A stretch of DNA of 64,000 bases, taken from positions 39,649 to 103,648 of the IMG/VR virus record IMGVR_UViG_3300027770_000041, one strand, 5' to 3'. Below, piece after piece: positions 1-64,000 of the stretch. Position 1 is the stretch's first letter, and each line of letters starts with the position of its first letter. Both the position numbers and the translations under genes were made by a program. This DNA is from a virus. Under the pieces are notes generated by a model. That model searched no databases. It was not told where the DNA came from and saw only the letters and a list, made by a program, of their open reading frames with translations.

Positions 1-3000
1 TAGTTACACCTTCAGTCAATCCATTCGCTTTAATGGATGAAGTAATTCTATTTGCTGTAAAGTCACCAGAAGCATCACGAGCAACTAATGTACTTCCAGT
101 ATTAGAACTTGTAGCATTTGTTGCAATCGTAACCGCAGTAGAACCATTATAAGAAGTTCCAGACAAATATGTCCCAAATGTTAATGTTGCAAGATTACTT
201 CCAAGTGAAATACCAGAAATCGTAGGAGTTGCTAGATTTGCATTTGTAATACCAGCAGACCCAGAAAGATTAGTATTCGTGAGACCTGTGATAGTATTTG
301 AACCAGCAGCAATTGATTTATTTGTTAAAATATCTGTTGTATTTTTTGCAACTAATGTATCAGTTGTAGCAGGTAATGTAAGAATACCAGAAGCAACAGC
401 AGATGCTCTTAATGTTGTAATTCCAGATGTAGAACCAGTAAATCCAGCACCGATAGTTCCTCCAAATGTTGCTGATGTAATACCAGTTACATTTAAATTG
501 CTGGTAGTAGTCATACCAACAACATTTAGATTTCCAATTGACGAAATACCAATATTTAATTGACCGGCAAAAGTAGAAAGTCCAGTAAATGTAGAATTAA
601 ATGAACTTTGAACTGTCAGTTTTGCATTTGTAAATGTTGCCGCAGTACCAGTAACTTCTAAATTATAAAGTTGTGAAATGCCCTGTACGTGTCTTTGCGT
701 ATAAGCAGTTGTAATTCCACCACTTGCATTTGTTCCAGGAAAAGTAGCTCCATTATAAATTGTAATACCTTCAAATGCAAGACTTGAAAAAGTTTGTTGT
801 GCTGCAAATGTTACATTTCCAGTCACATAAAGATCTTTAACTAATGCTTGCCCATTCACTTCAAAAAGTTGAGTACCATTAAAAACTGATGTTGTTTCAC
901 CAATTCCCAATTTATCCATTCTATAGTAACCCAAATCCTTTTGAGAACTGATTACTCCAAATCTTCTCCAATCTCCATTAATATAAATGTGACCAAGATA
1001 ACCACCTAGTTGTGGTGTTCCAGATAATGAAATATCACCAGTACGAGCACCAGGAATATCAGCAGTAGTTGGTGTAGAAATACCAACAGTAATTAATTTT
1101 GATTGTGCCGTATTTCCCTTAATGTATAAGTTTTTAACTTCAACACCAGCAGCAGCAGTACTTGTAACTTTTTGTGTAAAATTAACTGGACCATAAAATT
1201 GTGAAGTTTGATTATTATTTTCTCCACCCTCTACCGTAATACGATCTCTTACCACCAAATCATCATATATACCACTTAATCTTTTTGTGCTATCTGTATT
1301 TGCATCATCGCCAGTATATGTAAATACAGGTGCATCAAATATTTCTTCTTCGCCAGTTACAGAAATAAGTTTTTTTGCACCAGAATAAAATTCACCATTA
1401 TCATTCATTCCAGTATAAACAATTGTTCCGCCATCTTGTTCTCTAGCTTGCGAAGCAATAACTTCATCTCCACTTAATATTCTATCTTGCTTTTGAGGCA
1501 TACCAGTTGAATAGTTACCTGGACCAAATCCAAGATACTCAAATGTATGACCTGATGCACGAAGATAAGACGGACGATGAAATTGAATTGGAATTACTCT
1601 TATTTTCTTTGCAAGTGTTCCGTTATCATATGCAGCAGCAATTGTACCAAACTGACCACGAAGTACATTAGTACAAGCATCATTTTGTATACGCAAAACT
1701 TCTGCATTAATTTGCAAATAATCTCCTTTCGAAAATCCACCAATAGATGCAAGAGTAATGGATGTATCAGAAGCACTTAATGCGACAGAAATTGTAGTGC
1801 TGATACCTGCATAAATGTAAGATATACGTCCTGCAAGATTAATTTCTCCTTCACCAACAGAAAGAGCATTTGCTGCAATTCCTTGTCTTAGTACATATCC
1901 ATTACCATTATATACTTCTGTTGATGTTAAATTACCAACATTAAATGTAAATGTATTAATTCCTACAACTTCTTTAACTGTAAATGAACTATCAAAAATA
2001 GTTTTTCCAGTACCAACAATTGAAAACTTATTTCCAACAATAAGACCGTGAGAACTTGTTGTAGTAACAGTTGTAATACCAGTTCTAATATCAGAAAAAA
2101 TTAAATTCGATATTGAAGAACCTTTACCTACAACAGATACAAAAGGTGATTTTCCGTCTGTTCTAGATACAAATGCTGTTACATTATTTGGATTATAAAC
2201 AGTAATTGATTTTGCATTAGGAACCGCAGTAATTCTAAACACACCATTATATCCTTCACTTGCAAATCCTACAACTTGTAATGCATCATTTACATTATTG
2301 TTTATGGAAGTTACATCTACAACAGCAAGAGATGTTCCTCCTGATACCGTCATCGTATTTCCAACACCATAAGCAGCACCACCATCTACAATTTCAACTG
2401 CTGAAATTCCACCACCACCACCTAAAGTTGCTTTTACCGAACCATTTTTTCCTACAATTGAAACATTTACAAGTTCGGCAGAATAAAGAGTAGTAGATCC
2501 ATAACCAGAACCACCACTAGTTAATGATATAGTTTTAATTGAATTTAGATTGTGTTCTCTATCTGTAAAGAACGTAACCGCAGTTCCACTTGCAATTGCT
2601 CCTGTAATTGCATATCCAACAGTATTTTCTTTTAAAAATGTATTAATTGCTTCTTTTGTAACTGAATTTCTTTTATCATCAACATTTACAGTACCAAGAG
2701 GTTTAACATTTCCATAAGAAGATGTTTCATTTGGATCAGAGTTATAATTATCACGATCCATTTGAGGATAAAGATTTCTTACATCCTGATTGAAATTTTT
2801 AAGACTAATACCATATCCAACATTTGCAAGTGATGGCGAAACATCCGAGCTCATCACAGTTAAATGATAAATTCCATCCTGACCGGAAATAGAAGAACCA
2901 GGAATATGCTTTTTGATTTCGTCTATTCGGTAAACGAAGAATGTATTTTCGTATCTTTCACGATAAACTCTTGGAAGTGCAGCAACTTGTTGATTTGTTG

Positions 3001-5758
3001 TTCTTTGATTTGTAATATTTGTAAATGATCCAGGATTTGTAGAAATTCCAGCAATTGCAAAAGTTTTTGAACCTGGAATTGACGAAATCTTAAATGAACC
3101 ATTATAAACAGAAGAAGCAGTTCCAACTGGATTATTGCTACTTTTGATGTTTTGTATTTTTACAATATCACCAGTTTTAAAATTATGTGGAAGTTCGGTT
3201 GTAATGGTGATTGTATTTGAAGAATATGAAGCATTCGTAATAATCTTTGGATTTCTTAAATCCAAAGGACTAGAAAGACCACCAGTTAAAATACTTGCAC
3301 TTCCAATTCCAGTTGTACTGGTTTCTTGAATAATATATCCAGCAACAGGAGGACGAGCATTTGTTGCTTCTTTTGGTATCACATACCGCATCTTATAAAC
3401 ACGATCCGAAAGAGAACGATTATCTAATTTTCTTTTGATAAATGTAGAACCACTTTCTAATCCAAGACCAGTTGTACCAAGACCTACAATTATAGAATAA
3501 ATTGTATTATCTTGTGTAGAAGAACTATTAATATACCAAGATGATACTGCCGTATCATATTGAATTGGATATCCAACTTCTCCTGGTTGTTTATCTGTTG
3601 CCGAACTAACTATTCTTAAATTTCCGCCAAGATTATTAATTCCACTAATTGTTCTTGGTGTTGCAGCAATTGCATCATTATATGTTGGAGAAATTTTAAT
3701 TCCATTTGCTGATCCAGTTGTACTTACATAATAAACTTTATTTAATTCAATATTATTTGGTGCTTCTGCATTATCACTAAAAACTCTAATCTTTTCTCCA
3801 TTATAAAATTTATGATTACTAGTTAATGTAAAAATATTATTTGAAATGCTATTAATTCCTGCATTTCTTCCAACAACAAAAACTTTTTTAGAACTAAATG
3901 TAGTTCCATCAGGTGATTGCATTAAAATTGGAGCAGAATATGCCGAAAGTGAAGTACCCACAGTTACAGGTAAATTCAGCATATCTCCTTGCTTTGCGCC
4001 AACACGATAACTATCAATTTGATGAGGTGGAGCAATTTCTCGGTTTTTATATCCAAACAAATATAAACGAGAAGGATTTGCAACTGATATTGTTTGTTCT
4101 ACATCTAATGATAACCAAGTGCTTTCGGTTTCTGCTGTAGTGACTTCCCTTGGTGGAATAATGTGTGTAATATAACCTTTATTGTCCCTATCAAAAGAAT
4201 CAACACGAAATCCAACCGACTCTAATGATATTGCGCCAAAGTTGGAATTTGAGTTTGTGATAGACATATCGCCACCACTTTCGGCAACAAAATGTCTTGC
4301 AAATCCAATTGCAAATACAGAAACTACCTGTATAATTGCACCATTTGATGCCCTGATATGATAGTTTTCGAATGATGGTTTATATATTGAATAAGAATGA
4401 GTATGTAATGGTGAATACTCCGATTCATCATTATTTTTAAATGACTTGCTACTATAATCATATTCAATATATGCATTATCATCTTTCTGTAATGATATAC
4501 CAGTATATTGAGCAACAACCATAGATTTAAATCCAGTAGCTTTGCTACCATCCGCCCACATTCCACACATTCCATAAACTGATCTTAAAGAGCAGTTAAA
4601 AATATAAGGAGATGCAGAAGATACACTATCAACTTCTACAATAATTTGAGAATTTTGTAATTGTGTATTTGGATCTGGTAAAGGAACTACCGGAGAACTT
4701 GTTGCATTATATGTAAATGTTGTAAGTCCAACAACATCTTTTACCGTAAAAGATCCATTATAAACACCAGTATCTATTCCAACACCACTTACCAAAAATG
4801 GAGTATCAGCATATAAACCGTGTTCTGTAGATGTATCTACCGTAATTATTTGCGATGAGGTATTTCCATCACCAGCACGAATACTTGTAATACCAATCGC
4901 ATTTGCATTTAAGTTACCAACAATACGATATTCGTCTACTGATGGTTCAAAATCATTACCAGTTGGATAATCCGCAAGTGGTCTTCCTGATGCAGTTCCA
5001 TACATCAAAGCCAATTTATAATAATACATTTGAAGGTCAGTTAGACCCGTTCCAGTAGATCCTATTTTGACTTCGTTTACACCATCAGCATATGCAAATG
5101 CTGTTAACTTATGATGTGAAAAAGTAGGAACAAATGATGTATTATTATAATTTTTATAAACACTTCGGTTTACATCACCATCAAAAAATGTAAATGTACT
5201 AAAATAACAAGTACCAGTTACATTAAAAATAGAAGAATTATCAATATAATCATCTAATGGATCTGGAATAAAAAGTGGACGGATTTTTGTTTTTCTTAAA
5301 TCTAATCCAATAATTGAGGTGCCACGAGATATAATGATACCACCAGAAGAAGAATTTGCCTTATAAAGGTCATTTGAAGCACTAAAAATATCTGTATTGA
5401 ATGAAGATCCCAGTTCAGTAATTGATGCACCACTCGTAGTCCAAGTTGCACCAGAACCCGAACCAGTTCTTTGATAAAGAACCGCACTTGAATTTAAAAC
5501 ATATCCAGGACGATTATCAATATAATGTGTGCCTGGATATACAAGAATTGTAGTCTTATCAATCTTATCATTATTTCTTCCTGATTGATAAGAAAATCTT
5601 GCAGACTCAATTAATGCTCTTTGAATAGATTTGAAAGGTCTCGTTAACGAATTGCCTTTATTCTCATAACTATCAGTTGCATCAAAATCTGATGGATTTA
5701 CATAAAGAATATTTCCTTCAGCATTCTTTAGGAAGTTTTCTAATCTTGATAACGGCAT
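1..5758 (-). CDS. Very large virion structural / tail-fibre-like protein, 3' end outside window
   Basis: An open reading frame runs on the minus strand from ATG at 5758 to the window edge (1919 codons, no stop seen). The N-terminus reads MPLSRLENFLKNAEGNILYV. The first ~400 residues resemble the pectin-lyase-like N-terminal part of large cyanophage structural proteins (phrases such as ILVYPGTHYIDN and MSITNSNSNFG). The rest is Thr/Ser/Gly-rich beta repeats ending in fibre-like TSATFGG and TNANLATPTISG. A CTAAATA late promoter lies about 30 nt upstream. The host-contact or baseplate-periphery role is inferred from composition and from neighbouring fibre genes. No enzymatic motif was recognised. 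Confidence 0.8.
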   Translation of the reverse strand, partial: MPLSRLENFLKNAEGNILYVNPSDFDATDSYENKGNSLTRPFKSIQRALIESARFSYQSGRNNDKIDKTTILVYPGTHYIDNRPGYVLNSSAVLYQRTGSGSGATWTTSGASITELGSSFNTDIFSASNDLYKANSSSGGIIISRGTSIIGLDLRKTKIRPLFIPDPLDDYIDNSSIFNVTGTCYFSTFTFFDGDVNRSVYKNYNNTSFVPTFSHHKLTAFAYADGVNEVKIGSTGTGLTDLQMYYYKLALMYGTASGRPLADYPTGNDFEPSVDEYRIVGNLNANAIGITSIRAGDGNTSSQIITVDTSTEHGLYADTPFLVSGVGIDTGVYNGSFTVKDVVGLTTFTYNATSSPVVPLPDPNTQLQNSQIIVEVDSVSSASPYIFNCSLRSVYGMCGMWADGSKATGFKSMVVAQYTGISLQKDDNAYIEYDYSSKSFKNNDESEYSPLHTHSYSIYKPSFENYHIRASNGAIIQVVSVFAIGFARHFVAESGGDMSITNSNSNFGAISLESVGFRVDSFDRDNKGYITHIIPPREVTTAETESTWLSLDVEQTISVANPSRLYLFGYKNREIAPPHQIDSYRVGAKQGDMLNLPVTVGTSLSAYSAPILMQSPDGTTFSSKKVFVVGRNAGINSISNNIFTLTSNHKFYNGEKIRVFSDNAEAPNNIELNKVYYVSTTGSANGIKISPTYNDAIAATPRTISGINNLGGNLRIVSSATDKQPGEVGYPIQYDTAVSSWYINSSSTQDNTIYSIIVGLGTTGLGLESGSTFIKRKLDNRSLSDRVYKMRYVIPKEATNARPPVAGYIIQETSTTGIGSASILTGGLSSPLDLRNPKIITNASYSSNTITITTELPHNFKTGDIVKIQNIKSSNNPVGTASSVYNGSFKISSIPGSKTFAIAGISTNPGSFTNITNQRTTNQQVAALPRVYRERYENTFFVYRIDEIKKHIPGSSISGQDGIYHLTVMSSDVSPSLANVGYGISLKNFNQDVRNLYPQMDRDNYNSDPNETSSYGNVKPLGTVNVDDKRNSVTKEAINTFLKENTVGYAITGAIASGTAVTFFTDREHNLNSIKTISLTSGGSGYGSTTLYSAELVNVSIVGKNGSVKATLGGGGGISAVEIVDGGAAYGVGNTMTVSGGTSLAVVDVTSINNNVNDALQVVGFASEGYNGVFRITAVPNAKSITVYNPNNVTAFVSRTDGKSPFVSVVGKGSSISNLIFSDIRTGITTVTTTSSHGLIVGNKFSIVGTGKTIFDSSFTVKEVVGINTFTFNVGNLTSTEVYNGNGYVLRQGIAANALSVGEGEINLAGRISYIYAGISTTISVALSASDTSITLASIGGFSKGDYLQINAEVLRIQNDACTNVLRGQFGTIAAAYDNGTLAKKIRVIPIQFHRPSYLRASGHTFEYLGFGPGNYSTGMPQKQDRILSGDEVIASQAREQDGGTIVYTGMNDNGEFYSGAKKLISVTGEEEIFDAPVFTYTGDDANTDSTKRLSGIYDDLVVRDRITVEGGENNNQTSQFYGPVNFTQKVTSTAAAGVEVKNLYIKGNTAQSKLITVGISTPTTADIPGARTGDISLSGTPQLGGYLGHIYINGDWRRFGVISSQKDLGYYRMDKLGIGETTSVFNGTQLFEVNGQALVKDLYVTGNVTFAAQQTFSSLAFEGITIYNGATFPGTNASGGITTAYTQRHVQGISQLYNLEVTGTAATFTNAKLTVQSSFNSTFTGLSTFAGQLNIGISSIGNLNVVGMTTTSNLNVTGITSATFGGTIGAGFTGSTSGITTLRASAVASGILTLPATTDTLVAKNTTDILTNKSIAAGSNTITGLTNTNLSGSAGITNANLATPTISGISLGSNLATLTFGTYLSGTSYNGSTAVTIATNATSSNTGSTLVARDASGDFTANRITSSIKANGLTEGVT

Positions 5759-5788
5759 CGTTTATAAACACAGATATTTCTTCTGTCT

Positions 5789-5795
5789 TATTTAG
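5789..5795 (-). promoter_or_regulatory. Late promoter motif CTAAATA
   Basis: CTAAATA on the minus strand about 30 nt upstream of the giant structural gene's ATG at 5758, in an AT-rich intergenic stretch. It matches the T4-type late promoter as it appears in cyanophages (T4 itself uses TATAAATA). The same heptamer precedes other late genes in this window. Confidence 0.6.
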
Positions 5796-5815
5796 ACACT
5801 ATATATTTTTTTATA

Positions 5816-5980
5816 TTATCTTACAAGTTCACCACGAAGTTCAGCAAGTTTTGCAGTTGCAAGTGACTCCACACAAGTCCAATAAAGTTCACCACTTACA
5901 ATATTCTCATCTGCAAAATGTTCTGCTACATCTTCTTGCAGTTCTTGAAGTTCGGCCAAAACGTCTCGGGTAATCATCAT
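5816..5980 (-). CDS. Small acidic helical protein (54 aa), unknown function
   Basis: This minus-strand reading frame of 54 residues starts MMITRDVLAELQELQEDVAE. A second ATG three bases in is equally possible. It is predicted to be nearly all helical with an LQELQEDVAEHFADE amphipathic stretch and has one Cys. It lies between the tail assembly chaperone-like gene and the late promoter of the giant structural gene, so it is probably co-transcribed with the fibre genes. Overlapping plus-strand frames look like antisense shadows. Function unknown. Confidence 0.55.
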   Translation of the reverse strand: MMITRDVLAELQELQEDVAEHFADENIVSGELYWTCVESLATAKLAELRGELVR

Positions 5981-6035
5981 AATGGTTTGGAAGGGTCGTC
6001 TTACCCATCCATCATAGCACGGACTGGGTGTGGTG

Positions 6036-6497
6036 TCAAGGAGAAGGGGACAGTGGCCAGACTGGACTCTTTGGGTCTATCGTATTTGAAGGTGCATCTC
6101 GTAATGCCTGACGATATATTTTCCATTCTTCTTTTTGTTGTAAATTTAGTGGACTATCATTTCCTTGCGTCCAATCCGATTGCGAAAGTAGAAAATCTCT
6201 TTTATTTCTCAATTCTTTCCAATAATCTCTGGATGCCTCCCTCAATTCTTCTTCTGCTAATTGCTCTCTCAGTCTTCTTTGCTTTTCTGCATCAAAAATT
6301 TCAAGTGCTTGTTCGTAAATTCCAAGTTCTTCAATTGTTTCTTTGGGTGCATTCTTATATTCAATATAACCCGCATCATCATTCCAAATGACTGCATGAA
6401 CATTAGAAGGAACCCAAGATAGGTCTTCCTTGATATTCAAAAAACTTTCATCATCCAATCTAATAAATTTTTCCGATACGATAAAGATTAATTTCAT
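6036..6497 (-). CDS. Tail (fibre) assembly chaperone-like protein
   Basis: 153 residues. The C-terminal half contains an Arg/Glu-rich helix (EKQRRLREQLAEEELREA) followed by YWKELRNKRDFLLSQSDW and EEWKIYRQALRD. This is the signature of phage tail assembly chaperone proteins of the kind encoded next to tail fibres (arginine-rich helix, SDW, YRQALRD). It overlaps the preceding 112-aa gene by 4 nt and directly follows the long fibre gene, which fits a chaperone for fibre trimerisation. The family call rests on these motifs only. Confidence 0.65.
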   Translation of the reverse strand: MKLIFIVSEKFIRLDDESFLNIKEDLSWVPSNVHAVIWNDDAGYIEYKNAPKETIEELGIYEQALEIFDAEKQRRLREQLAEEELREASRDYWKELRNKRDFLLSQSDWTQGNDSPLNLQQKEEWKIYRQALRDAPSNTIDPKSPVWPLSPSP

Positions 6498-6832
6498 TCT
6501 ACATCTCCAGATTTTAGTACATTTTGAATATTTTCAGAAAGTATATTATTCGCAATCATTCCTGGTTGAATTGATTGAATATAAAGTTGTTGATTTTCTT
6601 GATTTCCTTTTACTACCTCATTACGAAAACTTTCAACAGCAGCACCTGTTGACCTTTGTTGTTGTGAATTTTCAATTAATAAAGTAGGCATCCAAGTAAT
6701 CGCACATCCCCACTCATCTACTGGTTCGCCTGTATTTGGGTTCATACCACGAATTTGAGTAAACCAAGAGCACTGAATACCTATACAATCTTTTTTAATT
6801 AGTGGGCAATATTTTCCTTGTTCGAGTTTCAT
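6494..6832 (-). CDS. Conserved small protein with N-terminal cysteine cluster, unknown
   Basis: 112 residues. The N-terminus carries a Cys pattern (YCPLIKKDC, QCSWF, WGC) that could bind metal, followed by a Gln/Asn-rich C-terminal half. It sits 7 nt downstream of the large collar-domain fibre gene and overlaps the chaperone-like gene, so it belongs to the same transcript. Proteins with a CPLIKKDCIG...CSWF start occur in tail-fibre neighbourhoods of marine phages, but I know of no function. Confidence 0.6.
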   Translation of the reverse strand: MKLEQGKYCPLIKKDCIGIQCSWFTQIRGMNPNTGEPVDEWGCAITWMPTLLIENSQQQRSTGAAVESFRNEVVKGNQENQQLYIQSIQPGMIANNILSENIQNVLKSGDVE

Positions 6833-6839
6833 AAATTAA

Positions 6840-9800
6840 TTAATTCTTGCTGCATATTATAACATCAATATACTGAACTGCAAAGTCCATAGATGCACCA
6901 GCAGTACCATTATTGTTGACCGTAATGGTGTGACTGTGGGAACCTCCAGACTGAGTTGTAAAATCGTGATAGTGATCATTAGACATTCCAGCAGTAGTTC
7001 CACCGTGTTGGTGGTTTGCACTCTGTCCACCAGTTCCTCCATCATGTGAGTGGCCATTATGAGTATCTACAATTTGAGAACCACCTTGAATAATCGTATG
7101 AGTTCTACCACCTCCAGCTTGCTCTATGTTAGCTTGAACTACCATTCCTGGTGCGGAAGATTGCGGTACTTCGATGTTGGGAACTTCATTCAGTAGATGG
7201 GTATGAGAACCACCACTATTAGTGATGAATGAGTGACTATGATCTGCGTTTTGATTGCCAGTCGTAAAAGTATGAGTATGATTTGCGTTTTGATTATTTG
7301 TAGGTCCTGAGTGTTGGTGACCACCGTGAGTATCAGAACTTGCAGAGTGATTGTGTTCTGGTAGTGGAACACCTCTACTTGCAAATACAGAAGTAAATGA
7401 GGAAGAACCACCAGAACCTCCACCAGTTCCAGAAACAACTCGTAATGCTTTATTATCGTGAGATGTAGATTTCGTCCAACCAGTTGGTGCTGATGCCTGA
7501 TAGAATACTATAGTAGTACCAGAAGAAAATTCAGATGCACTTATAGTAATATTAGCACTACCATTAAATGATACTCCATTAATGGTTCTTGCGGTTTGTA
7601 GTACTGTTGCAGTTGCAGCATTACCTGTGCAAGAAGCAGAGGAACCAGTAGTATTTTGATTTAAAGTTGGGAAGGTACAGTTCGCAAGGTTTCCTGATGA
7701 AGGTGTTCCTAATGCTGGAGTTACAAGTGTTGGACTTGTTGCAAATACAGCAGCACCAGTACCAGTCTCATCGGTTAATGCTGTTGCTAATTGTGCTGAT
7801 GTAAAAGAACCCAATACTGCTGCATTACCAACAGATGTTACGTGTCCTGTTAAGTTTGCATTAGTGGTTACATTAGATGCTGTACCAGTTAATGCTCCAA
7901 CAAATGTAGTAGCAGTCACTACACCAGTAACTATTACATCACCAACAACGTGAAGTTTTGATGTTGGATTTGTTGTTCCAATTCCAAGGTTACCAGAAAC
8001 ATAAGAACCACCAGTAACCTGAAATGTTTGCGATGCTGTTCCTGTTTTTGTTGTGGTTCCTACTACAAGTTCTCCAGTTCCAAAGAGTGATGCGATATTT
8101 GTGGTTCCTGCATACCATTTGAATTGTTGAGAAGTAGTAGGAACACTAGACCATAAAGTGCTACTTTCAATACCAAAACCATAATCTGCAGAACTTGCAC
8201 CAATACCATCATATAAAACAATTTTAGTTCCAACACTTCTTGTTGTAAATGCAGGAGCAGCAACACCAGTTGTACCAAAAGTAATCCAATTATTTGTTCC
8301 ACCATTAAATGTTAATTGAGCAGAAGTCGTTGAACCATTACCATTTAATGCTAAAAATCTTGTAGTAACAGTATTTGTTGTTTTAGCAAAAGTAAAATCA
8401 GCATCTCCTGCAAATGCCCCACCATCGTTAAACTGAACTTGAGTATCTGCACCAGCAGCAGCAACAGAAGAAGCATTAATACCTGTAATGCTTGTATTAG
8501 ATGCTGCTGTTAATCTTCCTTTAGAATCTACAGTAAAAGTAGCAACTTGAGAACCAGAACCATAAGAACCTGCAGTAACTGCAGTAGTTGCTAAAGTACC
8601 TGTTCCTGTTACATTTCCTGTACCATCAAATGCTGGACTTGTATAACTTAAATCACCTGTAATTGCTATAGTTCTTGCTGTAGTTAGCTTATCTGCTTGA
8701 GCAACAGTAGCAGCACTAAAGTTAACTCCAGTAGTTGTAATACCAGTCACCAAACCTTTAGCATTTACAGTAATCTGTGGAACAAAAGTACTAGAACCAA
8801 AAGTACCAACATTTGAATTTACAGTTGCTAAAGTACCTGTTCCTGTTACATTTCCTGTACCATCAAATGCTGGACTTGTATAACTTAAATCACCTGTAAT
8901 TGCTATAGTTCTTGCTGTAGTTAGTTTAGTTGCAGTATCTGCATTACCAGCAATAGTACCAGTAATAGTAGTAGCATAAACATTAGACCAGGGATTTGCA
9001 ACACTACCCAAATTCCTACTTCCACTTGGAATAATATTACTATCAACAGTTGCACCAAAAGAAACTTTATCAGTATTAGCATCACCTAAAGTTACATTAC
9101 CTTGAAATGTCGAAATCCCAGTAATATTTAAGTTAGTACCAGTTAAGTTTGTTATGGTTCCATTCGTATAAGTAACACCAGTACCAGTTAGGTTTGTTAT
9201 AGTTCCAGCAGTACCAGTTAGGTTTGTTATAGTTCCATTCGTATAATTAAGATTAGTACCACTTATAGTTGTTACAATTCCAACATTAATATATCCATTA
9301 GTTACATAAAGATTAGTTGAATTTGAATTTGTATAAGTGATAGAACCAGCACTTAAGTTTGTAAAAGTTCCATTCGTATAAGTAACACCAGTACCAGTTA
9401 GGTTTGTTATAGTTCCATTAGTACTATTAAGAGTTGTTATAGTTCCAGCAGTACCAGTTAGGTTTGTTATAGTTCCATTAGTACTATTAAGAGTTGTTAT
9501 GGTTCCAGCAGTACCAGTTAAGTTGGTTATAGTTCCATTAGTACTATTAAGAGTTGTTATAGTTCCAGCAGTACCAGTAAGATTTGTTATAGTTCCATTA
9601 GTACTATTAAGAGTTGTTATAGTTCCAGCAGTACCAGTTAAGTTGGTTATAGTTCCATTCGTATAAGTAACTGCGGTTCCAGTTAGATTTGTTATAGTTC
9701 CACTACCACTCACAATAAGGCTTTGTGAAGTAAGATTAGTTGCTGATGTAACACCTAAAGTGCTTATACCACTTACATTTAATGCTGTTAAATTTCCAGT

Positions 9801-11246
9801 TCCTCCATTTACATTTGTAGCAACAGTAGCAGTATCAGCATTACCAATAATTTGACCCACAAATGTATCTGCATAAACTTCATTAAATTTATACAAAACA
9901 TTTCCAATATCATAAAAACCACTACTACCAGGAAGTATATCTCCATAAAATGTACTAATACCACTTACAACAAGGCTTTGTGAAGTAAGATTAGTTGTAC
10001 TAGTAACACCTAAAGTGCTTATACCACTTACATTTAAAGTTTGTGAAGTAAGATTAGTTGCTGATGTAATACCTAAAGTGCTTATACCAGAAACTCTTAG
10101 TGTTTGTGAAGTAAGATTAGTTGTACTAGTAACACCTAAAGTGCTTATACCACTTACATTTAAAGTTTGTGAAGTAAGATTAGTTATACTAGTAACACCT
10201 AAAGTGCTTATACCACTTACAACAAGAGTTTGTGAAGTAAGATTAGTTGCTGATGTAACACCTAAAGTGCTTATACCAGAAACTCTTAGTGTTTGTGAAG
10301 TAAGATTAGTTGCTGATGTAACACCTAAAGTGCTTATACCAGAAACATAAAGATTTGTGATTGTGGCTAATCCGCTTATATTAACAGTTCCAATAACATC
10401 TAGAATATCTCTGGGTAATGTACTTCCAATACCAACTCTATTGGTACTTGGGTCATAAACAAAACCAGTTGCACCATCAACTAAACCAGATGTATTATGA
10501 TATTGCACTTGAGTATAAGTTCCACCAGCACCAGCACGAATAGAGCTTTGATTGTTCCATTCTAATCCACCAAAATTATTTTTAACTAAAACTTGCTGAT
10601 TTACTCCTGGTTGATTATTATAATCATATATCGTTCCTCTTATTCTTATATCACCATTTACATCCAGTTCTTGTGTTGGAGAAGATGTTCCTATACCAAC
10701 CAATCCAGTTGGTTTAATGGTAAATATTGTTCCACCACTTCCAACATTTAGTCCATTTCCAATCGTTAGTATTCCAACAGAACTATTAAAAACTAATTTT
10801 GTTGATGTTGCAAAATCTCCAAGATCTTTAAATAATACTTCTCCATTATTTCCCGGAGGTGATATTGTTATATTAACATTTGGTGGATATGGTGGTCCGG
10901 CATATGGTGCCGTTACATCAATTGCATTTCCAATAAAAACTAATTGTGTTGTGCTACTAAGCCCACCAACCAATCCCGATCCAATATTTTCATTATAAAC
11001 AGTAATGCTTCCTGGTATAATACCACCTTGATTTGGAATCCAATAACGTTCTCCAGCAATTCCAGTCGTAACAATCATATATTGTTGACCCGGAGGGACA
11101 GGTTTTGCTCCAATAGAAGACGGTCCAACCAAAGGATCTCCAAGATTTGGTTCTGCCTGTTCTAAACCAAGAAATTCATATCTATCAGATGTTATATCTG
11201 ATTGAGGTGTTCTTTCAACTCTTCCGCTTAAATATTTTTTAGACAT
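6840..11246 (-). CDS. Long repetitive tail fibre with C-terminal tail-collar / receptor-binding domain
   Basis: 1468 residues. The N-terminus is short and unique, followed by LGIGT..P-type fibre repeats. Next come two tandem arrays: a 21-aa unit VSGISTLGVTSATNLTSQTL and a 20-aa unit around NGTITNLTGTAGTITTLNST. A duplicated 33-aa block (ARTIAITGDLSYTSPAFDGT) follows. The C-terminus has a tail-collar-type segment (FYQASAPTGWTKS) and a His-rich stretch with many HxH pairs (HNHS, HQHS, HTHTF, HSHSF), like the metal-binding tip of T4 gp12 or gp37-type fibres. Expected to form a trimeric fibre contacting the host surface. The exact T4 counterpart is uncertain. Confidence 0.85.
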   Translation of the reverse strand: MSKKYLSGRVERTPQSDITSDRYEFLGLEQAEPNLGDPLVGPSSIGAKPVPPGQQYMIVTTGIAGERYWIPNQGGIIPGSITVYNENIGSGLVGGLSSTTQLVFIGNAIDVTAPYAGPPYPPNVNITISPPGNNGEVLFKDLGDFATSTKLVFNSSVGILTIGNGLNVGSGGTIFTIKPTGLVGIGTSSPTQELDVNGDIRIRGTIYDYNNQPGVNQQVLVKNNFGGLEWNNQSSIRAGAGGTYTQVQYHNTSGLVDGATGFVYDPSTNRVGIGSTLPRDILDVIGTVNISGLATITNLYVSGISTLGVTSATNLTSQTLRVSGISTLGVTSATNLTSQTLVVSGISTLGVTSITNLTSQTLNVSGISTLGVTSTTNLTSQTLRVSGISTLGITSATNLTSQTLNVSGISTLGVTSTTNLTSQSLVVSGISTFYGDILPGSSGFYDIGNVLYKFNEVYADTFVGQIIGNADTATVATNVNGGTGNLTALNVSGISTLGVTSATNLTSQSLIVSGSGTITNLTGTAVTYTNGTITNLTGTAGTITTLNSTNGTITNLTGTAGTITTLNSTNGTITNLTGTAGTITTLNSTNGTITNLTGTAGTITTLNSTNGTITNLTGTGVTYTNGTFTNLSAGSITYTNSNSTNLYVTNGYINVGIVTTISGTNLNYTNGTITNLTGTAGTITNLTGTGVTYTNGTITNLTGTNLNITGISTFQGNVTLGDANTDKVSFGATVDSNIIPSGSRNLGSVANPWSNVYATTITGTIAGNADTATKLTTARTIAITGDLSYTSPAFDGTGNVTGTGTLATVNSNVGTFGSSTFVPQITVNAKGLVTGITTTGVNFSAATVAQADKLTTARTIAITGDLSYTSPAFDGTGNVTGTGTLATTAVTAGSYGSGSQVATFTVDSKGRLTAASNTSITGINASSVAAAGADTQVQFNDGGAFAGDADFTFAKTTNTVTTRFLALNGNGSTTSAQLTFNGGTNNWITFGTTGVAAPAFTTRSVGTKIVLYDGIGASSADYGFGIESSTLWSSVPTTSQQFKWYAGTTNIASLFGTGELVVGTTTKTGTASQTFQVTGGSYVSGNLGIGTTNPTSKLHVVGDVIVTGVVTATTFVGALTGTASNVTTNANLTGHVTSVGNAAVLGSFTSAQLATALTDETGTGAAVFATSPTLVTPALGTPSSGNLANCTFPTLNQNTTGSSASCTGNAATATVLQTARTINGVSFNGSANITISASEFSSGTTIVFYQASAPTGWTKSTSHDNKALRVVSGTGGGSGGSSSFTSVFASRGVPLPEHNHSASSDTHGGHQHSGPTNNQNANHTHTFTTGNQNADHSHSFITNSGGSHTHLLNEVPNIEVPQSSAPGMVVQANIEQAGGGRTHTIIQGGSQIVDTHNGHSHDGGTGGQSANHQHGGTTAGMSNDHYHDFTTQSGGSHSHTITVNNNGTAGASMDFAVQYIDVIICSKN
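8588..8924. repeat. Two near-identical ~100-nt direct repeats inside the fibre gene
   Basis: Bases 8588-8687 and 8825-8924 read the same (ttgctaaagtacctgttcct ... gctgtagttag). They encode the duplicated block containing ARTIAITGDLSYTSPAFDGT. Their identity at base level suggests recent duplication or ongoing recombination. Confidence 0.85.
9391..9660. repeat. 60-nt tandem repeat (four full units) in the fibre gene
   Basis: Units start at 9421, 9481, 9541 and 9601 with an exact 60-base period, plus a partial unit before them. The units differ by only a few bases and encode the 20-aa repeat around NGTITNLTGTAGTITTL. The number of units could change by slippage or recombination. Confidence 0.9.
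9961..10350. repeat. 63-nt tandem repeat (six units) in the fibre gene
   Basis: The core tttgtgaagtaagattagtt recurs every 63 bases (about 9974, 10040, 10103, 10166, 10229, 10292), and a related single copy lies near 9722. It encodes the 21-aa unit VSGISTLGVTSATNLTSQTL with changes at only a few positions. Confidence 0.9.
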
Positions 11247-11248
11247 AA

Positions 11249-11902
11249 TTATGCGGCAATATTATTTTCTAAAATACTACAAATAAATTCCATTTGAAGT
11301 GGTCCAACTAATCCACCACTTACATAAGTATGAGCGAATCCAATTGGTCCAGTATTTGTAACAAAAATAGTAGAACTAGTAACACTAGACACAGTAAATG
11401 CAGATTGCGGAGATGGAAAAATAGTTGTTGTAATTCCACTACTTCCGGGAGAGCAAGTAAAGGCAAGACCACTCATCGTGATTTCACTACCAACTGAAAA
11501 ATTATGATTGGTTAGTGTAGTAATAGTAGTAATACCAGTATTAAAATCATATAAACAGTTCGTAATGCTAGTAATACCAGACTGAACTCCTACAATTACA
11601 ACGGAATCTGAAATTACAGCATTTCTTTCCAAAACTAATCTTCCATCAATAATAATTAAACTATCATTTGGAAGTACTTTTGCTTCTTTGATAATTCGAT
11701 TATTTCTAATATATCCAGTCTTATTTGTTTTTCTTCGATGTGTAAATGAAACTTTTGGAAAAGTAGATGCTGCCGCAACATTTGATACTTGCGCATAAAG
11801 AATGATTGACGACCTTCCGGTTGGAGTTGCATATATTACTTGTTCTCCAGGAGCAACCGGAACTGCAATTGTAATAAATTTATTGACTGGTGCAATCGCC
11901 AT
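11249..11902 (-). CDS. Virion structural protein, unknown
   Basis: 217 residues. The N-terminal half (APVNKFITIAVPVAPGEQVI, SFTHRRKTNKTGYIRNNRII) looks like a small beta-rich virion protein. The C-terminal half contains TNHNFSVGSEITMSGLAF-type Thr/Ser repeats, a module also seen in the giant structural protein at the left end (EHGLYADTPFLVSGVG). It sits 4 nt after the 1163-aa structural gene and 2 nt before the fibre gene. Proposed as a fibre-associated or baseplate-peripheral protein by position. Confidence 0.65.
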   Translation of the reverse strand: MAIAPVNKFITIAVPVAPGEQVIYATPTGRSSIILYAQVSNVAAASTFPKVSFTHRRKTNKTGYIRNNRIIKEAKVLPNDSLIIIDGRLVLERNAVISDSVVIVGVQSGITSITNCLYDFNTGITTITTLTNHNFSVGSEITMSGLAFTCSPGSSGITTTIFPSPQSAFTVSSVTSSTIFVTNTGPIGFAHTYVSGGLVGPLQMEFICSILENNIAA

Positions 11903-11906
11903 TTTT

Positions 11907-14900
11907 TTATCTCAGTGCAAGTATTAAAGGTGTAACTTCTGCTTGAATTGCTTTACTAAAATCTCTTCCAGTAATTGTTGCCGTAGCCTGATTGATTTGA
12001 ATACCTTCACCAATATTAAAATTACCTTTTTGGTCGGTGCTTGTAAATGGTACTTGTCCACCATCAATTGCAACAACCTCATTTGCTTTAATTGATACGG
12101 CACCCTTTAAAGGTGTTGAGATATTTATATCAGTACCAGAACCAATATATTCAAATGAATGTCCACTTGTTAGAATACGACTAATTCTACGCATTTCAAC
12201 AGCATCATTTGCATATACAATATAAGGAATAAATTCATTCAAAACAATTGTCGTTGTAGTTCCAATACCAACCGTAAATGTTGGAAGGGAGGATTCACTT
12301 ACTGTAAAATAAATTGGTTCCATCTGAGCTGTCAAATCATTTGTTGAAGTGCCATTAATTCGAACTCCTATATTTTGACTAGGAAGATAATTTCTTCCGC
12401 TATCTATAATATCAACAGAAGTAATTGAACCCAAACCACTAATTGTTGGAGACACTTCGGCAATAATACCTTCAGGTCCTAATGGGAGAACATCATTTGT
12501 TGCAGTATCAAAAATAGTAATATCAGGAGGAGATGCCTCACTATAACCAGAACCACCATTTACGACAGTAATAGATTTTAATCTTTTTAAAGGTGCAGTA
12601 ATAATTCCAACTTGGCCAGTATTATAATTTGAAAGATTTATTTTAAACCATAGTGCCTGACCATCATATGGTCGTCTTGATGAAATCCCAACATTATCAG
12701 TTACATTCTTAAATACAACTCTATCTGCTTCAGCATCGGTTGTAGTATTCACTTGAGATGTAAATTCAGTTGCACCCAGACCAACTGCATATAGTCCATA
12801 ATTACCAAATGAGGAGTTAGAGTTAGTAAGGTCACACTGACCACCAGTATCACAATAAATTGCAATATCACAGTTAATTGTAAAAATAGAAACTAACTGG
12901 GCATATCCATTATTTGTAATTGAAACTCCAATACCTGCCTCATTATATTGTGTAAATGAGTCACAGACCATAGATTTTAAATCAGCACCTATTGTAGATG
13001 CGGTTGCATGATTTCCATCAATCTTCATACCAATACTTAAGGGCATAAAATTGGTACAGTTCCTAATATAAGGACTTCTCCATCTTCCACTTGGACCTTC
13101 ATTTGCAGGCCCAGGAGCGATATAACCAGATACTGATATTTTAGATGTATCTGTTGGTGGGAATGCAACTGCACCGCCACCTGGATTAGATTTTCCAGTA
13201 TCACAGGCAAAGTTCATATTCTCAACCAAACATCCTCTTCTGACGTGAAATACATCCTTACCACTATTTTGAGGAACTACTGTTACTAATCTCAAATCCT
13301 GACCAGTAACAGAAACATCAGTTCTCAAACCAATTGGATTATTCTCATAATAAACACCGGAACGAACCATAATCGTATCACCGGGTTGAGCAACTGCTGC
13401 AGCTGCTGCAATCGTTAATTTTGCATCTCCTTCTGTTTTTCCACCATTATCATCATTACCATACTTATTCACCCAAACTAGATTTCTTACATCAGTTCCG
13501 GGTGGAACCCATACTACTTTACCATCTGGTTGAGTAATAGCAGGAGCAGAACCAGATCCACCTCCAATAATTGTAGTTACAATACCGGCACAAGTATAAA
13601 TTGCAGAGACTACATTTGAACATCCACCATTATTTGCATTAGAATTAACAGAAGCATCATCTTGTATTGTTAAATCTCTAATTTGACGAATACTACTCAC
13701 ACCACTTTGGTATGATTTTGTTAGTAAAACGTTATTAATTACTTTTTGTGAAATTTGTGCGGCAGTTGTAATTGCAACGACAGTTGCTGTTTGTTGAGCA
13801 CCAGATGTAATATGGATAAGTGACCCACCATTATAATAAGAAAGACCGGCACCTACAGATTGTGAGTTTCCACCCTTTGTAATGTCGAGAGTGATTGATT
13901 TTAATATTTTTTTAATATCATCTCTACAAGAACTAACTCCAGGAACCGAAAATGTTCCACTCAAATAATCGGTGCTTGTAATAAATCCAACTGCTTCTGC
14001 TGCAATAAAGTCAAGATTGAGTCTTATTAAATTTGCGGCATCAAAAAATCTATCACTAATAACTTCACCGGCAGTATTAACTCCAACTTGGCCCAATACT
14101 GTTCTTGGAGTTTTATAAAATTCTGTTTTATATCCTACATTTCGATTTGAGTCATATACTGCTTTCTGTATTAATACTTGCTTTGCAATATCCAAACCTT
14201 TAGATGGAAGATTGGTTCCAATACCAACCGAACCAATTCCGGTGGTTGTAATGACTGTTCCGGCAATTCCAACATTAAATGTTGTATTGACTGTACCCAC
14301 ACCAACAACATTTAAATTTCCACCTATAAATGTTGATTGTGCAATAGATGTTGCACCACCAATATTAACATTACCTTCTACACCGAGACCACCTTGAGCA
14401 ATTACAAGAGCACCAGTATCTTTATTGATAGATGGTGTATTTGCAGTAAAAGATACAATACCAGCAACATATAAATCTTGTGTGATATTTGTGGTTCCAG
14501 TTACATCTAAAGCAAATGTAGGATTATTATTGTTAATACCTACATTTGAATTCCTATAGATATTTCCACCAAGAATTGGACTCCAATAATCATAAACATA
14601 AACATCTGCAATATTTGGATTTGATGGATTTACAAATGCTTGTATAGTATCTGTAGTAATTCCCAACCCATCTCCAGTCTTTAGATTGACTCCAAAAAAT
14701 GATTGCCCAGCTCCAATTAGAGTCAAGTCATTATAAACAAGAATTCCTTGCGAATCTAAAGGATTAACTTGTACCCATCGAATTCCATCAACATCTCTTG
14801 AGAGATAATATCCTGTGGTTCCTGCAACATTAACCGAATCAAATATATTCTTATTAATCTTAATGCTTCCAGCAATATCTAACTTTTGCTGTGGAATGGT

Positions 14901-15398
14901 AGACCCAATTCCAATATTCCCATAATAAGTTGATGCTGCTCCAACAATACTTGGATTAGTAGATGCTATTGCAGTAAGTACGGTTCCGCCAATACCAATA
15001 TCAAGTTTTTTTGTAATTGTTGCAACACCAACTACAAAACGATCAAAAGTTACATTATTAGTAAAGAAAACAGGTCCTTGAAATGTACTAATACCAGTAT
15101 TGGTAAAACTACCATTAAATTTAATATCACCATTTACATCCAGAGTTGCTTGAGGATTATTAGATCCAATACCCAACCTATTCAATCCTGGATTATAAAC
15201 AAAATTACCATTTACATAAGGTGATCTAAATTCTTCTGTTGTTTCATTTAATAAAATATAATATGGTTGATTTGTAGTGGTTCCAATACCAACTTTAACT
15301 AAATCTGGATATTCTCTTAAAAATAAAGCAAGGTCCTCACCGAACAAATCAGTTGATGTAGTAATACCAGTAATTCTATTTCTAAGAAGTATACTCAT
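11907..15398 (-). CDS. Large virion structural protein with pectate-lyase-like beta-helix
   Basis: 1163 residues. It opens MSILLRNRITGITTSTDLFG and then has LGIGSNNPQATLDVNGDI-type fibre repeats. The middle carries a beta-helix-like segment (VWVNKYGNDDNGGK, AQPGDTIMVRSGVYYENNP, RRGCLVENMNFACDTG) that resembles pectin-lyase-fold virion proteins. The tail contains GGSGYSEASPPDITI repeats. It overlaps the upstream gene by 4 nt (ATGA). Similar in build to the giant protein at 1-5758, suggesting paralogous fibre or baseplate components. A polysaccharide-binding or -cleaving role is possible but no catalytic residues could be assigned. Confidence 0.75.
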   Translation of the reverse strand: MSILLRNRITGITTSTDLFGEDLALFLREYPDLVKVGIGTTTNQPYYILLNETTEEFRSPYVNGNFVYNPGLNRLGIGSNNPQATLDVNGDIKFNGSFTNTGISTFQGPVFFTNNVTFDRFVVGVATITKKLDIGIGGTVLTAIASTNPSIVGAASTYYGNIGIGSTIPQQKLDIAGSIKINKNIFDSVNVAGTTGYYLSRDVDGIRWVQVNPLDSQGILVYNDLTLIGAGQSFFGVNLKTGDGLGITTDTIQAFVNPSNPNIADVYVYDYWSPILGGNIYRNSNVGINNNNPTFALDVTGTTNITQDLYVAGIVSFTANTPSINKDTGALVIAQGGLGVEGNVNIGGATSIAQSTFIGGNLNVVGVGTVNTTFNVGIAGTVITTTGIGSVGIGTNLPSKGLDIAKQVLIQKAVYDSNRNVGYKTEFYKTPRTVLGQVGVNTAGEVISDRFFDAANLIRLNLDFIAAEAVGFITSTDYLSGTFSVPGVSSCRDDIKKILKSITLDITKGGNSQSVGAGLSYYNGGSLIHITSGAQQTATVVAITTAAQISQKVINNVLLTKSYQSGVSSIRQIRDLTIQDDASVNSNANNGGCSNVVSAIYTCAGIVTTIIGGGSGSAPAITQPDGKVVWVPPGTDVRNLVWVNKYGNDDNGGKTEGDAKLTIAAAAAVAQPGDTIMVRSGVYYENNPIGLRTDVSVTGQDLRLVTVVPQNSGKDVFHVRRGCLVENMNFACDTGKSNPGGGAVAFPPTDTSKISVSGYIAPGPANEGPSGRWRSPYIRNCTNFMPLSIGMKIDGNHATASTIGADLKSMVCDSFTQYNEAGIGVSITNNGYAQLVSIFTINCDIAIYCDTGGQCDLTNSNSSFGNYGLYAVGLGATEFTSQVNTTTDAEADRVVFKNVTDNVGISSRRPYDGQALWFKINLSNYNTGQVGIITAPLKRLKSITVVNGGSGYSEASPPDITIFDTATNDVLPLGPEGIIAEVSPTISGLGSITSVDIIDSGRNYLPSQNIGVRINGTSTNDLTAQMEPIYFTVSESSLPTFTVGIGTTTTIVLNEFIPYIVYANDAVEMRRISRILTSGHSFEYIGSGTDINISTPLKGAVSIKANEVVAIDGGQVPFTSTDQKGNFNIGEGIQINQATATITGRDFSKAIQAEVTPLILALR

Positions 15399-16426
15399 GA
15401 GAAGTATTGATTATAAGTAGGATTATTTAAAACAAATCTAACTGCATCAATTTCGGTTTTTCTTTTATTTAATTCTGCTTCTGCAAAATTATAAGAATAT
15501 CGTTGAACATAAGATTTTTTTGTTTCAACTTTAATCGAATTTGATCCCACCATAATTGCATCCCTTTGACTTCTAAGTGTAACTATATCTGCTTTTAGAG
15601 CATCAACTTGTGCTCCATAAGCAGCACAAGATGTTGGGCAAGTACTTGTTTGTGTAGTATCAATATCTGGTATAAATTCACTTCCAATTCCAGAACTTGC
15701 AACAATATAAGTATCAATACCAATTCCAAGAATAGGTGAACCAACATCATTAACTATAAAAGATGCACCAGGGAAAAAAGGAATATTTAAACTATCATTT
15801 ACCGCATAACCAGATCCACCATTATTTACAATTACATTTGCAACAGTTCCACCAACAGTAACTATTACATCTGCTTTTGCTCCACTACCACTACCACCTA
15901 ATAAGGATCTTCCAAAATAAGATGTAATATTAGTTGCACCAATACCAGAACCAACATTACCTATAACTAATTCTAGAATAGAATTTTGATCTGCACCTAC
16001 TACAAAAGTAGTAGAACCAATTCCAGAAGTAAAAGAAGTAGAACCATCAGTTCCATCAAGTTTTGCAAATGGATCAAATCCAGAATAAGATGTGTTTTCT
16101 GCATTTATACGATGTGCCTTTGCTTGTTCGTAATAATAAGTAGTACCAACACTTATCTGTATTTGATTTTCATTTTCATCCATAGCAGTAAAAACTGTAC
16201 CACAACCACAAGCAGTAGCAATACCAGATACGATTGAAATATCATATATTTTTTTATTAATATCTACGGTAAGTTCTGCAATTCTTTCATCTAATTGTGA
16301 TAATGGTGTTATAAGTTCACTAAGTGAAGATTGAACTGGTAATTTAATTTCACCAAGTGATACAATTTGATTTTGTATTGAATTCAGTTCTTCGTCATAT
16401 TTTTGATTTAATGATTGTCTAGTCAT
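15395..16426 (-). CDS. Virion structural protein with terminal coiled coils
   Basis: 343 residues. It has helical N-terminal (MTRQSLNQKYDEELNSIQNQ...LSQLDERIAELTVDINKKI) and C-terminal (AQVDALKADIVTLRSQRDAI) segments flanking a Gly/Thr-rich beta middle with GGSGYAVNDSLNIP. Cysteines cluster in ACGCGT and TCPTSC. It is part of the continuous minus-strand tail operon with 4-nt overlaps on both sides. No enzyme motif seen. Probably a baseplate or fibre attachment protein. Confidence 0.65.
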   Translation of the reverse strand: MTRQSLNQKYDEELNSIQNQIVSLGEIKLPVQSSLSELITPLSQLDERIAELTVDINKKIYDISIVSGIATACGCGTVFTAMDENENQIQISVGTTYYYEQAKAHRINAENTSYSGFDPFAKLDGTDGSTSFTSGIGSTTFVVGADQNSILELVIGNVGSGIGATNITSYFGRSLLGGSGSGAKADVIVTVGGTVANVIVNNGGSGYAVNDSLNIPFFPGASFIVNDVGSPILGIGIDTYIVASSGIGSEFIPDIDTTQTSTCPTSCAAYGAQVDALKADIVTLRSQRDAIMVGSNSIKVETKKSYVQRYSYNFAEAELNKRKTEIDAVRFVLNNPTYNQYFS

Positions 16427-17214
16427 ACTTCTTCTCCTTCGTACTCAATAATTAGGGGCGAAATATCTTTTCTTGTTGCATATACAATATAACTACAATC
16501 TATTTTTCCACCGGAGTTGTTTAATATTTTTATTTTATTATTTTCTATCTTTTGAACATAAAGTTCTTGATGTAAAATATAAGAAGTCAAATGAACTGTG
16601 ATTGATTTTTCATCAACCAATCCAGTCCAATAATCAGGCAAATTGATTATATTCGAATTTATCAATCTACCGCGAGTATAAACTGCATTTTCTGGTCCTT
16701 CTAAACAACCGTGCCTTAATCTATATTTTTCCTTTGTTGGATGTGGAATATCAAATAACTTAAATGGTGCCGCAACTCCACCCGCAGCAGTAAACAATCC
16801 AAGTATAGTACAAGTACCAGTTACAAGTAATGTACCATTAATCATTTTTGCAGCATTTGTAATATGAGAACCATTATTAAGTTTTACACCATTTGATATA
16901 TCTGCTCCATTTTTAGTCGAAACACCATTAAAAATAGAAGCACCATTAAAGGTAGAAAGACCAAAAACATTTAAGTTGCCTAAAAGATTTGTAATACCTG
17001 TAACTTCCAAAGATACTGGAAGTGCAATTGAAATCGGTGGTCCAATCATACAAGCCGCTCTTGCTACTCCTATTTGAGCGGGCATTCCAATATAAACAGG
17101 ACCATTCAAAACAGCAGTTCCTGGAAGTAATCTAGAACTAGCAGCCAAAAATGAAGTATCAACTTGCCCAACAACTAGTTTTTCGCCAACATTCGCAATT
17201 GTTAAATCAGCCAT
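16423..17214 (-). CDS. Fibre-like virion protein with short hexapeptide-type repeats
   Basis: 263 residues. The middle is a run of short repeats (FNGASIFNGVSTKNGADISNG, split by NG pairs) like a trimeric left-handed or triple-beta fibre shaft. The C-terminal ~110 residues begin KLFDIPHPTKEKYRLRHGCL and include EGPENAVYTRGRL, a domain common at the ends of marine phage fibres and structural proteins. It overlaps the spike-like gene by one base. A fibre or spike accessory role is inferred. Confidence 0.65.
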   Translation of the reverse strand: MADLTIANVGEKLVVGQVDTSFLAASSRLLPGTAVLNGPVYIGMPAQIGVARAACMIGPPISIALPVSLEVTGITNLLGNLNVFGLSTFNGASIFNGVSTKNGADISNGVKLNNGSHITNAAKMINGTLLVTGTCTILGLFTAAGGVAAPFKLFDIPHPTKEKYRLRHGCLEGPENAVYTRGRLINSNIINLPDYWTGLVDEKSITVHLTSYILHQELYVQKIENNKIKILNNSGGKIDCSYIVYATRKDISPLIIEYEGEEV

Positions 17215-17780
17215 TAGTTACATATAGATTTGAAGAAATCTTTGAATTTTTTAATTGCTGCTAATACTTGTCCCAAGAGTGAAGAAGATGCCGCATCTAC
17301 ACCACTTGAAATTGTAGTTTGAGTACTTGCAGAAATATCAGTATAAGCGCCAGCAATATTAACTCCTTGTGCCGCTGCGATTGTTGCAGCGCCACTCGAT
17401 TGGACTTCTACATTTGGACCACTTATTTTTACAATTTTAGAACCTTGAATTGTTACTTCTCCTTCTGATCCATCAACACCAATAATGCGAATATTCTTTG
17501 CTTCAAGAATAATAGTTCCATTAAGTGCTCTCAAATGAATATCACCATTTACCGCATCAATTACTTTTGCTGGTGTTTTATCGTCTGCGATTTTATGCCC
17601 TACAACTTCACTTGAAGTTTTATTTACAACAAAATTAGAATTTCCATTCTCGTAAATGATAAGTCCTTGTCCCTTATCAGTAGTACAAGCAATATCTATT
17701 TTTCCATTTTTAGCACTATCTGTCCCTGCTTCAATTCTAAATCCTGGAAGTTGTCTAGCAAATGGGTTTCTCATACGCAA
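17214..17780 (-). CDS. Baseplate spike-like protein (separate gp5C-type beta-helix)
   Basis: 188 residues. A repetitive beta segment (NGDIHLRALNGTIILEAKNI, GEVTIQGSKIVKISGPNVEV) followed by TISSG repeats resembles the triple-stranded beta-helix needle that forms the C-terminus of T4 gp5. Here it is a separate gene overlapping the 3' end of the gp5-like gene by 10 nt. That arrangement suggests gp5 is split into an OB-fold hub and an independent needle. A short helix (VLAAIKKFKDFFKSI) closes the protein. The function is inferred from repeat type and position. Confidence 0.6.
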   Translation of the reverse strand: MRMRNPFARQLPGFRIEAGTDSAKNGKIDIACTTDKGQGLIIYENGNSNFVVNKTSSEVVGHKIADDKTPAKVIDAVNGDIHLRALNGTIILEAKNIRIIGVDGSEGEVTIQGSKIVKISGPNVEVQSSGAATIAAAQGVNIAGAYTDISASTQTTISSGVDAASSSLLGQVLAAIKKFKDFFKSICN

Positions 17781-20641
17781 TCTATTACTGTTTTAATTCC
17801 TACTGTTGATATTCTTTTCTGATCTATTAAATCATAAGGTTTATTGATTGAAATATAAGTAGGATAATATTTCATAAGTGGAACAAATGCCGCACCAATA
17901 CCTGTGTTTGTATTTATAGTAAGATCTGGTGGTTCTTCAAATCCACAAATTGGATTATTTAATGGCGTTACATCTATAATTGCTCCGCTATTTGGTGAAA
18001 CAATAGGAGTATAAGTATTTTTACCATCAGTAATTTTATCACCAGTTGTATATCCATAACCAGGTGATATGACTATTATTTTTTCAATACAACCAGTTAC
18101 ATCAGTTCTTATACCTGGTGTAATAGGAGGTGTAGATACGGCCTTAATAAGAACCGAGACATATGCCTTTTTATTATCAAGTGTTAAAGTAAATATTGCA
18201 TTACTAGTAATTATATCTTTATTTGTTTGAATTAATATTTGTGATTTTTGTTGTATAACCTTAAAAGATCCTTTTAATGGAGAATTTGATAAAAGATTTC
18301 CATCAATTCCAGTAATTGAATATGAAACCAAAGTATTATCTGGTATTTCTTTTGTATCTAATTTAATTGCAAATGCTTCTCCTGCAGTAACAAAATCACG
18401 AGAAGAACTTAAAGAATATTGAGATGATCTGGTAATCGTTTCTTTCTTTTTAATTAAAACATCAACAAACTTACTATAATCATTTAATTTTAATGTAAAT
18501 AACTCTCGATTATATAAAAGATTATCTTTGGTTTTAATTGGTAATGTAGATGTTTTATTGTTTATAATAAATGATCCAGTCAAATCTTTATCAATTTCTT
18601 CTCTACGAACACCACTAATCGTATAATTAATTTTAGTTCCGTCCGTTGCATTATCAGTAATTAAAGAGATCACAAAATCATCTCCTTCCGTAACTACATT
18701 TTTAGAAGAAATTAATCTCAAAGATATAAATGATTTGGGGGTATTAGCGCCATCACCAGTAGTACCAATACCAGTACCACCACCAGTAGTACCAATTCCT
18801 GGACTAGTACCATCAGGGCCAGTAGTACCAATACCAGTATAATTTCCAGGACAATAACCAAAACCATAATTGGTTACATAAATTGAAGAAACTTTTCCAT
18901 TTTCGATAATTGCATTTGCTGTTGCGCCATTTCCATATCCACTATTATCTACAATCATTACAGTTGGTTCTACTGTATATCCAAATCCACCATTAGATAC
19001 TTCAACTGAAAAAATTGAACCATTTGAACCAACAACAGGAACTGCATTTGCACCAATACCATCACCAACAATTCTTACAATTGGCGGAATACAATTTGGA
19101 TATCTCACTCCAGGAGGTAATGGAATAATATCATTTTGAGATGTTGGATTTGATACTTTTTGATTGCAGTTATTATATAATGAATTAAATCTTCCATTAA
19201 TACCACCATAAAGTGGCGTTTCTCCAATTGCTGCTTCAATAGAACCTAAACCATCACTAATTCCATTCAATATATTTACATTTGAAACCATTTTTTGCCA
19301 ATCATCAGCATCCTTTTCGTTTGGTCCAAATTTAGCAGCCCAAACACTTGGCGTTTTACAAGCAAGTCCAGTACACTCAAGAAAACTTAAAATTTGTGAT
19401 GCTAAAGAACTTGCTTGATTTAGAATATTAGAAATTGAAGAAAGACCACCAGTAAGCCAACTAATTCCAGACATAATACCGGAAAGTGCATTTTCAATAT
19501 CATTCATCAATCTTGAAAGAATACCAGCAGTCAATTGCTCAATTGCACACGCAGGTGCATTAATTGGATTAACTAAATCATTAAAAATATCTTCAAGAAA
19601 ATTAAGAAGACTAGCAGGAAGTTTTTCTAGAATACAAAAAATTATATCTAAAATTTTCTTCATCGCCTCCAAAATATATACTTGTTGTGGTATTGGAACT
19701 ATCAATCCAACCAGTTTAGTAAATAATTTAGTAATACATTTAAAAATAGTTCCTCTTAAATTATTAATAATTAATTTTACAATTCCAAGAACTTGACTTG
19801 CAGTTTTTTTAATTAAATTTTTAACATTTACGACTTCATTTAATACTGGATCAATAAAAGCGTGTAGATATCTATCAAGACCGTTTGTAACTGAAACAAA
19901 ATCTTGTATTATTTGTGTAATTTGACCGATTAAATTATTTTCGCATCCATTTGGTCTAGTTAAAGTAATGTCTGCTTTTTTTTCTACCGCCAAAGTAGAT
20001 GCAGCAGGTATTCCCGGTTTAATACCTGCGATCTTATCACCATATTGTGGTGTTGCTGAAACATTTGTAGTAAATGAACTTGAAAATCCAAAATCAGAAT
20101 TAAAAGCAATATTTGTTATATCTTTTTGCGAAAGAGGAGAAGTTTCTACATCTCCTAAATTTTTTGAATTTCTACTATCTCTTTGTGATGGTTTAACTAA
20201 ATTACCAGGATGACCGGTGAAGGGTTTAAATCTTGAACTTTTTTCTTTTGCTATAGCATCTTCTGTTTGTAAATTTTTAGTTCCTTCACTACGATAAAGC
20301 AATCCAAAAATTACTGGTTGTTGTCCGTCATCTCCATCCAAGAAAAATCCAAAACAAGTTTCACCACCTCTTAAATGTATAGTTCCTCCTATTCCTCCCT
20401 GCGAACTTCCAAAAGAAGGATCTAATAGTATTTGTGCCCAAGGTAAATCTTCATCAGGAAGAATATTTCCATCAAAAGAATGATATCCAATAATTCTAAC
20501 TTTACATCTTGCTCCCCAAGTTCCTTCAATAGATATTTCAGATTTTTCCGCCCAAACAGATGTATGTGCTACTTGACCAATCCACCAAGTAAAACCATCT
20601 TTTCCAATATAATTAGATTTTAAAAGTGCCTCTTCAATCAT
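17771..20641 (-). CDS. gp5-like baseplate hub protein without recognisable lysozyme domain
   Basis: 956 residues. The N-terminal ~125 residues (GFTWWIGQVAHT...GARCKVRIIGYHSFDGN...LPWAQILLDP...FFLDGDDGQQPVIFGLL) match the OB-fold of T4 gp5/VgrG-type hubs. A helical region follows (about 215-470), then glycine-rich GGFGYTVEPTV modules. Two Calx-beta-like repeats come next (VTEGDDFVISLIT and VTAGEAFAIKLDT, both followed by Y(T/S)I(S/T)G and an F(T/S)L.L end). T4 gp5 has a lysozyme in the middle; none is visible here. It follows the gp27-like gene by 6 nt. Confidence 0.75.
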   Translation of the reverse strand: MIEEALLKSNYIGKDGFTWWIGQVAHTSVWAEKSEISIEGTWGARCKVRIIGYHSFDGNILPDEDLPWAQILLDPSFGSSQGGIGGTIHLRGGETCFGFFLDGDDGQQPVIFGLLYRSEGTKNLQTEDAIAKEKSSRFKPFTGHPGNLVKPSQRDSRNSKNLGDVETSPLSQKDITNIAFNSDFGFSSSFTTNVSATPQYGDKIAGIKPGIPAASTLAVEKKADITLTRPNGCENNLIGQITQIIQDFVSVTNGLDRYLHAFIDPVLNEVVNVKNLIKKTASQVLGIVKLIINNLRGTIFKCITKLFTKLVGLIVPIPQQVYILEAMKKILDIIFCILEKLPASLLNFLEDIFNDLVNPINAPACAIEQLTAGILSRLMNDIENALSGIMSGISWLTGGLSSISNILNQASSLASQILSFLECTGLACKTPSVWAAKFGPNEKDADDWQKMVSNVNILNGISDGLGSIEAAIGETPLYGGINGRFNSLYNNCNQKVSNPTSQNDIIPLPPGVRYPNCIPPIVRIVGDGIGANAVPVVGSNGSIFSVEVSNGGFGYTVEPTVMIVDNSGYGNGATANAIIENGKVSSIYVTNYGFGYCPGNYTGIGTTGPDGTSPGIGTTGGGTGIGTTGDGANTPKSFISLRLISSKNVVTEGDDFVISLITDNATDGTKINYTISGVRREEIDKDLTGSFIINNKTSTLPIKTKDNLLYNRELFTLKLNDYSKFVDVLIKKKETITRSSQYSLSSSRDFVTAGEAFAIKLDTKEIPDNTLVSYSITGIDGNLLSNSPLKGSFKVIQQKSQILIQTNKDIITSNAIFTLTLDNKKAYVSVLIKAVSTPPITPGIRTDVTGCIEKIIVISPGYGYTTGDKITDGKNTYTPIVSPNSGAIIDVTPLNNPICGFEEPPDLTINTNTGIGAAFVPLMKYYPTYISINKPYDLIDQKRISTVGIKTVIDCV

Positions 20642-20647
20642 TTTTAT

Positions 20648-21964
20648 TTAAAATATATTATTAGATCCATATAGACCATAACTATCACGAATTAATCTTA
20701 AACTAGTAATCATTTGTCCTCCTTCAAAATGATGTCTTAATCCTTTAATTAAATAATTTCCACTTTGTTCGTCGTCATTTTCTTTATTATCTGTGCTATC
20801 TATTCTTGGTAACATTACATTAATAATAGTTCCAATTTTCAAAGAAACATTACAAGGTACAACCATATTTAGTGCTTGTGTAAACAAAATATTATATCTT
20901 GAATATGACTTAGCCATATCGGCACCACTTCTTAATTTATTAGAAATTGAACCATTACTATTTAATGCACCTCGATCTGAAACACGAACCATAATGCGGC
21001 TAATACTATCACCAAATTCATCAGAAACTGCAATATTATTATTTCCTAATTTATTTCCAATTTCATCCTTTAGTACATATTTGTATATATCCAAACTGTT
21101 TGAATATAAGTCATAAAAATAACTTTTGTTTGCATACATACCAACTCGTAATGCTTTCATCAAATCTTGATTTTTTTCAAATCCATAATTTAAGATTTTA
21201 AATTCGTTTGCTTGAGTATTATTTTCTATAACTTGTGTATAAGTATAAGTTATTATTTTTTCTTTATCTGCACTTTGATTTTGTATTTGAGTATTTGAAA
21301 CTAAACTATCAATACTTCTATAATTAAATCCATCTTTGTTTTCATAAAATAAAAATCCAGCAGTTCCCTTTGCATCTGCATATTCTCCTTCACCAGATGT
21401 TCCACCTCCACCTGATGTTGTAGGTACGGATTTTGGTCCCAACCAAGTTAAAATGTGAAATGGTTTTTTGTTATTTGAAATAAAAGAATAACTATTTGAT
21501 GTTACTTCTATATTTTTATTATCAAATTTTTTTGTATTTAAAACATTTTTTAGTATATCTTTTACGTGTATATCAATTGTTGCATCATTATATTTTTTTT
21601 CGCATCTTGATGTTTCATTTGAAAGTGCTTCAAGTGAAACCATATGTAAAGTGAAAGTTTCATTTTGTGTTTGTGCGTCTAAACCAGTTACTTTAGTTAC
21701 ATATAATGCATTATCGCCATCTAATAAAAATTCCCCAAATGCAGTATCGACACTAATTGCAACTTTTTCACCACCACGGATTGGAAGAATATTAAACAAC
21801 GAAGAAGAATTTGTTATTTGTGCGATTGCAGTTATACAAGGAGATAACAAATCTTCAAAATAATCAAAAAACAATAGTGAGTTAGTTATATCAACTTTAT
21901 TTTTACCATCTAATGATTGTATACCAAAATAATTTGGTCTAAATGCGCCGACTGCGATAGACAT
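20648..21964 (-). CDS. gp27-like baseplate hub protein
   Basis: 438 residues versus 391 in T4 gp27. N-terminal features such as FFDYFEDLLSPCITAIAQIT, LPIRGGEKVAISV and YVTKVTGL fit the tube-fold hub domains of gp27/gpD-type proteins. It lies immediately upstream of the gp5-like gene (gp27 and gp5 form the hub complex in T4). Its start overlaps the stop of the M23 protein gene by one base (TAATG), suggesting translational coupling. Identity is inferred from fold-like motifs and position. Confidence 0.65.
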   Translation of the reverse strand: MSIAVGAFRPNYFGIQSLDGKNKVDITNSLLFFDYFEDLLSPCITAIAQITNSSSLFNILPIRGGEKVAISVDTAFGEFLLDGDNALYVTKVTGLDAQTQNETFTLHMVSLEALSNETSRCEKKYNDATIDIHVKDILKNVLNTKKFDNKNIEVTSNSYSFISNNKKPFHILTWLGPKSVPTTSGGGGTSGEGEYADAKGTAGFLFYENKDGFNYRSIDSLVSNTQIQNQSADKEKIITYTYTQVIENNTQANEFKILNYGFEKNQDLMKALRVGMYANKSYFYDLYSNSLDIYKYVLKDEIGNKLGNNNIAVSDEFGDSISRIMVRVSDRGALNSNGSISNKLRSGADMAKSYSRYNILFTQALNMVVPCNVSLKIGTIINVMLPRIDSTDNKENDDEQSGNYLIKGLRHHFEGGQMITSLRLIRDSYGLYGSNNIF

Positions 21965-23820
21965 TATGATCCAGAAAGAGTAGTAAGTAATAATGTTTTG
22001 ACTAAACTATTTACCACCTGACCTTCACTTGGTCCAGGAAGAATTACAGTTCCGCCTCCTCCGCCACCACCAACAGGAATAAATACTGGTTTTTGTTGTT
22101 GTCCACCTCCACCACCTTGACCTCCTCCCATCATTATAGGCATTATGGTTACACTTGATTGTTGTTGATTGTATGTTGGATATTGCTGTATTGATTGTTG
22201 TGGTGTAGGAACTACTTGCGGTGGTATTATTTTTTGTTGTTTTATATATTTTTGATAATCATTATACATTTTCCCAACCACCATTTTTTTATCACCTTGA
22301 ATATTATCAATCCCTTCTTTGTATTTTTCTGGACTTTTTACCATTTCTTGTATTTTGGTGTCTTTATAAAGTTCCGATGGTTGAAGTTCTGGTTTAATTC
22401 CTGTAATTTGTTTTTGTTCTGCAAAAAATTGTTGTCCTGTTTTTGGTTTTTGTTGATAATCAGTAGAAACTTCCCCTAGTTTTTTATCTGCATCTGTTTT
22501 TGTTTTTTTCTCTTGACTTTTCTTTACTTTAACTTGTCCTCCAAATCTAAAATAACTATCAGCAACTCCACGACCATCTACTGCTTTTGTTCCTGGTCCA
22601 CCTGGTCTATATTCAAAGTGAACGTGAGCTCCCTTAGAACGTCCTGTGTTTCCCTGATTTCCAATGACTGTTCCTGCTTCTATTCTTTGTCCTTTTTTCA
22701 CCTCCACTTTACTCAAATGACCGTAAAAAGTTTCTGCTCCATTATCGTGTTTAACAGCAACCCAATTTCCATATCCACCTTCATAACCAGTATCAATAAT
22801 TCCTGGTTGTATGACTGATACAGGAGCAGATGCAGATGGACTTGCAAAATCTACTCCACTATGCATTCTTTTCCATCTCCAACCAAAAGCTGAAGTAAAA
22901 TTTGATGATGGTTTATCTCCACCTTCCGCAGAATATGTTTCTTCTGCTTCGATTTGTTGTTGGTCTTTCTGTTGCGTATCATAAGAAGTTTCAACAGAAC
23001 CAATAACATCTTCCATTGGTTGATTTCCACTCTGTTCTACAGTTCCAAATAAACCAGAAGAAATACCTTGTTCAAATTTACTTACAGCAGAACTAAATTT
23101 GCTTACCATATCACCAAAATTACCACTATTAGCTGCTGCTCCTTTTTGTTTTGTTTCTTGTTTTTTTAGTCTTTCGTCTAATTTTTTCTTTATAGAACTT
23201 CCGCCTTCATATACTCTATCAGCAGCATAACCACCTAAAAATCCACCAGCCATACTTCCAAGTACAAATCCAACTCCAGGTATTGGAATAAGTGTCTGAC
23301 CTATTACACCACCAAGTAAACTTCCAGCAAGAGAACCGCCAGCACCTGCTGCTGCTTTTCCTACACTTTCCCCTTCTTGCAATCCAGTCGCAAAATCAAG
23401 TCCAGCGAATAAAGCATTTACAACTCCTACTGCTCTTATTCCACCAAGTTTTAATTTTGAACCTCTCACTACTGGTTTTGGTACTTTTATTTTTTTTGGT
23501 ACTTTTCCTGGTTTTCCTGTTTTTCCTTTTGATGGAAACATATTTCCCAAGAAACCAGCAACATCAAGTGCTCCACTTGCAAGTGATCTTAATAATCCAC
23601 CAGGTGCTCCAAATGATGATGCAATATTTAAATTTGCAAGTTCTTTTATTTTTTTCTTTTCTGGAAGTTTAAGTTTTTCAAGTTCGACAGTTTTGAATTG
23701 CAAAAATTGATTAAACTGAACTAATTCTTTTTGTACCTTAGGTAAAGTTTTTGTTCCTTTTGCAAAAAGAACAATATTATTAGAAGCAGAAACAAGTGGC
23801 GAAGAAAGTAATTTAGCCAT
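21964..23820 (-). CDS. Tail-lumen / tape-measure-associated protein with M23 peptidase domain
   Basis: 618 residues. An N-terminal helical region and a hydrophobic Gly-rich stretch (about 130-200, AAGAGGSLAGSLLGGVIGQT) precede an M23/LytM endopeptidase domain. Zinc-ligand motifs are visible: HSGVD (His320, Asp324), YGHLS (His368) and HVHFE (His399, His401). A Pro/Gln/Gly-rich tail follows. It lies between the transglycosylase-like 595-aa gene and gp27-like. Many tape-measure proteins carry M23 and transglycosylase domains, so these two genes may together do that job and cut peptidoglycan at DNA entry. The T4 gp28/gp29 relationship is unproven. Confidence 0.75.
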   Translation of the reverse strand: MAKLLSSPLVSASNNIVLFAKGTKTLPKVQKELVQFNQFLQFKTVELEKLKLPEKKKIKELANLNIASSFGAPGGLLRSLASGALDVAGFLGNMFPSKGKTGKPGKVPKKIKVPKPVVRGSKLKLGGIRAVGVVNALFAGLDFATGLQEGESVGKAAAGAGGSLAGSLLGGVIGQTLIPIPGVGFVLGSMAGGFLGGYAADRVYEGGSSIKKKLDERLKKQETKQKGAAANSGNFGDMVSKFSSAVSKFEQGISSGLFGTVEQSGNQPMEDVIGSVETSYDTQQKDQQQIEAEETYSAEGGDKPSSNFTSAFGWRWKRMHSGVDFASPSASAPVSVIQPGIIDTGYEGGYGNWVAVKHDNGAETFYGHLSKVEVKKGQRIEAGTVIGNQGNTGRSKGAHVHFEYRPGGPGTKAVDGRGVADSYFRFGGQVKVKKSQEKKTKTDADKKLGEVSTDYQQKPKTGQQFFAEQKQITGIKPELQPSELYKDTKIQEMVKSPEKYKEGIDNIQGDKKMVVGKMYNDYQKYIKQQKIIPPQVVPTPQQSIQQYPTYNQQQSSVTIMPIMMGGGQGGGGGQQQKPVFIPVGGGGGGGTVILPGPSEGQVVNSLVKTLLLTTLSGS

Positions 23821-25607
23821 TATCCGTCCACAATATTATAAACCATTCTTGAATAAAGAACTAAAAAATTATCAGTATTTGTAGCAGACAGAAATGGAAC
23901 ACTAGGACCAGATTGTGGTGTTGGAGATGGAGCAGAAATATCCCCACCGCCTGGTGATTGTTGTGCCTGTTGCTCACCACCACCACTCATATCAATAGGA
24001 AGATAGTTCACTTGAGGTTTTTGTTGTGCTGGTTGAGAGACAGTTGATACTCTTTGTGCTACTTGTGCTTGTGCTGATGGTGCTGCTTGTGCTTGTGCTG
24101 GTGGTGCTGATGATGCCTGTACTGCTGGTTGTGCTACGAATCCTTCCTTTTTAATTTTTTCTAGATTTTTTTGATACACCTGAAGTGTAGATCCAGCTGT
24201 ATTTTTTGATTGACCATGAAATTGAGTAAAACTCGCCCATTCTTGACCAAGAAGATCAATATCTTTTTTACTTAAAGGTTTTGTTGGGTCAATCCCTCTT
24301 CCTCTTGCAAGTGTAAGAATTATTTCATTTTGAACTTCTGGACTAAATTTTTGATCTCTATTGAATTTTCTAGAGTCAAGTAATCCTTTGAGTGTATCTG
24401 GCATTAGTTGTGGAGCACCGGTTGCACTAGAATTATATTTGTCCTTTGCATAAGGAATAACTCCACCACCCAATCTATTAGGAATACGATCACTACCTCC
24501 CAATTTTGATGCATCATACACTTCCCCCAATGTCATTTCAGTCAATTTTGGAACTTTTTTCCCTCCGTATACAGTAGTGTAATCAGCTCCCTCTTGTTGC
24601 ATTACAGTTTGCACTAATGCCATTTCTTCTGCTGTTTTTGTTCCACCAGGAGAAGCTTGGATATTACTATCAGGAGCACCAGGAGTAGCACCAGGAGTTG
24701 CCTTTGGTTTTTCTATTTTTCCAGTACTTCCGCCACCACCCCCAGAAGACCCAGACGTTTTCTTACCAGAACTACCTTTAACTAAACTATCAATTGCTTT
24801 TGAAAATCTATCAATAACAGCAGTCAATCCATCAAGTAAATTTCCAGGTATTTCTGGAGCAGGACTTCCAGGTTGAACTGCATCACTTCCCGAAAGAGCG
24901 TTTGTTGCAGCAGCACCAGCAGCACCCAATCCAAGAGCACCAGCGCCAAGAGCAAGCATTTTGCCTCCTCTCATTCTTCTGTTAAGTCCTCTTGGCGCTG
25001 TTTTTTTCAATCCACCACCAGGAACATCAACATCAAGATTGATGCCCCCGCCACCAGATGGACTTGCTTTTGGAAGATTTGATAATTGTTTTACAATTTT
25101 AATAATTACTTGACGAATAAGTTTTGCAACTTCAAAACTGTCGGTAAATGATTTTTGAAGTGCTTTTAAATTATCTCTTAAACCTTCTACAAATTTTCTT
25201 TTTCCAAAAAATTGAATAAATCCTATTACATCTCTATAAAGACCTAAAATCTTTTGAAGTATGCCTGTTGGTTTTGCTTCATCTACTTTTTTAATTCGGT
25301 CTTGATAATCTTTTGAAAAATTACTAATAGATTTACTAATAACATTTGTAACTGAATTATTGATTGTCTGTGCTTGATTATTGAAATTACTAACTACTCC
25401 AGTAGATATTGACTTTACAATACTACTAACGTCTACTGGTGATGGTTGAACTCCTGCTCTTTGAAAATTAACAATCTTATTTGCTGCTGATCCAAGTACA
25501 CCTGCACCTACAGAAGAACCACCAGAAATAAAATTCTGCGCTCTTAAAAGATTAGGCTTCTTTTTTCCTGTAATAACTTCGGGATTAATAACAGAACTAA
25601 GAGCCAT
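23820..25607 (-). CDS. Tape-measure candidate with transglycosylase-like domain (gp29 position)
   Basis: 595 residues, close to T4 gp29 (590). The N-terminal ~180 residues are helical. A hydrophobic Gly/Ala-rich segment (about 214-238) and a low-complexity linker follow. Residues ~325-470 look like a lytic-transglycosylase or tail-lysozyme domain (EEMALVQTVMQQEGADY with Glu339, then SSATGAPQLMPDTL). The C-terminus is Gln/Ala/Pro-rich. It starts where the gp51-like frame ends, directly after the chaperone pair, the usual place for the tape measure. Whether this protein or the next one sets tail length is not clear from sequence. Confidence 0.65.
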   Translation of the reverse strand: MALSSVINPEVITGKKKPNLLRAQNFISGGSSVGAGVLGSAANKIVNFQRAGVQPSPVDVSSIVKSISTGVVSNFNNQAQTINNSVTNVISKSISNFSKDYQDRIKKVDEAKPTGILQKILGLYRDVIGFIQFFGKRKFVEGLRDNLKALQKSFTDSFEVAKLIRQVIIKIVKQLSNLPKASPSGGGGINLDVDVPGGGLKKTAPRGLNRRMRGGKMLALGAGALGLGAAGAAATNALSGSDAVQPGSPAPEIPGNLLDGLTAVIDRFSKAIDSLVKGSSGKKTSGSSGGGGGSTGKIEKPKATPGATPGAPDSNIQASPGGTKTAEEMALVQTVMQQEGADYTTVYGGKKVPKLTEMTLGEVYDASKLGGSDRIPNRLGGGVIPYAKDKYNSSATGAPQLMPDTLKGLLDSRKFNRDQKFSPEVQNEIILTLARGRGIDPTKPLSKKDIDLLGQEWASFTQFHGQSKNTAGSTLQVYQKNLEKIKKEGFVAQPAVQASSAPPAQAQAAPSAQAQVAQRVSTVSQPAQQKPQVNYLPIDMSGGGEQQAQQSPGGGDISAPSPTPQSGPSVPFLSATNTDNFLVLYSRMVYNIVDG

Positions 25608-25776
25608 TTGATTGTTGTTGTTTGAGATTTTCTTCTTCTATATGTTGTTGCAATAATGTAACATAAATGTCTCTCTCCCAAGGAATTAGATTTTCTATTT
25701 CCGTCAAAGAATATTTATGATACTGCATCAAAGCAAAGTTAAGCCTAAAATATGACTCCAATTCCATATGAGCCAT
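25597..25776 (-). CDS. gp51-like small tail assembly protein, likely also made as gp26 -1 frameshift extension
   Basis: 59 residues (MAHMELESYFRLNFALMQYH..., ending NLKQQQSNGS). The ATG lies 2 nt after the gp26 stop in the -1 frame, and the end overlaps the start of the tape-measure candidate. The -1 frame is open through the gp26 stop region, so slippage at 25785-25791 would add Arg-Leu-Ile plus this whole protein to gp26 (about 303 aa total). The order chaperone / frameshift extension / tape measure is that of lambda G/GT. Independent initiation is also possible, though only a weak ribosome site is seen. Confidence 0.7.
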   Translation of the reverse strand: MAHMELESYFRLNFALMQYHKYSLTEIENLIPWERDIYVTLLQQHIEEENLKQQQSNGS

Positions 25777-25791
25777 AATCAGCCGAAAAAA
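25751..25791 (-). promoter_or_regulatory. Candidate programmed -1 ribosomal frameshift signal (gp26 to gp51)
   Basis: Slippery heptamer T TTT TTC sits in the gp26 zero frame at 25791-25785 (AGT TTT TTC GGC TGA). A 7-nt spacer follows, then the hairpin TATGGCTC (25777-25770), an 11-nt loop and GAGTCATA (25758-25751): 8 bp including one G-U pair. In the -1 frame the codons CGG CTG ATT ATG run into the 59-aa gene with no stop. Confidence 0.65.
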
Positions 25792-26507
25792 CTGGTTAAT
25801 CCCTCCAACGTAACTTCGCTTTCTACTTTTGTATTTGGATTAGTTACTTTGATAGTATGTGCAAGTTTCGGCATTGTTTCAAAGAATGTTTCAATTTCTT
25901 TGAATTGCTGTGCCGTTAAAGTTTCAATCCAATCCTTTAATTCTTTTGATGTGCAATCTGCTGCTGCCCAACTATCTTCTTGCGAAAACACTACATCAAT
26001 ACAAGATGAAATAATATCAAAAGATTTATCAATATTTGAAATTGTTTTTTCTTCACTAAAATCAAAGTTAGACTTAATAAATTGTTCTAATGAAGGATAT
26101 TTCATTCTTAACGTCAATTTATCATCAAGACGAATATCGGTTGTGTGCTTTTCATTTCTTTGAACTTGTATTTCATCAATATAAATTTTTACAGGAACTT
26201 CGGTTACTCCATCATCACTACAAGTAATAATCAAATCAACACTTTCTCCAACAGATTTACCACGAATATTCAAGAAAATATATTCAATATCAAAAGTAGG
26301 TAGTTCTTCTACTTTAATTAATCTAGTTAAAATACAATCCTTTAATACTTGCTTAATTGCATTTGTAATCTGTTTTGTATCTTGACTTTCAAGTGCTAAA
26401 AGTAATATTTTTTCTTCTTTTACGAGAAATGGACGATATTTAACTGATTTTCCTGTTGATGGTAAAATCAATTCATATTGTGGTGTTGAAATCTTAGGCA
26501 GGGTCAT
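25779..26507 (-). CDS. 26: Baseplate hub / tail assembly chaperone, T4 gp26-like
   Basis: 242 residues (T4 gp26 is 208). The N-terminus MTLPKISTPQYELILPSTGK followed by YRPFLVKEEKILLLALES matches the start of gp26 proteins (polypeptide with SGK..YRPF.VKEEK). Known role of the family: assembly of the central hub of the baseplate and chaperoning in the tail pathway, cytoplasmic. It lies 27 nt after gp54. Its 3' end holds a -1 slippery sequence leading into the gp51-like frame, and a tape-measure candidate follows. Confidence 0.8.
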   Translation of the reverse strand: MTLPKISTPQYELILPSTGKSVKYRPFLVKEEKILLLALESQDTKQITNAIKQVLKDCILTRLIKVEELPTFDIEYIFLNIRGKSVGESVDLIITCSDDGVTEVPVKIYIDEIQVQRNEKHTTDIRLDDKLTLRMKYPSLEQFIKSNFDFSEEKTISNIDKSFDIISSCIDVVFSQEDSWAAADCTSKELKDWIETLTAQQFKEIETFFETMPKLAHTIKVTNPNTKVESEVTLEGLTSFFG

Positions 26508-26534
26508 TTTATATATCTTCAGTAATGTTATTTA

Positions 26535-27284
26535 TTATTTCCTAGAACCATTATTTTTTTCAATTAGGTATCTTGCATAACTAAAAGAAACTGTCGTTTT
26601 TGTAATCGTACTTCCTTCATAAGATAATGGAAGTGCTGTAATATTTGTAGGAAATGAGTCGATCATTCTATAAGTTATTGTGGGTTGTGTAATTGTTGGA
26701 CCACCTGGTTCATTTGGATTTTCCAAAAAGTCCCTTTCAAATTTAGTTACAGAAATAATTCTTTTATAAGTATCTGGATATTTAAATCTAAAAAAATCTT
26801 GACTATCTTTTGCATTTCCTTGTCCGGTTGCATCTGCAGAAACAATACCAGATGAATTATAAATTGGATTAATATAATTCATCCATTCTTCAAATAAACG
26901 AATTATTTTATAATCATAATCAACATAAAAAGTCATCGTAAAATCTGGATATATTCTTCTTGTTGGAAATCTTTCTATAATTCCTTGACGGCTTCCACTT
27001 TCTTCAGCCATATCAAATGTTGCACCAGGAAGTGCAGTTTCGCTACAAAAAAAATCAAATGTATTTGCGGTTCTTACATCATTAGTTAATCCACAAGTCG
27101 ATAACCAACCCATCAAATCCCTATCATAATTAGTAAGATGAAGAGATACTTTAAATTGACTTGTAACTGAAAGTTTTCCAAATATATCCCTTGCACCTGG
27201 AAGTGACCCATCCGGTGATGGGGTAGTCATTCTAATGTATAATGGACCTATATCTGGTTTTCCTTTTTTTGGAGCAGTAGCCAT
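26535..27284 (-). CDS. 54: Baseplate-tail tube initiator, T4 gp54-like
   Basis: 249 residues. Features are KVSLHLTNYDRDLMGWLSTCG, FFCSETALPGATFDMAEESG, RRIYPDFTMTFYVDYDYKII and LFEEWMNYI. These have the tail-tube-like pattern (LPG in the first half, F..T..VD.DY.. in the middle) of gp54/gp19-fold proteins. In T4, gp54 sits on the hub and starts tube polymerisation. It is transcribed divergently from gp4, with both starts within 35 nt. A gp19/gp48-like assignment is the main alternative. Confidence 0.65.
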   Translation of the reverse strand: MATAPKKGKPDIGPLYIRMTTPSPDGSLPGARDIFGKLSVTSQFKVSLHLTNYDRDLMGWLSTCGLTNDVRTANTFDFFCSETALPGATFDMAEESGSRQGIIERFPTRRIYPDFTMTFYVDYDYKIIRLFEEWMNYINPIYNSSGIVSADATGQGNAKDSQDFFRFKYPDTYKRIISVTKFERDFLENPNEPGGPTITQPTITYRMIDSFPTNITALPLSYEGSTITKTTVSFSYARYLIEKNNGSRK

Positions 27285-27287
27285 CTA

Positions 27288-27294
27288 AATATGT
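27288..27294 (+). promoter_or_regulatory. Late promoter motif CTAAATA for gp4 operon
   Basis: CTAAATA on the plus strand 24 nt upstream of the gp4 ATG at 27319, in the short divergent gap between gp54 and gp4. On the opposite strand the same gap carries TATAATATAA, which could drive gp54. Confidence 0.6.
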
Positions 27295-27318
27295 TGATGG
27301 AATTGTTATATTATATGT

Positions 27319-27777
27319 ATGTCTGCAAATAAAAATTACAAACAGGGAAAGTTCAAACCAAAGCATCCAGAAAAATATAATGGAGACCCAACAAATATTA
27401 TATACCGTAGTTCTTATGAACTCAAAATGTTTCATTATTGTGATTTGACTGAAAATATAATTTCATATCAAAGTGAAGAATTTTGGGTTCCTTATGTATC
27501 ACCAGTAGACAAAAAAGTACATAGATATTTTCCAGATATGAAACTGAAATATAAAGATAAAGACGGAAATATAAGAATAGTAGTTGTAGAAATTAAACCA
27601 GCTAAAGATTTAAAAGAACCACCCACAAATCCACCAAACCGAACAAAATCTTGGGCATATGCAGTTAAAACTTGGGTAGTAAATCAAGCAAAATGGGAAG
27701 CTTGTCGTGAATATTGTAAAGATAGAAACTGGGAATTTCGTATTTTTACCGAACGTGATTTGGGCATTCAAATATGA
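27319..27777 (+). CDS. 4: Head completion protein gp4
   Basis: 152 residues, the size of T4 gp4 (150). The sequence shows FKPKHPEKYNGDPTNIIYRS, SYELKMFHYCD, FWVPYVSP, RYFPDM and VVVEIKPAKD, an arrangement matching gp4/gp50 head completion proteins. The YRS...E, D and EIKP residues resemble a PD-(D/E)XK nuclease-like core. In T4 it is needed to finish the DNA-filled head before tail joining. It is the first gene of a plus-strand operon (gp4, unknown, gp48-like, gp53). A 4-nt ATGA overlap links it to the next gene. Confidence 0.85.
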   Translation: MSANKNYKQGKFKPKHPEKYNGDPTNIIYRSSYELKMFHYCDLTENIISYQSEEFWVPYVSPVDKKVHRYFPDMKLKYKDKDGNIRIVVVEIKPAKDLKEPPTNPPNRTKSWAYAVKTWVVNQAKWEACREYCKDRNWEFRIFTERDLGIQI

Positions 27778-28286
27778 TTGCCGATAAAATACTTAAAGAA
27801 GCAGGTAAAAAATTTCGTTCTGCATCTTGGTATACGAATGCCTTGATGAATGAACTATCAAATCAAGAAAAAGATATAAATCAAATTGATACTGATTTTA
27901 TTATTCCTGGTGATTTGGTGTTTTTTATGTATTCTGCAAAATATCCACAAAAATATCTATTCTGGGATAGACAACCATTAACTTATATTATAAATGTAAA
28001 TCCAAGACAAGGATTATTTTTTGGTTCCAATCTTCATTATCTAAATCCACAATATCGTGGAGGTGTTGCTGCTTCATACATAAATAAAGCAGGAAACGTG
28101 AATGCACCAAGAAAAACATTACATAATTATCTTTTTTCTGGTGTGAGTAGTAATTTTTTCAAGGTCCCTGAAAGTGAGTGGAGAGAAGTATCTTTACTTC
28201 CAACCGAAAGATTTGTTGATAAAAGAGGACAACCAGTATTCAAATCCAGAGTTTGGGATTATCCAGATAACCAATCGGCACCATAA
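27774..28286 (+). CDS. Conserved cyanophage protein in the gp4-gp53 operon, unknown
   Basis: 170 residues starting MIADKILKEAGKKFRSASWY. A conserved-looking core reads PGDLVFFMYSAKYPQKYLFW, PLTYIINVNPRQGLFFGSNLHYLNP. Near the end, VPESEWREVSLLPTERF precedes a basic VDKRGQPVFKSR. It overlaps gp4 by 4 nt and abuts the gp48-like gene. T4 has nothing of this size here. Position among head-completion and baseplate genes suggests a virion assembly role, but I do not recognise the family. Confidence 0.7.
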   Translation: MIADKILKEAGKKFRSASWYTNALMNELSNQEKDINQIDTDFIIPGDLVFFMYSAKYPQKYLFWDRQPLTYIINVNPRQGLFFGSNLHYLNPQYRGGVAASYINKAGNVNAPRKTLHNYLFSGVSSNFFKVPESEWREVSLLPTERFVDKRGQPVFKSRVWDYPDNQSAP

Positions 28287-29798
28287 ATGGCTGAAAAAGC
28301 AGTAAGTAATGACTTTCACCCAATACCACCACCAGTCTTCTCACTTCCGGGGCAAGAAGAAAAAATACAGCTTACTTATGACCCAACTAATGGAAATACA
28401 AAGCTTTATAAAATAGTTTATTTTAATGGTGCAGTAACAGGAAAAACCGAGATTTATACAAATGGAGTATGGAGTATTACTGGAATTGGTGTAATATCAG
28501 ACTCAAAACAAAGAATAACAGTACACGATAAAGTAATTAATTCAATTACAAATGCAAAAAATATAAGTGGAACTGGTATTCTTCCTGGGTTTATAGTAAA
28601 TAAAGCAGGTTCACAAGATACTGGGATAGGAGGAGTAATATCACCAACTGCACCAAGTACACTTCAACAAATTGGTAATATTGGAAAAGCTATTATAGAA
28701 ATTGTTACAGACCCAATCGGTGCATTAACACCCTTTGATGTTTCTGGAACTGCTTTCGGTGATGCAAATGAAAAAAGATTATTTGGTGATAAAAAACTTC
28801 TCATATATCCAATTGATATGATTACATCACAACAAGATAGATTGGAAATTTCACAATTTAGATATAAACCAACAGGAGCAGAAAGTATATTTAATAACCC
28901 AGCAAAAGTGATTCAAGAAAATATACAAAGAAATAGTGCATTGTCTGATTTTATTGGGATGAGCGTTTTACCAATTCCAAATGGCGTGTCTGATGGTAAT
29001 AATGTTTCTTGGGGAGCAGACCAAATGAATTCATTAACCGCAGGTGCAACTGGATTAGCATTAACAAAGATGGGTACTTATGCAGCTACTGGTGGTGGTG
29101 TTGGTAGTCTTGCTGCTGCATTAAAAGTATTAACAAAGGGTCAAAGTCCACTTGGCGTTTTAGATGCAGTCAAAGGAGGAATGTCTGCAAATTTATATGG
29201 AGATTTATTAAGTGAAGCAGTTAAGAGTGCTGCTGCAAAAGGTACAGCAGCATCTGCATTTGCATCACAAGTTCTTAAAATGGCGCAATTTGAAGTATCA
29301 CCAGAAAGCATTTTAGCAAGAGGCTTTGGTATTATACCAAACTCAAACTTGGAACTTTTATTTAATAGTCCAGAACTTCGTCAATTTTCATTTTCTTATC
29401 GTATGAGCCCAAGAAGTAAAGAAGAAGCAAGAAATGTAAAAAGAATTATTCGTTTTTTCAAGCAAGGTATGGCTCCAAGAAAACAAACCGGTCAAGCAGG
29501 TCAAGCATCATTTTTTCTTGGAACACCAAATGTATTTAAACTTAGATACAAAACAGGAAAAGATAAACCCATTTCAGGATTAAATAAATTTAAAGTTTGT
29601 GCCTTGACTGGATTTTCTGTAAATTATGCACCAGAAGGAAATTGGGCTGCTTATGATGAAGGACAACCAGTCACTTTAACTATGGCGATGCAATTTTCAG
29701 AACTTGAACCAATTTATAATACTGACTATAAAACAGATATATTCAGCACAAGAACTAGTGATTTGGATTCAGTACAAGACGACGATGTAGGTTATTAA
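28287..29798 (+). CDS. 48: Baseplate tail-tube cap, T4 gp48-like
   Basis: 503 residues, longer than T4 gp48 (364). The N-terminal third is low complexity with a Pro-rich start. The C-terminal third has SNLELLFNSPELRQFSFSYR, PRSKEEARNVKRIIRFFKQG and KFKVCALTGFSVNYAPEGNWAAYD, the pattern of the gp48/gp54-type tube-fold proteins that cap the hub. It lies between the unknown 170-aa gene and gp53. Assignment to gp48 rather than gp54 is by size and domain pattern. Confidence 0.7.
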   Translation: MAEKAVSNDFHPIPPPVFSLPGQEEKIQLTYDPTNGNTKLYKIVYFNGAVTGKTEIYTNGVWSITGIGVISDSKQRITVHDKVINSITNAKNISGTGILPGFIVNKAGSQDTGIGGVISPTAPSTLQQIGNIGKAIIEIVTDPIGALTPFDVSGTAFGDANEKRLFGDKKLLIYPIDMITSQQDRLEISQFRYKPTGAESIFNNPAKVIQENIQRNSALSDFIGMSVLPIPNGVSDGNNVSWGADQMNSLTAGATGLALTKMGTYAATGGGVGSLAAALKVLTKGQSPLGVLDAVKGGMSANLYGDLLSEAVKSAAAKGTAASAFASQVLKMAQFEVSPESILARGFGIIPNSNLELLFNSPELRQFSFSYRMSPRSKEEARNVKRIIRFFKQGMAPRKQTGQAGQASFFLGTPNVFKLRYKTGKDKPISGLNKFKVCALTGFSVNYAPEGNWAAYDEGQPVTLTMAMQFSELEPIYNTDYKTDIFSTRTSDLDSVQDDDVGY

Positions 29799-29799
29799 A

Positions 29800-30459
29800 A
29801 TGGGATACTTCAAAGAACTACCAAATTTACAATATCTTTCTCGTTTGACGAATTCAAATTCAAATGAGAATTATATTACTGTTAAAAATATTTTCAAAAG
29901 AGCAGCAATTAGAAGTGATATCATAAATGTTATTACTGCTTTTGTTTATTATCAAATTACAGATAACGAAAGACCAGAACAAGTCGCAAGTAAAGTTTAT
30001 GAAAATCCAGAACTAGATTGGATAGTTTTACACACAAATAATATCACAAACGTAAGAGAGCAATGGCCATTAAGTAATCAAGATTTATATAATTATATGT
30101 TAGACAAATATGGATCTGATGGAAATATAGCAAATATTCATCATTATGAAACTATTCAAATTTTAGATGATTTCAAAAGACTTATAGTTCCCGCAGGATT
30201 AAAAGTTGATTCAAATTTTCAAGTTACATACGCAAAAACTGATTATAGTTTAATAACTACAAATCCCACACAACCAATCACAAATTATGAATATGAAGTA
30301 AAAATAAATGAAGAAAAAAGACAAATTAGATTAATAAGACCCGAGTATATATCAGTAATGGTAAGCGATTTGAAAAATATTATGAAATATGATCGTTCTT
30401 CTAATTACCTTAGTCAATCATCAAAATCAACATATAATCCAAGATTAACTGGAGTATAA
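29800..30459 (+). CDS. 53: Baseplate wedge protein gp53
   Basis: 219 residues (T4 gp53 is 196). Recognisable elements are MGYFKELPNLQYLSRL near the N-terminus, TAFVYYQITDNERPEQVASKVYENPELDWIV (LysM-like wedge core, given here as known for the family) and LSNQDLYNYMLDKYG. In T4 gp53 joins the wedges around the hub. It ends the plus-strand operon, 73 nt from the convergent gp32 stop. Confidence 0.8.
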   Translation: MGYFKELPNLQYLSRLTNSNSNENYITVKNIFKRAAIRSDIINVITAFVYYQITDNERPEQVASKVYENPELDWIVLHTNNITNVREQWPLSNQDLYNYMLDKYGSDGNIANIHHYETIQILDDFKRLIVPAGLKVDSNFQVTYAKTDYSLITTNPTQPITNYEYEVKINEEKRQIRLIRPEYISVMVSDLKNIMKYDRSSNYLSQSSKSTYNPRLTGV

Positions 30460-30472
30460 AAACCTTACAAAC

Positions 30473-30502
30473 AAAAAAATCCCCCAAAATTTTTCTCGGG
30501 GG
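30473..30502 (-). terminator. Rho-independent terminator of gp32
   Basis: On the minus strand CCCCC, a 12-nt A/T-rich loop and GGGGG are followed by ATTTTTTTG. It lies between convergent gp53 and gp32. Outer bases (CCTTAT/ATAAGG) could extend pairing. The T-tract is on the gp32 side. Confidence 0.8.
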
Positions 30503-30531
30503 ATAAGGTAATTAAAAGTTAATTTTCGAAA

Positions 30532-31419
30532 TCAACTTTCAGCTAATTTTTGAAAGTATGATAAGGTATCATCTTCATCTTCATCGACAGGACTAGATTT
30601 TGAGGACGAAGTAGTTTTTACTGTGGGTTCAAACTCTTCTTCTTCATCAATAGTTTCTGGGTCTTGACGTTTTGTTGCAGTTTTAGTTCCAAGAACAGAA
30701 TCCAAACGCTTCTTTAAATCCAAATAAGGCTTAAAGTTTTTCTCATCTGTAAATTCATTTAGATCATTAAGTGATTTATAGATGGTTTCTAGTTCATCAT
30801 CATTATCTAAAAGTGGGCAGGGTTCAGCAAACTCCGACTTATCATAGTTCCAATAACCTTCCACTTTACGAAGTTTCAGTTTGAAGTTTGCACCTTCCCA
30901 AAAATCAAATGCATTAATAGGTTTCTCGTCATCAAACTCTGGCTTCATCGCAGCCATAATTTTATCAAATACTTTCTTACCAAACTTATAAAGAAATACC
31001 TTACCTTCATTTTCAGGTGCAACAGGGTCTTTTACGACATATATGTTTGCGTAATAAGAAAGTTTACGTTTACGATCACGAACGATATTTTGATTATCTT
31101 TACTTCCAGTATTCCATAATTCACGATTTGCTTCACAAACCGGACATTGCCCTTTATTAGTAGTTAAACAATTATCAATCAACCAACCACCAGGTCCTTG
31201 AAATGCGTGAGACCAAACCTGTGCCCAAGGTAATTCACAACCAGAAGGAGCAGGAAGAAAACGAATTACAGCAGAACCAGTACCACCTTTATCCATCGCA
31301 GGTTTCCAAAAACGATTATCATCTTTAGAACCAGTTTCATTTAGTTTTTCAACTTGTTTGATAAGTTTCTCGGTTAAAGAACCCATCTTTGATTGCTTTT
31401 TAAGATCTTGAAAACTCAT
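30532..31419 (-). CDS. 32: Single-stranded DNA-binding protein gp32
   Basis: 295 residues (T4 gp32 is 301). A basic N-terminus is followed by RFLPAPSG and WAQVWSHAFQGPGGWLIDNC. The zinc-binding set is visible: His71, Cys84, Cys92 and Cys95 (H-X12-C-X7-C-X2-C). The C-terminal tail is acidic and Ser-rich (DEEEEFEP, VDEDEDD), as needed for contacts with replication proteins. It coats ssDNA in replication and recombination. It is preceded by a TATAATAAATA promoter and followed by a strong terminator, fitting separate high-level expression. Confidence 0.93.
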   Translation of the reverse strand: MSFQDLKKQSKMGSLTEKLIKQVEKLNETGSKDDNRFWKPAMDKGGTGSAVIRFLPAPSGCELPWAQVWSHAFQGPGGWLIDNCLTTNKGQCPVCEANRELWNTGSKDNQNIVRDRKRKLSYYANIYVVKDPVAPENEGKVFLYKFGKKVFDKIMAAMKPEFDDEKPINAFDFWEGANFKLKLRKVEGYWNYDKSEFAEPCPLLDNDDELETIYKSLNDLNEFTDEKNFKPYLDLKKRLDSVLGTKTATKRQDPETIDEEEEFEPTVKTTSSSKSSPVDEDEDDTLSYFQKLAES

Positions 31420-31457
31420 ATATTCTCCGTATTAATTGTATTGGGATATATTGGACC

Positions 31458-31468
31458 TATTTATTATA
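31458..31468 (-). promoter_or_regulatory. 32: gp32 promoter: overlapping -10 TATAAT and late ATAAATA
   Basis: TATAATAAATA on the minus strand, about 40 nt upstream of gp32. It combines a host-type -10 with a T4 late-type box. 17 of 19 bases around it match the region upstream of the SLH protein gene at 47635-47645. Confidence 0.5.
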
Positions 31469-31480
31469 GCAGATATACCT

Positions 31481-31813
31481 TCAATCGTCAAGTGTTTTTT
31501 CAAGTCCATTAATAGTTCTTTCCATCATTTTAAAAAAAGAATCAAATCCTTTCTTTTTATCAAATCCAAGAAACTCAACAGAATCGAGCATATTTTCTTT
31601 CATTTCTATTGCTTCTGGGTCATCTGAAAGTGAAAGTCTAAAAATAAAAAGTTTTTGTTTTTCTAAAAAGTCTTTCATCAAAATTAAATGTCCTCTTTTT
31701 TGTTCATTATCATAAAAAGGAACGTACATCATTTCTTGATAAAGTTTTTTCTGCATATTTTCAAGTTCTTTCATATCGTTTCTAACTAAATCCGAGTCAA
31801 AAAACTTACTCAT
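31481..31813 (-). CDS. DUF1825 family protein (cyanobacterial-type)
   Basis: 110 residues. The start MSKFFDSDLVRNDMKELENM and the helical body with KLFIFRLSLSDDPEA match the cyanobacterial DUF1825 family (FFDSD.V at the N-terminus). Function unknown. It overlaps the gp59 gene by 4 nt and lies directly upstream of gp32, so it is embedded in the replication and late-transcription operon. It was probably acquired from a cyanobacterial host and kept as a cyanophage core gene. A link to replication or transcription is inferred only from position. Confidence 0.75.
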   Translation of the reverse strand: MSKFFDSDLVRNDMKELENMQKKLYQEMMYVPFYDNEQKRGHLILMKDFLEKQKLFIFRLSLSDDPEAIEMKENMLDSVEFLGFDKKKGFDSFFKMMERTINGLEKTLDD

Positions 31814-32400
31814 AATATAACCTCTTTAAGTATAGTTTTATACTTTGATGCATCAATATTTAGAAAAGGTTTGTATTTAAAAATTCTCAAACTTACATAA
31901 TTCCAAATTGGATCAGTAAGTTTTTTATCAAAATCTTTAACAAAATTTAATAATATATCTAATATTGTAATTGTTTCTATGGTAATACTTTTTTGTAAAT
32001 ATTTTTTCAGTATTTCTGGGTGATTTCCAGTTTTACAATCAAATAAAGATTCAAAGTTTTTTTTATTCATAAAACTTTCAGTTTCAGATTTAAACAAATA
32101 AGACAAGCTTTGTGTCTTCTTTAACCATTCCTTATACACATCTTCACCTTCACGAATAATATCTCCTATCCAAAGTCGTTCTGGGTCATTACAGTCTACA
32201 AAATTTGCTACAAAATATGCTTTGATTTCTTCGTCTTTTTTTTGCCTCGAAATTCTTTCGAAAAAATATCGATCTTTTCTTTTATAAAAACTTTCTTTTG
32301 ATGCACGACTTCTTCCACAATACTTATGATAATCGTAGGTTTTTTTTGTAAAGTGATTTTTAAATGCTAAGTAAGTTTTATATACTTCAAAATCAGTCAC
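31810..32400 (-). CDS. 59: Helicase loader gp59
   Basis: 196 residues (T4 gp59 is 217). Matching elements are VYKTYLAFKNHF, YHKYCGRSRASKESFYKRKDRYFFERIS and LWIGDI near the middle, and WNYVSLRIFKYKPFLNIDASK near the end. These follow the T4 protein in order (KRRDKYFFQKLS, AWIGDI, WNNYSIKLKAYRKILNIDS). Known role: loads gp41 helicase onto gp32-covered DNA. It overlaps gp33 and DUF1825 by 4 nt each. Confidence 0.88.
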   Translation of the reverse strand: MTDFEVYKTYLAFKNHFTKKTYDYHKYCGRSRASKESFYKRKDRYFFERISRQKKDEEIKAYFVANFVDCNDPERLWIGDIIREGEDVYKEWLKKTQSLSYLFKSETESFMNKKNFESLFDCKTGNHPEILKKYLQKSITIETITILDILLNFVKDFDKKLTDPIWNYVSLRIFKYKPFLNIDASKYKTILKEVIL

Positions 32401-32651
32401 AGAGGCAGTTTTGCTTTTGTAGTTTTCTTTAAAAAATTAAGTTCAATAGCATCGCACTTAATTTTTTCTTTAAGTGGTTTTGAAACAAGTTTTGATATTG
32501 TATCAAGTTCAATATTTTGAACTTCGCAATATGTTACAATTGCATCAATATAATTGACCTGTGTGTTTTTTACAATATCTTCAATTTCTTGTGCGAACTT
32601 TTGCGGACACAAAAATTTAGCATTTAATTCTTCTTTAATTTCTTCATTCAT
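32397..32651 (-). CDS. 33: Late transcription co-activator gp33
   Basis: 84 residues from the ATG at 32651, which overlaps the exonuclease stop (ATGAATGA). A longer frame to 32756 is open but would overlap the exonuclease by 113 nt. Residues IEDIVKNTQVNYIDAIVTYC and KPLKEKIKCDAIELNFLKKT line up with T4 gp33 (IEKMVEEFGMSYLEATTAFL, SGIIEKIQSEAIDENLL). It should link host RNA polymerase, the gp55 sigma and the sliding clamp at late promoters, in agreement with the CTAAATA boxes found in this window. Confidence 0.82.
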   Translation of the reverse strand: MNEEIKEELNAKFLCPQKFAQEIEDIVKNTQVNYIDAIVTYCEVQNIELDTISKLVSKPLKEKIKCDAIELNFLKKTTKAKLPL

Positions 32652-33324
32652 AGGTTTGAAGTTTATCTCTAACAAATTCTCTAATATATTTGATGAGTAA
32701 TTTGATATACTTTTCTTTGTCGTATTCTTCATAAACAACACATTCTCCATTTTCACAAGCCATAATAATGACTAACTTCTTTACCATTATACCAGTAAGT
32801 TCATATAACATGCAACTATATGCTACACACTGCACGAAATAATGCTCAATCCATTCTTTTGGTTTTGGTTTTGCAGAAGTCTTAAAGTCAATAACAGCCA
32901 ATTCGCCATTATATTCTGCTATACAATCAACTGTTCCGGCAATTCCAAGAACTTTACTGTATAATGATTTTTCAAGAGCATGAATATTATTTATATTATT
33001 TAATTCTGGTTTAGCAATCTTAAATAAAAATTGCGATAAAGGTTGAACTTCTGGAAGTTCTGAAATATTATGCAGATAATTTTCTACCAATGTATGCATA
33101 TCAGTTCCACGACTGGTTGCTGCTTTGGTAATCTTATCTGCTGCTGCTTCGCCAATTTTCTTTCTCCAATTAATAAAAATCTGACGATTAATATAACTAG
33201 TAACAGAGGTAATAGAAACAAGACGATGCAAAACATCATCTTCTGGTACTTTATAATATCTTACACTATCAATCGTTTCCCTTTCTAATTCGGGAAGTTT
33301 TATATCAAGATGATTAAAATTCAC
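32644..33324 (-). CDS. PD-(D/E)XK exonuclease
   Basis: 226 residues with a GTG start overlapping the phoH stop (GTGA). A cyanophage-conserved nuclease: early Arg/Trp-rich helix (FINWRKKIGEAAADKITKAA), TSRGTDMHTLVENYL, the catalytic core GIAGTVDCIAEYNGELAVID followed by FKTS (Asp and Glu/Asp-X-Lys), and QCVAYSCMLYELTG. It resembles mitochondrial genome maintenance-type and RecB-like exonucleases. Placed among gp32, gp59 and phoH, it probably acts in DNA recombination or host DNA breakdown. Confidence 0.8.
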   Translation of the reverse strand: MNFNHLDIKLPELERETIDSVRYYKVPEDDVLHRLVSITSVTSYINRQIFINWRKKIGEAAADKITKAATSRGTDMHTLVENYLHNISELPEVQPLSQFLFKIAKPELNNINNIHALEKSLYSKVLGIAGTVDCIAEYNGELAVIDFKTSAKPKPKEWIEHYFVQCVAYSCMLYELTGIMVKKLVIIMACENGECVVYEEYDKEKYIKLLIKYIREFVRDKLQTYE

Positions 33325-34079
33325 ATTCCTACTTCCAATTTTGCGAGTATGTACTCTTTAACAATTCCTGAGCGAACAATATCATCAACTCCAAACTCAA
33401 CAATATCAAAGGAAGACATTTTTTTCAAAATATTCATAAAATCAATAATACCATTTCGTTCATTTGTTTTTAATAAATCACTTTGTGATGCATCACCACA
33501 GAACATAATCTTTGTATTTTCTCCAACTCTTGTAATAATAGAGTCCATTTCGTGAAATGAGAGATTTGAAAATTCATCTACAATGATAATACAATTATCA
33601 AGAGTTGTTCCACGAATAAAAGAAGTGCTCCAAAAACTAATTGTTTCTTGTGCTTTTAAATTACCATAAAGCATTTCAAAATCAACATCAGAAGGCATCT
33701 GAAACATATATTTTACCATATTTTTGTATGGTATTTGATATAGTGATGATTTATCTTCGTGACTTCCAGGAAGAAATCCAATTTCACGAGTAGGTACAAG
33801 AGACCTTACAAGATATATTTTTTCAAAAGGTGTAACCTCTGAAAGTACATCACGTAAAGCATTGTACAATACACAAAATGTTTTTCCAGTTCCAGCAGTA
33901 CCATAAGCAACCAAATGTTTACCTTCTGCATAAGATGTAAATAATCTTTTTTGATTTTCAGTTAATGGTTCAATATCTAAAAGTAATTCCGAACCAATTG
34001 GTTTTCTTCTTTTTGCTTGTTTTGCGGTCATACCAACCCCGATAGGTTGATTGTCGTTGCCTCTTCTTTTTCTAGCCAT
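33321..34079 (-). CDS. phoH: PhoH-like P-loop ATPase
   Basis: 252 residues. Walker A GTAGTGKT at residues 60-67, Walker B IIIVDEFSN and sensor-like MIMFCGDASQSD (read as TKIMFCGDASQSD). It has the standard PhoH ATPase core after a basic N-terminus. phoH is a common cyanophage auxiliary gene; its biochemical role in phage is not settled (RNA or phosphate-stress links are proposed). It is followed by the exonuclease with a 4-nt overlap and preceded by a small conserved gene. Confidence 0.93.
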   Translation of the reverse strand: MARKRRGNDNQPIGVGMTAKQAKRRKPIGSELLLDIEPLTENQKRLFTSYAEGKHLVAYGTAGTGKTFCVLYNALRDVLSEVTPFEKIYLVRSLVPTREIGFLPGSHEDKSSLYQIPYKNMVKYMFQMPSDVDFEMLYGNLKAQETISFWSTSFIRGTTLDNCIIIVDEFSNLSFHEMDSIITRVGENTKIMFCGDASQSDLLKTNERNGIIDFMNILKKMSSFDIVEFGVDDIVRSGIVKEYILAKLEVGM

Positions 34080-34085
34080 AAATTT

Positions 34086-34328
34086 TTATAGAGTTTTAAT
34101 ATTTGAGCCTGGCATTTTTTTTGCACGATGCAATACATCGTTCCATCCTGGATGTGACTTCTTTAATTTACTTTGCCAATCTCCTACTTCTCCAACACCG
34201 GCAACACCAGCAGACCAATCCTTATCCCAATCTTTATTCTCATCTCTCCACTGACCATACTCAAGCATAGTCATAGAAAGTTCTTTTGTTTCACCAGTTT
34301 CTTTGTGTTTAACGGGATATGTTGGCAT
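34086..34328 (-). CDS. Small conserved cyanophage protein with WDKDWSAGVAG motif
   Basis: 80 residues from ATG 34328 (MPTYPVKHKETGETKELSMT...). The start is chosen over an upstream frame because it fits the MPTY start of this family and lies 23 nt after a CTAAATA late promoter. The N-terminus resembles the MPTYEF start of FmdB-type zinc-ribbon proteins but lacks their cysteines. The body holds WDKDWSAGVAGVGEVGDWQS and HPGWNDVLHRAKK. Similar small proteins occur in many cyanomyoviruses. Function unknown. Confidence 0.7.
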   Translation of the reverse strand: MPTYPVKHKETGETKELSMTMLEYGQWRDENKDWDKDWSAGVAGVGEVGDWQSKLKKSHPGWNDVLHRAKKMPGSNIKTL

Positions 34329-34350
34329 TTTATAAAATAATATACGAAAG

Positions 34351-34357
34351 TATTTAG
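34351..34357 (-). promoter_or_regulatory. Late promoter motif CTAAATA
   Basis: CTAAATA on the minus strand overlapping the thyX stop, 23 nt upstream of the MPTYPVKH gene. It could drive the phoH, exonuclease, gp33, gp59 and DUF1825 genes late in infection. Confidence 0.5.
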
Positions 34358-35025
34358 AATAACAGTGAAGGTGGTTCTTTACAAGCCCAATCAAGTGCTG
34401 ATGCAATAGTTGGAAATTCATCCACAAAAATACACTTACATTTCTCTGCAATTTCCTTGTGCTCTGCCTGGGTTCCGTGAGCACTACGAAGGTCTATGTA
34501 ATGTATCCAGGACCTTATACTCCCACTCATATAAAGACGTGTCTGGGTTGCCTGTGGAAGCACGAAGCGAGCACATTCCTTTGCGACACCGGCATCCAAC
34601 ATTCCCTGATAAAGTAAAATTGCTTCCTTGAAATGGTCTTCAATTCGGGTCTGAAAATAAGCACTCAAATCTTCCGGTAAATCATCGGTTGAGTTCTGAC
34701 GATTTTTAGTATCCTGCCTTCGCAATTCTGGAACTGGAAGTTCTAATTGTAGTTCTGTGCTGTCGGCATATCTCTGTGAGAACTGCTGAAAAGTGAAACT
34801 ACGATGACGAAGAATTTGTGTCGCAATCGCAAGTGAAGTATTGATTTCTAGTGTTACAAATGCGTGTTCAAAAATACTCCAATGTTGATTTTTGATACAA
34901 TACTTTAGTAATCCTTCAAAACCCTGATTACTTTGATTTTTTGGATTACTTACACGAGCACAATAAGCAATATGTTGTTCTGCTTCTGGTGTGACTCTAA
35001 TCAGTCTAACTGTCGGGGTTTTCAT
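34354..35025 (-). CDS. thyX: FAD-dependent thymidylate synthase ThyX
   Basis: 223 residues from ATG 35025 (MKTPTVRLIRVTPEAEQHIA). The ThyX signature RHR-X7-S is at residues 73-83. Other features: FEHAFVTLEI (folate and dUMP region), LPVPELRRQD, and LYMSGSIRSWIHYIDLR...GTQAEHKEIA at the C-terminus. It makes dTMP from dUMP using FAD and methylene-folate for phage DNA synthesis. An upstream in-frame extension to 35091 is open but overlaps a small coding frame. Its start lies within that 59-aa gene (20-nt overlap). Confidence 0.95.
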   Translation of the reverse strand: MKTPTVRLIRVTPEAEQHIAYCARVSNPKNQSNQGFEGLLKYCIKNQHWSIFEHAFVTLEINTSLAIATQILRHRSFTFQQFSQRYADSTELQLELPVPELRRQDTKNRQNSTDDLPEDLSAYFQTRIEDHFKEAILLYQGMLDAGVAKECARFVLPQATQTRLYMSGSIRSWIHYIDLRSAHGTQAEHKEIAEKCKCIFVDEFPTIASALDWACKEPPSLLF

Positions 35026-35185
35026 AATTACCAAATCCTTTTTTCTTTTTGTTATATTTTTTACGGGCAAGTAAAAGTATCGCATTATCAAGTGCTTTTT
35101 TCATATAGATAATCTCCTCTGCACTATAAAGACTTGGATTATCCAATGCTTTTTTTACCAGACGAATAGTTTCTTTATATCTCAT
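35006..35185 (-). CDS. Small basic conserved protein, unknown
   Basis: 59 residues (MRYKETIRLVKKALDNPSLY..., with EIIYMKKALDNAILLLARKK and a lysine-rich end). The ATG overlaps the stop of the preceding 55-aa gene (TAATG), and its 3' end overlaps thyX by 20 nt. Tight coupling on both sides supports it being real. Two helical KKALDN units are visible, suggesting an internal duplication. Function unknown. Confidence 0.65.
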   Translation of the reverse strand: MRYKETIRLVKKALDNPSLYSAEEIIYMKKALDNAILLLARKKYNKKKKGFGNYENPDS

Positions 35186-35352
35186 TAGTCTTCCTCATCT
35201 TCAAAAACTTCATCATAGTCCTCTACATCACCAATGCGTGATGAAGCATTACTGTAATCATAAGCTCCCGGATCAGAATACACTTCTGCTTTGAGTGTTT
35301 CTGTTAAAAGTTCAAGGTTTTTAATGATGAGTTTGAGTTTGTCTCTATTCAT
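35185..35352 (-). CDS. Small acidic conserved protein, unknown
   Basis: 55 residues (MNRDKLKLIIKNLELLTETL, then KAEVYSDPGAYDY, ending in the acidic VEDYDEVFEDEED). Its stop overlaps the next gene's start (TAATG). First gene of the thyX group, downstream of a strong terminator. Proteins with a short helix, a YSDPGAYDY-like middle and an acidic tail are frequent in cyanomyoviruses. Function unknown. Confidence 0.65.
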   Translation of the reverse strand: MNRDKLKLIIKNLELLTETLKAEVYSDPGAYDYSNASSRIGDVEDYDEVFEDEED

Positions 35353-35383
35353 AGGCTTTGATTATTTCTTTTTAATTATAGCA

Positions 35384-35410
35384 CAAAAAAAGAGGGGCAT
35401 CAACCCCTCT
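35384..35410 (-). terminator. Rho-independent terminator
   Basis: On the minus strand AGAGGGG, loop TTGATG and CCCCTCT form a 7-bp GC-rich stem followed by seven T. It lies 10 nt after the stop of the 52-aa gene, separating it from the thyX group. Confidence 0.88.
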
Positions 35411-35419
35411 CATCTTCTA

Positions 35420-35578
35420 TTAAACTAAAATATCTTTACATATTCGTTTACACGACTGCGTATCGTCATCACACTCAATTAAACAACTAAAATAATCATC
35501 TATCAAATCATTTTGCTCACTGGGTTCAGTTATGTGTTTCCATCCATTTAACTGATTATAAGAAATTAGATTGTTCAT
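35420..35578 (-). CDS. Small cysteine-containing protein, unknown
   Basis: 52 residues (MNNLISYNQLNGWKHITEPS...). The C-terminal half has CLIEC, three Asp and CKRIC, a Cys spacing that could bind metal or form disulfides. An excellent ribosome site (TAGGAGG, 5 nt before ATG) and a strong terminator immediately downstream mark it as a well-expressed gene. Function unknown. Confidence 0.7.
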   Translation of the reverse strand: MNNLISYNQLNGWKHITEPSEQNDLIDDYFSCLIECDDDTQSCKRICKDILV

Positions 35579-35645
35579 AAAATCCTCCTAAAAATCTATA
35601 TCACATTTTTATTTATATGATTTGTTAGGATATCAACACAAAAGT

Positions 35646-36356
35646 TTAATATTTGATAATTTCAAAGACACCATCTTTTTCTACAAGTGCAGAACAAGTA
35701 TCTGTCCAATCTCCAGCACACATATAAGTCGTTCCTTGATACTCACGAATATTTGCGTGATGAATATGTCCGGCAATCACACCATCATATTCTCCAATTT
35801 TTCTTACGTGATGTATCAAATCCATTTCATACTTATCAATAAACTTTTTACCTCTTGGAATTGATTTGAGAAAATTAATCAAAGAAAAACCAAAAGTCTT
35901 GTTTAGAAAAATATTCAGAGGTGTGATTGTTTCATATCCCCAGTTCATAAAATATTGCTTCCAGGAACCAGATGAGAACTCGGAATAAAAATCACCATGA
36001 ATACATAAAAACTTTCTATTTTTTGTGCTGTGATGAATATAAGAATCACAGATGATAAGATTTTGATGTAAATAAGAAGAACTGGTATTTACATATTTTC
36101 TTGCGACTGCATCGTGATTACCAAGAATATAAACAACTTCTGTTCCTTTTCTAGACAATTCTAGAATTTTTTCAACTGCTTTTGTATGTTGAGTTTTCCA
36201 TAGAGTATTATATTTTTCCATACAATATATGTCTATAATATCTCCGACCATTACAAGTTTTTTTGTATCAAGTTGATTTAGAAACTTGATAAACTTATCA
36301 ATATTACATCGGTCGGTTCCGAGGTGAACATCTGAGATGAAGACAGTATCGTACAT
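35646..36356 (-). CDS. Calcineurin-like metallophosphoesterase (LpxH-like)
   Basis: 236 residues with the full metal-binding set in order: DVHLG (Asp9, His11), GDIID, GNHD, CIHGD and GHIHHA. The middle insert (YETITPLNIFLNKTFGFSLI) is like that of UDP-2,3-diacylglucosamine hydrolases (LpxH) and related bacterial enzymes. Substrate is unknown. A role on lipid A or nucleotides would be inference. It abuts the 82-aa gene (one base shared at the ATG/TGA junction). Confidence 0.85.
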   Translation of the reverse strand: MYDTVFISDVHLGTDRCNIDKFIKFLNQLDTKKLVMVGDIIDIYCMEKYNTLWKTQHTKAVEKILELSRKGTEVVYILGNHDAVARKYVNTSSSYLHQNLIICDSYIHHSTKNRKFLCIHGDFYSEFSSGSWKQYFMNWGYETITPLNIFLNKTFGFSLINFLKSIPRGKKFIDKYEMDLIHHVRKIGEYDGVIAGHIHHANIREYQGTTYMCAGDWTDTCSALVEKDGVFEIIKY

Positions 36357-36604
36357 TATCGTTTTTTCTTTTCTGGTTTAGTTTGTCCATAAAGCCTTGG
36401 ACTAATTTTACCATCAGTCCATTCAATTGAAATTATATTTTTATATAAGTCATAATAATAATCAAAGATATCTGCTTGAGAAACAGATTGGACTATATCA
36501 TATTTTGTTTCTTCTTCTAAAATATAAGCCACAAGGTATGAATCAATTGGTAGGCTTTTATTTTTAGAAAGAGATTTTTCACAATCTTGATGTAGAATTT
36601 TCAC
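36356..36604 (-). CDS. Conserved cyanophage protein, unknown (GTG start)
   Basis: 82 residues from GTG 36604, chosen because AAGGAG lies 6 nt upstream. An ATG-started frame reaching 36667 would overlap the preceding gene by 47 nt. Sequence: a short N-terminal strand (KILHQDCEKSL), then SYLVAYILEEETKYDIVQSV and DIFDYYYDLYKNIISIEW, ending basic. No motif recognised. Same transcript as the phosphoesterase. Confidence 0.6.
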   Translation of the reverse strand: MKILHQDCEKSLSKNKSLPIDSYLVAYILEEETKYDIVQSVSQADIFDYYYDLYKNIISIEWTDGKISPRLYGQTKPEKKKR

Positions 36605-36620
36605 ATTAATCTCCTTTATT

Positions 36621-37217
36621 TTAACTACGACCACCCCAAACAATATCAGGATAAGTCTTGGAAACAATTTCTTTTGTAATTTTATATTTGGATTGGAGAT
36701 TTTTATCTTTTACCAAACAAACAATTTCTGCTTCAAGTGGATGAAGACCCTCCAACATTTGAATAAACATCGTTTCTTTACGAAGAGCAGGAAGAGAATC
36801 ATTCCCACCTTTAATAAAATTATAAAATCTCTTAAATTCTTTACGAATTGAAGTATGCCCTTCGGTCAAATCAGAAGCATTTCCAAGAGATGTAGTTTCA
36901 TTATAATCCATCGTGCCTATCAAATTATCAACTTTATCACTCAAAGTTCCTCTGAATCTTTGTTCAGATTTTAAATTTGAATATGGAACCTGTCCAGGAG
37001 GAAGAATTGTAATTACGCTTTCATCGAAGTTCCATATAAAAAGTGCCTTCAACGAAGGATGCTCATACTTTTGCAGAACTTCTACTTTCTTTTGTTCTGT
37101 TTTCATTTTATTCACAAGATCAAAAATCTCAAATACAAATGGATTTGAAGGAAGATCAAGTAAAACTTCCTTGGTTTTTGGTATTGTGACTTTTTTTGTT
37201 ACTGTTGTCATTGTCAT
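36621..37217 (-). CDS. Conserved marine myovirus protein (unknown function)
   Basis: 198 residues. The core PFVFEIFDLVNKMKTEQKKV, LQKYEHPSLKALFIWNFDES and GGNDSLPALRKETMFIQMLE is a strongly conserved pattern I associate with T4-like cyanophages and pelagiphages. No catalytic motif is visible. The fold looks mostly helical. It starts the small-gene operon with the GTG-started gene and phosphoesterase. A role in DNA or late functions cannot be assigned. Confidence 0.75.
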   Translation of the reverse strand: MTMTTVTKKVTIPKTKEVLLDLPSNPFVFEIFDLVNKMKTEQKKVEVLQKYEHPSLKALFIWNFDESVITILPPGQVPYSNLKSEQRFRGTLSDKVDNLIGTMDYNETTSLGNASDLTEGHTSIRKEFKRFYNFIKGGNDSLPALRKETMFIQMLEGLHPLEAEIVCLVKDKNLQSKYKITKEIVSKTYPDIVWGGRS

Positions 37218-37254
37218 TTTTTTATAAATTCAATATATTTTATATAGTATCTAT

Positions 37255-37494
37255 CTATTCGTCATCATCTTCGTCATCTTCATCATTATCAAAATATCCT
37301 TCTTGAAATTTGACTGAAATTACTTCATCGGGAATTACATTTCCATCAGAATCAAAAAATTCAGGATGTAACCAACCACTATTTCTTGGTTCCGTTTCGA
37401 AGGAATGATTTTTTGCTAACCAACCGATAACTCCACCAACACATAAAAATAAAAAACTAACTAAACAAAATAAGGTGAGTTCTGGTGCGGTCAT
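37255..37494 (-). CDS. Small membrane-anchored acidic protein
   Basis: 79 residues with one clear N-terminal membrane segment (about 7-27: LFCLVSFLFLCVGGVIGWLA), then a soluble part with HPEFFDSDGNVIPDE and a C-terminus of Asp/Glu only (DNDEDDEDDDE). Probably inserted in the inner membrane with the acidic tail in the cytoplasm or periplasm. Such one-helix proteins with FFDSDGN motifs are common in cyanomyoviruses. Function unknown. Confidence 0.75.
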   Translation of the reverse strand: MTAPELTLFCLVSFLFLCVGGVIGWLAKNHSFETEPRNSGWLHPEFFDSDGNVIPDEVISVKFQEGYFDNDEDDEDDDE

Positions 37495-37512
37495 TTTATT
37501 TCTCCGAGAGAT

Positions 37513-37698
37513 TTACGTTTTACGAATTACAGAAAGTTCAAAATTAAATCGTATTTCCCTTTGAAAAAGAGAAAAAACTTTGCCAAAATTGAACCTTTGT
37601 AGTGGAAGTTCTTCTGGAACCGTTTTCTCCCTCCTGCGAAGCATTAGTTCTACGCCACGATTTACATCGTGGTCTACATTCTTATTTATAGAAGACAT
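37513..37698 (-). CDS. Small basic protein following glutaredoxin, unknown
   Basis: 61 residues (MSSINKNVDHDVNRGVELML, RRREKTVPEELPLQR, then a basic FQREIRFNFELSVIRK end). The ATG overlaps the glutaredoxin stop (TAATG), indicating translational coupling. The charge pattern fits a nucleic-acid-binding or regulatory peptide, but this is inference only. Confidence 0.6.
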   Translation of the reverse strand: MSSINKNVDHDVNRGVELMLRRREKTVPEELPLQRFNFGKVFSLFQREIRFNFELSVIRKT

Positions 37699-37946
37699 TA
37701 TAGCATATTATGTTCTTGTAGATGCTTAATTGTATCTGAACATCCGCCAAGATGTTTTTCATCACAAACTACTTGGGGAAAGGTTGAACCTTCTCCAAAT
37801 TCAGCATAAAACTCATCTTTATTAAAATGAGTATTCAAATCATAAATGACTACCGAATGTCCTTTCTCTACTGATACGTGTTCTAAAATTTGTTTAATTT
37901 TATCACAATAAGGACAAAGCCTTTTCGAATAAACTACAAAAGTCAT
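37698..37946 (-). CDS. grx: Glutaredoxin
   Basis: 82 residues. The redox motif CPYC is at residues 11-14, the cis-proline motif TFPQV near 56 and the GG in HLGGCSD near 67-68, all standard for dithiol glutaredoxins. Likely reductant for ribonucleotide reductase or protein disulfides during phage DNA synthesis. It begins a short minus-strand transcript 90 nt downstream of the HNH gene's terminator-like palindrome. Confidence 0.93.
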   Translation of the reverse strand: MTFVVYSKRLCPYCDKIKQILEHVSVEKGHSVVIYDLNTHFNKDEFYAEFGEGSTFPQVVCDEKHLGGCSDTIKHLQEHNML

Positions 37947-37992
37947 AAGATAAAAAGAATAGGGATAATAATTGCTAGATTTGAGATAATAA

Positions 37993-38017
37993 ATGCCCTT
38001 ACGTGTAATAAGGGCAT
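37993..38017 (-). terminator. Terminator-like palindrome after HNH gene
   Basis: ATGCCCTTA and TAAGGGCAT form a 9-bp stem with a 7-nt loop, followed on the minus strand by TTTATTAT. It lies 18 nt after the HNH stop and ahead of the glutaredoxin gene. Confidence 0.6.
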
Positions 38018-38034
38018 AAAACTTTCAGATTCCA

Positions 38035-38406
38035 TTAAGTTGACGTATTCATTCTTGGTTTGTACTTATATAGATTAGAATTCGTTTGTGGTTTCATCCA
38101 TTTCATTATAACATCATATCGTTCTTCTGTAAAGAAATCTTGTTCGGCATACCACTCTTCCCAATTGATATGAGACTTAGAGTTATTACACCTTCTACAA
38201 CAACATAATACATTTGTAATAAAGTCACTTCCACCTTTTGATTGCGGAACTATATGGTCTATTGTTAGATATTCTGTGCTTTCACAATAAGCACATTTAT
38301 GTTTCCATTTATCTTTGATTGATTGTCTCCACATTCTCTTTGCATCTGATGAACTTGTTGCTTGTAAATTAAACAAGTAGTCCGAAGAAGAATTATAGAG
38401 TTCCAT
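38035..38406 (-). CDS. HNH endonuclease
   Basis: 123 residues. HNH core: CAYC (Cys38, Cys41), TIDHIVPQSKGGSD (Asp50, His51), NVLCCCRRCNNSK (Asn65, Cys70, Cys73). These zinc cysteines frame the ββα-metal site. It is free-standing, 116 nt downstream of psbD, so it could be a homing endonuclease linked to the photosystem genes. A role in packaging or host DNA cleavage is also possible. The N-terminal ~30 residues contain no known domain. Confidence 0.9.
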   Translation of the reverse strand: MELYNSSSDYLFNLQATSSSDAKRMWRQSIKDKWKHKCAYCESTEYLTIDHIVPQSKGGSDFITNVLCCCRRCNNSKSHINWEEWYAEQDFFTEERYDVIMKWMKPQTNSNLYKYKPRMNTST

Positions 38407-38463
38407 TTAGGAAAGCATCTGTCATTATTTATTATTATGAAAAACTCTTTGGAGTAAAATTTT

Positions 38464-38484
38464 TGGGGAGATTTTTTCCCCCCA
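38464..38484 (-). terminator. psbD: Hairpin downstream of psbD
   Basis: TGGGG and CCCCA pair around an A/T-rich loop 38 nt after the psbD stop. On the minus strand the following bases are AAAAATTTTAC and then a smaller ACTC-CAAA-GAGT stem with TTTTTC. Together they probably end the psbD message. The T-run after the first hairpin is better on the plus strand. Confidence 0.45.
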
Positions 38485-38521
38485 TTTTTGGATTTAACCT
38501 TCCGTTTTTAATTTGAGTATT

Positions 38522-39583
38522 TTATAAGGCATTCCCTCTTGGCATCACTTCTTCGGGAAAGTTGAAGTTTTCATGAGGTTGGTCTGCTGTTGATAACCAT
38601 GCTCTAAGACCTTCATTAAGGAGGATATTTTTTGTGTAGAACGTCTCAAACTCTGGGTCCTCTGCCGCTCTAATCTCCTGACTAACAAAGTCGTATGCAC
38701 GTAAATTAAGTGCAAGACCGATGATACCAATAGAACTAACCCAGAGACCCATAACTGGAACGAAAAGCATAAAAAAGTGCAACCAACGTTTATTACTAAA
38801 AGCAACACCGAAGATCTGACTCCAGAATCTGTTAGCAGTAACCATAGAGTACGTCTCTTCCTCTTGAGTCGGTTCAAAAGCCTTGAAAGTGTTTGCACCA
38901 TCTCCATCCTCAAATAAAGTGTTTTCAACTGTTGCTCCATGAATAGCACAGAGCAATGCTCCACCAAGGATGCCCGCTACTCCCATCATGTGGAAAGGAT
39001 TAAGCGTCCAGTTGTGGAAACCTTGAAGGAATAAAAGAAATCTAAAGATTGCTGCCACTCCAAAACTTGGAGCAAAGAACCAACTGGATTGTCCCAGTGG
39101 ATAGATGAGAAATACTGAAACGAATACAGCAATAGGACCAGAGAACGCAATAGCATTATATGGTCTGATTCCCACTAAACGTGAAATTTCAAACTGACGT
39201 AGCATAAACCCGATCAGACTGAAGGCACCGTGGAGAGCAACAAAGGGCCAAAGTCCACCAAGTTGGAACCACCTGACAATATCGCCCTGAGCTTCAGGAC
39301 CCCAGAGAAGCATAAGAGAATGACCCATAGAATCTGCTGGGGTCGATACTGCAGATGTTAAGAAGTTGCAACCTTCCAAATAACTAGAAGCAATACCGTG
39401 CGTATACCACGATGAAACAAACGAAGTTCCAGTCAACCAACCACCAAGAGCAAGATAAGCAGTGGGAAAAAGAAGGAGTCCAGACCATCCAACAAATATG
39501 AAACGATCCCGTTTAAGCCAGTCGTCGAGTACATCGAACCATCCTCGTTGTTGATTTGGAAATGAAAGTGTTGATGATGTCAT
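38522..39583 (-). CDS. psbD: Photosystem II D2 protein
   Basis: 353 residues, the size of host D2 (352). Landmarks: [20 protein letters not shown] at the N-terminus, LYGPEAQGD-type lumenal loop (here [20 protein letters not shown]), [20 protein letters not shown], and [18 protein letters not shown] at the C-terminus. Complete and intronless. It would insert in host thylakoids with D1 to keep the reaction centre working during infection. It starts immediately after the stop of the 80-aa gene (TAA ATG). Confidence 0.98.
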
Positions 39584-39826
39584 TTAATTAAATCCTTTTG
39601 ATTTTTGTTTTGTTTTTTTATCTAAGACTTCGCAATGAGATCTCAGAACATCAGGAATATTCCACCAGGCATTTCTAAGATCTTCGTAGTCACTATAAAC
39701 TTCTGTTTTTCCTGTTGTATAGCATAACTTATAGTCATGTCTCACATAAGGTTCATTTGAAGTTTGTTCAAAAAATTCAGGTAGTCCCGTCATTACACGA
39801 TCCTCTGGGGATAAGTTGCCTATCAT
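39584..39826 (-). CDS. Small protein between psbA and psbD, unknown
   Basis: 80 residues (MIGNLSPEDRVMTGLPEFFE, YVRHDYKLCYTTGKTEVYSD, NAWWNIPDVLRSHCEVLDKK). A second Met at position 12 could be the start. Its stop touches the psbD start, so the two are co-translated, but a terminator separates it from psbA. Function unknown. No membrane segment, so not a photosystem subunit by appearance. Confidence 0.65.
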   Translation of the reverse strand: MIGNLSPEDRVMTGLPEFFEQTSNEPYVRHDYKLCYTTGKTEVYSDYEDLRNAWWNIPDVLRSHCEVLDKKTKQKSKGFN

Positions 39827-39853
39827 AAAACTTTACAATTCAGTGGAAAAAAT

Positions 39854-39873
39854 AGGGGTCTTATAAGACCCCT
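39854..39873 (-). terminator. psbA: Rho-independent terminator of psbA
   Basis: AGGGGTCTTATAAGACCCCT is a perfect 20-base palindrome followed on the minus strand by TATTTTTT. It lies 21 nt after the psbA stop, so psbA can be transcribed alone at high level. Confidence 0.85.
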
Positions 39874-39894
39874 TTATTATAACATGTTTTTAGA

Positions 39895-40980
39895 TCAACC
39901 GATTGCAGGTGCAGTAAGAGCAACAGGAGTTAACTCGGCAGCAGCAAGGTCCAAAGGAAAATTATGTGCATTTCTTTCATGCATCACTTCTAAACCGAGA
40001 CCAGCACGATTAAGAATATCAGCCCAGGTGTTTACAACACGTCCCTGACTATCAACGATAGACTGGTTAAAATTAAATCCATTAAGGTTGAATGCCATCG
40101 TGGATACACCAAGAGCAGTGAACCAGATGCCTACAACAGGCCAGGCAGCAAGGAAGAAGTGAAGTGAACGTGAGTTGTTGAACGAAGCATATTGGAAAAT
40201 AAGTCTTCCAAAGTATCCGTGAGCAGCAACAATATTATAGGTCTCTTCTTCTTGTCCAAACTTATAACCGTAGTTCTGACTTTCGGTTTCTGTGGTTTCA
40301 CGAACCAATGAAGAGGTTACAAGTGAACCATGCATCGCAGAGAATAATGAACCACCGAAGACACCAGCAACTCCCATCATATGAAAAGGGTGCATAAGGA
40401 TGTTGTGTTCTGCCTGGAATACCAACATATAGTTGAATGTGCCTGAGATACCCAAAGGCATCGCATCACTAAAAGAACCTTGACCAAAAGGATACACAAG
40501 GAATACAGCAGAGGCAGCAGCAACTGGTGCTGAATACGCAATACAGATCCAAGGACGCATACCTAATCGATAGCTAAGTTCCCATTCTCGTCCCATGTAA
40601 GCATAGATGCCAATGAGGAAGTGGAACACGACGAGTTGGAACGGACCCCCATTGTAGAGCCATTCATCAAGGGAAGCAGCTTCCCAAATTGGATAGAAAT
40701 GTAGTCCGATTGCATTGGAGGAGGGGACAACGGCTCCTGAGATAATGTTGTTTCCATAGAGTAAAGATCCAGCGACAGGTTCACGAATACCATCTATGTC
40801 CACAGGAGGAGCACCGATGAAGGCAATAATGAAACATACAGTAGCAGCAAGTAATGTTGGAATACACAATACACCAAACCAACCAACATATAAACGATTG
40901 TCAGTTGAGGTTACCCACTCACAGAAATGATTCCATAAATTAGTAGTATTAGAGCGTGTAGCAATTGTAGCAGTAGTCAT
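39895..40980 (-). CDS. psbA: Photosystem II D1 protein
   Basis: 361 residues from ATG 40980 ([20 protein letters not shown]). The frame stays open upstream to 41082 but D1 always starts MTT, so the extension is rejected. Landmarks: [61 protein letters not shown] then the C-terminal extension removed after maturation. Residue 132 (position 130 in standard numbering, offset +2) is Glu in MGREWELS, as in the high-light D1 form. Intact without intron. It replaces fast-turning-over host D1 during infection. Confidence 0.98.
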
Positions 40981-41138
40981 TGAATTAAAAGGGTAGTAAA
41001 TATGAGTTCGGGGGAACGAACTGGTGACGATATTCCTACACCACCCTCCAGTGTAGGTAAAAAGACGTATTTGAATTCCCATAGGTCTTGGTTAGCGGGA
41101 ATGTGAGGAATCGTAAAGTTTTATCTTCATTTCCTAAC

Positions 41139-41152
41139 TTATTTAGTATAAT
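41139..41152 (-). promoter_or_regulatory. psbA: psbA promoter region with CTAAATA
   Basis: TTATACTAAATAAG on the minus strand about 160 nt upstream of psbA. It contains a host-type TATACT -10 overlapping the CTAAATA late box, implying a long leader. The gap between is AT-rich with no clear gene. Confidence 0.5.
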
Positions 41153-41159
41153 ACAATCT

Positions 41160-41320
41160 TAATAAAAGGTCAATCAGCATAAATACTCATCTTTATTTTT
41201 TCTGGACCAAGTATGAGACTGGCAGTGCTTCTTCATACTTTCACTTCTTTTATCCAAACTTTCTTGAGAAAAAACTTGATGTTCTCTTTTTTCCCTTATC
41301 TTTTGTAATAAAAGGTCAAT
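41160..41320 (-). other. Intergenic stretch with direct repeats flanking a possible gene remnant
   Basis: The 356-nt gap between psbA and the next gene contains the exact 15-mer taataaaaggtcaat at 41160-41174 and 41306-41320. Between them, on the minus strand, an ATG-less frame of about 45 codons reads REKREHQVFSQESLDKRSES then MKKHCQSHTWSRKNKDEYLC and stops. This could be the tail end of a lost mobile or homing gene. A palindrome AAGTATGA/TCATACTT lies inside. Confidence 0.4.
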
Positions 41321-41336
41321 AAGTAATAATTAATAT

Positions 41337-42164
41337 TTACGATAATTCCTTACAAGTAAAAGCAAACCAAATATCCAATTTTGTTGCATTATCAACTCTT
41401 CTTATACAAAGAGTGAGCATATTTGGAGTTGCTCCTCCATATAAAGTTGACGGGCCCTCATCACTATCAGCATTTTTTCCAATAACAATTCCAGTATGTC
41501 TTAAAATAGAACTATTTTGTGTGAAGGTATTTCCCGCATTACTACTATACTTATCTTGATATATTCTATATTGTAATTTTGTTCCTAATGAAGTCCAATC
41601 AGGAATTGCTGCTCCAGCAATATTAATATTACCTTCATACCACTCATAGATGATAGTGCTTTGATTTGCATTATTATTTCCAAGTTGATAATCAACAATT
41701 TCTGCCAAGTCTGATGTAGTAGTTCCAGAACTATTCACTCTAATACTCATTACAGGTCTCATTGTATCATCCATAGTCCAACCACGATTTGTATGTGTTG
41801 CGTGATTGTTAAAGGCATATAAACTTCCTGCAGGTTCTTCAATAATTATAGTATTATTAAAAGTTGATATACCTACTGGAAGATATGAAAGATTTAGATT
41901 TACTGTTCCAACACCAACAGGTATATAAGGAACACCCAAGTTTTGTAAAATTCCACTTGAACCAACTTCTGTAATATGAGTATGTACTGGGTCTTGTGGA
42001 GTACTTGTGACTGATACTGTTGTTCCTACATTTACGTCACCAGTAATTGTAATATTAGAAGAACCTAATGATACTGGAAATGGATTAGCAAAACTTACTA
42101 ATGTATTTCCTGCACCTGTAAGAATTACAGATTGTGATGGTTGGGGAAGAGGATTATATGACAT
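41337..42164 (-). CDS. Putative virion structural protein, unknown
   Basis: 275 residues, beta-rich. N-terminus SQSVILTGAGNTLVSFANPF, middle GVGTVNLNLSYLPVGISTFN, then a globular part with YAFNNHATHTNRGWTMDDTM and LGTKLQYRIYQDKY, and IRRVDNATKLDIWFAF at the end. The GVGTVNLN..VGISTFN style resembles the fibre proteins at the left end of the window. It follows the 304-aa gene by one base. Perhaps a decorating or fibre-associated protein. No enzyme motif. Confidence 0.6.
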   Translation of the reverse strand: MSYNPLPQPSQSVILTGAGNTLVSFANPFPVSLGSSNITITGDVNVGTTVSVTSTPQDPVHTHITEVGSSGILQNLGVPYIPVGVGTVNLNLSYLPVGISTFNNTIIIEEPAGSLYAFNNHATHTNRGWTMDDTMRPVMSIRVNSSGTTTSDLAEIVDYQLGNNNANQSTIIYEWYEGNINIAGAAIPDWTSLGTKLQYRIYQDKYSSNAGNTFTQNSSILRHTGIVIGKNADSDEGPSTLYGGATPNMLTLCIRRVDNATKLDIWFAFTCKELS

Positions 42165-42165
42165 A

Positions 42166-43080
42166 TTAGATTAAAAACCAGTTAGAATTATTATAAAAAT
42201 AAGTTAGGGATTGGTGATTGATATTCATAATCACCGAAGTATCATTCTCAACACTTTTACCAATACCTGCTTGAACTGTAATACTATATGTAGATATATT
42301 ATTTCCCTCGTCTTTGACGATGATTTTTTTACCTATACTTGGAGATGTTGGAAGAACTATTGTTACAGGAACACTTGCATTTACTCCAATATAATCATCA
42401 GTATCTGTTGCCTGATAGTATGTAGTAACTCCTGTGATGGATACAATACTTGTAATACCAACACCATCAGCAGCGTCTCCTACCCACTTATTCAGAGACG
42501 CATTATATTTGAGAAAATAATTATCGGTCTTTGCAGTATTTCTATCAACATCGTCAAGAAATTCTAAACGAGTTTCACCACCACCACCTAATGTAGAAAG
42601 TTGTTGCTGAATACGATTAAGAAAAAGTTTATAATGATTTTGTAAGTCATCAAGTGTTGCAAAGTTTTGATTAAGAGGTGTGAGAGGGTCTAATGTTTTT
42701 TCTTGTGGTAGAATATTTAAGAGACCTTCAGTAATAACTTCTTCTTTGATTGGTTTCTTTTCTGCTTTTGATAAACGGTCATAATAATCCGGCAACTCAT
42801 CAATATGTTGAGATGCTATGGTAGTTGCTAATTCTATATTTTTTGTATGTTCTTTCTCTACTTTTGTTCCTTTTTTGAGTTGATTTTTGATTTGAGGTAG
42901 AGGAACCTTATGCTTCTTTGCTAATTGCTCTGGGGTTTTATGAGGTTTAAGTTGCTCCCAGAAAAGTTTTTCAAATGAGTCTCCAATCAGAGAATCCATT
43001 TCTTCTTTTTGTTTTCTTTTTTCACTTCCAATTAAGGAAAAGAAATCAGAAAGTTGTGATTCTATATGATTATCAGACAC
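42166..43080 (-). CDS. Virion-associated protein with helical N-terminus, unknown
   Basis: 304 residues. The N-terminal ~120 residues are highly charged and helical (SDFFSLIGSEKRKQKEEMDS). The middle has a Gly-rich joint (LSTLGGGGETRLEFLDDVDR) typical of cyanophage structural proteins, and the C-terminus is beta-rich with SIGKKIIVKDEGNN. An ATAAATA-like box lies upstream near 43104. Probably part of the virion or an adaptor for fibres. Function inferred from composition only. Confidence 0.6.
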   Translation of the reverse strand: MSDNHIESQLSDFFSLIGSEKRKQKEEMDSLIGDSFEKLFWEQLKPHKTPEQLAKKHKVPLPQIKNQLKKGTKVEKEHTKNIELATTIASQHIDELPDYYDRLSKAEKKPIKEEVITEGLLNILPQEKTLDPLTPLNQNFATLDDLQNHYKLFLNRIQQQLSTLGGGGETRLEFLDDVDRNTAKTDNYFLKYNASLNKWVGDAADGVGITSIVSITGVTTYYQATDTDDYIGVNASVPVTIVLPTSPSIGKKIIVKDEGNNISTYSITVQAGIGKSVENDTSVIMNINHQSLTYFYNNSNWFLI

Positions 43081-43111
43081 TATTTACCTTAGATACTTTC
43101 TATGAAGATAT

Positions 43112-43648
43112 TTATTCTAAACTCATTCCAGTTTTTTTTAATTCTTTATTAAGTATTTTGAGTTTTTCTTCAATTTTATTTTTTTGTTTTTCTTTTTTAA
43201 AAAATCTAGCGACACTTTTGTTTTTATTTTTTGGAAGATATATTCTCTTTTTAATCTCAGAAGCATTTTTTGTTACATATTCTACAGAATTCAATTTAAA
43301 AAATGTTATTACTTTTGTAGTATTTTTAAAATTCTTTGGATCAGTAAGTTTGATATTTCTTTTAATAGATTGTTGAAGTTTTTTAAATAATTTTTCATTT
43401 TCTGGAAAATGTGTATCAATATATTCATCGGATGCTGAAAGCATTCCATCCAATTTATATCTAATTTGAGAAAGTCTTGGATCATTTTTGGGATATCTTT
43501 CTCTTAGATGGTCAATATATTCTGGATTTTCTTCGGCAATTTTATTCAATTTATCTATTATCTCTTTATATTCCAATATTTCTTTAGCAGAAAAATTGAC
43601 TCCTTTTGTTAAATCTTGAAGAGATAATTTGGGGTATTTGTTTTCCAT
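43112..43648 (-). CDS. Lysine-rich helical protein, unknown
   Basis: 178 residues with strong Lys/Glu bias (KKEKQKNKIEEKLKILNKEL at the C-terminus). The N-terminal half has NPEYIDHLRERYPKNDPRLS and MLSASDEYIDTHFPENEKLF. It is extremely AT-rich. It lies 3 nt after the 359-aa gene in the same operon. Could be an internal or DNA-associated virion protein, but nothing recognisable supports a function. Confidence 0.55.
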   Translation of the reverse strand: MENKYPKLSLQDLTKGVNFSAKEILEYKEIIDKLNKIAEENPEYIDHLRERYPKNDPRLSQIRYKLDGMLSASDEYIDTHFPENEKLFKKLQQSIKRNIKLTDPKNFKNTTKVITFFKLNSVEYVTKNASEIKKRIYLPKNKNKSVARFFKKEKQKNKIEEKLKILNKELKKTGMSLE

Positions 43649-43651
43649 TTT

Positions 43652-44731
43652 TTATGCTCCTGGTGCTTTATATAAACCCGTTGGACTCCAGGGATCTCTA
43701 GATGGTCCTGATGGGCCAAAACGCATATTTCCACCATAATCTTTAATTGGACTATGTGGTCCTTTAGCATCTATTGGTTTATCACCAGCAGAATTTCTTG
43801 CTCCAGATAATGAACCAGCAATCATCTGATTATAAGCTTCTGGACTTAAATTCCATACCTCTCCTATTTTACTTGGAATTGGTCCTGAATAATAATTGGA
43901 ATCTCCCAATCCATTTCTAGATATTAAAGTGGTATATCCTCGTTCATATGGAGAGCCAGGATCAGACTCATAAGTTTGTGGGTGAACAAGAAGGTTGACC
44001 TGAGTTAATATCATCCCATCTTTTTTTGGACCACCAGTCCAAGTAGCATACTCACCACCTCTCTGAAAATCATGAAATCTATTGTATGTGTTCCAAACAC
44101 TTAGTGATCTTGATCCTGCCACATTTACTATCGATTGGTATCTTCTCCAAAATTCCATCGCATAATTATGTTGAGCATCAGTTAAACCACCATAATAACC
44201 ACCAGCCCCTGGTGATCTTGCGTTTGGAGCAGTAGGATCTTCAGTTCCTCCAATAAGACCTCCAACTAAAATTTGTCTATATTGATTACCTGCAGTAATA
44301 TATCCAACGCTTGTTCCAAAATATCCACTATAAGTTACAATTCCACCATATCCTGCATTATCATAAGGAGAACCAGGAACAGTAGCAACAATTGGTCTAT
44401 CAGTTTCTCCATTAATTTCATTGGGATTTTTTAAATAATCATTATTGTTCCATCCACTATCCCATGTGTTAGGATCATTGTAAATTCCACCCTCTGTTGG
44501 TTGATTAAATCCATTTCCAGTAATTCCACTGGAATCGGGAACTTCAGTATTTGTTGGTGGAACATAAGGTTTTTCAGGAATATCTTGAGTTATGCTATAA
44601 ACACCACTAGTGGTGTTTGCAATTGCCTCACCCAATTTGGTTTTTTTTAATTTATAATTAAATAAATCAATCTTTGCATCAATTTGATGTGATGGTTTTG
44701 AATGTTTTAATGCTTTTGTAAAAATACTCAT
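43652..44731 (-). CDS. Gly/Tyr/Pro-rich protein, unknown
   Basis: 359 residues. A short charged N-terminus (MSIFTKALKHSKPSHQIDAK) precedes a long Pro/Gly/Asn/Tyr-rich body. Possibly globular parts are SGYFGTSVGYITAGNQYRQI, LTDAQHNYAMEFWRRYQSIV, and DGMILTQVNLLVHPQTYESD. A GATAAATAC late-type box lies near 44757. First gene of the block leading toward psbA. No family recognised. The composition suggests an extracellular or virion surface protein. Confidence 0.6.
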   Translation of the reverse strand: MSIFTKALKHSKPSHQIDAKIDLFNYKLKKTKLGEAIANTTSGVYSITQDIPEKPYVPPTNTEVPDSSGITGNGFNQPTEGGIYNDPNTWDSGWNNNDYLKNPNEINGETDRPIVATVPGSPYDNAGYGGIVTYSGYFGTSVGYITAGNQYRQILVGGLIGGTEDPTAPNARSPGAGGYYGGLTDAQHNYAMEFWRRYQSIVNVAGSRSLSVWNTYNRFHDFQRGGEYATWTGGPKKDGMILTQVNLLVHPQTYESDPGSPYERGYTTLISRNGLGDSNYYSGPIPSKIGEVWNLSPEAYNQMIAGSLSGARNSAGDKPIDAKGPHSPIKDYGGNMRFGPSGPSRDPWSPTGLYKAPGA

Positions 44732-44776
44732 TCAAATAATATTATTTTTTTTAAGTATTTATCATAACAGGTTTAT

Positions 44777-44783
44777 CTAAATA
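44777..44783 (+). promoter_or_regulatory. Late promoter motif CTAAATA on plus strand
   Basis: CTAAATA 20 nt upstream of the 63-aa plus-strand gene at 44804. It supports that small gene as real although all neighbours are on the minus strand. Confidence 0.5.
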
Positions 44784-44803
44784 ATTAAAATTGCTTCCCA
44801 TCA

Positions 44804-44995
44804 ATGTCAAGGGAATGGAATAATCCTACCAGAGAACCCTGGAATGGACCTATACACAGAATTCTAAAGGCAGTTGATAATCATACAAAATTATACCTTG
44901 AAACTGGTGATAAGTGGCACGAAGAGAAGGCACAGATATTAAGAGACTACGTTTCAGAACTTAAGGATTGGATACACAAAGAAGAAAGATTGTAA
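44804..44995 (+). CDS. Small Trp-rich conserved cyanophage protein
   Basis: 63 residues (MSREWNNPTREPWNGPIHRI, AVDNHTKLYLETGDKWHEEK, ending KDWIHKEERL) with four Trp. The only plus-strand gene between 30.5 and 64 kb. It has its own late promoter box and converges on the lysozyme frame with a 3-nt gap between stops. The pattern W.NPTREPWNGPIHR is one I associate with cyanomyoviruses. Function unknown. Confidence 0.72.
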   Translation: MSREWNNPTREPWNGPIHRILKAVDNHTKLYLETGDKWHEEKAQILRDYVSELKDWIHKEERL

Positions 44996-44998
44996 GTA

Positions 44999-45469
44999 TT
45001 AAGAAACCCAAAGTTTTCCTTCTGCTTTTCTTCTTCGTGCTAATCCTGCTTCTACATTTGACCCAGGATTACGATAAAGATACAAAGCATCAGGAACTTT
45101 ATCCCATTCTTTATTTTTTAATCTAGCAGATATTGTAGTAAAATCTGCAGAACCATAGAAATCAGCACCGAGGTTATAAGAAAAACTAAGAAGTGCAGCA
45201 CGTTGTCCATCAGACATCTCACTCCAATAAGGTATTTTTGAAAGTGTAGGAAGAAATTCTTTTTCAATCTGAGATATCAAAAGATCATCAGCAACTTTTT
45301 GTGATATCTTTTGACCCAGTTTAAATGGTTTTCCATTCAAATCTCTGGTGCTTCCCCAACCAATAGTAATCGGAAGATTACCTGATAGAGGATCTGGATA
45401 TGCCTGTAAATGACAACCCTCAAACTCTTTAATAAGATCTACTCCTTTATTAGGAATAGAGTTTTCTAC
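44999..45469 (-). CDS. GH24 lysozyme domain, probably expressed by -1 frameshift from the C39 gene
   Basis: The frame from 45469 to the stop at 44999 encodes 156 residues: LIKEFEGCHLQAYPDP, GNLPITIGWGSTRD, then GQRAALLSFSYNLGAD and GLARRRKAEGKLW. Glu17, Asp26 and Thr35 of this segment match the T4 lysozyme triad Glu11-Asp20-Thr26. No ATG, GTG or TTG lies upstream of the catalytic Glu before an in-frame TGA at 45481-45479. A TTG at 45340 would give a product without the catalytic residues. Read through a -1 shift at 45469-45475 it forms a 387-aa C39-lysozyme protein. Likely peptidoglycan hydrolase for lysis. A simple disabling mutation is the alternative. Confidence 0.8.
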   Translation of the reverse strand, partial: VENSIPNKGVDLIKEFEGCHLQAYPDPLSGNLPITIGWGSTRDLNGKPFKLGQKISQKVADDLLISQIEKEFLPTLSKIPYWSEMSDGQRAALLSFSYNLGADFYGSADFTTISARLKNKEWDKVPDALYLYRNPGSNVEAGLARRRKAEGKLWVS

Positions 45470-45475
45470 TTTTTT
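45438..45475 (-). promoter_or_regulatory. Candidate programmed -1 ribosomal frameshift signal (C39 peptidase to lysozyme)
   Basis: The zero frame reads GTA AAA AAG TAG, giving the slippery heptamer A AAA AAG at 45475-45469, the same as in E. coli dnaX. An 8-nt spacer (TAGAAAAC) follows, then a 9-bp hairpin TCTATTCCT / AGGAGTAGA (one G-U pair) with loop AATAA. A weak purine-rich GGGGAAG lies about 15 nt upstream. Confidence 0.75.
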
Positions 45476-46161
45476 ACATCAAAGATTCTTCCCCACCCAT
45501 CATTACCATTTGGGCACCAACGAGCAGATAGATCTGATTTCTTATAGATAGCACCTTTGCCATTATAAACATCACCTGTATAACCATCATTCAAAGATCC
45601 ATAAGGGTCATTTACAACATAGTCACCACTCTGGGTCTTACCAATCACTACAACCATGTGGCCGCCCGTAGGATTAGACAAAGAACCACGATGTAGGATG
45701 CCAATAACAACAGGTTTGCCAGCACTAAGACTTTTATCAAGATCAGCAAAAGAAAGATTATAACTAAAATTTGACTGAATTCCATAATTTGCGAGAACTT
45801 TTGTCTGTACGGAATGGTCAGTTGTATCACCGATGGCAAATACTTTTTGAATATAAGCATCATCTCCTTTTGTTCCTTTAAGAGTTCCTGGCTTGAAATA
45901 CTCAAGACACATCGCACAGGCAGATGAGTTACAAGTTCGTTCTGCATTTGTATAATTATCAGTCTGTGGATAATAAGGAACTTCTAAACGAATATCAGAC
46001 TTGGGTTTTTCTATTTTTGTTCTAAAAATTCTAACCCAGTTTGAGGTATCCTCACTTAATGGTGAATCAATCAAGTCCAATTCAAGTTGCTCTACTGCTG
46101 CAACGTGTTTTGGATTCTTCTCATCGTAATACTGAAAGAATTTATGTAAGTCAATTTTCAT
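45466..46161 (-). CDS. C39-like cysteine peptidase domain protein (endolysin N-terminal part)
   Basis: 231 residues when read to the TAG. The Peptidase_C39-like core is VPYYPQTDNY, RTCNSSACAMCLEYF (Cys77 as likely nucleophile), GGHMVVVIG (His168) and YVVNDPYG (Asp185). No signal peptide. The ATG follows GGAG by 7 nt, and a late CTAAATA box lies ~85 nt upstream. The last two codons before the stop are the slippery AAA AAG, so part of the ribosomes may continue into the lysozyme domain. Suggested role: two-domain cell-wall hydrolase, peptidase cutting stem peptides and lysozyme cutting glycan. Confidence 0.8.
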   Translation of the reverse strand: MKIDLHKFFQYYDEKNPKHVAAVEQLELDLIDSPLSEDTSNWVRIFRTKIEKPKSDIRLEVPYYPQTDNYTNAERTCNSSACAMCLEYFKPGTLKGTKGDDAYIQKVFAIGDTTDHSVQTKVLANYGIQSNFSYNLSFADLDKSLSAGKPVVIGILHRGSLSNPTGGHMVVVIGKTQSGDYVVNDPYGSLNDGYTGDVYNGKGAIYKKSDLSARWCPNGNDGWGRIFDVKK

Positions 46162-46246
46162 TTTTTGTCTCCATTAAAGTAACCAATTTTTATAATTATA
46201 AGGCAAATACTCACACAAAAAAATAATAAAGTTTCTGTGTAGTACA

Positions 46247-46253
46247 TATTTAG
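46247..46253 (-). promoter_or_regulatory. Late promoter motif CTAAATA for the peptidase-lysozyme gene
   Basis: CTAAATA on the minus strand 85 nt upstream of the C39 gene's ATG. It overlaps the stop of the 54-aa gene. Fits late lysis timing. Confidence 0.5.
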
Positions 46254-46414
46254 TATCTGAATTCGTTGATTTTTTCTAGAACTTTATTCAAATATAAATT
46301 TGCTAATGTTTTGGGGTCTGCTGTATATTGGGTTATTTTTTCTTCGTGTAAATTGTGCTTTAATTTTAATACCCAACACTTAAGTTCGTCTTTGGTCAAT
46401 TGATTTTTTGGCAT
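46250..46414 (-). CDS. Small conserved helical protein, unknown
   Basis: 54 residues (MPKNQLTKDELKCWVLKLKH, NLHEEKITQYTADPKTLANL, ending VLEKINEFRY). Charged, all-helical in appearance. Similar small KDEL-W-KHNL...NKVLEKIDE proteins are familiar from cyanophages. It lies between hli and the lysis gene, downstream of the hli terminator. Function unknown. Confidence 0.6.
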   Translation of the reverse strand: MPKNQLTKDELKCWVLKLKHNLHEEKITQYTADPKTLANLYLNKVLEKINEFRY

Positions 46415-46423
46415 AAAAAGAGG

Positions 46424-46456
46424 AAAGACTCCATTCTTATATAGAACAGAGTCTTT
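46424..46456 (-). terminator. Terminator after hli
   Basis: AAAGACTC and GAGTCTTT form an 8-bp stem 28 nt after the hli stop. T-rich sequence follows on both strands (CCTCTTTTT on minus), so it may work in both directions. Confidence 0.65.
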
Positions 46457-46483
46457 TTGTATAGGGATAGTTAGGTTAGGGTT

Positions 46484-46693
46484 TCAGAATACTCCAGGAA
46501 GTATTTGGCCAGTTGTCAAATAAGTGCCAACGGCAATTACAAATCCCAGCATTGCTAATCTCCCATTTAGTTTCTCAGCCCTTTGAGCATAAGTTTCTTG
46601 TTCGTGTTCTTCCATGTCTTTCTCCGTAATGTACATTTTAGGTTCGACAGCAAACATATTTTGACGATTGCCGTCTTCGGTTGTGATCGTCAT
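46484..46693 (-). CDS. hli: High-light-inducible protein
   Basis: 69 residues from ATG 46693. The HLIP core AEKLNGRLAMLGFVIAVGTY is present with the chlorophyll-binding ExxNGR pattern, followed by LTTGQILPGV. One transmembrane helix. Such proteins protect photosystem II in the thylakoid under light stress and are frequent in cyanophages together with psbA. A longer start at 46723 would overlap the SLH gene; the one chosen lies 7 nt after that gene's stop. Confidence 0.95.
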   Translation of the reverse strand: MTITTEDGNRQNMFAVEPKMYITEKDMEEHEQETYAQRAEKLNGRLAMLGFVIAVGTYLTTGQILPGVF

Positions 46694-46700
46694 ACCAAAA

Positions 46701-47582
46701 TTAGAACTTGATACCCACGCCAACGGTTCCAGTTACATTGTAACCTTGACCACTGCCATAGTTATAAGTGGCACGACCAACTCTGGTAGAACCAAAGGTT
46801 TCTGCGCCAGTTTCAGCAAAAGGAATCTTGGCATCAGCAAATAGAACAATGTTCTTTGCTACTGATACTTCGGCACCAACTACACCGACACCAGCACTTT
46901 GATTGCCACCCACCTGACCACCAGCGCCAACATAGAGGTTAGCAGCAGATACTTTAGTTCCATCGGCAAGAGTCCTACGTGAAAGAGGAATATCAAGAGT
47001 AGCAAGACCACCACCAAATACACCACCACTTACATAGTTAGGAGTGGAAGTAAAGGTTACATAAGGACGAGCAGAGATAGCATACTGATTGCCCAAATCA
47101 AGTGCCCTTAGACGACCTTGAAGTGTCACACCTGATTCATATACACGATTACCCAATGGTGTTACACCTGGATAGTTAGCAGCATTGCCAGCAAAGGCAA
47201 TACCACCATAGTTACCAACGCCTAACTGACGACGTTGTGTTGCAGTTACAGCAGCAACTTCAAGAGTGGTTACACGCTTATTGGTGGCACCAATTTGGGC
47301 ACGAAGAGATGCAGCAAGTTGTGCGTCTGCTTGTGTGTAAAATTGAGTGATGTTATCCAGACAATGATTTGTCAAAGCAAATACTTCACTGCGAGTTGCA
47401 TCAGCAGCAGGCTTCAGAGTGCCATTAGGATAACCAACAAGACATCCATAACGAGCATTGAGATTTTGGATTGCTCCATATGCCCAGTCAGTTGGTTGTA
47501 CATCTGATAAGGCAGGAGCAGCAAATGCTGGAGCAACCGCAGTCAGAGCAACAGTACCAGCAATTAAAGAACGAATAAACAT
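46701..47582 (-). CDS. Secreted SLH-domain outer-membrane porin-like protein
   Basis: 293 residues. Signal peptide MFIRSLIAGTVALTAVAPAFA (21 aa, given in two parts: MFIRSLIAG, TVALTAVAPAFA), then one SLH domain (about 24-80: LSDVQPTDWAYGAIQNLNAR, YPNGTLKPAADATRSE). A short coiled coil follows (about 80-115), then a Gly-rich beta-barrel-like part ending in Phe (VTGTVGVGIKF), as required for outer-membrane insertion. This is the plan of cyanobacterial Som-type porins but with a small barrel. GC content is higher than nearby genes, suggesting host origin. Role in infection unknown. Confidence 0.8.
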   Translation of the reverse strand: MFIRSLIAGTVALTAVAPAFAAPALSDVQPTDWAYGAIQNLNARYGCLVGYPNGTLKPAADATRSEVFALTNHCLDNITQFYTQADAQLAASLRAQIGATNKRVTTLEVAAVTATQRRQLGVGNYGGIAFAGNAANYPGVTPLGNRVYESGVTLQGRLRALDLGNQYAISARPYVTFTSTPNYVSGGVFGGGLATLDIPLSRRTLADGTKVSAANLYVGAGGQVGGNQSAGVGVVGAEVSVAKNIVLFADAKIPFAETGAETFGSTRVGRATYNYGSGQGYNVTGTVGVGIKF

Positions 47583-47634
47583 AAATTTTTTATTGTGAAA
47601 TGTTAATAGAGATTTTTCAGGAATCTCAAGAACC

Positions 47635-47645
47635 TATTTATTGTA
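47635..47645 (-). promoter_or_regulatory. Promoter of the SLH protein gene (TACAATAAATA)
   Basis: TACAATAAATA, about 55 nt upstream of the ATG, combines a -10-like TACAAT with the late ATAAATA. The surrounding 19 bases match the gp32 promoter at 17 positions. Confidence 0.5.
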
Positions 47646-47664
47646 GCATGGGGTAAAACTTTTG

Positions 47665-48459
47665 TCAACCCTCAGGTGGGGGTTCTGGTTCTGATATTTT
47701 TCCTAAGTACGGATCATAATCAAGCAATTCATCAATATTTAAATATGGTCCACTTTGTTTCCAGTAATTGAGAAGAGCATCATAACTTTGTTTATGAAAT
47801 ATATCAATATGTTCTGGATGTATAGAAGAACTCAAATCCAAAGAATATAAAAATAATGGTATGGTATATGTTTTACCAGAACCAAAAATCAAATCTTCAG
47901 AAACTGCTCTTGGTTTTACTTTATTGTCAAGTTTATATTTTTCGCCACGAATATGATTTTTAATAATTTTTCCTGCATGATGTCTTGTGATTAAATATGC
48001 AGCAGCAGAGAAATCATTAATAAAATGATTATGAAGTTTGATATGGATATTACCAGTACAAATAGTTGTCAATTGCACACAGTCCCAATCATAAGGTAAT
48101 TTAGAAAAAAAATCCTTCCAGGTAAAATTCCAATAACAAGAAATATCAAAAACAATATCATCTTCTACAATTAAAATATAATCTTCTGTGGTATTTTCAT
48201 AAAAATGTTTAATTGCTTTTAAATGTGAAAGGCAACACCCAACTTCATTTTGTATCATATTTTCCGGATAAGAACCCTTTAAATATAATGCTACATCTTC
48301 AATTCTACCATCGTAACCAGATATACGTGTATGATTTTCTATTTCCCAATACTTAAATTGGGTTTCCATATATTCGCGGCGTTTAGTATCAGAATCAAGA
48401 TTCAACCACAAAATTGAAGGAATTCCTTTTAATTTATATAAAGATTTATTTTTGTCCAC
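47665..48459 (-). CDS. Glycosyltransferase family 25 (LPS-type)
   Basis: 264 residues. GT25 features are WLNLDSDTKRREYMETQFKY at the N-terminus, NEVGCCLSHLKAIKHFYEN and the metal/nucleotide motif YILIVEDDIVFD, then AAAYLITRHHAGKI and VSEDLIFGS. GT25 members add galactose or related sugars to LPS. The C-terminus ends in Pro/Glu repeats. It is the last gene of the glycan cluster and overlaps the upstream GT4-like gene by 14 nt. Confidence 0.85.
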   Translation of the reverse strand: MDKNKSLYKLKGIPSILWLNLDSDTKRREYMETQFKYWEIENHTRISGYDGRIEDVALYLKGSYPENMIQNEVGCCLSHLKAIKHFYENTTEDYILIVEDDIVFDISCYWNFTWKDFFSKLPYDWDCVQLTTICTGNIHIKLHNHFINDFSAAAYLITRHHAGKIIKNHIRGEKYKLDNKVKPRAVSEDLIFGSGKTYTIPLFLYSLDLSSSIHPEHIDIFHKQSYDALLNYWKQSGPYLNIDELLDYDPYLGKISEPEPPPEG

Positions 48460-49393
48460 GAATTATTTTCTCCATAAACGGTAGATGATATTTTTGTAGG
48501 ATGGTATCCCAATAAAATTGTTTAGAATATTCTACAATATTTTTTCTGTTTTTTAAAGATACTTCTCTATTTTCTTTGATCTTTTTATCTATAAAATTTA
48601 TATTGTTTATTTTATCTTCAGGAATTACCGTAATAAATTCTTTGTTAGTATCCAAATTCGCAGATGCCCATTCAGAAATAACTAATCCTAATCCAGCAGA
48701 TAAAGCTTCCATGCACACAAGAGCGTGTGCTTCGCCATCACTCAAAAGAACAAGATTTGCAAAATGAGTTAAGTTGTTATACAAATCTTTCTTATCCCAC
48801 TCTCCAAGATAATTTTTGGTAGTATCAAATCTACCATCTTCAATATTTCCAGCATAATATAGTGAGGATATGTCCTGAAACATATGTTGCCTTTTTCTAT
48901 CAACAATTTTGGCAAGATAAAGACTTTTGTCGGAATGTTCTGGATAATCAGTTATCTTAAAGTTTTCTGCGTTTACTCCGTTGGGTGTTACAAAAATCTT
49001 TTCTTTTGGAATGCCAAGGTTTGAATAAAATGTTGCAATTTCTTGAGATAGCGCAAAAATATTAGGTTGAATCATCGGGAAATAAGCAAGTTTTTGCCAA
49101 TATCCACCAATCAATTGTGGTCTACCCAAGTAACCATAATGTGTAGTGATTGCTGTTGGGAATCTCAAATGAGGACAAAGAACAACATAATCATCATACT
49201 GAATATGCACAAAATCTGGATTAAATGAATTAATTTCTTTTAGTGCATCATTAAGATCTGTCTTATTAACAATCTGCACATCATGTCCCATTTTTTGATA
49301 TGAAAGATTCATCTCCCACACAAGAATTTCAACAGCACCCCACCCTGTCGGTGGAATAGGAGATAAACCAGGTCCAACTAATGTAATTTTCAT
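48446..49393 (-). CDS. GT4-like glycosyltransferase (copy 2)
   Basis: 315 residues with a GT-B build: MKITLVGPGLSPIPPTGWGA at the start, an N-terminal domain with THYGYLGRP, then PNGVNAENF and late VLLSDGEAHALVCMEALSAG with GLGLVISEWASANLD. Glu of CMEALSAG is the usual sugar-nucleotide contact. It is clearly a paralogue of the gene upstream (shared starts VGPGL/IGPGL, GWGAVEIL, YLAKI..RKRQHM/LYQ, NYLGEW). The two overlap by 4 nt. Confidence 0.85.
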   Translation of the reverse strand: MKITLVGPGLSPIPPTGWGAVEILVWEMNLSYQKMGHDVQIVNKTDLNDALKEINSFNPDFVHIQYDDYVVLCPHLRFPTAITTHYGYLGRPQLIGGYWQKLAYFPMIQPNIFALSQEIATFYSNLGIPKEKIFVTPNGVNAENFKITDYPEHSDKSLYLAKIVDRKRQHMFQDISSLYYAGNIEDGRFDTTKNYLGEWDKKDLYNNLTHFANLVLLSDGEAHALVCMEALSAGLGLVISEWASANLDTNKEFITVIPEDKINNINFIDKKIKENREVSLKNRKNIVEYSKQFYWDTILQKYHLPFMEKIIRGQK

Positions 49394-50355
49394 ATCAACT
49401 CTGTAATATTTTTTTCGTAAAGTTTAACTAGACTTTCCCAAGAAAAAGTATTGACTGCATATTCTCTAATTTCTTTTCTCATTTGAACAGATATTTTTCT
49501 GTTTTCGTCTATTGCCCTAGATACGTAATCAATATCATTCCAATGGTCATCATCAATCACGGTAATATATGGTTCATTTGGAAGTTCGTGTGCAGCCCAT
49601 TTTGACGATACAACACCCAATCCTGCCATCATTCCTTCTTTAATACAAAGAGGTGTTCCATTCTCACCATCAGATAAAAGAACTACATTTGCATAATCAG
49701 TTAAATGGTCCAATTTATATTGATGTTCCCACTCTCCAAGATAATTTTTACTAGAATCAAATGATGTAGTATCTGTATATCTACCAACAAAATCCAAAGT
49801 ATCAATAGATTGATAAAGATGTTGTCTTTTCCTTAATTCAATTTTAGCAAGATAAAGAGATCTATTTGGTTTGATGCAAATATTCTTAAATAAAATTTCT
49901 TTATGGTTAGCACCATTTTGACAAATTCTTAATTTTCTCTCATCGGCACCTGCATTTTTAAATGCATTATAATCTTTATGAGAGATGCAAAAGTTATAAT
50001 ACGTTTTATTCTTTACCAAAAAATCAAAGACTGGACCATAACCATATCGATTGTGTATTTCTGGTCGTTCAATATAAGCATGATGACTACTAATTGCAAT
50101 CTTTGCATTGGGTTGTAGTTCTTTAATTTTATTTAAAACGTGATAAAACATATCATAATGCAAATGAATAATGTCATATTGTTCATCTCGAAAGTAATCA
50201 ATAATTTCTTCAATATCTGGAGTATTGATAATTACACCATCATGACCCAATTCACCTAGTTCTTTTGCATATTCCCAAATTAAAATTTCAACAGCGCCCC
50301 ATCCGTTAGTTGGAATTTCCATAAGACCTGGACCAATTAATGCTATTTTCATCAA
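49390..50355 (-). CDS. GT4-like glycosyltransferase (copy 1)
   Basis: 321 residues, GT-B type: IALIGPGLMEIPTNGWGAVE, SSHHAYIERPEIHN, CQNGANHKEI, NVVLLSDGENGTPLCIKEGM with MAGLGVVSSKWAAHELP. Tandem paralogue of the next gene. The Glu in CIKEGM corresponds to the EX7E-type retaining enzymes. Probably adds a sugar from a GDP- or UDP-donor to a surface glycan. Donor unknown. Confidence 0.85.
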   Translation of the reverse strand: MMKIALIGPGLMEIPTNGWGAVEILIWEYAKELGELGHDGVIINTPDIEEIIDYFRDEQYDIIHLHYDMFYHVLNKIKELQPNAKIAISSHHAYIERPEIHNRYGYGPVFDFLVKNKTYYNFCISHKDYNAFKNAGADERKLRICQNGANHKEILFKNICIKPNRSLYLAKIELRKRQHLYQSIDTLDFVGRYTDTTSFDSSKNYLGEWEHQYKLDHLTDYANVVLLSDGENGTPLCIKEGMMAGLGVVSSKWAAHELPNEPYITVIDDDHWNDIDYVSRAIDENRKISVQMRKEIREYAVNTFSWESLVKLYEKNITELI

Positions 50356-51074
50356 TAAAGCTCCTTATATGCATGAACTAAAGAAAAATTAGAATTTTTA
50401 AAATCTGGTGTTTTCCAAGTTTCAGTTAAATTGGTATTAATAACATAATCTTTACCGCAAATAAAATATATAATTTGCATATAAAGATCTAACCATCCAA
50501 ATCTATGATCCATAGTATTAAGTATTAAATCAAAATCATCATCAATAAAATCATATATTTTATGATAATTATCTAAAAAAGTTTTTATATTAAATATACT
50601 TCCACCACCAGCACCATACCAATCCACATTCGGATTAGCACCATATTTTATTTTAATATGTTCCAAAAGTGTTAAAGAAATTTTATTTCCTGGAACATCA
50701 AATCCAGCACATTCCCACGATGAATCAATTTTGACTTCACCTTGAGTAAGTACATCGTCCTCCATCATGATCATATGCGTTCCATTATTTTTATTTACAT
50801 GCTTTGCTGCTTCTCTAAAATGATGCAACCAATGAAGACTTTCATCTTTTGTGAATCCATAAATTCCAGATGAATCTCCCCAATTTCTTCTACCAATTCT
50901 CATATAAGAATGTACATAATTACAATCATATTTTTTACATAAATCTGAATAATCTATACCTCCGTCACAAATAATAGTATATGGATTATTTGGATAGTAT
51001 TTGCGAAATTCTTGAAGAACAAATTCTGTTGCTTTTTTATTTTTATATACTGTGTGAAAACATCCGAAAGTCAT
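50352..51074 (-). CDS. Putative glycosyltransferase (GT-A-like), family unknown
   Basis: 240 residues from ATG 51074, placed 7 nt after the preceding stop. A longer frame to 51203 would overlap that gene by 122 nt. MTFGCFHTVYKNKKATEFVL, NPYTIICDGGIDYSDLCKKY, HMIMMEDDVLTQGEV (a DxD-like EDD motif) and WYGAGGGSIFNIKTFLDNYH suggest a GT-A fold glycosyltransferase. Donor and acceptor are unknown. Confidence 0.65.
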   Translation of the reverse strand: MTFGCFHTVYKNKKATEFVLQEFRKYYPNNPYTIICDGGIDYSDLCKKYDCNYVHSYMRIGRRNWGDSSGIYGFTKDESLHWLHHFREAAKHVNKNNGTHMIMMEDDVLTQGEVKIDSSWECAGFDVPGNKISLTLLEHIKIKYGANPNVDWYGAGGGSIFNIKTFLDNYHKIYDFIDDDFDLILNTMDHRFGWLDLYMQIIYFICGKDYVINTNLTETWKTPDFKNSNFSLVHAYKELY

Positions 51075-51081
51075 TTTAATT

Positions 51082-51855
51082 TTATTTTCTGTAGTAAGGT
51101 TCAATGTCGTCTCTATACAACCAAAACCAGTTCGGTTCACCCGGAGGAGTTGGTTGTACATCTGGGACCATTTCTTTATGGTCATAACTGAATGGAGCAT
51201 CATAAAAACTAAAACATTTTGGATTATTCAATCCAATCCATTTTTCAAAATTCATTCTTTGAATAGGTCCAAAATCTTTAGAGTCTTGAGAAAAAGAACA
51301 ATTGGTCGGATGATGTAAGGTATTCACATAAGATGACTTTGACCACCAAAAGTTGCCACTCATATGCGGCCAAGGATCTAAACAATAGTTTACACCAGAA
51401 ACTTGATATTCGTCAAGTTTTTCTATTGATTCTCTCCAACGATCAATTACGCCCCATTCCATTTGGTGTCTCCAACTATTGATAGCTCTAAATTTTCTAT
51501 CAGAATAATGATCTCTTGCTCCAGCAAAATGACTTATACCCTTAGTGTGAAAATAAAGAACTTTTAAATCTGTATTATACAAACACTCTTCATAAAGATG
51601 TTTTAAAGTAAATCCTTCATATTGATCATCATCATTCGACACTTCCAGTATTCTAACCCAATCATAAAGAGAAACAAATTCTGCAATTCTTTGTCCTTGT
51701 TTACCATTGATTGCACAGTAAAATCTTGCTTGATCTAAAATTCCAGATCGATAAACTCTTTTAAGTTGTTCATCGACCATTAACTTCCAAAAATCAGTAT
51801 TTGGTGGACTCCAAATGTGATAATAAATTGATAAATTTTTATTCATAGTTACCAC
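51082..51855 (-). CDS. Putative glycosyltransferase-like protein (YFHTKG family)
   Basis: 257 residues. VLYFHTKGISHFAGARDHYS, INSWRHQMEWGVIDRWRESI, SGVNYCLDPWPHMSGNFWWS match a group of poorly described bacterial/viral glycosyltransferase-like proteins with Y(F/L)HTKG, WR and SGNFWW motifs. A second Met at position 4 could be the start. It overlaps the GT6-like gene by 7 nt. Acceptor unknown. Confidence 0.6.
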   Translation of the reverse strand: MVTMNKNLSIYYHIWSPPNTDFWKLMVDEQLKRVYRSGILDQARFYCAINGKQGQRIAEFVSLYDWVRILEVSNDDDQYEGFTLKHLYEECLYNTDLKVLYFHTKGISHFAGARDHYSDRKFRAINSWRHQMEWGVIDRWRESIEKLDEYQVSGVNYCLDPWPHMSGNFWWSKSSYVNTLHHPTNCSFSQDSKDFGPIQRMNFEKWIGLNNPKCFSFYDAPFSYDHKEMVPDVQPTPPGEPNWFWLYRDDIEPYYRK

Positions 51856-52589
51856 TCAGGATTTTCGTGATATTGTTTATTGTCTTTAGATATATGAACA
51901 ATTTTCTTAGCAAAATTGCAAAACCTTTCAAATGATTCTGGAAATGCAAATTCTGGACCAAGAGTGACTACATCACCTTTATTCAGAATATAAAATTTGT
52001 TAATATAACTTTCTTCATAAAATCTAGCAGTTACATTTTTCGACAAATCATCTTTAGTCCAAGAATCAATCTGACGCATCATGTTAAACACATAAGGAAT
52101 TTTACCGCCCCATAAACAAGTCTGCCAATAAATAGATAAATCCATTCCAGGTTCGATGCAAGCATTTGATTTTTGATTAGTATCAAAACATCCAGGAAGT
52201 CTATCGTGAGGAGGCATTTTTAAATAATGACAAGGATGATGAACCCCAAGATACTTTTTTGATTCATCATTACCAAAAAATTCTTCAAATGTAACTTTAC
52301 TATGTACGATCATATCAGCATCAATTGTAACTAACCAGTCACAATCTTCACATTCTTTTTCGATTTCTAATAATTTTTCAAATGTTTTAAAAAATGTATC
52401 TGGAAACCCATAATGTGGGGTATTTACGAGTTTAATGTTTTTGGGAACATCGCCATCAAACTCACCATCAGTAAAAACAAAATACTTTTTATCTATATTT
52501 GGCATAAAATTTTCTTCAATAGAATCATACCAATTTGAAAAAAAGTTTAAGTATTTTTGTGTTCCCCAAAAAGTTATTGCAATAGTCAT
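51849..52589 (-). CDS. Glycosyltransferase family 6-like (ABO transferase type)
   Basis: 246 residues. ITFWGTQKYLNFFSNWYDSI, KKYFVFTDGEFDG, WLVTIDADMIVHSKVTFEEF (metal motif region), YLGVHHPCHY, QTCLWGGKIPYVFNMMRQID, EESYINKFYI and LGPEFAFPES follow the GT6 family of animal ABO-type alpha-1,3-GalNAc/Gal transferases and their few bacterial and phage relatives. ADA/ADM replaces the vertebrate DVD, as in bacterial GT6 members. It would add alpha-Gal or GalNAc to a fucosylated acceptor. The alpha-fucosyltransferase gene two places upstream fits that. Confidence 0.7.
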   Translation of the reverse strand: MTIAITFWGTQKYLNFFSNWYDSIEENFMPNIDKKYFVFTDGEFDGDVPKNIKLVNTPHYGFPDTFFKTFEKLLEIEKECEDCDWLVTIDADMIVHSKVTFEEFFGNDESKKYLGVHHPCHYLKMPPHDRLPGCFDTNQKSNACIEPGMDLSIYWQTCLWGGKIPYVFNMMRQIDSWTKDDLSKNVTARFYEESYINKFYILNKGDVVTLGPEFAFPESFERFCNFAKKIVHISKDNKQYHENPEW

Positions 52590-52598
52590 TAATAAACC

Positions 52599-53396
52599 TC
52601 AAATTTTTAAATCTTTTAAAAAATGTTGACAAGACCAAGAAAAATATTCTTTAACTTTTGTACAATCTAAATTTACACAAGTTGTTTTTTGATTATTTTT
52701 TTTAACTGAAATATCAAGAATTCTAAGAGAAGATATAATATCTATTATATCACAAATTTTATAATTTTCATTACCAACCAAAAATGTAAAATGTTTTGTA
52801 TCCATTTTTTTATGAATAGTTTTTAGTATAAGTTCAATCAAATCTTCAACATGAATAACATCAATAACAGTATTAAGATTGATATAAATTTCTACCTTTT
52901 CTTCTGCTGTTAATAGTTTATCAATTAATCCATTCACTCGATTATTGGATGCTTTTCCGGAATAAACATTACTAACTCTAAATGCAATACTAGTAAATGA
53001 ATATTTTTTATGTAATAAATTTATATAATTTTCTAAAAGAATTTTATGTGCTCCATATACAGATTTTGGATTTGGAGTAGAATTTTCATTGGTTATTTCA
53101 TCAGTTATTGAACTGTGAAGATCTCCAGCAGAAGATAATAATATAATTTTTCCATGAGGATTATTCTTCAAATAACTTTCAAATATTTGTAAAGGAATAA
53201 AAACATCACTATAAAATGATTGCTCTATATCGTTTGTTGTATTTCTTGGGGTAGTAGATGAAGAAAGATGCACCAAAGTCGAATTAGAAGCAAACATAAT
53301 GTTTGGTACATTATTTCTATATGATATTGGTTTTATTTTAATTTTAGCATTTAAATGTTTTCCTATTAATCCATTTGAACCAGTTACATAAATCAT
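52599..53396 (-). CDS. NAD-dependent epimerase/dehydratase (extended SDR)
   Basis: 265 residues, shorter than usual (~300). MIYVTGSNGLIGKHLNAKIK carries the nucleotide-binding GxxGxxG. The active-site set is SSAGD then YGAHKILLENYINLL (Tyr-X3-Lys), and FRVSNVYSG follows. Substrate unknown; probably an NDP-sugar. It abuts the GT11-like gene upstream. The short N-terminal domain (no Asp/Glu after beta-2) leaves cofactor preference open. Confidence 0.8.
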   Translation of the reverse strand: MIYVTGSNGLIGKHLNAKIKIKPISYRNNVPNIMFASNSTLVHLSSSTTPRNTTNDIEQSFYSDVFIPLQIFESYLKNNPHGKIILLSSAGDLHSSITDEITNENSTPNPKSVYGAHKILLENYINLLHKKYSFTSIAFRVSNVYSGKASNNRVNGLIDKLLTAEEKVEIYINLNTVIDVIHVEDLIELILKTIHKKMDTKHFTFLVGNENYKICDIIDIISSLRILDISVKKNNQKTTCVNLDCTKVKEYFSWSCQHFLKDLKI

Positions 53397-54251
53397 TTAA
53401 ATAATTTTCCATTTTTCACAGTATAAATCTTTTGTATTATGCTGAGAGTATGCCGAACCAAACCATTTTTTTGGTGCTATAATTTTTTTATTTGGATTTT
53501 TTTGCAACCAAGATCCCCACCAACTTAAACTACTATTTGCAATTATAGCATGAGAACATAAAGACATCAAACACAAATCAATATATGGAACCAGAGCCCC
53601 ATCATCATGTTTATGTTCTGGTTCAGAAAACATAAATCTTTCATCTTTAAAAAATTCTTGCTCCTTAACCCAATCAATCGAATCCGAAAAAACAAGAAAT
53701 TTCATATCTTTTGAAAACTCTTGTATTGCTTTTTCGTAATATTCAATTGGTTGAACGGGATGTTGATCCTGAAGATTTACATATGCCCATTTAAATCCAC
53801 GTTTATCTGTAAGATTTGGGTCTCCTCTTCGAACATGAATAAATCCAATTTCTTCTCCATCAAACTGAGAAATAAATTCAAGAGAAGGTTCCAACCAATC
53901 TTTCTTAAATGTAAAATCTTCTTTTATTTTATTTTTAATTTTTTGAAAATATTTTTCAGTTTGAAAAAAACCAGACAAAGAAACATTATCTGGACAATTA
54001 TTAAACAAATAGTCATCAAAATGAAAATGGCTTTCTTGAGTTACTTTTTCTGTCTGAATAAATCCAATTTTTTGATTGGTAGTTAACTCAAAACATTCAA
54101 GCAAACCATAATTATCAATTTGATATTCATTATGTTGTGGTGGAATAGTATATTCCAATCCGCAATTTGATGCAATTCCCTTTAATGCTGCATATTGGAA
54201 CATTTGATTGCCCAATCTTCCAAGTGTCCCAATAAAATTATTACCAATCAT
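53397..54251 (-). CDS. Glycosyltransferase family 11 (alpha-1,2-fucosyltransferase-like)
   Basis: 284 residues. GT11 signatures: GTLGRLGNQMFQYAALKGIA near the start, GFIHVRRGDPNLTDKRGFKW in the middle (HVRRGD binds GDP-fucose), and SLCSHAIIANSSLSWWGSWL near the end. It uses GDP-L-fucose or possibly another GDP-6-deoxy or GDP-galactose donor. Gmd and a GME-like epimerase in this cluster make GDP-sugars. It overlaps the upstream epimerase by 11 nt. Confidence 0.88.
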   Translation of the reverse strand: MIGNNFIGTLGRLGNQMFQYAALKGIASNCGLEYTIPPQHNEYQIDNYGLLECFELTTNQKIGFIQTEKVTQESHFHFDDYLFNNCPDNVSLSGFFQTEKYFQKIKNKIKEDFTFKKDWLEPSLEFISQFDGEEIGFIHVRRGDPNLTDKRGFKWAYVNLQDQHPVQPIEYYEKAIQEFSKDMKFLVFSDSIDWVKEQEFFKDERFMFSEPEHKHDDGALVPYIDLCLMSLCSHAIIANSSLSWWGSWLQKNPNKKIIAPKKWFGSAYSQHNTKDLYCEKWKII

Positions 54252-55089
54252 TTTTCATTACCTCAAATACTTTAGCAATTCCATTTTCAATTGTGGTTTT
54301 TGGAATCCACCATTTAGATAGATACATGTCTGGACGATTTTTTTTATCCATCTGAACACTGTCCTTTTCAGTAGATGGTTGCAATTTCACATCATGCTTA
54401 CCGATCAAATTAAATTGACCCTTAATAATATGGGCAATATCTAAAATACTAGTTGGATGATAACTTGTAATGTGAAGATTATCTTCTGATGTAAAATCAT
54501 TATAATTATTCATAATTGCTTCAAGTGCTTCACAACAATCTTCAGCATAAAGAAACTCACGTTCTTCTTGTCCGTCAGTAAGCATATCAATTACACCAGT
54601 TTCAAATCCTTTACGAATAAAATCTGTGATGACGTGTGCTTTCTCTTGATCTTTTTCAATTCCATACACATTCCAGAACTTAACGATAAGTCCTTTGAGT
54701 GATTTGGTATAAAGTTCTCCAACATTCTTAAGTACTCCATAAGGAGAATGACTCATATTACTCATCTGAGATGATGCAAAAATAAATCTTTTATTATATT
54801 TTTTAAGAAGACCAAATGCATTTGCCATCAAACGAGTGTTGTTATCAATAAACTGGAAAGTATGTTGATATTTTTTAAGATAACGAGAACCACCAACATC
54901 AAATGCAAGGAAAAAAACAAAATCTGCATTCTCAATTACATCTTCAAGATATTGATTAGGGATCCTAGTCATATCATGACTAGGATTTTTATCTTTATCA
55001 AATTCATAAACATGATGACCTTTATCTCTAAGGTATTCTGTTAGGTAGTCTCCAATTTGTCCACTAGATCCAAGAATAGTTATTTTCAT
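54241..55089 (-). CDS. NAD-dependent epimerase/dehydratase
   Basis: 282 residues. ITILGSSGQIGDYLTEYLRD (Rossmann GxxGxxG), FASSQMSNMSHSPYGVLKNV (Ser, then Tyr-X3-Lys), FWNVYGIEKDQEKAHVITDF and EREFLYAEDCCEALEAIM, all as in NDP-sugar epimerases such as GDP-4-keto or UDP-hexose enzymes. Candidate for the reductase/epimerase step after Gmd, but GDP-fucose synthase motifs are not decisive. Next to the CgeB-like gene. Confidence 0.82.
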   Translation of the reverse strand: MKITILGSSGQIGDYLTEYLRDKGHHVYEFDKDKNPSHDMTRIPNQYLEDVIENADFVFFLAFDVGGSRYLKKYQHTFQFIDNNTRLMANAFGLLKKYNKRFIFASSQMSNMSHSPYGVLKNVGELYTKSLKGLIVKFWNVYGIEKDQEKAHVITDFIRKGFETGVIDMLTDGQEEREFLYAEDCCEALEAIMNNYNDFTSEDNLHITSYHPTSILDIAHIIKGQFNLIGKHDVKLQPSTEKDSVQMDKKNRPDMYLSKWWIPKTTIENGIAKVFEVMKNDW

Positions 55090-55090
55090 G

Positions 55091-56020
55091 TTATATTATT
55101 TTTTCTATGATTTTTATAATACCTTTAACTCTATTCAAATATGTATGTTCTTTTTTGATTATCTCCATTTGATGAAGAATTAATTCTTTGTTATTTTGAT
55201 TTTTAATTCCAATATCAAAAATTTCTTGTGAATTTTCCGATGTAAGAATACTATCATCAATAAAATGTTTCAAATATGGTGAGTCAGAAACTGCGAGACA
55301 ACCATAACTAATTGCTTTTAAAATTCTACAAGGAACATACCAATTTTCTTTTTGTTCTTGTGGCCTAAAATCTGGAACAAACATCGACTTTTGAAGTATG
55401 CTGATGTGATCCTTATCTGTAGCAGGATTTACATTTGGATCATAATGATTGAATGGAATTCCTTTATTTTTTACAATTTCAATAAACTGTTGATGCAGAG
55501 GTTCTGCATTTAGTCTAGGAGCATGAATAGTTCCTACAAAATTATATTCATTATTACGTTCTTTGTTTACCCAATCAAAATCAATTTCTTCAGGCATCAA
55601 ATTTGTAGCCCAACTAATATAAACAACATTATATGGTTCTGTTGCTTGAGTATCAAATACTACTCCCTTTTCAATTTCAACATAACGATCATCATCAGGG
55701 ATTGGTTTTTTAAATTCAGCAACACGATAGTTTATCAAACATTTGACTTTATCGAGATACTTATTAACATTAGTAAATTTATCATAGGCAAAGTAAATTC
55801 CACTATCAATAATAGGAACATTCCAATCAAGTGGTCCTTGATTGTCTATAAAAAACACAGAATTGGAATAATCAAACTCAGTTTGTGATGGGAAAAATTC
55901 ATCACTAAACCAATAAGTTTCATATCCAAACTTTTCGAATGCTTTCCTCATTCCAATATAGATGTAAGAAAAAGTTTGATATGGTTTATTTTCTACCCAA
56001 AAAATAATTTTTCTTTTCAT
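55091..56020 (-). CDS. Glycosyltransferase-like protein (GT-B, CgeB-type C-terminus)
   Basis: 309 residues. [20 protein letters not shown] start, [40 protein letters not shown] in the linker and [20 protein letters not shown] then [20 protein letters not shown] in the C-terminal domain. The late pattern R.LKA.S.GCL...S resembles CgeB/GT1 glycosyltransferases where Glu or its neighbour contacts the sugar nucleotide. Overlaps Gmd by 4 nt. Confidence 0.7.
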
Positions 56021-57042
56021 TTAGTTTTCTCCAAATCATTATCACACATTTCTTTTACGAGATCTGTAAAAGAATACTTAGGTTTCCATCCAATTCTTTT
56101 TTTGGTATAAGTAGAATCACCAACAAGAGAATCTACTTCTGTGGGACGATAAAATTCAGGATTAACCTTTACCAAAATGTCTCCATTGCTTTTATTTATC
56201 GCACGTTCTTCTACTCCATTACCATCCCATTCAATATCAAATTCAAAGTGCTTACATGCAATATCTACAAACTCACGAACCGAATGTTGTTCGCCCATAG
56301 CAACAACATAGTCGTCAGGTATATCATTCTGAAGTATTAACCACATTGCTTCTACATAATCCTTTGCGTGTCCCCAATCGCGTTTTGCATCCATATTTCC
56401 AAGTTCAAGTGAAGAAGTACGTTTGCCATTTTTAATCTCAGCAAGAGTTTTGGTAATCTTTCGTGTTACAAAATTTTCGCCACGACGAGGACTTTCATGA
56501 TTAAAAAGAATACCATTACATCCAAACAAACCATATGCTTCCCGATAGTTTTTAGTAATCCAATGTGCATAAAGTTTTGCTACACCATAAGGAGAACGTG
56601 GATGAAATTTGGTATCTTCCCTTTGAGGAATTGATTGAACAAGTCCGTACATTTCTGATGTGCTTGCTTGATAAAACTTAGTTGTATTAATCAATCCAAG
56701 AATTCTAATTGCTTCAAGAATGCGACATACACCAAGAGCATCTACATCAGCAGTGTAGAGTGCATTCGAAAAAGACACTTTTACATGGCTTTGTGCTGCA
56801 AGGTTATAGATCTCATCGGGACGTGTTTCTTGAATAATAGAAGTAATGTTGGAAAAATCAGTCAAATCGCCATAATGTAAAGTAATATTTGGATTTTCTA
56901 AAAGATAATTAATCCTATCAGTACAATCTGAAGTTGAATTTCTGCGGATAATACCATCAACTTTATATCCTTTACTTAAAAGAAGATCTGCAAGATAAGA
57001 TCCATCTTGACCAGTAATGCCAGTAATAAGTGCTTTTTTCAT
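56017..57042 (-). CDS. gmd: GDP-mannose 4,6-dehydratase
   Basis: 341 residues, full length for the family. [85 protein letters not shown] (catalytic Tyr-X3-Lys), [20 protein letters not shown] and [13 protein letters not shown]. Converts GDP-D-mannose to GDP-4-keto-6-deoxymannose using bound NADP, precursor of GDP-fucose, GDP-rhamnose or GDP-perosamine. Found in many cyanophage LPS clusters. It follows the 246-aa gene by one base. Confidence 0.96.
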
Positions 57043-57043
57043 A

Positions 57044-57784
57044 TTAATAATGAACTTGATAATCTACAGGATTTATTTTAATCTTATTGTTTGCGATATG
57101 ATGTTTTAGGAGAAGTTCGTTGCACCAATATCCATCAACGTCATTTGATTGTCGAATAAGTTGACCTATTTGATTATAAACACCACAAAAAACATTCATT
57201 GTATTTGTTGATCCCATACCAAACCAATCACTAATCATACCATCAGGTTGATGAAGATCTTGATACGTTAACGTATCATCGTTTATAACTGCTTCATCTA
57301 ATTTTAACACTACATGAGGCGAATAGTCAATTCTATTTCTAATCACTAAATCATACGGAATTTCAGTTTCTACAGAGTACTGTTCTTTCAAAAGGTTTGC
57401 CATCATAATACTGTAAAACATACTATTTGTAGTATTACAAATATAATCTTTTGCAACTTCCAACCCATCTTTAACTTCTAAAGCCCAAGTCCAGGCATTA
57501 GTAAAACATTTATCTGGAATATCATATTTTCTTTTCCAATTTTTAGATTTTTCGACCATAATTCTTTTTGGTTGATAATAATTAACCAATTTATCAATTG
57601 CTTGAGAATCTAACGTATGACCTTCTCTTCCAGGAATAATTGAATTTGTATTAAGATTTTCTAGATCAAACCAAGTGTGAATAAAAACATCTACATCATT
57701 ATACTTTAGAACTGTATTATAAAGTTTTTGATATCCAACTTGAACTGCTCTTGGTTGTCCTGACAAGCATAGTGCTATTTTCAT
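57044..57784 (-). CDS. Uncharacterised glycosyltransferase-like protein
   Basis: 246 residues starting [20 protein letters not shown], then [69 protein letters not shown] and [13 protein letters not shown]. This set (LCLSGQ.R, VFIH.W, MYSI..AN.LK, VIR.R.D) marks a family common in phage and bacterial surface-glycan clusters with unknown activity. The R.R.D element may act like a DxD. It overlaps the FkbM methyltransferase gene by 4 nt. Confidence 0.65.
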
Positions 57785-58392
57785 AATTCTCGTTTGTTTA
57801 TGAAAACGACATCACTCAAATCTGATTTATTCCAAGGTTCAATAGTGGTATCATATTCATAAAAAAATTTAAAATTTATAGAATCAAAATAATCAATACA
57901 ATCTTTTTTAATATATTCACCATCATATCTTGGAATTTTATTTGGACACTCTATTGCAATAAATTTTATTCTATTTAAATTTCGTTTTGATAAGGATTTT
58001 ACAATAGACAAATCTTTTCCTTCTGCATCAATTTTAATAAAATGTATAATTTCTTCTGGCAAATCAATATCAATAATGCTATTGATATTTAAAATGTCAA
58101 TGAACCCCATTTCTTCACCTTTGGAAGAAAAAAGTGAAGAGGATTGATCATCATTATAAAACATTTGCCTTTGAGGAGTTTTAACGTCATCTAGACAAAC
58201 ACGATAAAACTTATCATAATGAGATTCTACTCCATAATCAATTGGATCAATTCCTATAGCATAAACATTTTTTAGATCAAAGAATTTTTCCAATTCTACC
58301 AAAAAAGATGCTCTTGCAGATCCAACATCTATAACATTAATTTTATCATATTGTTTTAATTCTTTAAATACTGGGGAAATCGTAGATGTCAT
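57781..58392 (-). CDS. FkbM-family SAM methyltransferase
   Basis: 203 residues. INVIDVGSARASFLVELEKF (SAM motif I), IGIDPIDYG (acidic residue in motif II), FIKIDAEGKDLSIVKSLS (the FkbM KIDAEG..L motif) and FIAIECPNK. Transfers methyl from SAM, probably to a sugar hydroxyl in the phage-directed glycan. Overlaps both neighbours by 4 nt. Confidence 0.8.
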   Translation of the reverse strand: MTSTISPVFKELKQYDKINVIDVGSARASFLVELEKFFDLKNVYAIGIDPIDYGVESHYDKFYRVCLDDVKTPQRQMFYNDDQSSSLFSSKGEEMGFIDILNINSIIDIDLPEEIIHFIKIDAEGKDLSIVKSLSKRNLNRIKFIAIECPNKIPRYDGEYIKKDCIDYFDSINFKFFYEYDTTIEPWNKSDLSDVVFINKREL

Positions 58393-58856
58393 TTAAATTT
58401 TTCCACATAGTCACTACATACAGCAAAAGATTTTTTGCTGTATACTATTGTATCATTATCTTGAATATTTTGCAAGTCGAATACTTCTGGCATTACAATA
58501 ACAGAATTATTTTCAAATAATTGCCCAGGATAAGTCCAAATATAACCTTTACTAGTCAAAGTGTACTTATCGTTTTCATGCCAAAAAAAGTTAAAATCTA
58601 TTGGACTATTAGAAAAAATATTCAAAGATTTAAAATCTTTACAATGAATCCAAAGTTTCTCTTTTCTTTTAACTAACCAAGTCATAGGAACATAATATTG
58701 TGGTCCATCATGTCCCAAATAAAACTGATGATCTTCCCATCTTACATCAATCTCAGCATCATATCCACCTGCAATTGCTGCTTCAATGTATTCTAGTTTA
58801 TTCTCCTCTAGAGGATTAGGTCCTACAATATTACCTCTATGTGCTATCAGTTTCAT
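58389..58856 (-). CDS. Glycerophosphodiester phosphodiesterase-like protein (short)
   Basis: 155 residues, shorter than the ~240 of typical GDPDs. MKLIAHRGNIVGPNPLEENK (HRG, E), AGGYDAEIDVRWEDHQFYLG then HDGPQYY (the E.D and the following His-Asp), and IWTYPGQLFENN. These are the N-terminal GDPD metal and catalytic residues. Could cut glycerol-phosphate diesters or act on a sugar phosphodiester in the pathway. It overlaps both neighbours by 4 nt. Confidence 0.72.
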   Translation of the reverse strand: MKLIAHRGNIVGPNPLEENKLEYIEAAIAGGYDAEIDVRWEDHQFYLGHDGPQYYVPMTWLVKRKEKLWIHCKDFKSLNIFSNSPIDFNFFWHENDKYTLTSKGYIWTYPGQLFENNSVIVMPEVFDLQNIQDNDTIVYSKKSFAVCSDYVEKFK

Positions 58857-59173
58857 ACCATATACTTATCCGAAGGAATAGACGGCCATCTCACTACTAT
58901 AAGATCGACATCACTCAAGAACTCAACATCAGAAATTTCCTTTGGTTCATAGATCCACATATTACCTGCATTCAAATGCTTTCCAGATACTACTAGTTCA
59001 CCTTTTACAATGTAGTTAAGTTCATTAGTGACTGCATGGTAATGAGGAAAAGTTTGTTGACCTTTTGTGTGAGAATGGTGTGCAACTTCAAAAAATGGAT
59101 TCTTAAAAATAGATGGTTCAAAGTCCCCAACAAACCATCCTGCTTTAAAGTCAACAATATTTGCTTGAATCAT
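58853..59173 (-). CDS. Cupin-fold protein
   Basis: 106 residues with one cupin domain: FFEVAHHSHTKGQQTFPHYH, ELNYIVKGELVVSGKHLNAG and GNMWIYEPKEISD. His residues in HSHT and HYH fit a metal site. In sugar clusters small cupins are isomerases or epimerases (for example dTDP-sugar 3,4-isomerases) but this one is too short to say which. Overlaps both neighbours by 4 nt. Confidence 0.75.
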   Translation of the reverse strand: MIQANIVDFKAGWFVGDFEPSIFKNPFFEVAHHSHTKGQQTFPHYHAVTNELNYIVKGELVVSGKHLNAGNMWIYEPKEISDVEFLSDVDLIVVRWPSIPSDKYMV

Positions 59174-60327
59174 TTTTCTAATTCCTGAATACGAACCTGA
59201 TGACGACCGCCATCAAAGCTATGAGTAGAACAGATTTCCAAATACTTATCCATTTTTTCGATAGTATAATCTTTTGCAGGAATTGCAAAAAAGTTAGCAC
59301 AATTATGTCGGATTGCCATCTCCATAGAGAAATCATCATAGATAAGTGCTGAACGAATACCTTTGTATTTGTTAGCACAAATATTCACACCTTGACCTGT
59401 TCTACAGAAACCAAATCCATAATCACAATCACGCTCAGCAATTGCTTTAACTGCTTGTGCAATATAATCACTATAATCACAATCCTTATTCAAGATAGTT
59501 CCAAAATCAATATACTCAAGATTGTGTTTTTCTAGAATATGTTTAAACTTTTCCTTTGATTCAAATCCAGAATGGTCTGAGCAAATAGCAATTGGTTTAT
59601 CACCAACCTTACGAATGACATTTTCTTTATAGAAATGAAACTCATCAGGAGTTCCAAATACATGCATTTTATCTACATCCGAAGTAACGATTTTCTTACA
59701 ATCATCAATAAGAAGATTATACAAAGGTGCAATATAAAACTCATTATTGGTTCTAATATCTCTTTCGATCATTTCCTTTGCATACTTGCAGAAGTCGGAT
59801 CCTTTTTTGAATCCATAGATACCAACACAGGCATTAGAACTAATTGCTTTCTTTTCAGCAGTTCTTTTTACATATCCATCTTCATTAACATCAGCATAAC
59901 TATAATTTGCAGAATTTGATTTAAATGTCAAAAGGAGTCCATCTGCATTCAAGTCATTCATAGTATACGGATCAAATACTGGACGGAATTCAATATCTAG
60001 AGTATGAACTACAAGAGGTGCATCATTATCAATATATTCTTCTGCATACAAACAACTGCTCACAGATCCATCAGTAAGTTTATCAATAATAACAATCTTG
60101 ATATCTTCACCAAACTTTTTCTTTAGGAGTTCATCAATATGAAAATTATAAACAGTTTCATCCCTAACCACGAAGATTAGATTACAATCTTCATAGTTCA
60201 AACAATCAAGCGAAATATCAATTAGATGTTTGTCTTTGATATTAATTAACTGCTTTGGTACTTTAAATCCTTCTTTAATAAATCTACTACCAAGTCCCGC
60301 CATCGGAACAAGAATATTTGGTTTCAT
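59170..60327 (-). CDS. Fused sugar nucleotidyltransferase and RpiB/LacAB-type sugar-phosphate isomerase
   Basis: 385 residues. Part 1 (1-~235): nucleotidyltransferase with MKPNILVPMAGLGSRFIKEG, FKVPKQLINI (Lys) and DIEFRP, NEFYIAPLYNLL. Part 2 (~243-385): RpiB/LacA family with KPIAICSDHSGFESKEKF (Asp251, His252), YGFGFCRTGQGVNICANKYK (Cys308 as the catalytic thiol, normally GTGIG..IAANK) and RHNCANFFAIP. The isomerase would make an aldose or ketose phosphate; the other part would activate a sugar 1-phosphate. The kinase and phosphatase genes that precede it complete a plausible pathway. The fusion is unusual. Confidence 0.85.
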   Translation of the reverse strand: MKPNILVPMAGLGSRFIKEGFKVPKQLINIKDKHLIDISLDCLNYEDCNLIFVVRDETVYNFHIDELLKKKFGEDIKIVIIDKLTDGSVSSCLYAEEYIDNDAPLVVHTLDIEFRPVFDPYTMNDLNADGLLLTFKSNSANYSYADVNEDGYVKRTAEKKAISSNACVGIYGFKKGSDFCKYAKEMIERDIRTNNEFYIAPLYNLLIDDCKKIVTSDVDKMHVFGTPDEFHFYKENVIRKVGDKPIAICSDHSGFESKEKFKHILEKHNLEYIDFGTILNKDCDYSDYIAQAVKAIAERDCDYGFGFCRTGQGVNICANKYKGIRSALIYDDFSMEMAIRHNCANFFAIPAKDYTIEKMDKYLEICSTHSFDGGRHQVRIQELEK

Positions 60328-60995
60328 ATCGAATTCCTAATAATTTCAGTTGTCTTTAAATGAGCAAATTCGATCCAGTTGTGGATGCTTCCTTCATTCC
60401 TTAGTAATTTATATAAGAAACAAGACGCAAATGTATCACCAGCACCAAGAACATTAACACCTTTCAGTATCAAATCTTTAGGCAGTTTATAGAAAAACTC
60501 ATCTTTTCCATTTGATACAACGCTTCCTGATGAACTATGAAGTATCACATATCCCTTTATTGTATTCACGTAATCTGAAAGATTGCCATCAATATCTTCA
60601 TCAGAAATAAAAAGATAATCTACACACTTAAGTAAATCTTTATTCAATGATTTTCCAGAACATATATCTGCAGTGATAATACCATTCAGTTTTGGAATAA
60701 AATCATGAATAGACATTTCATTGAGATAAATTAGATGGTGAACTTTTGATTCGAAGATTTTTACTTTGTGTTGAACTAGATTTAAATTTGCTTTTGAATA
60801 CCTTTGTGCTGAAAGTTTATCAATATAAACAAGTGCTTGACCAACATCAATTGGAGAAAGTCCAATATTTAATGTTGAATCAATCTCAAGTAAAGATCTC
60901 CAAACATTTGCCATTGATCCTAAACTTTTCTTTTCAGAATTACCGTCAAGAATCGTATCAATAGTCAGATGCCCATAAAGAGAAATGTCTTTCAT
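60324..60995 (-). CDS. PfkB-family carbohydrate kinase (short)
   Basis: 223 residues (family usually ~300). N-terminus YGHLTIDTILDG with SLGSMANVWRSLLEI (GG-type sugar-binding motif altered). C-terminus KGVNVLGAGDTFASCFLYKL (GAGDTF, catalytic Asp). HldE kinase-like. It lacks some of the middle, so the lid may be reduced. Works beside an RpiB-like isomerase, a nucleotidyltransferase and a HAD phosphatase, the same enzyme types as in heptose or similar activated-sugar pathways. Overlaps the fusion gene by 4 nt. Confidence 0.82.
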   Translation of the reverse strand: MKDISLYGHLTIDTILDGNSEKKSLGSMANVWRSLLEIDSTLNIGLSPIDVGQALVYIDKLSAQRYSKANLNLVQHKVKIFESKVHHLIYLNEMSIHDFIPKLNGIITADICSGKSLNKDLLKCVDYLFISDEDIDGNLSDYVNTIKGYVILHSSSGSVVSNGKDEFFYKLPKDLILKGVNVLGAGDTFASCFLYKLLRNEGSIHNWIEFAHLKTTEIIRNSI

Positions 60996-61531
60996 TAAAA
61001 GTTTTCCTTCAAGTCAAGTTCATAAATTTTAGACATTACCTCATCATAAGGAACAACCGGAATCAATTCTCTATCCTCCAGATATTCAAACAAACACATC
61101 ACTGCATTTTCTCCACCATTACAGTGAAGAACTACAGAAATGTCTTGAAGAGTTCTTGGTGAATTTAACACACAATAAGGATATCCAACCTCTCTCATTA
61201 TACCATAATCAAAAAGATCATCTCCAAGATAAACAACTTCTTCTGCAAGACAATTGTAATCATCAAGAACTTCTGCAAGATAATTTACTTTGTCTTTATG
61301 AAATCCTTCGCCACGATTCACTACAACAGGAAGATTTCTATTCTTAAGAATGATCTCATTATAAGGATCGCCAGTTATAAAAACAACTGGAATTCCAATA
61401 GCACGAAATCTTTTAATGGCAGTCCAATCCTTATCACAGAAAAGTTTAAGAACTACTTTCCCATCACGATCATAATATTTGGTGCCATCAGTAAGAACAC
61501 CATCCACATCAAGGATTATAAGTTTAATCAT
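60995..61531 (-). CDS. HAD phosphatase, KdsC-like
   Basis: 178 residues, as in KdsC (~180). LIILDVDGVLTDGTKYYDRD (Asp nucleophile and acid in DVDGVLTDG), LFCDKDWTAIKRFRAIGIPV, FITGDP, VNRGEGFHKDKVNYLAEVL and VVYLGDDLFDYGIMREVGYP. KdsC removes phosphate from KDO 8-phosphate; relatives act on similar acid or sugar phosphates. Its C-terminal ~30 residues are extra. First of the kinase-isomerase-nucleotidyltransferase set in transcript order. Confidence 0.88.
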   Translation of the reverse strand: MIKLIILDVDGVLTDGTKYYDRDGKVVLKLFCDKDWTAIKRFRAIGIPVVFITGDPYNEIILKNRNLPVVVNRGEGFHKDKVNYLAEVLDDYNCLAEEVVYLGDDLFDYGIMREVGYPYCVLNSPRTLQDISVVLHCNGGENAVMCLFEYLEDRELIPVVPYDEVMSKIYELDLKENF

Positions 61532-62181
61532 AGTTTAAAAGTTTGCTTAATCTCTTCAATTAGATCTACATTGTTTGAAGCTACTCCAAGACCAAAAGAA
61601 TTTGTAAAGTTTACTTTTGGAACTTCAAGTTGAGAAAAAAAGTGTCCGACACCATCAGGGTTTGAAATAGTGTCATGAAATAGAATTACGCCATTTTCTT
61701 TTATTAAAGGTGCCCAGGTATCACAGTCATTTTTACAATTTTTGTAATCATGAAGACCATCAATGTGAAGAATATCAATTTCTTTATCCCAAGTTTTTGC
61801 TACATCGTTAAAATAACCTTTAATAATTTCTAGATTATCAAGACCAAGTTTTTCTTTAACTGACATTACAAACTGATAATCATCATCTTCACGAGGACCA
61901 TGAACGGAAACATCAAAGCAGTCAATACCGTATACTGGATTGTCTTGGCATAGTGCCATTAAGAAAGAAGAGTATCCATAGTCAACACCAAGTTCAACTG
62001 TGACCTCTGGTTTAATGCGATTAATCAACCATTCCACAAATCCTCTATGGCTTTTTGGAGGATAGTTCCACCCAGAAGGAATACTACCAAGAATTTCTTC
62101 TACTTCACTATCTGGAAGATTTAGAGCATATTCTTTGAAGTTATCCTTTTTATTTTCAACCCATGAAAAATTTTCAACCAT
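61528..62181 (-). CDS. Class I SAM-dependent methyltransferase
   Basis: 217 residues. TVELGVDYGYSSFLMALCQD (motif I), VYGIDCFDVSVHGPREDDDY (motif II acid), IDILHIDGLHDYKNCKNDCD and NGVILFHDTISNPDGVGHFF, as in Methyltransf_24-type sugar and cephalosporin-hydroxylase-like enzymes. Could methylate a sugar. Overlaps the GME-like gene by 8 nt. Confidence 0.82.
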   Translation of the reverse strand: MVENFSWVENKKDNFKEYALNLPDSEVEEILGSIPSGWNYPPKSHRGFVEWLINRIKPEVTVELGVDYGYSSFLMALCQDNPVYGIDCFDVSVHGPREDDDYQFVMSVKEKLGLDNLEIIKGYFNDVAKTWDKEIDILHIDGLHDYKNCKNDCDTWAPLIKENGVILFHDTISNPDGVGHFFSQLEVPKVNFTNSFGLGVASNNVDLIEEIKQTFKL

Positions 62182-63217
62182 TTATCTGTTCCTCAATCCA
62201 TTTATAAGTTTTTGTAATACCCTCTTCTAAAGTCATATTATAATCCCAACCAAGTTCTTTACGAATCAAATCATTATTGGAATTACGTCCACGAACACCA
62301 AGAGGTCCATCAATATGATTTTTTGATACTTTTTTACCAGCAACTTTTGCTGCAGTATCCACGAGTTGATTGATAGTTACCATTTCCTCTGAACCAATAT
62401 TTACTGGCCCAATAAAATCAGATTCCATCATACGACGAGTTGCCTCTATACACTCATCAATATAGAGGAATGAACGAGTTTGTTTTCCATCACCCCACAC
62501 TTCAACTGTTCCACCATCTTCTGGAAGTTCTGCGACCTTACGACATATTGCTGCTGGTGCTTTCTCACGTCCACCTTCCCAGGTTCCTTCTGGTCCAAAG
62601 ATATTATGATACCTAGCAACTCTAACAGGAATTTTATAATTACGATGATACGCAAGAAATAACCTTTCAGAAAAAAGTTTTTCCCATCCATATTCAGAAT
62701 CTGGTTCTGCTGGGTATGCTGATTCTTCACGACAATCAGGATTATCTGGGTCAAGTTGATTATGTTCTGGATACATACACGCAGATCCAGAATAGAAAAT
62801 CTTAGTAGTATTCCGACCAGTAATATCATTAAACTTACGAACAGATTCAAGCACATTCAAATTTACTGTACAAGAATTATGCATAATGTCTGCATCATTC
62901 TCTCTAGTAAAAACAAATCCTGCTCCACCCATATCAGCAGCAAACTGATAAATTTCGTCAAATGGTTGTAGATATCGTGAAGGAACACTGTGATAAAAAT
63001 TACCCTGATATCCTTTAAACTGGATTACTCTCTCAACAAAACTCACATCTCTCAAGTCTCCTTGAATGAATTCGTTTGCTTCTGTTTCTGAGAACTCTGG
63101 GTATTTAAGATCTACACCACGAACCCAGTATCCTTCTGATCGCAATTTGCGAACCATATGACTCCCAATAAATCCACCAGCACCAAGAACAAGTGCTGTT
63201 TTCTTATACTCACTCAT
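62174..63217 (-). CDS. GDP-mannose 3,5-epimerase-like (GME) NAD-dependent epimerase
   Basis: 347 residues. ALVLGAGGFIGSHMVRKLRS (NAD site), QFAADMGGAGFVFTRENDAD, KIFYSGSACMYPEHNQLDPD, YGWEKLFSE (Tyr-X3-Lys), VARYHNIFGPEGTWEGGREK followed by APAA, GDGKQTRSFLYIDECIEATR and VNIGSEEMVTINQL. These follow plant GME in order (ADMGGMGF, SACIYPE, GPFGTWKGGREKAPAAFCRK, NIGSDEMVS). Product would be GDP-L-galactose or gulose from GDP-mannose. First gene of the cluster after the tRNA terminator, with its own -10 TATAAT. Confidence 0.9.
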   Translation of the reverse strand: MSEYKKTALVLGAGGFIGSHMVRKLRSEGYWVRGVDLKYPEFSETEANEFIQGDLRDVSFVERVIQFKGYQGNFYHSVPSRYLQPFDEIYQFAADMGGAGFVFTRENDADIMHNSCTVNLNVLESVRKFNDITGRNTTKIFYSGSACMYPEHNQLDPDNPDCREESAYPAEPDSEYGWEKLFSERLFLAYHRNYKIPVRVARYHNIFGPEGTWEGGREKAPAAICRKVAELPEDGGTVEVWGDGKQTRSFLYIDECIEATRRMMESDFIGPVNIGSEEMVTINQLVDTAAKVAGKKVSKNHIDGPLGVRGRNSNNDLIRKELGWDYNMTLEEGITKTYKWIEEQING

Positions 63218-63243
63218 AAAAATTATCTTTGTTTGTGTTATAT

Positions 63244-63272
63244 ATTATAACAAAAAAGGAGAGTTTATGCAA
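63244..63272 (-). promoter_or_regulatory. Sigma70-type promoter of the glycan cluster, embedded in a terminator
   Basis: TTGCAT (63272-63267), a 17-nt spacer and TATAAT (63249-63244), about 27 nt upstream of the GME-like ATG. The perfect -10 suggests early or host-polymerase expression. The spacer is the 3' arm and T-run of the preceding terminator. Confidence 0.6.
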
Positions 63273-63288
63273 CTCTTAAAGTCTCTCC
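63252..63288 (-). terminator. Rho-independent terminator after the tRNA
   Basis: On the minus strand GGAGAG, a 19-nt loop and CTCTCC followed by TTTTTT. It lies 8 nt after the tRNA 3' end and ends the Dps-like / zinc-ribbon / tRNA transcript. Confidence 0.75.
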
Positions 63289-63296
63289 GTGACTAT

Positions 63297-63368
63297 GCTC
63301 CTTGTCGGGATCGAACCGACCTTATCCGAATTATGAGTTCGGTGCATTCACCAGATTGCTAAAAGAGC
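63297..63368 (-). tRNA. tRNA with anticodon CAT (Met or Ile2)
   Basis: 72 nt on the minus strand: acceptor GCTCTTT/AAGGAGC (7 bp with one G-U), D arm GCA/TGC, anticodon arm CCGAA-CTCATAA-TTCGG, T arm GTCGG-TTCGATC-CCGAC. The base after position 72 is A. The lack of GGG/CCC pairs in the anticodon stem excludes an initiator. Elongator Met or lysidine-type Ile cannot be separated by eye. Confidence 0.92.
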
Positions 63369-63380
63369 CCATCTGGTTTA

Positions 63381-63536
63381 CTAGTTTTGTAAATGGTCTT
63401 CCAATCTGATTAATAGTCTTTCGACTTCATTGCAATCAAATATACCATCACGTTTTGCATAAAAAATATAATCATCTAATGTTATAGTAAGCAATTCCAC
63501 ATCTTGCTTTGATAGATTTGGGGATTCCCAGTTCAT
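63381..63536 (-). CDS. Small acidic protein, unknown
   Basis: 51 residues (MNWESPNLSKQDVELLTITL, DDYIFYAKRDGIFDCNEVER, ending LIRLEDHLQN). ATGA overlap with the upstream zinc-ribbon gene and a stop 12 nt before the tRNA 5' end support it as a co-transcribed gene. The middle DGIFDCNEVERL could be a single helix-loop-helix. Function unknown. Confidence 0.62.
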   Translation of the reverse strand: MNWESPNLSKQDVELLTITLDDYIFYAKRDGIFDCNEVERLLIRLEDHLQN

Positions 63537-63784
63537 CTCACCTCAAATTCTAATTTACGTATTTTACGATTTGCTCTTGCTTGCTGCCAAGCAAGTTCTT
63601 CCTCTGTAAAATATGAGTTTTGTTGTTGTTGACGTATTGAGTTTATCATAACAACCTTACTTAAGTCAAGTGCCGTGATTTTATCACCAACAACAGTCAT
63701 CATATTCGTGCATCCACAACAACGTGTCTGTGTTGGATGACTTTTTAATTCTGTATTACAAAGTTTGCAACGTATTTCAATCAT
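63533..63784 (-). CDS. Small zinc-ribbon protein
   Basis: 83 residues. Four Cys in two pairs (RCKLCNTEL and RCCGCTN) form a probable zinc ribbon at the N-terminus, followed by TVVGDKITALDLSKVVMINS and a C-terminal basic helix (FTEEELAWQQARANRKIRKL). Such small proteins with the LDLS..VMI...FT.EELAWQ pattern are conserved in cyanomyoviruses. DNA or RNA binding is possible but unproven. It overlaps the next gene by 4 nt (ATGA). Confidence 0.7.
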   Translation of the reverse strand: MIEIRCKLCNTELKSHPTQTRCCGCTNMMTVVGDKITALDLSKVVMINSIRQQQQNSYFTEEELAWQQARANRKIRKLEFEVR

Positions 63785-63796
63785 TTAATTTCTCCA

Positions 63797-64000
63797 TTAT
63801 TCTAAAAAGGACCTTAACATCCAAATAAATTTACCATGTGTTTCTGTGATGCTCTGGACTAAATTAGAAGTTGCATATTGCCTTTGACTATCTGCCTCTT
63901 CTGATACATCAGTAAGTATATCACATATCTTCATATTGTCATCACGTAATTCTCTAATCATTTCATTAGCATTAATTGAACTATTTGCCTCTTTAATCAT
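63797..64000 (-). CDS. Dps-like ferritin-family protein, C-terminal part only
   Basis: The frame enters from the right edge; a Met codon is at the edge itself but is probably internal. 67 residues are visible: RELRDDNMKICDILTDVSEE, then QYATSNLVQSITETHGKFIW and MLRSFLE. The alternating helix plus final THGK..WMLRS.L(E) is typical of Dps miniferritins (end of the fourth helix and the C-terminus). Dps would bind iron or DNA and protect against peroxide in the infected cell. N-terminal ferroxidase residues are outside the window. Confidence 0.6.
   Translation of the reverse strand: MIKEANSSINANEMIRELRDDNMKICDILTDVSEEADSQRQYATSNLVQSITETHGKFIWMLRSFLE

Follow-up and report, generated by a model that had tools for sequence, protein, structure and literature searches.

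How can a phage lysozyme be translated from a reading frame that holds no start codon ahead of its catalytic glutamate? The question is raised by a minus-strand locus in a 64,000-nucleotide stretch of viral DNA, referred to here as the window, in which the frame of a C39-like peptidase reaches a TAG stop and a GH24 lysozyme follows in the -1 frame (Table 1). The source virus is a T4-like cyanophage of the Kyanoviridae type, and the psbD and psbA genes observed in the window (38522-41082) confirm a cyanomyovirus. Upstream of the locus lie, as judged by eye, genes for a putative porin-like protein whose start is SLH-like (46701-47582) and a high-light-inducible-like protein (46484-46723).

Table 1. 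Features of the peptidase-lysozyme locus, in window coordinates.
Feature	Position	Strand	Remark or basis
Shine-Dalgarno-like GGAG ahead of the peptidase start	46169..46172	-	direct reading
C39-like peptidase ORF, 0 frame	45466..46161	-	231 aa: N-terminal helical domain and C39-like peptidase, C-terminus VKK*
N-terminal domain, ~55 aa	45997..46161	-	duplicated in front of the lysozyme in relatives with two genes (tblastn of those loci)
Peptidase_C39_2 domain	45601..45987	-	PF13529 profile match
TGA closing the -1 frame upstream	45479..45481	-	direct reading
Slippery heptamer A AAA AAG, in 0 frame, adjoining the TAG	45469..45475	-	direct reading
0-frame stop TAG	45466..45468	-	direct reading
Hairpin 5' arm TCTATTCCT	45452..45460	-	8 nt past the heptamer
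Hairpin 3' arm AGGAGTAGA	45438..45446	-	also codes for the linker KGVDL
-1 frame that a slip would enter: linker and GH24 lysozyme	44999..45475	-	156 aa past KK, terminal TAA
Phage_lysozyme (GH24) domain with E-D-T catalytic set	45020..45430	-	PF00959

Domains and reading frames of the locus

The 0-frame protein matches the Pfam profile PF13529 (Peptidase_C39_2) with an E-value of 6.9e-15 and 56.3 bits, against a cut-off of 24. Residues Q66, C77, H168 and D185 are unchanged across 11 relatives, and from knowledge of the family we take C77, H168 and D185 to be the catalytic Cys-His-Asp set. No relatives of solved structure were found for the C39 domain by sequence, and the search by fold gave only weak papain-like matches, e.g. 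3erv. That its substrate is a peptidoglycan cross-link is assumed from the position beside the GH24 domain; cleavage is untested. The N-terminal domain has no Pfam match of its own, and its matches were confined to Synechococcus phages in the search made. Peptidase and lysozyme are covered as a single protein by phrog_3617.

The product of the -1 frame contains a complete GH24 domain (PF00959, E-value 2.6e-21, 76.7 bits, Pfam), and the catalytic residues E19, D28 and T37 are invariant in the -1 ORFs of the relatives. The GH24 part matches the muramidases 9kbq and 6et6 in the PDB. With both domain and catalytic set met, the product is predicted to belong to the GH24 phage lysozymes; muramidase activity is untested. 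It is the sole PF00959 match in the 103.6-kb record from which the window is taken, and three further PRF-type records (155-247 kb) likewise hold a single match each, again the -1 frame lysozyme. As the fusion of the window needs a -1 shift, a model was built for L014 instead, a fusion that is naturally in frame. The model, with a mean pLDDT of 80, a pTM of 0.49 and the GH24 half predicted best, resembles GH24 muramidases in the PDB.

Because a TGA closes the -1 frame, the lysozyme frame cannot start earlier. Between this stop and the catalytic Glu, no ATG, GTG or TTG is present in that frame of the window, and the earliest start-type codon is a TTG 128 nt past the 0-frame stop; a start codon overlapping the 0-frame stop (ATGA coupling) is absent from the window as well. 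The window and 29 other loci, 30 in all, lack ATG, GTG and TTG ahead of the catalytic Glu. The -1 frame is open as far as the TAA at 45001..44999, which gives a fusion of 231 + 156 = 387 aa. Most of what the initial annotation had claimed is borne out by direct reading, the codon scan and the PF00959 match: an end reading GTA AAA AAG TAG with the heptamer A AAA AAG, an 8-nt spacer followed by a 9-bp hairpin, a stop-free -1 frame leading into a lysozyme with no start before its catalytic set, and a product of about 387 aa. The TGA, however, had been placed 9 nt before the slip site, and is only one codon (TGT, 3 nt) away.

Three features of an X XXY YYZ site for -1 frameshifting are present, namely the phase of the heptamer, the spacing of the downstream structure and a conserved open -1 frame that encodes a domain. 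The hairpin of 9 bp, with a 5-nt loop, is by itself not significant against a synonymous-codon null (p 0.14). We scanned the window for ORFs of at least 100 aa with an in-frame slippery heptamer and a -1 frame running at least 40 codons past the stop. Five ORFs were obtained. In four of them an ATG or GTG start lies at the overlap or directly behind it; the peptidase-lysozyme ORF alone is without any such start. The arrangement in the window exceeds chance, and the relatives settle the matter decisively.

Peptidase-lysozyme junctions in related phages

As no close DNA match was found in the phage collection, conservation was studied via protein matches and IMG/VR contigs. By tblastn, 107 phage records hold the peptidase and 757 the lysozyme; four IMG/VR scans followed by a deduplicating script led to 85 distinct contiguous C39-GH24 junctions. 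The lysozyme lies at -1 in 71 of these and in frame in 14; a +1 phase does not occur. A slippery heptamer is present in 67 of the 71 -1 junctions (A AAA AAG in 60, T TTT TTT in four, C CCA AAG in two and A AAA AAA in one), while the remaining four lack one and instead have an ATG or GTG over the stop.

Three cultured phages belong to the -1 set. The junction reads GCA AAA AAG TAA in S-PM2, GCA AAA AAG CAA TGA in S-SRM01 and GTT TTT TTT CCA CAG TAG in S-CAM7, each time with the lysozyme at -1. A frameshift is annotated in none of the three records: the lysins of S-PM2 and S-CAM7 are entered as late-start fragments, that of S-SRM01 as two genes. S-PM2p157 (L001 3460-3678), for example, is annotated as a late-start fragment of 72 aa, and the full -1 lysozyme begins earlier, at the slip site.

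A different slippery heptamer is present in two separate lineages. In a peptidase tree (118 rows, quick search) the T-run site of S-CAM7 falls within the clade of in-frame fusions, and the C CCA AAG pair stands beside the two-gene clade. These positions suggest that the T-run and C CCA AAG sites arose separately, although many inner branches of the tree are weak.

Conservation of the slippery site and the stem

The initial annotation had proposed that relatives be checked for the heptamer, the hairpin and the -1 phase; all are kept, and the stem has undergone compensatory changes. A AAA AAG is shared by 39 representatives whose junctions are less than 90% alike; the third positions of NNA AAA AAG are identical in 39 of 39, and the adjacent Gly, Ile and Asp codons vary. 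The two lysine codons are otherwise used at a ratio of about 59:41, yet those of the heptamer are fixed.

In 54 distinct sequences that have no overlapping start, the stem has a median of 13 bp and a spacer of 2-8 nt, and is built from 40 different 5' arms. When the -1 reading was randomised with synonymous codons, 25 of 43 representatives folded better than their randomised counterparts at p<0.05, with a combined p of 4e-23 (Fisher's method, which ignores that the sequences are related) and a mean z of -2.0. The clade that could be aligned best (alignment A4, 20 rows) has a 14-bp stem with 98.6% pairing, and four of its pairs have changed in both arms; sliding the partner by 1-3 columns as a control left 30-48% paired and no double changes. 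Judged from these alignments, the hairpin is maintained through compensatory changes. The anatomy of the signal, its phase and the conservation of heptamer and hairpin are direct observations.

Nine side lineages (L002, L043, L049, L050, L068, L238, L246, L270 and L272) carry an ATG or GTG over the stop. This start is at -1, and AAG is missing just before the stop. In L002, L049, L068 and L238, which have the ATGA overlap, the stem is short or shows no advantage over randomised sequence (p 0.80-0.96), and the ATGA-overlap lineages are a useful natural contrast for the constraint on the hairpin.

Proposed frameshifting and competing explanations

We consider it very probable that -1 programmed ribosomal frameshifting lets this gene yield two proteins, a peptidase of 231 aa and a two-enzyme endolysin of 387 aa, and the lysozyme appears to be made by this route alone; there are no translation data. 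The majority of ribosomes would halt at the TAG and release the N-domain/C39 peptidase. Some would stall at the hairpin with AAA in the P site and AAG in the A site, where two tRNA-Lys(UUU) could re-pair simultaneously one base back, and translation would enter the -1 frame to produce the N-domain/C39/GH24 protein. Simultaneous re-pairing is the simplest account because heptamer, spacing and stem are all in place. Among 43 tRNA matches in WH7803, the host of S-PM2, there is one tRNA-Lys, with the anticodon UUU. In E. coli the condition of a single tRNA-Lys(UUU) has been linked to high slippage on AAG, the motifs C_CC.A_AA.G, G_GG.A_AA.G and A_AA.A_AA.G are among the strongest -1 motifs measured, and the stimulatory stem stands at a distance of 5-8 nt (PMC4066793). 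The slippage itself, its efficiency and the cleavage of peptidoglycan by both products at lysis are inferred, as is the fixed ratio of the two products proposed by the initial annotation.

The gene could instead be broken, or the A-run could contain a sequencing or assembly error that conceals a true in-frame fusion; the 14 distinct in-frame junctions, including those of the close kin L014-L017 with an extra A, are in line with this. Sequencing error had been named by the initial annotation as a possible refutation of frameshifting, but it fails as such, with the -1 phase shared by many independent assemblies and by cultured isolates: the 71 distinct -1 junctions come from numerous samples and from several phages in culture and include one T-run lineage, and the lysozyme residues and the hairpin are still under constraint. 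Because about 60 related viruses retain the identical slip signal, we regard the signal as a conserved device and the gene as unbroken. By the sequence evidence the error reading is already refuted at the level of the family, and we give it next to no credence. Slippage of the polymerase in the A or T run, which would supply the second frame at the level of the transcript, could draw on the homopolymer at the site, which in S-CAM7 comprises eight T. It does not account for the two C CCA AAG lineages, which have no long run, and a stem 2-8 nt downstream together with the phase of the heptamer suits the ribosome. A run of six A is also short for polymerase slippage. We therefore consider transcriptional slippage very unlikely.

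Ribosomes that terminate at the TAG might also restart close by at -1 and make a free lysozyme. The nine relatives with a start over the stop speak for such reinitiation, as does their hairpin wherever it is short or does not outperform random sequence, and in the window an AAAGGAG seen by eye is followed within a few bases by an ATT in the -1 frame, so that weak non-canonical initiation is not excluded here. This AAAGGAG, however, belongs to the 3' arm of the stem and occurs in one clade only. Reinitiation is moreover opposed by the absence, in 30 loci including the window, of a start before the catalytic Glu, and it leaves both the frozen third positions of the heptamer and the covariation of the stem unexplained; we hold it to be extremely unlikely. 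An endolysin of two polypeptides with an internal start is likewise not met at this locus, where the second product lies in another frame and no start precedes the catalytic Glu.

Relation to known recoding signals and endolysins

Programmed frameshifting at this locus would rely on a signal of a known type. The signals of E. coli dnaX and of the IS3 family likewise combine A AAA AAG, a downstream stem-loop and a single shifty host tRNA-Lys(UUU). Unlike these, the phage signal joins two cell-wall enzyme domains and mostly lacks an upstream Shine-Dalgarno sequence; a motif of this kind, an optional stimulator at such sites, lies within 22 nt upstream in only 20 of 67 loci and is not general, a point against the frameshift reading. 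The polarity in the window is IS-like, with the slip leading to the longer product. The G/GT tail assembly chaperone of lambda is also a conserved phage frameshift that gives a minor extended product, but it is a structural assembly protein and the cyanophage product a lysis enzyme.

The endolysins CTP1L, CD27L and LysP7951 consist of two polypeptides made by means of an in-frame internal start (PMC4777826, PMC9430671). They resemble the cyanophage case in that a full-length and a shorter product come from one endolysin locus. Their products share the C-terminus, however, whereas the cyanophage products share the N-terminus and differ by a frameshift; frameshifting is mentioned in neither paper. 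The portion of a broad review of frameshifting that was accessible mentions neither endolysin nor lysozyme, and no description of a frameshifted endolysin was found in the literature searched, which does not exclude an earlier report. As far as this literature shows, the use of the signal in an endolysin is new. If our reading is true, this would be, within the literature searched, the first phage endolysin with a catalytic domain reached by programmed frameshifting. The signal is present in the much-studied cyanophage S-PM2, which makes the idea testable at once.

Other arrangements of the gene

Relatives with both domains in one frame and no slippery sequence had been named by the initial annotation as evidence that would refute the frameshift. 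One-frame relatives do exist, but they are a minority, and 5 of the 14 distinct in-frame junctions retain the linker heptamer and the downstream hairpin. The in-frame fusions L014-L017, L092 and L083 read A AAA AAA G, which adds one A to the run found in the kin of the window; the other in-frame lineages (L172-L180) have neither heptamer nor hairpin. Synechococcus phage ACG-2014f (L006) has the same domain order as the window and keeps A AAA AAG and the hairpin, here 5 nt past the heptamer, with the lysozyme in frame. A -1 slip would terminate there at a TGA after KKV, and in L094 and L095 it likewise hits a TGA after KKV or KKA. Because the slip meets a stop at once in these three, they too would give both products. 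In the A AAA AAA G fusions, among them L014 and L083 (heptamer A AAA AAA), the stop would be reached after 13 residues, so that in the heptamer-bearing in-frame junctions it lies 3 or 13 codons on. In such fusions a slip would yield the peptidase-only form. The polarity of ACG-2014f, L094 and L095 is dnaX-like, the slip leading to the shorter product.

We see a real possibility, though one short of a probability, that selection favours making both peptidase-only and peptidase-lysozyme chains, perhaps as one heteromeric endolysin with a stoichiometry set by the frameshift. The persistence of slip site and hairpin in some fusions with the lysozyme moved in frame points this way, and other lineages obtain both products by ATGA coupling or by duplication of the N-domain into two genes. 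The family shows four routes to the output of one gene, namely a frameshift, an inverted frameshift, an overlapping start and two genes, and forms a natural series on the gain and loss of recoding.

The two-gene solution is found in DSL-LC02 and DSL-LC03, which have the same N-domain, peptidase and lysozyme in the same order. They differ in that the lysozyme is a gene of its own that carries the ~55-aa N-domain once more, and no slip site is present. Of seven contigs with the peptidase alone, five gave no lysozyme match and may be fragments. In the other two the lysozyme is a separate gene kilobases away (L404 1462-2094, minus strand; L405 1318-1950, plus strand), with GH24 behind a different helical N-terminus. 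Wherever it is found, the lysozyme is tied to an N-terminal domain by fusion, frameshift or a copy of its own, the overlap-start lineages excepted. We infer that this domain targets or regulates the lysozyme.

S-CRM01 was considered as a second, reversed case of a frameshifted endolysin and rejected, as its GH24 is split inside the domain and no canonical heptamer is present. The split across two frames (L007 2857-2967) is possibly a sequencing error. The ORF that follows the split GH24 resembles, by eye, an L,D-transpeptidase.
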